From IMG/VR virus record IMGVR_UViG_3300044645_001672, positions 1 to 21,200 of that record: DNA of 21,200 nt. One strand, given 5' to 3'. The notes beneath the pieces were generated by a model. That model was given only the letters and a program-made list of their open reading frames with translations. It had not been told where the DNA came from and made no database searches. How positions within the stretch are numbered: position 1 is the stretch's first letter; each line of letters opens with the position of its first letter. This stretch comes from a virus. Positions 1 to 21,200 of the stretch are shown piece after piece. The position numbers were made by a program, and so were the translations under genes.

Positions 1-1
1 A

Positions 2-709
2 GGCTCTGCATCTCTTCCAATGAATATCATGAGTAGCAGAAACTTTAATCATGGAACACAAATGGCTTCTGTTGCTTTAGAAGCAAACCCCAACATGCAG
101 ATCGTTTTTGTAAGAATTATTGGTAACTCTATTTTTGGACAAAGACAGACAACTGGTCCATCAGAAATAGCCGCAGCACTAAATTGGGTAATCGAAAATA
201 AGGATAGGTTTAATATTCAAGCGGTTGCCATGGCACAAGGACACCATAACCTTTTATCTGGAGCAAATTACTGCCCGAATAATTCTGTTGTTACTAAGTC
301 TTTGGCTAGCATGGTTGCTGCTGGAATAGCACCATTTTTTGCCTCTGGAAATAATGGAGACAAGAAGAGGGTTGACTGGCCTTCATGTGTTCCAAACGCA
401 ATATCTGTTGGCGCAGTAAGCACACAGTCTGAGGCTGAATTTTATTCAAATGATGACACATCTCTTCTCAGTTTCTTTGCACCAGGATCAGCCAAGGTTA
501 TTTATCCAGGTGGATCGACAGGATATGGAGTTGGAACTTCTATCTCTACTCAAATTGCGGCAGCCAACTGGGTAGCACTTAAGCAGTCAAAGCCAGGACT
601 ATCATACACTCAGTACTTGTCTTTGCTCAAATCAACTGCATCTGTAGCAAAAACATATAGCGGATCTGTGAATAAGATTATTAACTTGCAGGCGGCAATT
701 AATGGATAA
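2..709 (+). CDS. Subtilisin-like serine protease (S8 family), 5' end outside window
   Basis: The frame is open to the left edge, so the N-terminal part, which should carry the catalytic Asp, is missing. Counting from the Met at position 20, the subtilase His motif HGTQMAS is at residues 11-17, the oxyanion-hole Asn sits in ASGNNG at 108-113, and the catalytic Ser sits in GTSIS with Ser at 174. Order and spacing fit an S8 peptidase with three of its four key residues in view. The segment after the Ser motif is the usual helix. The last 8 bases overlap the next gene. In a phage it could act on virion or host surface proteins; that role is inference. The Ser-site box is GTSIS rather than the common GTSMA, a mild divergence. 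Confidence 0.85.
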   Translation, partial: GSASLPMNIMSSRNFNHGTQMASVALEANPNMQIVFVRIIGNSIFGQRQTTGPSEIAAALNWVIENKDRFNIQAVAMAQGHHNLLSGANYCPNNSVVTKSLASMVAAGIAPFFASGNNGDKKRVDWPSCVPNAISVGAVSTQSEAEFYSNDDTSLLSFFAPGSAKVIYPGGSTGYGVGTSISTQIAAANWVALKQSKPGLSYTQYLSLLKSTASVAKTYSGSVNKIINLQAAING

Positions 710-908
710 GACTACAGTTTTAGAAGGAATCATTAAAGATATTGGTGAAGAACTATACCAAAAATGGTACAATGGTCTTGCTATTGAAGATAGAACCGAA
801 GAGGCTTCGAAGGCTATGGCTAAAAATGCTGGAGAAACAGCTATTTGGGTAATTCAGACATTTATGTTTAAATTTAATGAAGCAGCAGATCAACTAAAGG
901 ATAGTTAA
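702..908 (+). CDS. Hypothetical small acidic protein, 68 aa
   Basis: The start overlaps the protease by 8 bases and the stop overlaps the thioredoxin start (TAATG), so the three genes are translationally coupled. The product is helical and charged, with no signal peptide or membrane segment and no motif I recognise. Coding is supported by the tight overlaps on both sides. Function unknown; a virion or adaptor role is only possible. Confidence 0.7.
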   Translation: MDKTTVLEGIIKDIGEELYQKWYNGLAIEDRTEEASKAMAKNAGETAIWVIQTFMFKFNEAADQLKDS

Positions 909-1210
909 TGAACATTACAGATACCACATTTGAAGACACGATAAATTCACACAAGATTGTTTTGGTTGATTTTTGGGCTGAATGGTGTGGTCCCTGTAAA
1001 AAGCTTTCACCCATATTAGATGAAATATCATCAGAAAATAATTTATGGGTTGCAAAGTTAAATGTTGATGAAAATCCAATAAAAACTGCCGAATTCTCAG
1101 TAACATCAATACCAACTATGGTATTATTTGAAAGCGGTAAACCAGTAAAAACTATAATTGGAGCAAAACCAAAGCATGTACTTGTTGAGGAGTTGTCCAA
1201 ATGGATCTAG
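908..1210 (+). CDS. Thioredoxin
   Basis: This is a complete 100-residue thioredoxin fold. The redox active site WCGPC is at residues 26-30, preceded by the VDFWAEW strand, and the cis-proline loop TSIPTM places Pro at residue 69. The length is close to the usual 105-110. It would reduce disulfides in the cytoplasm using host thioredoxin reductase. The start overlaps the upstream stop (TAATG) and the end overlaps the next small gene by 10 bases. Phage thioredoxins can also serve as polymerase processivity factors, but nothing here shows that. With AhpC and AhpD further along it forms part of a redox set. Confidence 0.93.
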   Translation: MNITDTTFEDTINSHKIVLVDFWAEWCGPCKKLSPILDEISSENNLWVAKLNVDENPIKTAEFSVTSIPTMVLFESGKPVKTIIGAKPKHVLVEELSKWI

Positions 1211-1371
1211 ACTTTGAAGCATGGCTTCTAGTTGGATATGAAAAAAAATGGATCTCAGATGTCTTTTGTGATACACATGAAGGTGCTCCAATGACAGATG
1301 AAGAAGCAGATGAATGGGAAGCTGGATTTGATCCATGCAGCTTTCATGTAAAACTATTAGATCAAAACTAA
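1201..1371 (+). CDS. Hypothetical small acidic protein, 56 aa
   Basis: The ATG lies inside the last codons of the thioredoxin gene (10-base overlap) and the frame runs 56 codons to TAA. The product is acidic and Trp-rich (MDLDFEAWLL at the start, DEEADEWEAGFDP near the middle) with two cysteines. No family recognised. Coding support comes from coupling to the thioredoxin gene and from filling the space up to the next ribosome-binding site. Confidence 0.65.
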   Translation: MDLDFEAWLLVGYEKKWISDVFCDTHEGAPMTDEEADEWEAGFDPCSFHVKLLDQN

Positions 1372-1418
1372 ATTTCTGTTCTCATGAAGAGGCAGAGGAA
1401 ATAAGGAGAATAAATTAA

Positions 1419-2579
1419 ATGAACTCATTTAAGAAAATCGCACTAGCCATGGTTGCAGCCATGACTTTGGGCACAATCGTAGCAACACCTGCAAGTGCTG
1501 CTGTAATGACAGTCGCTGTCGATCTCGCTGGAACGGCTAACACAACTGCCTCAGCAATCGCAACACCTGCATCATTGCCAGTCCCAGCAGACAACACAGT
1601 TGACGCTGCTGACGCACTTAGGTTCGTCGCAACAGTTGACACAGGAACAGTCGTTTCTGTAGTAACAACAAACGCAACAATCGTGTCTGCACTACACACA
1701 ACCGCTGCACCAGTAACATCGGCATCAGGCTCTTCAAGCCTAAGCATTGCAACTGGTACAGGAACAACTGCAACATTCTATGTCTATACAAAGACAACAG
1801 CAATTGGCACAGTTGTAATCAACAACGGTGGAACAACTCTTACATACTATGTACAGGGAACTGCTGGTAAGATCAACAACCTAACAGTAACTGCTCCAGC
1901 ATCAGGTGCTGCAGGTACAAAGCAAACAATTACAGTTGCTGCTGTAGATGTATTTGGAAACAAGGTTTCTGGTGCTGCAGTTGATGGTGTTACAAAAACA
2001 ATTACCGCAACAGTATTTGCTGCAACAGGAACACTTGATTCAGCAACGGCACTACTAGGTAGCGCACTCTCTGACTTTGGTGTGGCTGAGTTTAAAGTAA
2101 CTCTTCCTACAACTGGATCACGCACACTTATTACGTTTGCTCCAACAACTGCTGGTCAGGCAACAACTGCAGATGTAGTTGGTCTTCCTGCTCGTACGCT
2201 AGCACCATTTGCAGAAATCGCAGTTCGTGATCTAGTATCAGAACTTGCTGCACAGACTGCAGCTAAGGATGCAGCACTTGCTGCAAAGGCAATTTCAGAT
2301 GCTGCAGTTGTAAAGGCTAACGCTGATGCTGCTGCTGCACTAGCAACAGAGAAGGCAGCATCTGCTGCGGCTCTTACTGCTGAAAAAGCTGCTTCTGCCA
2401 AGGCTATTGCTGATGCAAAGGTCGCTTCTGATGCAGCACTTGCTGCTAAAGATGCACAGATCGCTAAGTTGACTGCAGATAATGCAGCAACACTTAAGTC
2501 TGTAAAGGCTGCATTTAACAAGTTGGCTCTTCAGTGGAACAAGAAGAATCCAAAAGCAAAGGTATCTTTGCTTAAGTAA
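1419..2579 (+). CDS. Secreted Ala/Thr-rich surface protein with C-terminal coiled coil
   Basis: The 386-residue product starts with a classical Sec signal peptide: basic MNSFKK, a hydrophobic core to about residue 20, and an ASA cleavage site near residue 27. Residues about 30-260 are Thr/Ala/Val-rich, and residues about 145-245 look like an Ig-like domain (KINNLTVTAPASG followed by a VDVFGN turn). Residues about 270-360 form an Ala-rich coiled coil with AAKDAALAAK-type heptads, ending in a basic tail. A strong AAGGAG ribosome-binding site precedes the ATG. Base composition and codon choice are visibly richer in GC than in neighbours, which suggests host origin or strong selection for expression. 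A perfect hairpin follows the stop. Likely a cell-wall or virion surface protein; function is inferred. Confidence 0.85.
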   Translation: MNSFKKIALAMVAAMTLGTIVATPASAAVMTVAVDLAGTANTTASAIATPASLPVPADNTVDAADALRFVATVDTGTVVSVVTTNATIVSALHTTAAPVTSASGSSSLSIATGTGTTATFYVYTKTTAIGTVVINNGGTTLTYYVQGTAGKINNLTVTAPASGAAGTKQTITVAAVDVFGNKVSGAAVDGVTKTITATVFAATGTLDSATALLGSALSDFGVAEFKVTLPTTGSRTLITFAPTTAGQATTADVVGLPARTLAPFAEIAVRDLVSELAAQTAAKDAALAAKAISDAAVVKANADAAAALATEKAASAAALTAEKAASAKAIADAKVASDAALAAKDAQIAKLTADNAATLKSVKAAFNKLALQWNKKNPKAKVSLLK

Positions 2580-2584
2580 TTAAT

Positions 2585-2613
2585 AAATGGGGCGGATTTT
2601 ATCCGCCCCATTT
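2585..2613 (+). terminator. Perfect 13-bp hairpin terminator after the secreted protein gene
   Basis: The arms AAATGGGGCGGAT (2585-2597) and ATCCGCCCCATTT (2601-2613) are perfectly complementary with a 3-base loop. The hairpin lies 5 bases after the stop and is followed by a T-rich stretch. It is likely to work as an intrinsic terminator and isolates the secreted gene from the next one. Confidence 0.88.
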
Positions 2614-2645
2614 ACCTTTTATCTAATAGAGAGAATAATTAAAAC

Positions 2646-2846
2646 ATGGAATCAACTAAAAGAACATTGTTAAAAACATTAAGCTGGGAAACATTTCACC
2701 TAGTTGGTGTTGCAGGAGTTATTTACTTATTTACGGGTGAATGGGAATATGCAAGCCTGGGTGCACTTATTTATATTGGCTGGGAAGCTCTAGGATATTT
2801 TCTACATGAAAGAGTTTGGGCTAAGTTTGGAAATAAACTTAAGTAG
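2646..2846 (+). CDS. DUF2061 family small membrane protein
   Basis: The 66-residue protein has two hydrophobic segments (about 17-29 and 37-52) and the family hallmarks: an N-terminal KRTLLKTLSWETFH block and the C-terminal YFLHERVW signature. DUF2061 proteins are predicted inner-membrane proteins of unknown role. The length is at the short end for the family but both signature blocks are present. It follows the terminator and is separated by 6 bases from the monooxygenase gene, so the two probably share a transcript. Confidence 0.8.
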   Translation: MESTKRTLLKTLSWETFHLVGVAGVIYLFTGEWEYASLGALIYIGWEALGYFLHERVWAKFGNKLK

Positions 2847-2852
2847 AAAAAA

Positions 2853-3656
2853 TTGATTAGATTTCATTTTATGGGTAGAGAAAATGATTTATCTCCAGAA
2901 GGAATAATTAATCTTTCAGAAGAGCTGGATCAGTTCGGCTATTACTCTTTAATGTTAACTTATGACCCTCTAGTCCCAGATAACTTAATAAAATGTGCTT
3001 ATGCTTTAAACAAAAATCATAAAATAAAATATATGCAGGCAATAAGAACATACTCCATATCACCAGAGTACATGGGTATGATTTGCAGAGCTTTTGATGA
3101 AATTCAAAAAGATAGGCTAATGCTTAACATAGTTTCTGGAGATATTAATAGCAGAGAAACCTTTCTGTCAGATTCGGTATTTATATCTAAATATATAGAC
3201 ACTCCTGAAAATAGATTAGTCTATACAGACGAGTGGATTAAAAAGTTTTTATCATTAAAATCTGTACGCAATTTCCCAGAAATTGTAATGGGCGGCCATT
3301 CTGAAAAAACAATTGAGATTTCTAATAAAAATAACTTTACAAGTTTAGTTTCATGGTCTGAATATAAAAAACCAGAGAATAATATAAAATTTAGTATGGC
3401 TAGCAGGCAAATGGTGAGCCTAGGGGTTGTAATAAGGGATACATATGCTGAGGCAAAAAGTGTCATGGATAAATTATCAAATCCCTACGCATCAAACTTT
3501 ACTGTATTTGGATCTAGGCAAGAAGTTAAAGATTTTATGATAGACTTGTATAATGGTGGTATATCAGATATTCAAATAACTAACCACATGCAAGACGATC
3601 AGTATCATAATATACATGATTTGGTAAAAGAGATAATTGGAGAGATTAATGGGTAA
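2853..3656 (+). CDS. Luciferase-like flavin monooxygenase, SsuD-like
   Basis: The 267-residue product resembles the N-terminal two thirds of FMNH2-dependent alkanesulfonate monooxygenase (SsuD) in the bacterial luciferase superfamily. The block RTYSISPEYMG followed by DRLMLNIVSGD aligns with the SsuD segment that follows its RPGLISP motif and ends in RLLINVVTGGD. A later EIVMGGHSEKTIEIS block also fits the family. SsuD is about 380 residues, so this form is compact. The chosen start is TTG, which gives the expected first beta strand (IRFHF); ATG at 2871 is the alternative and neither has a good ribosome-binding site. Substrate unknown; sulfur scavenging from sulfonates is an inference. Confidence 0.8.
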   Translation: MIRFHFMGRENDLSPEGIINLSEELDQFGYYSLMLTYDPLVPDNLIKCAYALNKNHKIKYMQAIRTYSISPEYMGMICRAFDEIQKDRLMLNIVSGDINSRETFLSDSVFISKYIDTPENRLVYTDEWIKKFLSLKSVRNFPEIVMGGHSEKTIEISNKNNFTSLVSWSEYKKPENNIKFSMASRQMVSLGVVIRDTYAEAKSVMDKLSNPYASNFTVFGSRQEVKDFMIDLYNGGISDIQITNHMQDDQYHNIHDLVKEIIGEING

Positions 3657-3792
3657 ACATCTAGACAAAATTCAAAAGGCATTAGAGCAGAGAATCGCTG
3701 CTACGCCAAACGGATCTGGTTATAAAAAGCCTGGATCTATGAATAAAAAGAAAACTGGATACCGTGGACAAAAAGCTAGGGGAAATAAGTAA
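3649..3792 (+). CDS. Hypothetical small basic protein, 47 aa
   Basis: The ATG lies inside the end of the monooxygenase gene (8-base overlap). The product is strongly basic in its second half (NKKKTGYRGQKARGNK), suggesting nucleic-acid binding or a disordered tail. No family recognised. Coding support is the coupled start and the close spacing to the next gene. Confidence 0.6.
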   Translation: MGKHLDKIQKALEQRIAATPNGSGYKKPGSMNKKKTGYRGQKARGNK

Positions 3793-3796
3793 CAAT

Positions 3797-3919
3797 ATGT
3801 TGTCTGGCAAGTGTGAAGTAAAAGAATGTAATAAGCCTGCATCTCATATAGGGTCACTTCCTGAAAGCGGAATAATAGATATGTGCTCAAATTGCTACAA
3901 TAAGTTGTACAAGTCATGA
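3797..3919 (+). CDS. Zinc-finger microprotein, 40 aa
   Basis: The frame gives 40 residues with paired cysteines: C6 and C11 in KCEVKEC, then C30 and C33 in MCSNC, a likely zinc-binding treble-clef or ribbon. The stop overlaps the next start (ATGA). Small Cys-pair proteins of this kind recur in this window and in actinophages generally; no specific function can be given. Confidence 0.65.
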   Translation: MLSGKCEVKECNKPASHIGSLPESGIIDMCSNCYNKLYKS

Positions 3920-4218
3920 TAGAAAAAAATCCAGAAGATATCGGATTGCCAACACCTAGGGATTATGAAAACGGTGTTGTTGCAGATGACTGGAGAACAA
4001 GCAGCTTTGAATGCCCAGATTGTTTTACTCAGATACATATAGTAACAAATTTACCAGAAAGATTTAAGCCGTTTAGAATATCTTGCCCATGCGCTTTTGC
4101 TAAAATGCACAGATATCGTGAATGGGAGAAGGTTCCATATGATCAAATTGACTGGGAAGCATTAAAAAAGAGATGGGAAGAAAAAGATGGAAAAGAAGAT
4201 ACTTACATACCACGATAA
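3916..4218 (+). CDS. Zinc-ribbon protein, 100 aa
   Basis: The product carries a CPDC pair at about residues 33-36 and a CPC pair at about 57-59, a probable zinc site, followed by a charged Trp-rich tail (REWEKVPYDQIDWEALKKRW). It starts on the upstream stop (ATGA) and overlaps the 2OG oxygenase start by 32 bases. No named family recognised. Confidence 0.75.
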   Translation: MIEKNPEDIGLPTPRDYENGVVADDWRTSSFECPDCFTQIHIVTNLPERFKPFRISCPCAFAKMHRYREWEKVPYDQIDWEALKKRWEEKDGKEDTYIPR

Positions 4219-4954
4219 AATTCATGTAATAGAGAATTTTATTTCACCACATACAGCCAATCTGTTAACAAACCTACAAAATAAATTTTTAAGCCCAACA
4301 CCACATAATAAGTTTATCTTTGGCGGATTATCTGGATATGCAGTGTCACCAATAGAATATGTTTCAGATTATACTGGAGATCCAGAGTTTGATTTAGGAT
4401 TAGATTTATTTCAGATGATAGCAACCTCTATGGTTGAGGCTGTATCTTTATTCTATGAAACAAAGTTTATAGCAAAAAGTATGTTTTACAGCAGCATGCT
4501 TCCAGGTGCAGAAAATAAGCTGCATATGGATAACCACTATATAAGCGATGACAAGACATTAAAGATTAGAGAAAATGAATATTCAGATAGAGCAGCTCTT
4601 TTATACTTAAACGATGCCTATACTGGCGGAGAGCTATACTTCCCGCTACAAGATTTTGAATATAAGCCACCAACAGGATCATTAATATTTTTTGAGGGAG
4701 ACTATACGATACCTCACGGTGTTAAAAAGGTTGAATCTGGCGTAAGAAATAATATGATTTCCTTTCTATATCATGAAAGGGATAAGGATAGGCCTAGAAA
4801 TAGACCAATGTATGAAACAGAAATAGAAATTACTGAAGAAATGGTTTTAGACTCATTGTCAAAAGGCATCTCTTCAGACAATGGCTCAAATAGCGGTATA
4901 AAGCCCTGGGAAGGGCATCTGAGCCGTTATCAAGTAAATGATATAATAGACTGA
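4187..4954 (+). CDS. 2OG-Fe(II) oxygenase, prolyl-4-hydroxylase-like
   Basis: The 255-residue protein has the double-stranded beta-helix metal site: H113-M-D115 (in KLHMDNHY), a distal His at 177 (IPHGVKKVESG) and the 2-oxoglutarate-binding Arg at 187 (GVRNNM). The strand LLYLNDAYTGGELYF is typical of the P4Hc group. It would hydroxylate an unidentified substrate using Fe(II), O2 and 2-oxoglutarate. The first 32 bases overlap the zinc-ribbon gene; GGGAAG precedes the ATG. Such oxygenases are frequent in aquatic phages. The C-terminal 60 residues are acidic and lie outside the catalytic core. Confidence 0.87.
   Translation: MEKKILTYHDKIHVIENFISPHTANLLTNLQNKFLSPTPHNKFIFGGLSGYAVSPIEYVSDYTGDPEFDLGLDLFQMIATSMVEAVSLFYETKFIAKSMFYSSMLPGAENKLHMDNHYISDDKTLKIRENEYSDRAALLYLNDAYTGGELYFPLQDFEYKPPTGSLIFFEGDYTIPHGVKKVESGVRNNMISFLYHERDKDRPRNRPMYETEIEITEEMVLDSLSKGISSDNGSNSGIKPWEGHLSRYQVNDIID
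4939..4947 (+). promoter_or_regulatory. Extended -10 promoter candidate for gene 5005
   Basis: TG-A-TATAAT lies inside the last codons of the 2OG oxygenase gene, 57 bases ahead of the next start. No -35 hexamer fits. The extended -10 and the 7-bp leader hairpin (TAGATGG at 4955-4961 with CCATCTA at 4972-4978) followed by a strong AGGAG site suggest a separate transcript for the downstream short genes. Confidence 0.45.
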
Positions 4955-5004
4955 TAGATGGCATTCTAGACCCATCTAAATAACAAACCTATAGGAGAAA
5001 AAAA

Positions 5005-5151
5005 ATGACAGACGGATTGAATTTAACAGGATTTAACGAAGTAAAGCCAGCAGTACAGCACACAATTGGTGAGCAGTACGCAGCAGCACCAGGAGCAGCT
5101 GATTCAGCATCAGATGTTTCAAACCAGGCATCAGCACAAGGTCCAAAGTAA
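5005..5151 (+). CDS. Hypothetical small protein, 48 aa
   Basis: This has the best ribosome-binding site of the region (ATAGGAG, then A8 before the ATG). The product begins MTDGLNLTGFNEVKPAV and continues Ala/Ser-rich and disordered (AAAPGAADSASDVSNQAS). A longer open frame covers part of the same DNA in another phase, but this start, codon pattern and stop are better supported. Function unknown. Confidence 0.7.
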   Translation: MTDGLNLTGFNEVKPAVQHTIGEQYAAAPGAADSASDVSNQASAQGPK

Positions 5152-5155
5152 AAAT

Positions 5156-5317
5156 ATGTGCGCTATGTGTGGATGTAGCTCAGAAGCCTTCATGGGAGTA
5201 GAGCTACCAAATCAAAATGTTTATGACGTTGGCGCAACAGCAATTGTAATTGAGCCAGCAATGTTTGGGACTGAATCCTCTAACCCACTTGGAGCTAAAT
5301 CGGGGGATATGGATTAA
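5156..5317 (+). CDS. Cys-rich small protein, 53 aa
   Basis: I place the start at 5156 because the upstream part of this frame is covered by gene 5005-5151. The N-terminus MCAMCGCSSE gives a C2-x-x-C5-x-C7 cluster that could bind a metal; the rest is unremarkable. The stop overlaps the next ATG (TAATG). The ribosome-binding site is weak, so translation probably depends on coupling to the upstream gene. No family recognised. Confidence 0.65.
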   Translation: MCAMCGCSSEAFMGVELPNQNVYDVGATAIVIEPAMFGTESSNPLGAKSGDMD

Positions 5318-5526
5318 TGTCTGAAAACGGAACAGGAATGGCATCGCCATCAAATTCTGAACCATCTGGTGCAGTTACATCAAGAGAAGCAACAGCAAAA
5401 TCACCAAGCCAAGGTAAATTTAGATCTGGAATGAATAATCCAAAGCCTAAAATTGACACTAACAAACATGGAATAAGAAGAGAAACTTCTTTAGCTCCAA
5501 AAAAAGTTGGAAGAAAAAAAATATAA
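5317..5526 (+). CDS. Hypothetical disordered basic protein, 69 aa
   Basis: It starts on the upstream stop (TAATG). Composition is Ser/Pro/Lys-rich and low in hydrophobics, with a basic C-terminus (KKVGRKKI), so it is probably disordered. It is the last gene before a hairpin terminator. No family recognised. Confidence 0.6.
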   Translation: MSENGTGMASPSNSEPSGAVTSREATAKSPSQGKFRSGMNNPKPKIDTNKHGIRRETSLAPKKVGRKKI

Positions 5527-5541
5527 AAACTTTATAGTAAG

Positions 5542-5572
5542 AAGGTCCATTAATTAATTAGTGGGCTTTTCT
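5542..5572 (+). terminator. Intrinsic terminator before the ahpC promoter
   Basis: The arms from 5542 (AAG, then TCCATTAAT after one bulged G) and to 5568 (ATTAGTGGGCTT) pair over about 12 bp with some G-T pairs, then TTTTCTTATT follows. It lies 16 bases after the stop of the preceding gene and just before a new promoter. Confidence 0.7.
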
Positions 5573-5582
5573 TATTGTAGCG

Positions 5583-5611
5583 TTGACATCAGTTTTTAAA
5601 TATTGTATAAT
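5583..5611 (+). promoter_or_regulatory. Consensus sigma70-type promoter for ahpC-ahpD
   Basis: TTGACA (5583-5588), 17 bases, TATAAT (5606-5611). Both hexamers match the consensus. Transcription should begin near 5618, leaving a leader of about 47 bases. Confidence 0.88.
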
Positions 5612-5623
5612 TAAGTAGGTTTT

Positions 5624-5647
5624 ATGGTGCACGAAGTACCATTTTTT
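5624..5647 (+). promoter_or_regulatory. Leader hairpin followed by U-run (attenuator-like)
   Basis: The stem ATGGTGC (5624-5630) pairs with GTACCAT (5636-5642), including one G-T pair, around loop ACGAA; T6 follows directly (5642-5647). It begins about 6 bases from the predicted transcript start and lies 18 bases ahead of the ahpC start. The shape is that of a short intrinsic terminator, so it could attenuate transcription, but a 5' stabilising hairpin is equally possible. Confidence 0.55.
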
Positions 5648-5664
5648 ATAGAAGAAAAGATAAA

Positions 5665-6204
5665 ATGAAAACAATCGGTGATAAGTTAGGTAATTTTTCT
5701 TTAGTTGGAGTTAAGCCAGGTGCCTTAACTTATGAAGATAGTTCTTTTGAAGTTCTTAATCAGGACTCATTTCCTGGAAAGTGGAAGATAATTGTTTTTT
5801 ATCCAAAAGATTTTACATTTGTATGTCCAACAGAAATTGTTGCTTATGACAAACTAGTTAATGACTTTAATGACAGAGATACCGTTCTTATAACAGGCTC
5901 TGTAGATAATGAATTTTGTAAGATTGCATGGAGAAATGCACACGAAGATCTACGTAAAACAAACTCGTGGTCTTTTGCTGATACAGCCAGACAATTGGCA
6001 GAAGATCTTGGAGTAATATCTCCATCAGGAGTTGCATATCGTGCAACATTTATAATCGATCCAGAAAATACAATTCAGCATGTAACTGTTAATAATCTTG
6101 ATGTTGGAAGAAATGCCGATGAAGCTCTTCGTGTTTTAGATGCTCTGCAAACGGGAGAGCTTTGTGCATGTAACAGACCTTTAGGCGGTGAAACAATTGG
6201 CTGA
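5665..6204 (+). CDS. ahpC: Alkyl hydroperoxide reductase AhpC (2-Cys peroxiredoxin)
   Basis: This 179-residue peroxiredoxin closely follows the actinobacterial AhpC layout. KDFTFVCPTEI holds the peroxidatic Cys54, GVAYRATFIIDPENTIQ the conserved Arg region, and the C-terminal GELCACN the resolving Cys pair at 167 and 169, as in mycobacterial AhpC, which is recycled by AhpD. An extra Cys85 sits in EFCKIAW. It would reduce H2O2, alkyl hydroperoxides or peroxynitrite. It is driven by a consensus promoter with a leader hairpin; the ribosome-binding site is only purine-rich. Its end overlaps ahpD by 17 bases (8 if ahpD starts at its TTG). Confidence 0.95.
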   Translation: MKTIGDKLGNFSLVGVKPGALTYEDSSFEVLNQDSFPGKWKIIVFYPKDFTFVCPTEIVAYDKLVNDFNDRDTVLITGSVDNEFCKIAWRNAHEDLRKTNSWSFADTARQLAEDLGVISPSGVAYRATFIIDPENTIQHVTVNNLDVGRNADEALRVLDALQTGELCACNRPLGGETIG

Positions 6205-6715
6205 TTGGGTAGAGCTACTTAAGGAGTCACTCCCTGAATATGCTAAAGATATAAAGCTTAACCTTGATTCTGTAATGAATAGAAGCTCTGGGATTAATAC
6301 AGAGGACGCAAGATACATAGCTCTTGCCGCAGCGTTTGCTACTGGAAACTCCAAGCTTGTTGCATTCATATCATCAAACTCAGATAATGAAGTTGAAAAA
6401 AATGCTGCTCTTACAGCTGGATCCATAATGGCTCAAAACAATGTTTGGTATCCATATTTAGAGATGGCAGATGACCCTAACCTTTCTGGCCTTCCAGCTC
6501 AGCTAAGAATGAATGCTATTGCCACACATGGCGGAACTGAAAAGACAAAGTTTGAGGGGTATTCTTTAGCTGCATCAATTGTAGGTAAATGTCATTTCTG
6601 CGTAAAGGGCCATTATGAAACTCTTAAAGGGTTTGGCTATACAGCAGAGCAACTAAGAGATATCGGAAGAATTGCAGCAACAATGAATGCAGTTTCAAAG
6701 ATATTATCTGCATGA
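6188..6715 (+). CDS. ahpD: Alkyl hydroperoxidase AhpD, reductant of AhpC
   Basis: The product aligns along its length with mycobacterial AhpD: LPEYAKDIKLNL near the N-terminus, MAQNNVWYPYLE in the middle, LRMNAIATHG, then the FE Glu and the active site C135-HF-C138 with His142 (CxxCxxxH). AhpD passes electrons to oxidised AhpC through a lipoyl-dependent chain supplied by the host. The start is ambiguous: GTG at 6188, or TTG at 6197, which has AGGCGG at good spacing and gives an N-terminus closer to known AhpD. Both overlap ahpC, so translation is coupled. Confidence 0.93.
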   Translation: MKQLADWVELLKESLPEYAKDIKLNLDSVMNRSSGINTEDARYIALAAAFATGNSKLVAFISSNSDNEVEKNAALTAGSIMAQNNVWYPYLEMADDPNLSGLPAQLRMNAIATHGGTEKTKFEGYSLAASIVGKCHFCVKGHYETLKGFGYTAEQLRDIGRIAATMNAVSKILSA

Positions 6716-6855
6716 TAAAAGATTTTTTCGGTGGTATTATTTGCAGTATCAAGAGTCATAATTTAGTTTATGGAGGCTCTTGCCCATTTACTGGAATGTC
6801 ATACGATTATTGTAAGAGATGCAACAGAATGATACCTATTGAGGAGATTGATTAA
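6712..6855 (+). CDS. Cys-rich microprotein, 47 aa
   Basis: It starts on the ahpD stop (ATGA) and ends one base before the next ATG. Residues C11, C24, C34 and C37 (YCKRC), with H16, could bind zinc or a cluster. The N-terminus MIKDFFGGIICS is hydrophobic. Overlap with ahpD places it in the redox operon. No named family recognised. Confidence 0.65.
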   Translation: MIKDFFGGIICSIKSHNLVYGGSCPFTGMSYDYCKRCNRMIPIEEID

Positions 6856-6984
6856 ATGAAAATGTGTGTATGCAACAAGAGTGCAAATCATCCATATTGT
6901 GACGGAAGCCATAATAAGAGATTAATTGAAAACTCAAAGGGCACACCTTTTGTGCAAACAAAAGAGCCAGAGGAAGAAAAGTGA
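6856..6984 (+). CDS. CDGSH-type 2Fe-2S protein, 42 aa
   Basis: The sequence has the full CDGSH-domain ligand set: C4, C6, C15 and H19, in CVCNKS followed by YCDGSH. Three Cys and one His bind a redox-active [2Fe-2S] cluster in this family. At 42 residues it is a minimal domain. It directly follows the Cys-rich gene and its stop overlaps the next GTG start (GTGA). Its position behind ahpC and ahpD suggests a redox or iron-sulfur role, which is inference. Confidence 0.85.
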   Translation: MKMCVCNKSANHPYCDGSHNKRLIENSKGTPFVQTKEPEEEK

Positions 6985-7169
6985 GAAGGCTTCTAGACGG
7001 ATCCCATGTTGAAGAATATCCTAATGCAGTTGATTTAACAATTCATACTAAGGCTCCAGGTAAATGGAAGCTAATTGATATGGAGACTGGACAAGAGTAT
7101 TTAGGCTGTGGAGTTCCTACTAAGTACGGAGAATGGAAAAGAATCAAAGATAAATTAATTGGGGATTAG
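6981..7169 (+). CDS. Hypothetical protein, 62 aa, ending inside tRNA-Asn
   Basis: The GTG start overlaps the upstream stop (GTGA) and is preceded by GAGGAAG. The product contains DLTIHTKAPGKWKLIDMETGQEYLGCG and looks like a small beta-rich domain. Its last three codons and stop (7158-7169) run into the 5' acceptor arm of tRNA-Asn, so the two genes overlap by 10 bases. No family recognised. Confidence 0.72.
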   Translation: MRRLLDGSHVEEYPNAVDLTIHTKAPGKWKLIDMETGQEYLGCGVPTKYGEWKRIKDKLIGD

Positions 7170-7231
7170 CTCAGCGGCAGAGCGGGAAGCTGTTAACTTC
7201 TAGGTCATTGGTTCGAATCCAGTATTCCCAG
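7160..7231 (+). tRNA. tRNA-Asn (GTT)
   Basis: The cloverleaf is complete: acceptor TGGGGAT with ATTCCCA (one G-T pair), D arm GCTC...GAGC, anticodon stem GGAAG/CTTCT with loop CTGTTAA giving anticodon GTT, T arm ATTGG-TTCGAAT-CCAGT, discriminator G. No CCA is encoded. The 5' end overlaps the stop of the preceding gene. Confidence 0.92.
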
Positions 7232-7237
7232 CAAGTA

Positions 7238-7266
7238 TTGACATACTATTTTTTATATTATAAAAT
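7238..7266 (+). promoter_or_regulatory. Sigma70-type promoter for ssb
   Basis: TTGACA (7238-7243), 17 bases, TAAAAT (7261-7266). It begins 6 bases after the tRNA-Asn end and lies 27 bases ahead of the ssb start, which has an AAGGCGG ribosome-binding site. Confidence 0.8.
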
Positions 7267-7293
7267 AGTTATCTATAGAAAGAAGGCGGTAAA

Positions 7294-7692
7294 ATGGCAA
7301 ATCCATTTATTACATTAACTGGAAGAATTGGTCAAGAGCCAGAGTCAGTTGGTTCAAACGGAGTTAGATTGCGTGTAGCAACAAGTGATCGTGTTAAGAA
7401 TGATCAAAGCGGTCAATGGGAAGATAAGAACACTTCGTGGTGGACAGTTAAGGCCTGGAAGAGCTTAGCGGAACAGTCAAAGGTTACCCTTAAAAAGGGA
7501 ATGGAAGTTACTATTACTGGTAAGATTTACGAAGAAACTTGGACAGATAAAGAAGGTCAAAAGCGGACTTCTGTAGAAATTAATGCAGATACAATTGCAG
7601 TTACTACATTTACGCTATCTAAGGATGCCCCTAAAGGAGAAGCACTTGATGCATTCCCATCATGGAAAAGCCTATCGGATGTACCATTTTAA
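7294..7692 (+). CDS. ssb: Single-stranded DNA-binding protein
   Basis: The 132-residue protein has an OB fold: FITLTGRIGQEPE, a VRLRVATSDR strand, SWWTVKAWKSLAE and GMEVTITGKIYEE. These match the SSB core, with the aromatic residues expected for base stacking. It lacks the long Gly-rich linker of bacterial SSBs and ends LSDVPF, a variant of the DIPF tip that recruits repair and replication proteins. It should protect ssDNA during phage replication. It has its own consensus promoter. Confidence 0.9.
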   Translation: MANPFITLTGRIGQEPESVGSNGVRLRVATSDRVKNDQSGQWEDKNTSWWTVKAWKSLAEQSKVTLKKGMEVTITGKIYEETWTDKEGQKRTSVEINADTIAVTTFTLSKDAPKGEALDAFPSWKSLSDVPF

Positions 7693-7697
7693 ACTAA

Positions 7698-8288
7698 ATG
7701 ATTATAATACCTGAGCCTGGATATATACATAGTGATTCATTTTTAAGTAATGAAAAAGTAGATTACTATAAAAAAATAATATACGAATTGCCGTATTACT
7801 ACACCAATAAGGTTGGTGCTAGGAAGGACAATATCTCAGGCATATTTAGTGACAGTTTTCAAGATGTAGGTGTATTTGCAAATGCTGAATCAAAAAAAAT
7901 GAAAGCAATGGCAAAGGATTTAACTAATGAATTCTGTAAAAATTATGGATTTAAGGTAGGAAAAGTTTTAAGAACAAGAGTAAACTTTACCTTCAAAAAT
8001 GATGATCCAAGGCCTTTGCCAATACATGTAGATATGCATGGTAAAAACCCCAATAGCCTATCTTTTGTTTATTTTGTTAATGATAGCGACGGACCAACTA
8101 CAATGTACAACCCTAAGTATGATGGCAATGAGCATAAGTATGAAGAGTTTTCTATTTTAAAACAGTTTAATCCAACTGCTGGATCAGGATTATTAATGAA
8201 CTCAGATGTTTTTCATAGCTGGGCTTATCCACAAAAGACAAGCTTTAGGATAAGCATAAATGTTAATTTTTATGGAAAGGCTATATGA
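7698..8288 (+). CDS. 2OG-Fe(II) oxygenase, second copy
   Basis: The 196-residue protein carries the iron ligands H110-V-D112 (PIHVDMHG) and distal H173 (DVFHSWAYP), with the 2-oxoglutarate-binding Arg at 184 (SFRISINVNF). It is not closely similar to the oxygenase at 4187, so the two are probably independent acquisitions rather than a tandem duplication. Substrate unknown. It starts 5 bases after ssb and overlaps the next gene by 4 bases (ATGA). Confidence 0.85.
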   Translation: MIIIPEPGYIHSDSFLSNEKVDYYKKIIYELPYYYTNKVGARKDNISGIFSDSFQDVGVFANAESKKMKAMAKDLTNEFCKNYGFKVGKVLRTRVNFTFKNDDPRPLPIHVDMHGKNPNSLSFVYFVNDSDGPTTMYNPKYDGNEHKYEEFSILKQFNPTAGSGLLMNSDVFHSWAYPQKTSFRISINVNFYGKAI

Positions 8289-8563
8289 TGTGGTCCTGGG
8301 TTTTAGCTGTAATAGGTGTTACTGGTATCTATTTCGTTGGCAGAAAAACTATTTGGGGATGGATAGTGCTTTGCTTTAATGAAGTGTTATGGATTACTTA
8401 TGCATTAATTACAAAACAATACGGATTTATATTTTCAGCAATAGCTTACGCAGCAGTATATATTAAATCATACATACACTGGAAGCGGGAAGAGTCAGAA
8501 GATGATGAGGTGTATAATGAGATATACACTCATGGTCATATAGATCATAGATACATTAAATAG
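8285..8563 (+). CDS. Small integral membrane protein, 92 aa
   Basis: Hydrophobic segments at about residues 2-18, 24-42 and 46-62 suggest three membrane spans, with a charged, acidic and His-containing C-terminal tail. The pattern GRKTIWGWIVLCFNEVLWITYAL resembles small actinophage membrane proteins distantly like the PnuC-type vitamin transporters, but it is too short for a full transporter. Function not assigned. It overlaps the oxygenase gene by 4 bases. Confidence 0.7.
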   Translation: MMWSWVLAVIGVTGIYFVGRKTIWGWIVLCFNEVLWITYALITKQYGFIFSAIAYAAVYIKSYIHWKREESEDDEVYNEIYTHGHIDHRYIK

Positions 8564-8574
8564 ATTGGTTTAAC

Positions 8575-8763
8575 ATGACAGACAGAGCAATGTGTACAAC
8601 ATGCGATGTAGCAAATAATTTAGCACAATGGGAAAAGTATCCAGAAATGATGGATATGTGCAAGATGTGTCAAGGCTTTCAAGACGCCATAAATGAAGCC
8701 ATAGAGAAGCAAAAGAAACTTATGAAAAGACTTGAAAAAGTCATTGACAAGAACTCCAAATAA
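8575..8763 (+). CDS. Zinc-finger protein, 62 aa
   Basis: Two Cys pairs (CTTC at about residues 7-10 and CKMC at about 29-32) make a probable zinc site, followed by a basic helix rich in Lys (EKQKKLMKRLEKVIDKNSK). No family recognised. It follows the membrane protein gene by 11 bases. Confidence 0.7.
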   Translation: MTDRAMCTTCDVANNLAQWEKYPEMMDMCKMCQGFQDAINEAIEKQKKLMKRLEKVIDKNSK

Positions 8764-8778
8764 TACTATCATTATGAT

Positions 8779-8883
8779 ATGAAAGAACCCAAGATCATGA
8801 AGATGGACTGGCGGTCATTAGGCTATTGGCCTGTATATAAAGATGGAAAGCTTACATGGGAAAAGGATCAAGAAAATGATTGA
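8779..8883 (+). CDS. Hypothetical microprotein, 34 aa
   Basis: This short frame (MKEPKIMKMDWRSLGYWPVY and on) lies just upstream of, and overlaps by 8 bases, the next gene. Its aromatic, Lys-rich composition and coupling support coding. The start of the next gene in another phase at 8843 would remove it, but that longer start is less well placed. Confidence 0.5.
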   Translation: MKEPKIMKMDWRSLGYWPVYKDGKLTWEKDQEND

Positions 8884-9169
8884 TTGGTTAGTTAATCGTA
8901 TATTTAGATTTACGTCTCTAAGACAGGCAATCTTTGCTGAAGTTCACATGTATGATGCAATAGATGCAGCCATGAATGAGCCTACAAATAATTTAAGTTG
9001 GGAAGAAGGCGGATTGTGGTACGGTTACACCTTTAATGAAATGAATAACATGTATTTGTTTGATGATATAGGGCACGAAACAATAAACGAACTCTGGGAC
9101 AACCTTTGGGCCAGAGACATTGAACACGGACTGGTTATTAATAATGAGCCTAGACGACATGATGCTTAG
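8876..9169 (+). CDS. Hypothetical protein, 97 aa
   Basis: I choose the ATG at 8876, where the preceding microprotein ends, over the upstream in-frame ATG at 8843. The product is acidic with many aromatics (EEGGLWYGYTFNEMNN, ELWDNLWARD) and no membrane span or Cys pair. Its end overlaps the next gene by 26 bases. Function unknown. Confidence 0.68.
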   Translation: MIDWLVNRIFRFTSLRQAIFAEVHMYDAIDAAMNEPTNNLSWEEGGLWYGYTFNEMNNMYLFDDIGHETINELWDNLWARDIEHGLVINNEPRRHDA

Positions 9170-9272
9170 AGAAGAGATTGCACGAGAGATCGAAGCAATA
9201 CCGATTGAGGATTCCGCAACTAACGCCCTTGGTATGCGTATGCTTGCTGCTAAGGTAGCTAGAGGTAATTAA
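9144..9272 (+). CDS. Hypothetical helical microprotein, 42 aa
   Basis: The frame starts inside the end of the preceding gene and encodes a charged helix (MSLDDMMLREEIAREIEAIP and on). The 26-base overlap is longer than most here. No family recognised. Confidence 0.55.
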   Translation: MSLDDMMLREEIAREIEAIPIEDSATNALGMRMLAAKVARGN

Positions 9273-9327
9273 TAATATATTGTCTAATTTGATCCCAATT
9301 AGTGAAATCGGCGGCGGTAGAGAGCAT

Positions 9328-9350
9328 TTTGTCACTACGTGACTTATAAT
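9328..9350 (+). promoter_or_regulatory. Promoter with TTTGTC box and -10, leaderless start
   Basis: TTTGTCAC (9328-9335) is followed after 9 bases by TATAAT (9345-9350); the next ATG is only 8 bases further. GTCAC-TAC-GTGAC in the spacer is an inverted repeat. The layout resembles the minus-strand TGTCAG promoters, with one base less spacing. Confidence 0.5.
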
Positions 9351-9358
9351 TGATACCT

Positions 9359-9520
9359 ATGGGAAATCCTAAATATACTGATAAAGACTGGCTAATTGAG
9401 CAGTATATCGTTAAAGAACGATCAGTTACTCAGATAGCAGAAGAATTAAAGATTGAGAAATGGCTGTTAATTAAATGGCTAGATGAATACGGTATATATA
9501 GAAACTGGAGAAGGCTCTAG
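9359..9520 (+). CDS. Helix-turn-helix protein, 53 aa
   Basis: The product (YTDKDWLIEQYIVKERSVTQ, then IAEELKIEKWLLIKWLDEYGI) has the shape of the small DNA-binding domain often attached to phage HNH endonucleases, with a recognition helix around residues 24-44. It is probably a free-standing DNA-binding protein. The -10 hexamer ends 8 bases before the ATG and no ribosome-binding site exists, so the mRNA is probably leaderless. Its stop abuts the next ATG. Confidence 0.72.
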   Translation: MGNPKYTDKDWLIEQYIVKERSVTQIAEELKIEKWLLIKWLDEYGIYRNWRRL

Positions 9521-9700
9521 ATGTATGATTACGGATGGAAATGTAAGTGTAAAGCGGAATTAAAGATGAGTGTAAATAAGCTTACCTCAGTACCTGATTG
9601 TAAATTTTGCGGTGAGCTAATGTATCTGATGTATTCCATGAATCCAGCAGGTGAGATCTGGATGAATAAAGCTTTACTTGTAGATGGGGAAGAGGAATGA
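9521..9700 (+). CDS. Zinc-ribbon microprotein, 59 aa
   Basis: Cys pairs CKC (residues 8-10) and CKFC (27-30) form a likely zinc ribbon; the rest is Met-rich. It begins on the base after the upstream stop and overlaps the next gene by 4 bases (ATGA). No family recognised. Confidence 0.65.
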   Translation: MYDYGWKCKCKAELKMSVNKLTSVPDCKFCGELMYLMYSMNPAGEIWMNKALLVDGEEE

Positions 9701-9816
9701 AACCACCAGAGTGTGATGTATGCAATCAACCATTTAAAGATCCTTTATTTTGGGATTGGCATAAGGTAGAAGATCAATTAATCTATTGTAAGGTAATGTC
9801 CATATCAGTTGACTAG
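9697..9816 (+). CDS. Zinc-finger microprotein, 39 aa
   Basis: It starts on the upstream stop (ATGA). Residues C6 and C9 (CDVC), H22 and C31 could bind zinc. It ends at 9816, inside the promoter of the next gene. No family recognised. Confidence 0.58.
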   Translation: MKPPECDVCNQPFKDPLFWDWHKVEDQLIYCKVMSISVD

Positions 9817-9830
9817 GAATATGGTATAAT
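9809..9830 (+). promoter_or_regulatory. Extended -10 promoter of leaderless gene 9837
   Basis: TG-G-TATAAT (extended -10; hexamer 9825-9830) ends 6 bases before the ATG. TTGACT lies 10 bases upstream of the hexamer, too close for a classical -35. The start should be at or next to the ATG, so the transcript is leaderless. Confidence 0.65.
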
Positions 9831-9836
9831 AGATTT

Positions 9837-10067
9837 ATGGAAAACAACGACAACATTGAATTAACAGATGAAGAGATCTCAAAGGGCTATACCTCAGATA
9901 ATGAAGAAGAGGACAAATGGGACAATATGGAGAAGGCTTGCTGGAGCGGATATAAGCAGGTGGGTATGAAGGATAAAGGCGGTAGAAGAGTACCTAATTG
10001 TGTCCCAGTAAAGAAATCCCTATTTGGTACAGAAGGACCACAAACACTAATCCCAAGGAATAAGTAA
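9837..10067 (+). CDS. Acidic protein with phage VGMK-VPNCVP motif, 76 aa
   Basis: The N-terminal half is very acidic. The centre has KQVGMKDKGGRRVPNCVPV (about residues 41-59), a motif that recurs in proteins of many tailed phages and large viruses. Its role is not established here. It has an extended -10 promoter that leaves almost no leader and no ribosome-binding site. Confidence 0.72.
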   Translation: MENNDNIELTDEEISKGYTSDNEEEDKWDNMEKACWSGYKQVGMKDKGGRRVPNCVPVKKSLFGTEGPQTLIPRNK

Positions 10068-10068
10068 T

Positions 10069-10239
10069 ATGGGTATATTAGATAACTTTGAAGCCTATTT
10101 AGAGGCGGAAGAACAAGAGACAGAGAAGTGTCATTACTGTCAAGCATTAGCTATATATAATGATCTAGCCGAAGTAGAACAAAACTATCAAATAGTAGGC
10201 GTATGTGCATGTCATTCATTTAAAGGACTAAGCTCATGA
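10069..10239 (+). CDS. Zinc-binding microprotein, 56 aa
   Basis: An acidic helix (LDNFEAYLEAEEQETEK) precedes CHYC (residues 21-24), and CACH follows at 46-49, a probable zinc site of two Cys pairs. It begins one base after the upstream stop and overlaps the next gene by 4 bases (ATGA). No family recognised. Confidence 0.68.
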   Translation: MGILDNFEAYLEAEEQETEKCHYCQALAIYNDLAEVEQNYQIVGVCACHSFKGLSS

Positions 10240-10418
10240 TAACTATATTAGCAATAGCCATTACTTGGTATATAACTAAACTATATTACACAAGGTCATT
10301 TACCTTTGATATAGAACAATCTGATTTAATTAAGGTTACGTGTGCTAAATGTGCTCAATCTGTATATACTCATCCAGATCATTTACGTGCTCCATACTAC
10401 TGCGTAAGCTGTAAATAG
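10236..10418 (+). CDS. Membrane-anchored zinc-ribbon protein, 60 aa
   Basis: A single N-terminal membrane span (ILAIAITWYITKLYY) is followed by CAKC at about residues 36-39 and CVSC at about 56-59. This suggests a zinc ribbon tethered to the membrane. Function unknown. Confidence 0.68.
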   Translation: MITILAIAITWYITKLYYTRSFTFDIEQSDLIKVTCAKCAQSVYTHPDHLRAPYYCVSCK

Positions 10419-10443
10419 CCATGAAGAAGGGCGTAGTGGTTTG

Positions 10444-10935
10444 ATGAGAATTTGTAGTTCATGCAGGGTTGCTGAATCAATAAATGATACCTATTGCAAG
10501 CCATGTAGGTCTATTTATAATGCTGCCTATCATAGAGCAAATCCAGAGAAAAGTAGAAAAACCAGTAAAAAATATGATAAAGAAAATAGAGACAAAAGAG
10601 TGGTTCATGAGCAAAAATATAAAAAAGCCAACCCAGATAAAGTAAAAGAATGGGGAAGAAAGAAAAATAGAAAGCGTGAAGCTTTAAAAAGAAACAATGA
10701 ACATGCTCCCTACTCTGAGAAACAGGTTCTGGATAAGTATGGGAATTTATGCCATATCTGCCAAAACCCAATAGATTTATCTGCTCCAAGACAGTGTGGT
10801 AAGCCTGGCTGGGATAATGGCTTTCATATAGATCACCTATATCCTTTATCAAAGGGTGGTACAGATAGCTTAGATAATGTTAGACCAGCACACGGAAGAT
10901 GTAATGTAATTAAAGGTGCAAAGGTGTTAAGATAA
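10444..10935 (+). CDS. HNH endonuclease
   Basis: The N-terminus has a zinc ribbon (CSSC, then CKPC), followed by a long basic linker and the HNH domain: CHIC, FHIDHLYPLSKGG, LDNVRPAHGRCNVIKG. The His-Asn-His elements and four zinc Cys of the fold are visible. Such genes in phages are homing endonucleases or assist packaging; no terminase is in view, so homing is more likely. I start at ATG 10444 rather than the in-frame TTG just before it. It stands downstream of the zinc-ribbon genes with a 25-base gap. Confidence 0.9.
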   Translation: MRICSSCRVAESINDTYCKPCRSIYNAAYHRANPEKSRKTSKKYDKENRDKRVVHEQKYKKANPDKVKEWGRKKNRKREALKRNNEHAPYSEKQVLDKYGNLCHICQNPIDLSAPRQCGKPGWDNGFHIDHLYPLSKGGTDSLDNVRPAHGRCNVIKGAKVLR

Positions 10936-10938
10936 GCC

Positions 10939-11280
10939 ATGGATAAGTTTATGAAAAAGGTACTAATAGCTGATTTGGTCAAGGCGGTAGTTGATGAAGA
11001 CTATTCTCAGTATAAAGAATATAACCCTGATATAGGTCCTGGTCCAATATTCTACTCAGGATCTTATTATAGTTTAGAAATTGAATTTGATAAAACTAAT
11101 GATAACTATGTGGTAACTATAGATTGGAATAAAGGTGGATCATCAGAAATTATAGTAGATGGAGATGATGCTGCTAAAATAGCTGATTCTGGATTAGATG
11201 AAGCAAAGAGAAATCCACCCATGCCTTGGCCATTTGGAAGCAAAGATTTCCTACATTGGCCAAATCAAATGGGCAAATAA
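10939..11280 (+). CDS. Hypothetical acidic protein, 113 aa
   Basis: This is the last plus-strand gene before the convergent zone. It has an N-terminal helix (KKVLIADLVKAVV), beta-strand segments (YYSLEIEFDK, NYVVTIDWNKGG) and a Pro/Trp-rich tail (PPMPWPFGSKDFLHWP). A start at the internal ATG 10951 is possible. No family recognised and no clear terminator follows; a weak CCTTT/AAAGG hairpin lies at 11304-11316. Confidence 0.72.
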   Translation: MDKFMKKVLIADLVKAVVDEDYSQYKEYNPDIGPGPIFYSGSYYSLEIEFDKTNDNYVVTIDWNKGGSSEIIVDGDDAAKIADSGLDEAKRNPPMPWPFGSKDFLHWPNQMGK

Positions 11281-11468
11281 GCTCCATATCCTAGTATCCC
11301 CCGCCTTTTATAAAGGTCTTAAAACCCCCTTAGAAGCCCATTTTGACTGCATAGATCTATGTATCTATGAAATAATTTACTATTAATTTACCCTGGATTA
11401 CTATCTATTTATCGACAAATCTACTACATGTAATTGGGCGTCATCCTAATGATTGACATTTCGTAATG

Positions 11469-11653
11469 TTTTGTCTAATCTGGCATATTCCCCCATATTT
11501 GTCAATAGATACATTTCAGGGAATTTTTGTCAACTGTCGTAAATAGACAATTTCGCCCTCTTTGTCCAATATTTATGTATATTTATTCTATTATATTCTG
11601 GACAATTTATGGCAATTTGTCTACAATTCTGTATGTATTTAAATAGATTTGTC
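11469..11653 (+). repeat. Array of TTTGTC words
   Basis: WTTTGTC-like words occur in the same orientation at 11469, 11497, 11525, 11561 (TTTGTCC), 11615 and 11647, with inverse copies at 11414 and others. The core is the same as the TTTGTCAG box of the minus-strand promoters. This frequency is far above the expectation for a 6-mer in about 250 bases. Confidence 0.65.
11514..11558 (+). repeat. Direct repeat copy 1
   Basis: TTTCAGGGAATTTTT at the left, CTGTCGTAA in the middle and TTTCGCCC at the right match the copy at 11670-11714 in order and spacing, with different bases between. Confidence 0.7.
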
Positions 11654-11669
11654 GACATTTCTATATAAT

Positions 11670-11714
11670 TTTCAGGGATTTTTATTATGTTGTCGTAATA
11701 GAAAAATTTCGCCC
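11670..11714 (+). repeat. Direct repeat copy 2
   Basis: TTTCAGGGATTTTT, TTGTCGTAA and TTTCGCCC repeat the elements of 11514-11558. The TTCAGGG part also appears in the minus-strand intergenic regions. Confidence 0.7.
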
Positions 11715-11728
11715 CATGCCCACACATT

Positions 11729-11773
11729 TTATCCACAAAAAAATCCACACCCTGTGGATAAGGATGTGGATAA
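11729..11773. other. Cluster of three DnaA-box-like 9-mers
   Basis: TTATCCACA at 11729-11737 (plus) and TGTGGATAA at 11753-11761 and 11765-11773 (minus orientation) are perfect DnaA-box consensus words within 45 bases, next to an AT-rich zone. One of them also forms part of a terminator hairpin, which weakens the origin reading. Confidence 0.5.
11737..11759 (-). terminator. Intrinsic terminator of minus-strand gene 11793
   Basis: Read on the minus strand, ATCCACA-GGG-TGTGGAT is a 7-bp stem with a 3-base loop followed by T7 (plus-strand A7 at 11737-11743). It lies about 35 bases beyond the stop of the 120-residue gene. Confidence 0.8.
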
Positions 11774-11792
11774 TTCTGTGAGCTATGTTTAA

Positions 11793-12155
11793 TTAATTTA
11801 ACTTGACCCAAGACTTCTTAGAATTTATACTTGGCTCTTCTTTAAGTTGGGAATGTGTTTTATTTGATTGAGGTAATTTAAGATTATTCCATTTGTAGGA
11901 ATCTGTTAGATGTTTAAGCATTCTATCTAACTCTTTAGCAAGGAATAAGCCTTCGCTTGTCTTGCCGTTCGTTGCTTCCGTCTTGTATCGCTTGGCTTGG
12001 TAACTAATTATTTGAGCAACCATTTCCATAATGCGGTCTGTCGTATAAAGTGGTTGGTCTGCTAGTACTCGACCAAAGATTGCTGGATTAAAGAAATGGT
12101 TCTCTGTTAGTTCTACTAGTTGGTCTGCTACTTTGTCTGCTGGTGATTTAGCCAT
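11793..12155 (-). CDS. Hypothetical protein, 120 aa
   Basis: A strong AAAGGCGG ribosome-binding site precedes the ATG and a TTGCCA/TAAAAT promoter lies just upstream. The product is helical, mixed charge (ADKVADQLVELTENHFFNPA, then a Lys/Ser-rich tail), with no Cys pair or membrane span. A TTDRIMEMVAQIISYQAKRY helix dominates the centre. No family recognised. It is a single-gene transcript ending in an intrinsic terminator. Confidence 0.8.
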   Translation of the reverse strand: MAKSPADKVADQLVELTENHFFNPAIFGRVLADQPLYTTDRIMEMVAQIISYQAKRYKTEATNGKTSEGLFLAKELDRMLKHLTDSYKWNNLKLPQSNKTHSQLKEEPSINSKKSWVKLN

Positions 12156-12176
12156 TGGTTCCGCCTTTCTTAGTTG

Positions 12177-12205
12177 ATTTTACCACAATAGGGAAGGGGT
12201 GGCAA
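12177..12205 (-). promoter_or_regulatory. Promoter of gene 11793-12155
   Basis: On the minus strand TTGCCA (12205-12200), 17 bases, TAAAAT (12182-12177). It lacks the TGTCAG box found at the other minus-strand promoters, so it may belong to a different temporal class. Confidence 0.7.
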
Positions 12206-12226
12206 GCCTTGACTCAACCACCCCTT
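12194..12226 (-). terminator. Hairpin terminator overlapping the next promoter
   Basis: Arms AAGGGGTGG (12194-12202) and CCACCCCTT (12218-12226) form a perfect 9-bp stem, 13 bases after the stop of the Lsr2-like gene. The left arm overlaps the -35 region and spacer of the promoter for gene 11793-12155. Confidence 0.65.
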
Positions 12227-12238
12227 CGATCTAGTTTG

Positions 12239-12388
12239 TTACTTAGCCTTGTTAGTTGGCGCCTCTGCTGTGAAGGTAATGCCCTTGTTTACTGCCTCTT
12301 GCAAAGCTACCTTGGCTGCTCCTGAGAAACGGCCACGGGCTCCTACTGTAATGCCTTGCTGCTTTAGATATTCACGCTTTGTTGTCAT
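12239..12388 (-). CDS. Lsr2-like mini DNA-binding protein, 49 aa
   Basis: The product reads MTTKREYLKQQGITVGARGR and continues FSGAAKVALQEA. This resembles the C-terminal DNA-binding domain of actinobacterial Lsr2: a first helix, G-x-x-V, an RGR motif that inserts in the AT-rich minor groove, and an Ala-rich second helix. The N-terminal dimerisation domain of Lsr2 is absent. It could compete with host Lsr2 or modulate silencing of AT-rich DNA; this is inference. It has a consensus promoter with a palindromic operator and a GGGG-type ribosome-binding site. Confidence 0.68.
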   Translation of the reverse strand: MTTKREYLKQQGITVGARGRFSGAAKVALQEAVNKGITFTAEAPTNKAK

Positions 12389-12425
12389 TTGAATCCCCTT
12401 TCAAGAGATATAAGTTGTTGTATTT

Positions 12426-12454
12426 ATTATATATCAATTTACAGAAATTGTAAA
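12426..12454 (-). promoter_or_regulatory. Consensus promoter of the Lsr2-like gene
   Basis: On the minus strand TTTACA (12454-12449), 17 bases, TATAAT (12431-12426). It lies 38 bases ahead of the start. Confidence 0.8.
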
Positions 12455-12455
12455 T
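12437..12455. promoter_or_regulatory. Palindromic operator over the -35
   Basis: ATTTACA-N5-TGTAAAT is a perfect inverted repeat covering the -35 hexamer and part of the spacer. This is the position expected of a repressor site. Confidence 0.55.
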
Positions 12456-12472
12456 AGATATTCCGCCTATAT

Positions 12473-12607
12473 TTAGTTTTTTTCTAGATGTTTAATTAAA
12501 CTAGCAACGATGTTGTGGGCCTGAATGTTCTCTGTTTCTGACCCACCCCACAAAAGCTCCTGTGCCTTATTTAATTGCTCATTGATATATTTACTCGTCG
12601 CTTGCAT
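12473..12607 (-). CDS. Hypothetical microprotein, 44 aa
   Basis: The ATG lies inside the preceding gene (17-base overlap). The product (MQATSKYINEQLNKAQELLW and on to IVASLIKHLEKN) is an amphipathic helical protein. It is the last gene of an eight-gene operon that starts at 14079. Coupled start and amino-acid pattern support coding. No family recognised. Confidence 0.65.
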   Translation of the reverse strand: MQATSKYINEQLNKAQELLWGGSETENIQAHNIVASLIKHLEKN

Positions 12608-12914
12608 CTTCTTCATCCTCATCATCAAGTGAATCTAGTGGGTCCAAGATGTACCCACGATTTAACATCCATTCAAGTACATCGTCCTGGTGCTGTTCTG
12701 CTCCGTACTCTAAGGAGAATCCCTGGCCTGCCTCTACAGCCTCACACAGGTGCTCCCACATCTCATCAAGGGTTGCCTGTGCAGTCCAGTTGTCATCGCT
12801 AACGATGTTTTGAATAGTCGACCAGGTCCACAGCCATACCATGGATAGCCCAAGGTCGGTGGTGTCCAAGATCTCTAAACACTTATTTAGTTTATCTTTA
12901 TCTTCAGGCTTCAT
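12591..12914 (-). CDS. Hypothetical acidic protein, 107 aa
   Basis: I start at the ATG at 12914, which has GGAG at ideal spacing; an in-frame ATG at 12956 would overlap the upstream gene much more. The product is Trp-rich in the centre (MVWLWTWSTIQNIV) and ends in a very acidic tail (DDEDEEDASDE). It overlaps its neighbours on both sides. Function unknown. Confidence 0.75.
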   Translation of the reverse strand: MKPEDKDKLNKCLEILDTTDLGLSMVWLWTWSTIQNIVSDDNWTAQATLDEMWEHLCEAVEAGQGFSLEYGAEQHQDDVLEWMLNRGYILDPLDSLDDEDEEDASDE

Positions 12915-13176
12915 TCCGTGCTCCAATCGCAAATGATAGTTGGTAAGTAAGTTCATATAGCGCTACCAAGGTGTCTAGTGCGCCTTCACATTCCGTACGG
13001 ACCATGGAGTCCATTGCTTCTTCTGACTCCTCTTCCCGTTCGATTGCGTCTGCAAGTTCTTGCTCGGCAATCAGCATTAAGTTCTTTAGTTCACCGTGGA
13101 TAATGTCAAGGCCTGATACTCCTGCATTGACCATGCGTTGCAAATGGGGCGGGAGCCCAATGTCTTCTTGATTCAT
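12904..13176 (-). CDS. Hypothetical acidic helical protein, 90 aa
   Basis: It begins on the upstream stop (TAATG) and overlaps the next start by 11 bases. The sequence is a long acidic helix (AEQELADAIEREEESEEAM), likely a coiled coil. No family recognised. Confidence 0.75.
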   Translation of the reverse strand: MNQEDIGLPPHLQRMVNAGVSGLDIIHGELKNLMLIAEQELADAIEREEESEEAMDSMVRTECEGALDTLVALYELTYQLSFAIGARNEA

Positions 13177-13379
13177 TAGATTACCTCATAGTTCACTAGT
13201 GTTGATTCATTTAAGTTGTCTGCCCAATCAGGCTTTCCTTCTACCCAATTATATTCAATATCGATATCGCCTCCGCCTTCGGCAGGAGCGCCAATTGTTA
13301 TTACTAATTCAGTCCCGTCCTCAAAAAAGATTTGTTCGACGGCGGAACGATAAGTAACTTCTCTAGATGTTATATTCAT
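13176..13379 (-). CDS. Hypothetical beta-rich protein, 67 aa
   Basis: It starts on the upstream stop (TAATG) and its own stop overlaps the next ATG (TAATG). The strand-turn pattern (QIFFEDGTELVITIG, DIDIEYNWVEGKPDW) suggests a small beta-sheet fold. No family recognised. Confidence 0.75.
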   Translation of the reverse strand: MNITSREVTYRSAVEQIFFEDGTELVITIGAPAEGGGDIDIEYNWVEGKPDWADNLNESTLVNYEVI

Positions 13380-13564
13380 TATTCATACCTTTCGTTAGTA
13401 GAGTTCATTATATCAGTTGCCACTGACAATAAATGCCTGGTTGCCTCAATTTGTCCTTCAACAAATTTAAAGTTATCATCAGTTGAATGTAACTTATCTA
13501 AGTCCTGGATAAGACTAATTAAATGAAGCTTTATATATTCTAGGAAGTGGGATGACTTAGTCAA
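13379..13564 (-). CDS. Hypothetical helical protein, 61 aa, TTG start
   Basis: The open frame extends further upstream, but that part is covered by the paralogue at 13557-13715 in another phase. The TTG at 13564 has AGAGGG at good spacing and overlaps the upstream stop by 8 bases, so I choose it. The product is helical (SSHFLEYIKLHLISLIQDLD), resembling four-helix-bundle fragments. Function unknown. Confidence 0.65.
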   Translation of the reverse strand: MTKSSHFLEYIKLHLISLIQDLDKLHSTDDNFKFVEGQIEATRHLLSVATDIMNSTNERYE

Positions 13565-13715
13565 AATAACCCTCTGCCCATAGTCCTTGTAGAAACTCCT
13601 GTGCTTTCCATAAGTTCCCGTGTAAAAACGGGTCATCATTGGAATCCACGGTAGTTATTACAGATTGAATTGCATAGACCATTTCATCTAGATCTTTATT
13701 AGAATAACCTAACAT
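13557..13715 (-). CDS. Hypothetical protein, 52 aa, paralogue of the next gene upstream
   Basis: The product begins MLGYSNKDLDEMVYAIQ and ends with EFLQGLWAEG. Its neighbour begins MLGYTEIDIDRMKFAL and ends with EFLDKMLAEG. The shared pattern, equal length and TAATG junction mark a tandem duplication. The stop overlaps the TTG start of the next gene. Confidence 0.7.
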   Translation of the reverse strand: MLGYSNKDLDEMVYAIQSVITTVDSNDDPFLHGNLWKAQEFLQGLWAEGYFD

Positions 13716-13867
13716 TACATTTTCCCTTCCGCTAGCATTTTGTCTAAAAACTCATGAACTTCTTCTAATCTAATTTTGATATCTTCTTGGGCTGGCGGTA
13801 AATAGAAAGCAGCCATATTCAAAGCAAACTTCATTCTATCTATATCTATTTCAGTATATCCTAACAT
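13715..13867 (-). CDS. Hypothetical protein, 50 aa, tandem paralogue
   Basis: This is the first of the two MLGY paralogues. It starts at the second ATG of an ATGATG pair (the first is at 13870), overlapping the upstream stop. The shared pattern MLGY-x3-D-x-D-x-M near the start and EFL-x4-AEG near the end suggests a conserved two-helix fold. Function unknown. Confidence 0.7.
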   Translation of the reverse strand: MLGYTEIDIDRMKFALNMAAFYLPPAQEDIKIRLEEVHEFLDKMLAEGKM

Positions 13868-14079
13868 CATAGTAAGAACTCATCTCCTTCAATATACCCG
13901 TAGTATTCATTATATGATTGTTTTAAGTTATCAGGTGCAAATTGCATAAACTTATATTCTGCATATGCTGAGCCTTCATCTAAGTTAGCATTGTTCCATT
14001 GCTCAAATAGATGTTGCTCAATATCTACTTGAATTGCTCCAAGAATATGCTCTCCTACTGTATCTGTAAATGCTTCCAT
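13867..14079 (-). CDS. Hypothetical protein, 70 aa, first gene of an eight-gene operon
   Basis: I choose the ATG at 14079: it has the standard CGAAAGGG leader and a TGTCAG promoter. A longer frame starting at 14175 would run across that promoter. The product is aromatic and acidic (SAYAEYKFMQFAPDNLKQSY). It opens the operon that runs through gene 12473. No family recognised. Confidence 0.78.
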   Translation of the reverse strand: MEAFTDTVGEHILGAIQVDIEQHLFEQWNNANLDEGSAYAEYKFMQFAPDNLKQSYNEYYGYIEGDEFLL

Positions 14080-14103
14080 TTTTATCCCTTTCGTTATGTG
14101 ATT

Positions 14104-14127
14104 ATTATATATTAAGGCACTGACAAA
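14104..14127 (-). promoter_or_regulatory. TGTCAG-class promoter, copy 1
   Basis: Minus strand TTTGTCAG, 10 bases, TATAAT (14109-14104). No -35 fits well. It lies 25 bases ahead of the gene at 14079. Confidence 0.8.
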
Positions 14128-14143
14128 TGGAATAGATTTCCTA

Positions 14144-14159
14144 TGTGATACCCGCCACA
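14144..14159. promoter_or_regulatory. CRP/GlxR-like site, one mismatch
   Basis: TGTGA-N6-CCACA, one base off the TGTGA-N6-TCACA consensus, centred about 54 bases upstream of the predicted start of promoter copy 1. Confidence 0.5.
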
Positions 14160-14160
14160 T

Positions 14161-14176
14161 TGTGGCAAAGCTCACA
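14161..14176. promoter_or_regulatory. Second CRP/GlxR-like site, one mismatch
   Basis: TGTGG-N6-TCACA, centred 17 bases from the site at 14144 and leading straight into the TTTCAGGGG repeat. Confidence 0.55.
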
Positions 14177-14212
14177 AAATTTCAGGGGATTTTTACTTGA
14201 CTTCTTAAAGAG
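14171..14212 (-). repeat. Dispersed intergenic repeat
   Basis: CTCACAAAATTTCAGGGG, then a T-run, then ACTTGACTTCTTAAAGAG. It closely matches 19966-20009, and its TTCAGGGG core recurs at 11514, 11670, 16648 and 18036. Confidence 0.65.
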
Positions 14213-14236
14213 AATAATATACCCTCATGTCTTTGT

Positions 14237-14273
14237 GGGCAAAAAGAAGATCCCCCAGATCTTACCTGGGGGA
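14237..14273 (-). terminator. Intrinsic terminator
   Basis: Stem TCCCCCAG/CTGGGGGA (14251-14258 with 14266-14273), 7-base loop, followed on the minus strand by TCTTCTTTTTG. It closes either the operon at 14383 or the candidate RNA below. Confidence 0.85.
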
Positions 14274-14365
14274 CCATAGATTAGGGCTGCTAAGAGTAAC
14301 CAACGAAAGTAACAATCTCTGCCTTACTTAGCTCCTGGCCATACGACTAGATAGAAGCACCCTAA
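14238..14365 (-). ncRNA. Candidate structured small RNA
   Basis: The stretch between gene 14383 and the terminator codes for nothing credible. On the minus strand it begins with an extended -10 (TGATATAAT), then TTAGGGTGCT (14365-14356), which pairs with AGCAGCCCTAA (14291-14281) in a 10-bp stem with one bulge across 64 bases. Inside, AAGTAA and TTACTT can pair. An intrinsic terminator follows. A promoter, an enclosing stem and a terminator in about 130 bases fit a small RNA; a structured 3' UTR is the alternative. Confidence 0.5.
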
Positions 14366-14371
14366 AATACT

Positions 14372-14380
14372 ATTATATCA
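14372..14380 (-). promoter_or_regulatory. Extended -10 promoter of the candidate RNA
   Basis: TG-A-TATAAT on the minus strand, directly after the stop of gene 14383. TTGACT is 7 bases further upstream, too close for a -35. Confidence 0.5.
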
Positions 14381-14382
14381 TA

Positions 14383-14748
14383 TTAGTCAACTGAGACTAA
14401 TGTATACCTATTTACAAATTCAGCAATGCCGAACTTTGCTACGACTGTAGTAAGGTCCTCTTCAAAAAGAGTTACGGTTTGTTCTGCCCAATTGACAACA
14501 GGTACCTTGTGCTCATTGTCATCCAATCGATTAATGCTAAAGCCCCAACCAGTTGTTGAAGTCCATTCATCTCCAATTAAATGTGATGTAGCAATTCGTG
14601 TTGCATAGGATGAGTCACCCCACCTTGGCTCTGCTGCAGACAGCGCTGCTGCCAAGTTGCCAAGCATGTTGTGACCTGCCCAGTGCCCGTACAAAAACAA
14701 TGTGTCACCGCTGTTTTGTTTAAATCCAAAATTTGCTCTGTCTCCCAT
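14383..14748 (-). CDS. Phage protein with MGDRANFGF N-terminus, 121 aa
   Basis: The product begins MGDRANFGFKQNSGDTLFLY, followed by GHWAGHNMLGNLAAAL. This N-terminal pattern recurs in actinophage proteins of unknown function. It is mixed alpha/beta with no membrane span. The start overlaps the upstream stop (TAATG). It is the last gene of the operon that starts at 16584. Confidence 0.8.
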   Translation of the reverse strand: MGDRANFGFKQNSGDTLFLYGHWAGHNMLGNLAAALSAAEPRWGDSSYATRIATSHLIGDEWTSTTGWGFSINRLDDNEHKVPVVNWAEQTVTLFEEDLTTVVAKFGIAEFVNRYTLVSVD

Positions 14749-14954
14749 TATAGTTCCGCCTCTTCTAATGTAGGTACTGCTTCGGTTTTGTTTAATTCTA
14801 CTACTTCATATGCGACCTTGTCAAGGCCACGCTTGCTTGCATTGTAGTGGTGGCCACAAAAGAAAAGCTCACCTTCTACTAGTTTAACTACATACATTGC
14901 TTGAGCCGTGCCACATTGGTCACAGCCAATCCATCTAGTTAAGTCTTCTGTCAC
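14748..14954 (-). CDS. Zinc-ribbon protein, DUF7455-like, 68 aa
   Basis: The pattern CDQCGTAQAMYVV, then GELFFCGHHYNASKRGL, matches the small actinobacterial DUF7455 zinc ribbon: CxxCG, a strand, and FCGHH. The start is GTG, overlapping the upstream stop (GTGA). Family function unknown. Its presence supports an actinobacterial host. Confidence 0.75.
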   Translation of the reverse strand: MTEDLTRWIGCDQCGTAQAMYVVKLVEGELFFCGHHYNASKRGLDKVAYEVVELNKTEAVPTLEEAEL

Positions 14955-15097
14955 AGGTCGTTGCCTTCAATCATATCTGCTAATTGATTAAGTAACCATG
15001 AATCGATATCGGTGATATCAATCTCACGCAACTTCTCCATTAGTTCTTCACGAGCAAACTTGTACCCGTCTGTAAATCCTTCTTTGTAGTCTGACAC
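14951..15097 (-). CDS. Hypothetical protein, 48 aa, GTG start
   Basis: A strong AAGGAG precedes GTG. The product is a charged helix (MSDYKEGFTDGYKFAREELM and on). It is one base after the upstream stop and overlaps the next gene (GTGA). No family recognised. Confidence 0.7.
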   Translation of the reverse strand: MSDYKEGFTDGYKFAREELMEKLREIDITDIDSWLLNQLADMIEGNDL

Positions 15098-15098
15098 T

Positions 15099-15314
15099 TT
15101 AACTCCTTATATATCCCGTTGGTTCGAATTCAGAAACATACACTTCTTCAAGATTGTATTTCTCTCTAAGGTGTGTTACTTTCTCAATACTACCAGTTCC
15201 AATGTTGAATGTCAACGGCTCTTCGCTGGCTTCAGGATCTAAACCAAGCATCTCCGCCTCCCAGGTGGCCCGTGCATAGGCCACCTTAGTTGGTGCAGTA
15301 AGTTCAAAGTACAT
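15099..15314 (-). CDS. Hypothetical protein, 71 aa
   Basis: It starts on the upstream stop (TAATG). The product (MYFELTAPTKVAYARATWEA at the N-terminus, EEVYVSEFEPTGYIRS at the end) shows an alternating strand pattern. No family recognised. Confidence 0.72.
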   Translation of the reverse strand: MYFELTAPTKVAYARATWEAEMLGLDPEASEEPLTFNIGTGSIEKVTHLREKYNLEEVYVSEFEPTGYIRS

Positions 15315-15934
15315 TAGTCCACCTCGATTGAATCTATAGATGATGACAAATATGTAATTGGTTCATCATATGACACTGTGTCAAAGTCTGTATCGTGAAT
15401 TGAATTAATAGCATCCTCTTCGCTTCTAGCATTAACTGTAACTGAATATTGAACTGTTACAGTCAACTCAAATTCATTTGTTAGTTCGAAACCGCAGATG
15501 CTTGCAATTTCTTCGGCTTGATATTCTGTAATAGAATCGTCATCAAGTCCCTCCAGAGTAAATATCTTCATGTCATCACGCAACTTATTTAAGGTTGATG
15601 CGGTTGCATAGTCACGCTGAGTTACACGCTGAATCTGTTCTTCTAACTGTGCTATGCGTGCTTTGTTTTCTACTAACTGTGACTCAAGGAAGTCTCGTGT
15701 CATGTAGTGGTTATCGATTACTGGCTGGTCCATTTTTTCCTCTTTCGTTTGGTTTGTTGTTGGTAGTGTAGCATGCTCCACTGACAATAATGTAGTCTTG
15801 CGACCACAAGGGCATGTGAGCTCGGTCACACCAGATGGGAATCCAAATCCATCTGATGATGTTAGTTCGATTAAAGAATCACATTCATTTGGGTCACAGA
15901 CAAATGTATATTTAGATGAAATTAAATCTGTCAT
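15314..15934 (-). CDS. Two-part protein: N-terminal zinc ribbon and C-terminal coiled-coil domain
   Basis: The full frame is 206 residues. Residues 1-67 contain C13 and C18 (VCDPNEC) and a CPC pair at about 41-43, a probable zinc ribbon. From MDQPVIDNH (residue 68, ATG at 15733) a separate domain follows: a coiled coil (ESQLVENKARIAQLEEQIQRV), then a beta-rich part. The junction DNA carries a complete TGTCAG-class promoter and a CGAAAGAGG ribosome-binding site, so the C-terminal part (15314-15733) is probably also made alone. It overlaps its neighbours at both ends. Confidence 0.75.
   Translation of the reverse strand: MTDLISSKYTFVCDPNECDSLIELTSSDGFGFPSGVTELTCPCGRKTTLLSVEHATLPTTNQTKEEKMDQPVIDNHYMTRDFLESQLVENKARIAQLEEQIQRVTQRDYATASTLNKLRDDMKIFTLEGLDDDSITEYQAEEIASICGFELTNEFELTVTVQYSVTVNARSEEDAINSIHDTDFDTVSYDEPITYLSSSIDSIEVD
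15765..15788 (-). promoter_or_regulatory. TGTCAG-class promoter, copy 2, inside a reading frame
   Basis: Minus strand ATTGTCAG, 10 bases, TACACT (15770-15765), followed by a CAAAC-rich leader and CGAAAGAGG before the ATG at 15733. Confidence 0.7.
15815..15830. promoter_or_regulatory. Perfect CRP/GlxR-like palindrome
   Basis: TGTGA-N6-TCACA with centre GCTCGG, lying in coding sequence about 64 bases upstream of the predicted start of promoter copy 2. Confidence 0.6.
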
Positions 15935-16584
15935 GATTCATACCCACACTTCTGGCATGTCTCTACACCCTTTTCATCATCATAGATTAAACAATCAGTC
16001 TCATCACATTCACGACAAATGTTATCGTATTCTGATTCTGAGATAACTACACCACGAAGGATTTCTAGTTCACCGCCCCAGCCAGTCTCTTCCTCATATG
16101 ATAAAGTAAATAGCAAGTCAGGGTATTGTGCAGATAGTTTAGTTAATGCACCCATTGGGCGACCCCAAGCAGTTTGAAAATTATAATGAACTACATGGTT
16201 ATCACCATTGGCGGTTTCCTCCATATTAGTATCAGGATACTTGTCATTTACAGATACGGCAACATCCCATTTAGTTCCCCACTCACGGATATTAAAGTTA
16301 TACCAGTCATCAGTAAGACACTTCATTGCTTCTGAAATTGGGAGGGAATAGTCAGGCTGACCAAGATATACTTCTTCAGTAATACCAGCATCCATGTAGT
16401 TATAGATATTATGAAATGCAAAGACAGGCTCTGCATATAAAGTATTCTTCTTCATGAATGTATTCTTACTTACATCCCATGAATCATGCATTTGAGTAAA
16501 TGGCTTATTTAATTGAGCCATCATTTTCTTAACTGATTCAGGATTACCTTCTACGGTTAATCCATTAAATACCCAGTTTGGCAT
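15931..16584 (-). CDS. Api92-like phage protein with C-terminal zinc ribbon
   Basis: I start at MPNWVFNGLTVEG (ATG at 16584), which has CGAAAGG and a promoter; the frame extends 20 codons further but crosses the promoter. PNW-x2-NGLTV at the start, REWGTKWDVAV (about residues 105-115), a FQTAWGRPMGALTKLSAQYP block and YEEETGWGGE are the conserved blocks of the Api92/DUF1281 ferredoxin-like family of phages and plasmids. The tail has CREC and CQKC pairs, a probable zinc ribbon. Function unknown. First gene of its operon; the stop overlaps the next start (ATGA). Confidence 0.8.
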   Translation of the reverse strand: MPNWVFNGLTVEGNPESVKKMMAQLNKPFTQMHDSWDVSKNTFMKKNTLYAEPVFAFHNIYNYMDAGITEEVYLGQPDYSLPISEAMKCLTDDWYNFNIREWGTKWDVAVSVNDKYPDTNMEETANGDNHVVHYNFQTAWGRPMGALTKLSAQYPDLLFTLSYEEETGWGGELEILRGVVISESEYDNICRECDETDCLIYDDEKGVETCQKCGYES

Positions 16585-16614
16585 TTGATATCCTTTCGTT
16601 GGTGATATGTCAGA

Positions 16615-16644
16615 ATTATAGCGGATGCCACTGACAAATGTCAA
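16615..16644 (-). promoter_or_regulatory. TGTCAG-class promoter, copy 3, with -35
   Basis: Minus strand TTGACA (16644-16639), then TTTGTCAG, 10 bases, TATAAT (16620-16615). This copy also has a perfect -35 with an 18-base spacer, showing that the box sits between -35 and -10. Confidence 0.85.
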
Positions 16645-16727
16645 CAGATTTCAGGGGTTTTTTTAAATTGGTCGTAACGGAATTAGGCTGCCTTCAGGTA
16701 TGGGGGCATCTTTCTGCAACTGTAAGG

Positions 16728-16801
16728 TGTGCCATGTAGGACTTGAACCTACGACGACCGAATTATGAGTTCGGGGCTCTAACCAACTGAGCTAATGGCA
16801 C
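16728..16801 (-). tRNA. tRNA with CAT anticodon (Met, or Ile2)
   Basis: Acceptor GTGCCAT/ATGGCAC, D arm GCTC...GAGC, anticodon stem CCGAA/TTCGG with loop CTCATAA, T arm GTAGG-TTCAAGT-CCTAC, discriminator A. The anticodon CAT could be elongator Met or lysidine-modified Ile. No CCA is encoded. The acceptor does not look like an initiator tRNA. Confidence 0.9.
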
Positions 16802-16805
16802 CTTG

Positions 16806-16879
16806 CGATCTGTATCGGACTTGAACCGACGGCCTCTACCGTGACAGGGTAGCGCTCTAACCAACTGAGCTAACAGACC
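16806..16879 (-). tRNA. tRNA-Asp (GTC)
   Basis: Acceptor GGTCTGT/ACAGATC with one G-T pair, D arm GCTC...GAGC, anticodon stem CTACC/GGTAG with loop CTGTCAC giving GTC, T arm GTCGG-TTCAAGT-CCGAT, discriminator G. It lies 4 bases from the CAT tRNA, and both follow the DUF932 gene, so they are probably processed from its transcript. Confidence 0.92.
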
Positions 16880-16886
16880 AAATGGT

Positions 16887-16907
16887 GAGCAGTTTTAAAT
16901 CTTGCTC
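16887..16907 (-). other. GAGCA/TGCTC hairpin between DUF932 and tRNA-Asp
   Basis: GAGCA and TGCTC pair around 11 bases, embedded in CCTGAGCA...AACTGCTCAC on the minus strand. A related hairpin lies at 18455-18475. Confidence 0.5.
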
Positions 16908-16921
16908 AGGATTTTTATTTA

Positions 16922-17926
16922 TTAAAACGCAGAAACTAATTTTTTAATTTTATTTTTTTCTGCGGTAAGAACAGGGTCAAATCCTGATGCACCTGCAATA
17001 AGTGATTCAGAATTTCCTCGTGCAGTACGATAGTAATCTAGGCGTTCAGTAAGTGCATTAAATGCGCCCCACTTTGTTCCCTTGATTGTCGCATTGGTTG
17101 GTGAGTTATGATACAAATCATCAAGCAAAACAACTTTGTTTTCCCACTTCTTTAGCGCACCCTTAGAATCCTTTTCAGGCTTTGGGTAGATTGTCTGAAT
17201 CAACTTTGAGAATTCTGCATCAGTAATTGATTGATTGAACATTGCTTGTGCTTCCTTCTCAAATTCATCAAAGTATCCTAGAGCAAGACCGAGAGTCTCA
17301 CGGGCAACTTGAATTCGTCCTTCAACTGATTGTGTATGACGAATCTTAAAAGATTGCTTTGCATTACGCATTGCAAGGTTAAGAGTGTTTTGGCATACAA
17401 CACGAACAGGAGTAACAGCAGCCTGAACAGCAACTGACCCGTCATGAGATGTCCAAACAATTAAATAAAGTTTTGTCTCGTCATTTGCACCTTGTGGGTC
17501 AAGCACCATTGTGCGGGGAATGTCCACAGTACCAAAAACAACTTTACCGCTACGCAATGAGCCAGCAGATTCCCAAAAACAATTTGGGTCTGCATCATGA
17601 ATAGCATCAGCAAATGCAAACAATTCTTCATTCTGCACTGGCTTGTAACGCTTACCAACAGTAGCAAGAACATCAGTTCCGCCATTGAATGGATTGTCAC
17701 GCAACACAAGAGATGCGGTAGAAACATCATTCCATGATTCTGGAATGTGCTCAGTGATTGGAGATAGACGAACATTCCAATTAGACAACTTTGCTTCATT
17801 AAGCATTGTTTGTGTTGTAACTTCTTCATCTTGATTAAAGATGCGATTTGCTAATCCATGCCATGCTGGTTTTCCACGCAAAGCAAAAGCAACTTCGCCA
17901 TTTTCAGTTTCTAGATTATGAGCCAT
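16922..17926 (-). CDS. DUF932 phage/plasmid-like protein
   Basis: The 334-residue protein fits the DUF932 family (TIGR03299 type): N-terminal ETENGEVAFALRGKPAWHGL, VGKRYKPVQNEELFAFADAI in the middle, then TPVRVVCQNTLNLAMRNAK. Members are common in phages and plasmids; their function is not established. This is the longest gene of the minus half. It has CGAAAGG, promoter copy 4 and a perfect CRP-like site upstream, so it may be highly expressed. The two tRNA genes lie downstream on the same strand. Confidence 0.88.
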   Translation of the reverse strand: MAHNLETENGEVAFALRGKPAWHGLANRIFNQDEEVTTQTMLNEAKLSNWNVRLSPITEHIPESWNDVSTASLVLRDNPFNGGTDVLATVGKRYKPVQNEELFAFADAIHDADPNCFWESAGSLRSGKVVFGTVDIPRTMVLDPQGANDETKLYLIVWTSHDGSVAVQAAVTPVRVVCQNTLNLAMRNAKQSFKIRHTQSVEGRIQVARETLGLALGYFDEFEKEAQAMFNQSITDAEFSKLIQTIYPKPEKDSKGALKKWENKVVLLDDLYHNSPTNATIKGTKWGAFNALTERLDYYRTARGNSESLIAGASGFDPVLTAEKNKIKKLVSAF

Positions 17927-17958
17927 AATTTATTTCCTTTCGGTTGGTTGATAAACTG

Positions 17959-17982
17959 AGTATAACATAGGGCACTGACATT
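17959..17982 (-). promoter_or_regulatory. TGTCAG-class promoter, copy 4
   Basis: Minus strand AATGTCAG, 10 bases, TATACT (17964-17959). A TTGTTA -35 with a 17-base spacer is also possible. Confidence 0.8.
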
Positions 17983-17999
17983 AACAAGATTAGACAGTC

Positions 18000-18013
18000 A
18001 TTTGTCGACAAAT
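18000..18013. promoter_or_regulatory. Palindrome ATTTGTCGACAAAT
   Basis: A perfect 14-bp palindrome of two TTTGTC half-sites between the promoter and the CRP-like site; a similar TTTGTCGACA lies at 11648. Confidence 0.5.
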
Positions 18014-18017
18014 AAAA

Positions 18018-18033
18018 TGTGATGAATCTCACA
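18018..18033. promoter_or_regulatory. Perfect CRP/GlxR-like palindrome upstream of DUF932
   Basis: TGTGA-N6-TCACA (centre TGAATC), about 73 bases upstream of the predicted start, followed by the TTTTCAGGGG repeat. Confidence 0.68.
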
Positions 18034-18045
18034 AATTTTCAGGGG

Positions 18046-18077
18046 TTTTCCACAGGAGGCCGTAAGTCTGTGGATAA
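18046..18077. other. Two DnaA-box-like 9-mers facing each other
   Basis: TTTTCCACA (18046-18054) and TGTGGATAA (18069-18077) fit TTWTNCACA and its inverse. TCCACAG/CTGTGGA can also form a 7-bp hairpin. Confidence 0.35.
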
Positions 18078-18117
18078 CCGCCCACATATTTGGGGGCAGA
18101 TTTAAAGTTGGGAAGAT

Positions 18118-18152
18118 GGGGCGGGACACAAAAGGCATTAAGATCCCGCCCC
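18118..18152 (-). terminator. GC-rich hairpin after gene 18158
   Basis: GGGGCGGGA (18118-18126) pairs with TCCCGCCCC (18144-18152), 9 bp with a 17-base loop, immediately after the stop of gene 18158. No strong T-run follows. Confidence 0.6.
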
Positions 18153-18157
18153 AAGCT

Positions 18158-18418
18158 TTATGCTAAGTGTAATTCCTTAGCAGTATTAGATAGTTTAGAT
18201 TTAACAGATGTAATTATTTCCATTGGTAAAAACATTGCAGTTGTCTTCTTCTTTTTAATTGTATCGAATACAAATGCTTTTACATTACCATCAAAGCGTG
18301 CTATGTTGCTATAAACTAATTCAGTTAAATAGTCTTTGTCCACGCCTTGCTCTGAATAAATTGTTAAATCATTTTGCTTGTTTTCATCATAGATTTCTAT
18401 TCTGAAACGATTAGCCAT
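18158..18418 (-). CDS. Hypothetical protein, 86 aa
   Basis: An AAAGG site precedes the ATG. The product starts MANRFRIEIYDENKQNDLTI and has a Lys-rich centre (IKKKKTTAMFLPMEII); probable alpha/beta fold. It follows gene 18491 with a 72-base gap that holds two hairpins and no promoter of the main class, so it is likely cotranscribed. No family recognised. Confidence 0.78.
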   Translation of the reverse strand: MANRFRIEIYDENKQNDLTIYSEQGVDKDYLTELVYSNIARFDGNVKAFVFDTIKKKKTTAMFLPMEIITSVKSKLSNTAKELHLA

Positions 18419-18440
18419 TTTATTACCTTTGTTAGTAGGG

Positions 18441-18475
18441 ACACCCGAAGGTGTGAGCAGTTTGGCGACATGCTC
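18441..18475 (-). other. UUCG-tetraloop hairpin and GAGCA hairpin in an intergenic leader
   Basis: On the minus strand ACACC-TTCG-GGTGT (18454-18441) is a C(UUCG)G hairpin, an extra-stable tetraloop. Just before it, GAGCA...TGCTC (18475-18455) forms a second stem like that at 16887. Both lie between genes 18491 and 18158. Confidence 0.6.
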
Positions 18476-18490
18476 AGGTCGTTAGATTAT

Positions 18491-18913
18491 TTAGAGATAA
18501 CGAGCAACCGCATTGTAAGTGCTGGTATTAACTGTTTCCTCATCTGTCATCTTGAGAATACGAATTGCGTTTTCGATTTCTTGCTTTTGCTCTAGGTATG
18601 TGTGACGACCCATCTGCTCAAAGTCACGCTCAGGCTCTGTTGGCAGGTCTGATTGTGTAACTGTCAAATCAAAGTCAATGTTGAGAGTGTTATTCCAAGC
18701 ACGATAGTTGGTACGGAAGTTTTCTGCCTTCTTGATGTTAGAAACGGCATAGGCAGTAATTTCCTTCTGCCACTTTTCCATAGCCTTCTTGTACTTTGCT
18801 TCGTTTGTTTCTTGATTAGCATAGTTGGCGTTAAGTTCTACTAACTTTGCCTCAAGTGCCTTGATTACCTTTGGTGTTGCGATTTTTACTGAGATTGCTT
18901 TTCCTCTAGCCAT
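18491..18913 (-). CDS. Hypothetical helical protein, 140 aa
   Basis: A strong CGAAAGAGG leader and promoter copy 5 precede the ATG. The product starts with MARGKAISVKIATPKVIKAL, followed by a long charged helical region likely to form a coiled coil, and ends with EIENAIRILKMTDEETVN. No named family recognised. Confidence 0.82.
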   Translation of the reverse strand: MARGKAISVKIATPKVIKALEAKLVELNANYANQETNEAKYKKAMEKWQKEITAYAVSNIKKAENFRTNYRAWNNTLNIDFDLTVTQSDLPTEPERDFEQMGRHTYLEQKQEIENAIRILKMTDEETVNTSTYNAVARYL

Positions 18914-18949
18914 TTGTTTCCTCTTTCGTTAGTTGGTTTGGTTAATTGT

Positions 18950-18973
18950 ATTATAGCGGAGGGGTCTGACAAA
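18950..18973 (-). promoter_or_regulatory. TGTCAG-class promoter, copy 5
   Basis: Minus strand TTTGTCAG, 10 bases, TATAAT (18955-18950). The box lies in the loop of the terminator hairpin of the upstream gene. Confidence 0.8.
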
Positions 18974-18988
18974 TAGTGAGACCCCTCC
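18958..18988 (-). terminator. 10-bp hairpin terminator overlapping promoter copy 5
   Basis: GGAGGGGTCT (18958-18967) and AGACCCCTCC (18979-18988) pair perfectly with an 11-base loop, starting 6 bases after the stop of gene 18995. Confidence 0.7.
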
Positions 18989-18994
18989 ACTTCC

Positions 18995-19171
18995 TTATAC
19001 TAGGCTATTGTTGCTAACTGTTGTCCAACGAGTTTCCTTTGTTGGCATTTCCAGTAGCACACGCACCGAGCCAGATGCGTTAGGAATAATCTCTTTGATT
19101 ACTCCAGTTTTCTTTGACTTAAGAGTGGTGAATAAATCGCCAACCTTGTAAGTGTATCCATTTACTGTCAT
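18995..19171 (-). CDS. Hypothetical SH3-like small protein, 58 aa
   Basis: The product (MTVNGYTYKVGDLFTTLKSK, then GVIKEIIPNASGSVRVLLEM) has the alternating strand-turn pattern of a small SH3-like barrel. It has an AGAAAGG site, its own TGTCAG-class promoter (copy 6), a perfect CRP-like site and a hairpin terminator, so it is a complete single-gene unit. No family recognised. Confidence 0.75.
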   Translation of the reverse strand: MTVNGYTYKVGDLFTTLKSKKTGVIKEIIPNASGSVRVLLEMPTKETRWTTVSNNSLV

Positions 19172-19197
19172 TTTGCTTCCTTTCTGTTTAGGGTGTT

Positions 19198-19221
19198 ATT
19201 GTAGCATTAGGGTCTGACATT
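19198..19221 (-). promoter_or_regulatory. TGTCAG-class promoter, copy 6
   Basis: Minus strand AATGTCAG, 10 bases, TACAAT (19203-19198), 27 bases ahead of the gene start. Confidence 0.8.
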
Positions 19222-19237
19222 TATCAAGCCCCTGGGG

Positions 19238-19253
19238 TGTGATAAGCATCACA
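19238..19253. promoter_or_regulatory. Perfect CRP/GlxR-like palindrome
   Basis: TGTGA-N6-TCACA (centre TAAGCA), overlapping the last codons of gene 19249 and about 54 bases upstream of the predicted start of promoter copy 6. Confidence 0.65.
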
Positions 19254-19389
19254 AGTATTCTGTTAGGTCGCCGTCCATAATTTCGTTCAGCTCCAAGCCT
19301 TCTGAGTCTGCGATAGCCTCCCATAGATCCATTTCATTAAAGTCTCCGTCTGGGTGTCTTTCGGATAAGATAGAATAAAGATTGTTCAT
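19249..19389 (-). CDS. Hypothetical acidic microprotein, 46 aa
   Basis: It begins on the upstream stop (TAATG) after a GAGGAGG site. The product is acidic (MDLWEAIADSEGLELNEIMD). Its final codons overlap the CRP-like site of the next promoter. No family recognised. Confidence 0.7.
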   Translation of the reverse strand: MNNLYSILSERHPDGDFNEMDLWEAIADSEGLELNEIMDGDLTEYL

Positions 19390-19658
19390 TAGTATTCCTC
19401 CTCTGGTAGCCAAGCATTTAAGTGGTGTGCATCAACAATTGCGGATGCGGGTGCAGTAACCTGTCCACGCCATAACACGCCTTCAGGTAAAGCAATTTCA
19501 CGATTGTAGTCCTCATCATAGAAAGCATCAATTGCTTCTATGCAAGGCTCCACCATAGAAAGCGGAACTGGTGGATAGTGATTACCTTGCAAGTGATAAC
19601 CAAGAGCAACCTCTAAATCTAATTCATTAGATAAATCTAGCGCAGTGTTGTATCCCAT
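19389..19658 (-). CDS. Hypothetical protein, 89 aa
   Basis: The product contains YHLQGNHYPPVPLSMVEPCI, a segment that looks like a recurring actinophage protein. Mixed alpha/beta with an acidic end. It abuts the upstream stop directly and couples to the next gene (TAATG). Function unknown. Confidence 0.78.
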   Translation of the reverse strand: MGYNTALDLSNELDLEVALGYHLQGNHYPPVPLSMVEPCIEAIDAFYDEDYNREIALPEGVLWRGQVTAPASAIVDAHHLNAWLPEEEY

Positions 19659-19865
19659 TTATTCTGCCACCTTTACGATAGCCCAAGAGCCACCTTCGTT
19701 AATTGTTTCTAGTACTGGATAAATTGCAGGTAGCACCATAGACTTTAATGCGCCTTCTAGCATAGCAATTTGTGACGCCTTATCAAGTGCCAATAGACGG
19801 GCACCTGTTGGGTTAGTTTCATCAACCTCTGTTACGAAGTTTAGAGAGTGTGCGATTGATACCAT
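19659..19865 (-). CDS. Hypothetical protein, 68 aa, first gene of operon
   Basis: A CGAAAGG leader, promoter copy 7 and a perfect CRP-like site lie upstream. The product (FVTEVDETNPTGARLLALDK, then ASQIAMLEGALKSM) is mostly helical. No family recognised. It heads the 19249-19865 operon. Confidence 0.75.
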   Translation of the reverse strand: MVSIAHSLNFVTEVDETNPTGARLLALDKASQIAMLEGALKSMVLPAIYPVLETINEGGSWAIVKVAE

Positions 19866-19895
19866 TGTTTTACCTTTCGTTTGTTTGATAATGGA

Positions 19896-19919
19896 ATTGT
19901 AGCATGGTCCACTGACAAA
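19896..19919 (-). promoter_or_regulatory. TGTCAG-class promoter, copy 7
   Basis: Minus strand TTTGTCAG, 10 bases, TACAAT (19901-19896), 31 bases ahead of the gene start. Confidence 0.82.
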
Positions 19920-19955
19920 AATTCCAACACGCCCAATGTTTATCTAATTTATTTA

Positions 19956-19971
19956 TGTGATAAACCTCACA
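19956..19971. promoter_or_regulatory. Perfect CRP/GlxR-like palindrome
   Basis: TGTGA-N6-TCACA (centre TAAACC), about 74 bases upstream of the predicted start of promoter copy 7 and leading into the TTCCAGGG repeat. Confidence 0.68.
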
Positions 19972-20009
19972 AAATTCCAGGGTGTTTTGGTGCTTGACTT
20001 AAAGAGATC
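19966..20009 (-). repeat. Dispersed intergenic repeat, second copy
   Basis: CCTCACAAAATTCCAGGG, T-rich, then GCTTGACTTAAAGAG, matching 14171-14212 along most of its length. Confidence 0.65.
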
Positions 20010-20011
20010 TT

Positions 20012-20033
20012 TGCCCCCGCACCTTTGGGGGCA
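20012..20033 (-). terminator. GC-rich hairpin after the small membrane peptide
   Basis: TGCCCCC (20012-20018) and GGGGGCA (20027-20033) form a 7-bp stem, 15 bases after the stop at 20048. No T-run follows on the minus strand. Confidence 0.5.
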
Positions 20034-20047
20034 GCTTTAAAGAATTG

Positions 20048-20140
20048 TCAACTCTTCCACACTTTATATGCAACGTATAGCGGTGTGGCCATTGCAAAAA
20101 TAATTCCAATTGAAATTACTGCAGCAATAAAATCAATCAT
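20048..20140 (-). CDS. Small membrane peptide, 30 aa
   Basis: The frame encodes MIDFIAAVISIGIIFAMATP and a short basic tail (YKVWKS): one membrane span with a positive C-terminus. The ribosome-binding site is weak. The pattern resembles phage single-span peptides, but without flanking lysis genes no lysis role can be claimed. Confidence 0.55.
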   Translation of the reverse strand: MIDFIAAVISIGIIFAMATPLYVAYKVWKS

Positions 20141-20198
20141 GATCAGAATTCTTTTTGTGTTTTATTTTGCGTGTGTAAGTTTTTTTATTGCGAACAGG

Positions 20199-20222
20199 TT
20201 GCGCCGCATTACTGCGGCGCAA
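20199..20222 (-). terminator. Perfect 10-bp GC-rich hairpin
   Basis: TTGCGCCGCA (20199-20208) and TGCGGCGCAA (20213-20222) pair with a TTAC loop, 19 bases after the stop of gene 20242. No T-run follows, so it is probably a terminator or transcript-end stabiliser. Confidence 0.6.
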
Positions 20223-20241
20223 TTCCTGAATGCGTTTTACT

Positions 20242-20433
20242 TTATCTCGAAGTGAATTTTGGAACATTGTATCCACTCGCTTCGTGAAATCGTGTTACAT
20301 CAAATCGGTCGTTATCCTTTGCGAACATTTCCGCAAAATCATTTACCATTTTAGAAAAAACAGCGGGATGAGTTTTATCGCTAACATACTTTAGAATTTC
20401 TGCGGTTGCGACATAGTCTTTACGGGTCATCAT
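20242..20433 (-). CDS. Small phage protein of the RKDYVATAEILKY type, 63 aa
   Basis: The product reads RKDYVATAEILKYVSDKTHP, then FAEMFAKDNDRFDVTRFHEA. Short proteins with this DY-x-IA-x2-L and F-x-DNPRFD-x-xRF arrangement are common in aquatic tailed phages; function unknown. It starts at an ATGATG pair overlapping the upstream stop. Confidence 0.78.
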   Translation of the reverse strand: MMTRKDYVATAEILKYVSDKTHPAVFSKMVNDFAEMFAKDNDRFDVTRFHEASGYNVPKFTSR

Positions 20434-20633
20434 TTAATTGTTACCTTTCCCATGCGGTCAATTACTTTTGTGTACATCTTGCCTGTTGGCATTGATAGGT
20501 TAATCGTTGAGTATTCGTTAGCAAATCCGACATCAGTAAATTTAGCAAATGCGGTAAATGCTTCCAATGCATCATCATAGTCATTACTCCAGCGAACAGA
20601 ATTTCCGTCATAGGATAAAGTAATCTTATACAT
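20430..20633 (-). CDS. Hypothetical protein, 67 aa
   Basis: I start at MYKITLSYDGNSVRW (ATG at 20633), preceded by GGAG; an in-frame TTG 15 bases upstream overlaps the upstream gene. The product is a probable beta-alpha-beta small domain. One base separates it from the upstream stop. No family recognised. Confidence 0.72.
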   Translation of the reverse strand: MYKITLSYDGNSVRWSNDYDDALEAFTAFAKFTDVGFANEYSTINLSMPTGKMYTKVIDRMGKVTIK

Positions 20634-20634
20634 T

Positions 20635-20787
20635 TTAGTAATCTCCAATTTCGTTAGTTACGCAATCGCATGGCTCTACATCATAGGAGTTTTCATCTCC
20701 CCAAAAGATTGCGCCAAATCCTAAGCAATCCTCGCAAGTGATGACGGAGATAGTTCCCTCGTCCATTACATCTAAGAAATTTCCCAT
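20635..20787 (-). CDS. Zinc-binding microprotein, 50 aa
   Basis: Cys pairs CEDC (residues 18-21) and CDC (40-42) form a likely zinc site. A CGAAAGG leader and promoter copy 8 precede it. It heads the operon 20242-20787. No family recognised. Confidence 0.72.
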   Translation of the reverse strand: MGNFLDVMDEGTISVITCEDCLGFGAIFWGDENSYDVEPCDCVTNEIGDY

Positions 20788-20820
20788 TTATAGTTTTCCT
20801 TTCGTTTGTTTGTTTAAGTT

Positions 20821-20844
20821 ATTGTATCAGTTAGGGCTGACAAA
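20821..20844 (-). promoter_or_regulatory. TGTCAG-class promoter, copy 8
   Basis: Minus strand TTTGTCAG, 10 bases, TACAAT (20826-20821). Only a half TGTGA site lies upstream (20848). Confidence 0.8.
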
Positions 20845-20913
20845 TTTTGTGAGGGTTCTTACTTACGACATTGGGCGAGGACTCCCTCTAAACTACCCCT
20901 GTTTCGATACCCG

Positions 20914-21120
20914 TTAAATCTTTACTGCCAAATAACGATAAGTGTCTTTGAGGTTTAGCGGTGCTGAATAGTGAGGACGAACCTGCACTTTATAAGTATC
21001 GCAATCTGCATACCAGACATCATCAGACTTTTCTGCGTCTATGATTTCTCCAGTAAGAGACTTTGAGCGATAGGTTTTTCCTACAAGTAGGCTTTCGATT
21101 GTATAGACATTTGCTGACAT
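20914..21120 (-). CDS. Hypothetical SH3-like protein, 68 aa
   Basis: The product (VYTIESLLVGKTYRSKSLTG, then EIIDAEKSDDVWYADCDTYK) has the alternating beta pattern of a small barrel, similar in shape to the protein at 18995. A CGAAAGGCGG site and promoter copy 9 precede the start. It is the rightmost gene in the window. Confidence 0.75.
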   Translation of the reverse strand: MSANVYTIESLLVGKTYRSKSLTGEIIDAEKSDDVWYADCDTYKVQVRPHYSAPLNLKDTYRYLAVKI

Positions 21121-21150
21121 GGTGTCCGCCTTTCGTTTGTTGATAAGAGT

Positions 21151-21174
21151 ATTGTACCAAAACCCACTGACATA
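21151..21174 (-). promoter_or_regulatory. TGTCAG-class promoter, copy 9
   Basis: Minus strand TATGTCAG, 10 bases, TACAAT (21156-21151), 30 bases ahead of the gene at 21120. The upstream DNA runs out of the window. Confidence 0.78.
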
Positions 21175-21200
21175 AACTAATTACTAGCCAGTAATTCCAA

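Follow-up and report, generated by a model that had tools for sequence, protein, structure and literature searches.

Within the window, the whole 21.2-kb stretch of viral DNA analyzed here, palindromes of the form TGTGA-N6-TCACA precede a series of predicted promoters. This sequence is the textbook consensus that we take to be the target of CRP/GlxR-type regulators, and the palindromes are predicted, with a rough probability of 0.65, to be operators kept by selection for such a regulator of the host. Their helix-spaced arrangement before a block of genes suggests that infection may be tuned to the nutritional state of the host. A preliminary description had reported four perfect and two one-mismatch copies, with ~0.02 perfect copies expected by chance, and its observation on the sites is confirmed: a scan of the whole window returned perfect copies at 15815, 18018, 19238, and 19956 only and one-mismatch copies at 14144 and 14161 only, and the recomputed chance expectation for perfect copies is 0.024 per window (0.007 per 5.8 kb). 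Among the 5-N6-5 palindromes in the window, TGTGA was the sole half-site that recurred (four times). As had also been claimed, every site lies upstream of a predicted minus-strand TGTCAG-N10-TANNNT promoter, with centers at -54.5 to -74.5. The attribution of these sites to CRP/GlxR is partly supported by the data presented below.

All features of the window described here are on the minus strand; center distances were measured to the first base of the -10 element, which was set at -12 for values relative to the start. The perfect palindrome at 19956..19971 has its center at about -74.5, 62.5 bp before the -10, and precedes a predicted TGTCAG-N10-TACAAT promoter (19896..19917) and a small gene of 68 aa (19659..19865) with no Pfam match and no assigned function. 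A second TGTCAG-N10-TACAAT promoter (19198..19219) lies behind the perfect palindrome at 19238..19253 (42.5 bp, about -54.5) and is followed by a small gene of 58 aa (18995..19171), likewise without an assigned function. The perfect palindrome at 18018..18033 (61.5 bp, about -73.5) precedes a predicted TGTCAG-N10-TATACT promoter (17959..17980) and the marker gene used below, which encodes a DUF932 protein of 334 aa (16922..17926; Pfam PF06067, E 7e-57; phrog_1221); directly upstream of this site is a CCCTGAAA element (18037..18044), and a DnaA-box sequence, TTATCCACA, is located upstream at 18069..18077. The fourth perfect palindrome (15815..15830; 52.5 bp, about -64.5) falls within the upstream coding sequence and is followed by a predicted TGTCAG-N10-TACACT promoter (15765..15786) and a gene of 139 aa without an assigned function (15314..15733), for which a search with a slightly longer frame gave no Pfam match over the cut-off. 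The two one-mismatch palindromes, at 14144..14159 (42.5 bp, about -54.5) and, off the helical lattice, at 14161..14176 (59.5 bp, about -71.5), share a predicted TGTCAG-N10-TATAAT promoter (14104..14125) before a small gene of 70 aa with no assigned function (13867..14079). A fifth perfect site, at 72.5 bp, belongs to the predicted TGTCAG-N10-TACAAT promoter at 21151..21172; it lies past the end of the window and is visible in the longer contig L005, which encodes a marker protein 100% identical to that of the window. Two further predicted TGTCAG-N10-TATAAT promoters have no CRP site. The one at 18950..18971 has a site in 0/71 copies, and the one at 16615..16636, which carries a consensus TTGACA -35 with an 18-bp spacer, has a one-mismatch site instead in 51/71 copies among relatives. 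For most of the block genes tested, a named function was absent.

Through the DUF932 marker gene, 80 related IMG/VR loci (914 kb) were collected. These contain 452 perfect copies of TGTGA-N6-TCACA, whereas 29 permuted half-sites averaged 1.7, so that a chance origin, already at odds with four perfect copies against 0.024 expected in the window, is ruled out. The inverted TGTGA repeat occurs 452 times with a gap of exactly 6 bp, as in a CRP/GlxR-type operator, and 0-12 times at gaps of 3-5 and 7-10. A TGTCAG-N10-TANNNT promoter lies 40-98 bp downstream of 367/452 perfect sites. Conservation of position among relatives, which had been set beforehand as the test on which the proposal could fail, was found for the perfect sites. 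Counting one-mismatch copies, with a search zone that started 30 bp upstream of the -10, a site precedes the DUF932 gene in 81/81 copies (77 perfect and 4 one-mismatch), the gene behind 19238 in 70/71 (43 perfect and 27 one-mismatch), and the gene behind 15815 in 22/22 (18 perfect and 4 one-mismatch), and the gene behind 19956 has a perfect site in 40/40 copies. Conservation is poor for the weak pair at 14144/14161, with a one-mismatch site in 9/32 gene copies and none in 23. The promoter pattern used in this count also picks up a chance match where the family-1 gene begins, which inflates the siteless copies of that gene (18/73). Sites were lacking at 230/600 unique promoters. In three contigs of 115-120 kb, all perfect sites are confined to 4-6 kb, and the rest of these contigs is without them. 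Since the loci are kin and neighboring distances in one gene family are not independent, all of these counts exceed the number of events.

The palindromes could in principle be non-functional passengers of a repeated intergenic cassette. Intergenic cassettes in these phages do share several elements at fixed spacing, including DnaA boxes, TTACG, and CCCTGRAA, and a cassette with its site at 57.5 bp was found before several genes. However, the 452 sites comprise 96 distinct 16-mers and are phased across gene families, and the site at 15815 is kept inside a coding sequence, where silent positions vary freely between the half-sites and are frozen only within them. In 18 distinct copies of this overlap, Val is encoded by GTG in 18 (background 0.13) and Leu by CTC in 15 (background 0.09), and the third base of the Thr codon within the N6 takes all four letters. 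This codon pattern rules out spread in a duplicated cassette as the whole story, and we regard hitch-hiking as highly improbable.

The sites are also phased on the helix. For families of downstream genes (58 family-distance combinations), the best period was 10.4-10.9 bp with R 0.61, a value reached by 0/20,000 uniform draws, and the distance of the site for one gene shifts by one or two turns between phages (e.g., 42.5, 52.5, and 62.5). On a lattice drawn after the peaks were known, 226/259 placements fall on the helical positions; another 29/259, at 56.5-58.5, are half a turn off, and 20 of these 29 contexts have one sequence in common. The register relative to predicted starts would be -54.5, -64.5, -74.5, and -84.5. 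Within the window, the one-turn steps of the preliminary description hold for 5/6 sites and fail for the weak site at 14161, which is ~3 bp off. The resemblance to CRP class I promoters (E. coli lac type; Corynebacterium GlxR regulon) extends to the 16-bp TGTGA-N6-TCACA and to its placement upstream of the polymerase footprint in one-turn steps at the period given above. In E. coli, the class I register is -61.5, -71.5, and -82.5 from the start. The proposed likeness to class I is imperfect: the inferred register is ~3 bp from -61.5/-71.5, and the cassette at 57.5 falls half a turn away. The phage promoters differ further in carrying an extra TGTCAG at -28 to -23. At galP1, CRP sits nearer the core, in contrast with the phage promoters, where 52-110 bp separate the site centers from the assumed start.

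In the typical module, the CRP site is followed after 16-73 bp (mostly 18-48) by TGTCAG-N10-TATAAT, in which the -10 is usually of the TGn extended type. This is predicted to be a shared promoter type of large low-GC actinophages with the CRP site as its upstream module, and TGTCAG-N10-TATAAT provides a promoter definition usable for annotating a large actinophage group. T4 middle promoters combine a -10 with a hexamer, the MotA box, which sits near -30 within what is normally the -35/-10 spacer, and the phage promoters are built alike with TGTCAG in that place. A phage sigma factor reading TGTCAG was dropped as a candidate, given that Sigma70_r2 had no match in 15 contigs and Sigma70_r4_2 matched in 2/15, below the cut-off. 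Among 592 unique promoters, TTGACA (spacer 16-19) was present in 10, a number that rose to 117 when one mismatch was allowed, and the other 475 had no such -35. In one gene family, promoters with a TTGACA -35 were siteless in 10/10 unique cases, which may represent one lineage, and TTGACA was found in 0/38 promoters with a one-mismatch site. Known CRP-activated promoters offer parallels, according to PMC2613000: lac has an imperfect -35 with an 18-bp spacer, as do part of the phage promoters in having a poor -35 at this spacing, and galP1 has an extended -10 and no -35, similar to the TGn extended -10, putatively dispensable -35, and putative CRP activation of the phage promoters.

The CRP/GlxR-type reader probably acts as an activator. 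That it instead binds to repress or delay the genes is unlikely, although there is precedent, as host cAMP-CRP represses the regulator gene pir of coliphage T1 (PMC6737242) and GlxR is described as an activator or repressor of genes (PMC7026483). The core promoters also lend repression some support: -10 hexamers are not weaker at promoters with a site (family-level p 0.36; Fisher p 0.54), and promoters with a site more often have a one-mismatch -35 (96/369) than those without (21/223), leaving a weak core promoter unsupported as a mark of activation in the CRP clade. Against repression, the sites leave the core uncovered, with centers 40.5 bp or more ahead of the -10 in the promoters examined, and upstream activators typically show this combination of helical phasing and variable distance.

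The phage contigs searched, some of which are fragments, yielded no CRP-family protein: profile searches for cNMP_binding (PF00027) and HTH_Crp_2 (PF13545) matched in 0/20 and 0/28 contigs, respectively, making a phage-encoded CRP improbable. A CRP/GlxR-type protein of the host is therefore the likeliest, if putative, reader, and we infer that host CRP, cAMP, and carbon sensing may be involved. A phage regulator of another fold or a non-CRP host regulator might use the palindromes as its operators, and this we consider quite unlikely. In favor of such a reader, most block genes tested are without a named function, the CRP profiles would miss any regulator of another kind, and the cassettes carry further fixed elements. 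On the other hand, the palindromes combine the CRP/GlxR consensus with A/T-rich flanks across the family, sequence comparison revealed that GlxR and E. coli CRP have the recognition-helix residues SRETV in common, and no GlxR-like gene was found in the viral contigs, in a weak test with only two peptide patterns. As to the host, the actinobacterial marker WhiB is present in 20/28 phage contigs; a search through the phage AhpC gene kept 80 loci, mostly from Proteobacteria, with no actinobacterial title.

If the palindromes are operators for the host CRP/GlxR-type regulator, CRP dimers, probably with cAMP, would bind them and help recruit host RNA polymerase from one face of the helix to promoters with a poor or absent -35, in the manner of CRP at the lac and gal promoters, and a block of small, probably early genes would be expressed according to the host cAMP or carbon-energy state. 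The ~3-bp register offset, the half-turn cassette, the -10 elements that are not weaker, and the siteless promoters count against this explanation. If it is true, the carbon/energy status of the host would determine, through an early step of transcription, how productive an infection is. Single cases of phage genes under host regulators are known. In cyanophages S-PM2d and P-SSM2, genes are under host PhoBR, and PhoB binds at three S-PM2d promoters by gel shift (PMC10976474). These phages resemble the present ones in having genes with sites, predicted here, for a host nutrient regulator, but there the pair is PhoB and phosphate, and the sites do not form a phased array on one promoter type. 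T1 pir similarly has a phage promoter under host cAMP-CRP, as is putative here, but it is a prophage regulatory gene and CRP-repressed. In the present phages, phased predicted sites for one global host regulator accompany an entire block of genes, probably early ones, across many relatives; titles and abstract openings of the papers retrieved from open-access PMC yielded no report of CRP sites in actinophage promoters.

The marker gene was found in 4/611 isolate records, and perfect sites numbered 0 in Streptomyces phages Jay2Jay and LukeCage, 1 in Streptomyces phage Phredrick, and 0 in Arthrobacter phage Mufasa8; hence, these isolates gave no sign of the array beyond the low-GC clade. More tentatively, TGTCAG-N10-TATAAT might constitute a shared early-promoter platform with a swappable upstream slot on one face of the helix. 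One lineage would fill the slot with CRP/GlxR palindromes, often accompanied by paired DnaA boxes, and a CRP-less lineage with a LexA-box-like CGAACA-N2-TGTTCG. Host global regulators would read this slot, wiring takeover to carbon, replication, and DNA-damage state, and a redirected polymerase, for example by way of phage WhiB, might recognize TGTCAG. We find this broader scheme possible but doubtful. In a few cases, LexA-box-like palindromes were present in CRP-less relatives at spacings similar to those of the CRP sites.

Re-scanning the window recovered the CRP/GlxR-type palindrome TGTGA-N6-TCACA (hereafter the CRP site) at all six coordinates named in the preliminary description, perfect at 15815, 18018, 19238, and 19956 and with one mismatch at 14144 and 14161, and the computed expectation of 0.024 perfect copies per window agreed with the chance figure of about 0.02 given there. 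Relatives were gathered via the DUF932 protein (16922-17926, minus strand; Pfam E 7e-57), whose gene lies behind the 18018 site; the minus strand is the coding strand of the window genes from about 11.8 kb on. The best 80 of 262 IMG/VR stretches encoding related proteins, from parent contigs of up to 120 kb, comprised 914,125 bases and contained 452 perfect CRP sites, as compared with a mean of 1.7 and a maximum of 10 for 29 permuted half-sites and with 0-12 palindromes at half-site spacings of 3-5 and 7-10.

These 80 loci also held 957 matches to the TGTCAG-type promoter core, 953 of them on the coding strand, with a profile of A/T, TGTCAG, 10 bp tending to TGn at the end, and TATAAT; the gap was 10 in 843 of 886 TGTCAG-to-(-10) pairs (gaps of 6-19 considered). 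Most perfect CRP sites (367/452) were 40-98 bp upstream of such a core. In three contigs (116,220, 115,655, and 120,000 bases examined), the 4, 5, and 6 CRP sites were all confined to 4-6 kb, and only 1 of 18, 1 of 15, and 2 of 15 promoters lay outside this block. Thirteen contigs of 100-120 kb, picked for carrying the DUF932 gene or a CRP site, had 4 to 11 sites each and 0 copies of the reversed pattern. In G008, the contig of locus L019, 3 of 11 sites recur at a constant distance of 108,742 bases, at the contig ends, a pattern suggestive of overlapping ends or of a terminally repeated phage genome; end repeats are absent from the 21,200-base window record.

The 825 promoters of 81 loci (the 80 and the window) were sorted by downstream gene into 51 families. 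Sites were perfect in 77 and one-mismatch in 4 of the 81 DUF932 members, perfect in 40/40 for the gene behind 19956, perfect in 43, one-mismatch in 27, and absent from 1 of 71 for that behind 19238, and perfect in 18 and one-mismatch in 4 of 22 for that behind 15815. Positional conservation extends to four of the genes but is poor for that behind 14144/14161, with 9 one-mismatch copies and 23 of 32 members without a site. Promoters of families 3, 6, 10, 14, and 18 (71, 42, 29, 17, and 10 copies) had 0 CRP sites, indicating that the site is tied to particular genes rather than to every promoter. A perfect site was present in 251 of 600 unique promoter contexts and a one-mismatch site in 119, leaving 230 with neither; shuffled upstream sequence gave 0.1 and 1.4, respectively. 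The 15815 site sits within upstream coding sequence (GVTxLTCP) and is perfect in 44/51 copies. In 18 distinct versions of this overlap, Val was GTG in 18 (background 0.13) and Leu CTC in 15 (0.09). All four letters, by contrast, occurred at the third base of the Thr codon, which falls in the N6; the copies are related by descent, but the contrast between half-site and N6 holds regardless of their independence. We conclude that the arrangement of site and promoter is a real, strongly conserved regulatory architecture.

Among 259 unique placements, distances from site centre to the first base of the -10 peaked at 42.5, 52.5, 62.5, and 72.5, and a small number were at 83.5. Of these placements, 226 deviated by no more than 1.5 bp from a lattice of one-turn steps that spans 38% of positions and was drawn after the peaks were seen. 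Over 58 family-distance combinations, a less redundant test in which distances 1 bp apart within a family are still non-independent, the best period was 10.7 bp (R 0.61), matched by 0 of 20,000 uniform draws. The same peaks appeared among 120 and 66 loci from two additional pattern scans of IMG/VR, the first of which was limited to gaps of 18-48; some of the contigs are also represented in the 80 loci. The one-turn steps proposed in the preliminary description recur in relatives, but a separate peak at 57.5 departs from them: 29 contexts lie at 56.5-58.5, of which 20 carry GCGACACGCC, compared to 15 of 571 others.

An upstream activator bound at the CRP site would touch polymerase from one helix face, and such a mode fits sites that lie clear of the core and the finding that one gene's site can differ by one or two turns among phages. 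The register deduced here differs by about 3 bp from that of E. coli class I sites. A consensus TTGACA -35 occurred in 10 of 592 unique phage promoters, all in one gene family and all without a CRP site, and none of that family's 38 members with a one-mismatch site had TTGACA. The window promoter at 16615-16656 and its nearest relatives have the TTGACA and no site, and remoter relatives the reverse, a one-mismatch site and no TTGACA, as if the two elements had replaced one another. However, a one-mismatch -35 was commoner with a site (96/369) than without (21/223), and a weaker -10 at site promoters was not seen (p 0.36; p 0.54). CRP-driven promoters treated in PMC2613000 include lac, which has an imperfect -35 and an 18-bp spacer, galP1, which has an extended -10 but no -35, and synthetic constructs whose sole element is a -10. 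According to PMC10127613, most Clr-activated promoters carry their sites between -42 and -76, and the distance is about 60-90 bp for E. coli class I.

Domain profile searches of phage contigs, some of them fragments, detected neither cNMP_binding (20 contigs) nor HTH_Crp_2 (28 contigs), with control genomes positive (10 and 14 of 14), and a search limited to two peptide patterns found no GlxR-like protein in viral contigs. The likeliest reader is therefore a CRP/GlxR-type protein of the host, and the sequence evidence supports the CRP-type reading of the palindromes well. As a whole, we assign a probability of roughly 0.65 to selected operators for such a host regulator, through which, we infer, host state may be sensed. 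WhiB, described as an actinobacterial marker in PMC6802176 and PMC10202952, was found in 20/28 contigs. The nearest isolate relatives of the DUF932 protein belong to Streptomyces phages (Stanwilliamsviridae; at most 52% identity), and in the 30 best isolate records its gene occurs in two places and is 1.2-2.6 kb away from the end of the genome, suggesting a terminal block, presumably early. Precedents mentioned in the literature are PhoB in cyanophages (PMC10976474) and CRP at the coliphage T1 pir promoter (PMC6737242); no report of this CRP-site array surfaced in searches of open-access papers.

Further elements recur upstream, at preferred offsets from the CRP site start, in the 80 loci: the DnaA-box sequence TTATCCACA at about -43 and -21 (in the window, 18069-18077, upstream of the CRP site), TTACG or TTTAAG at about -31, and CCCTGRAA at about -11. 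Paired TTATCCACA copies are seen about 22 bp apart with TTACG/TTTAAG in between and CCCTGRAA adjoining the CRP site; TTATCCACA in both orientations totals 361 in these loci, compared to about 9 expected from base composition. Loci L328, L330, and L338 have 0 CRP sites but many TGTCAG promoters (17, 14, and 11). These and six similar loci (L438, L442, L445, L430, L423, and L450) carry CGAACA-N2-TGTTCG, which we take to be LexA-box-like, at 42.5, 52.5, 53.5, or 74.5 upstream of the -10, and an off-consensus -10 occurred in 7 of 8 distinct promoters with this palindrome versus 24 of 65 without (Fisher p 0.009, a small, post hoc comparison). These patterns suggest that TGTCAG promoters may have a swappable upstream regulator slot. 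Placement was less regular elsewhere: where CRP sites were present or TGTCAG promoters were few, the palindrome lay at 76.5, 88.5, and 93.5-97.5, and in loci whose consensus promoters numbered below two it lay at many different distances, most often 67.5; such copies may have been picked up by chance, since the scan covered the whole collection.

In the window, tRNA-Met and tRNA-Asp genes (16726-16879) adjoin the DUF932 gene; tRNA-Asn is encoded at 7160-7232. An AhpC/TSA-family peroxiredoxin gene, its protein sharing 64% identity with proteins of Ralstonia and Burkholderiales, is followed by a carboxymuconolactone-decarboxylase-family (AhpD-like) gene (5665-6715). Where the plus-strand gene block gives way to the minus-strand one, an AT-rich stretch (11500-11780) contains DnaA-box sequences at 11729, 11753, and 11765 as well as TGTCGACAAAT-like and CCCTGAAA elements, and is a possible replication origin.
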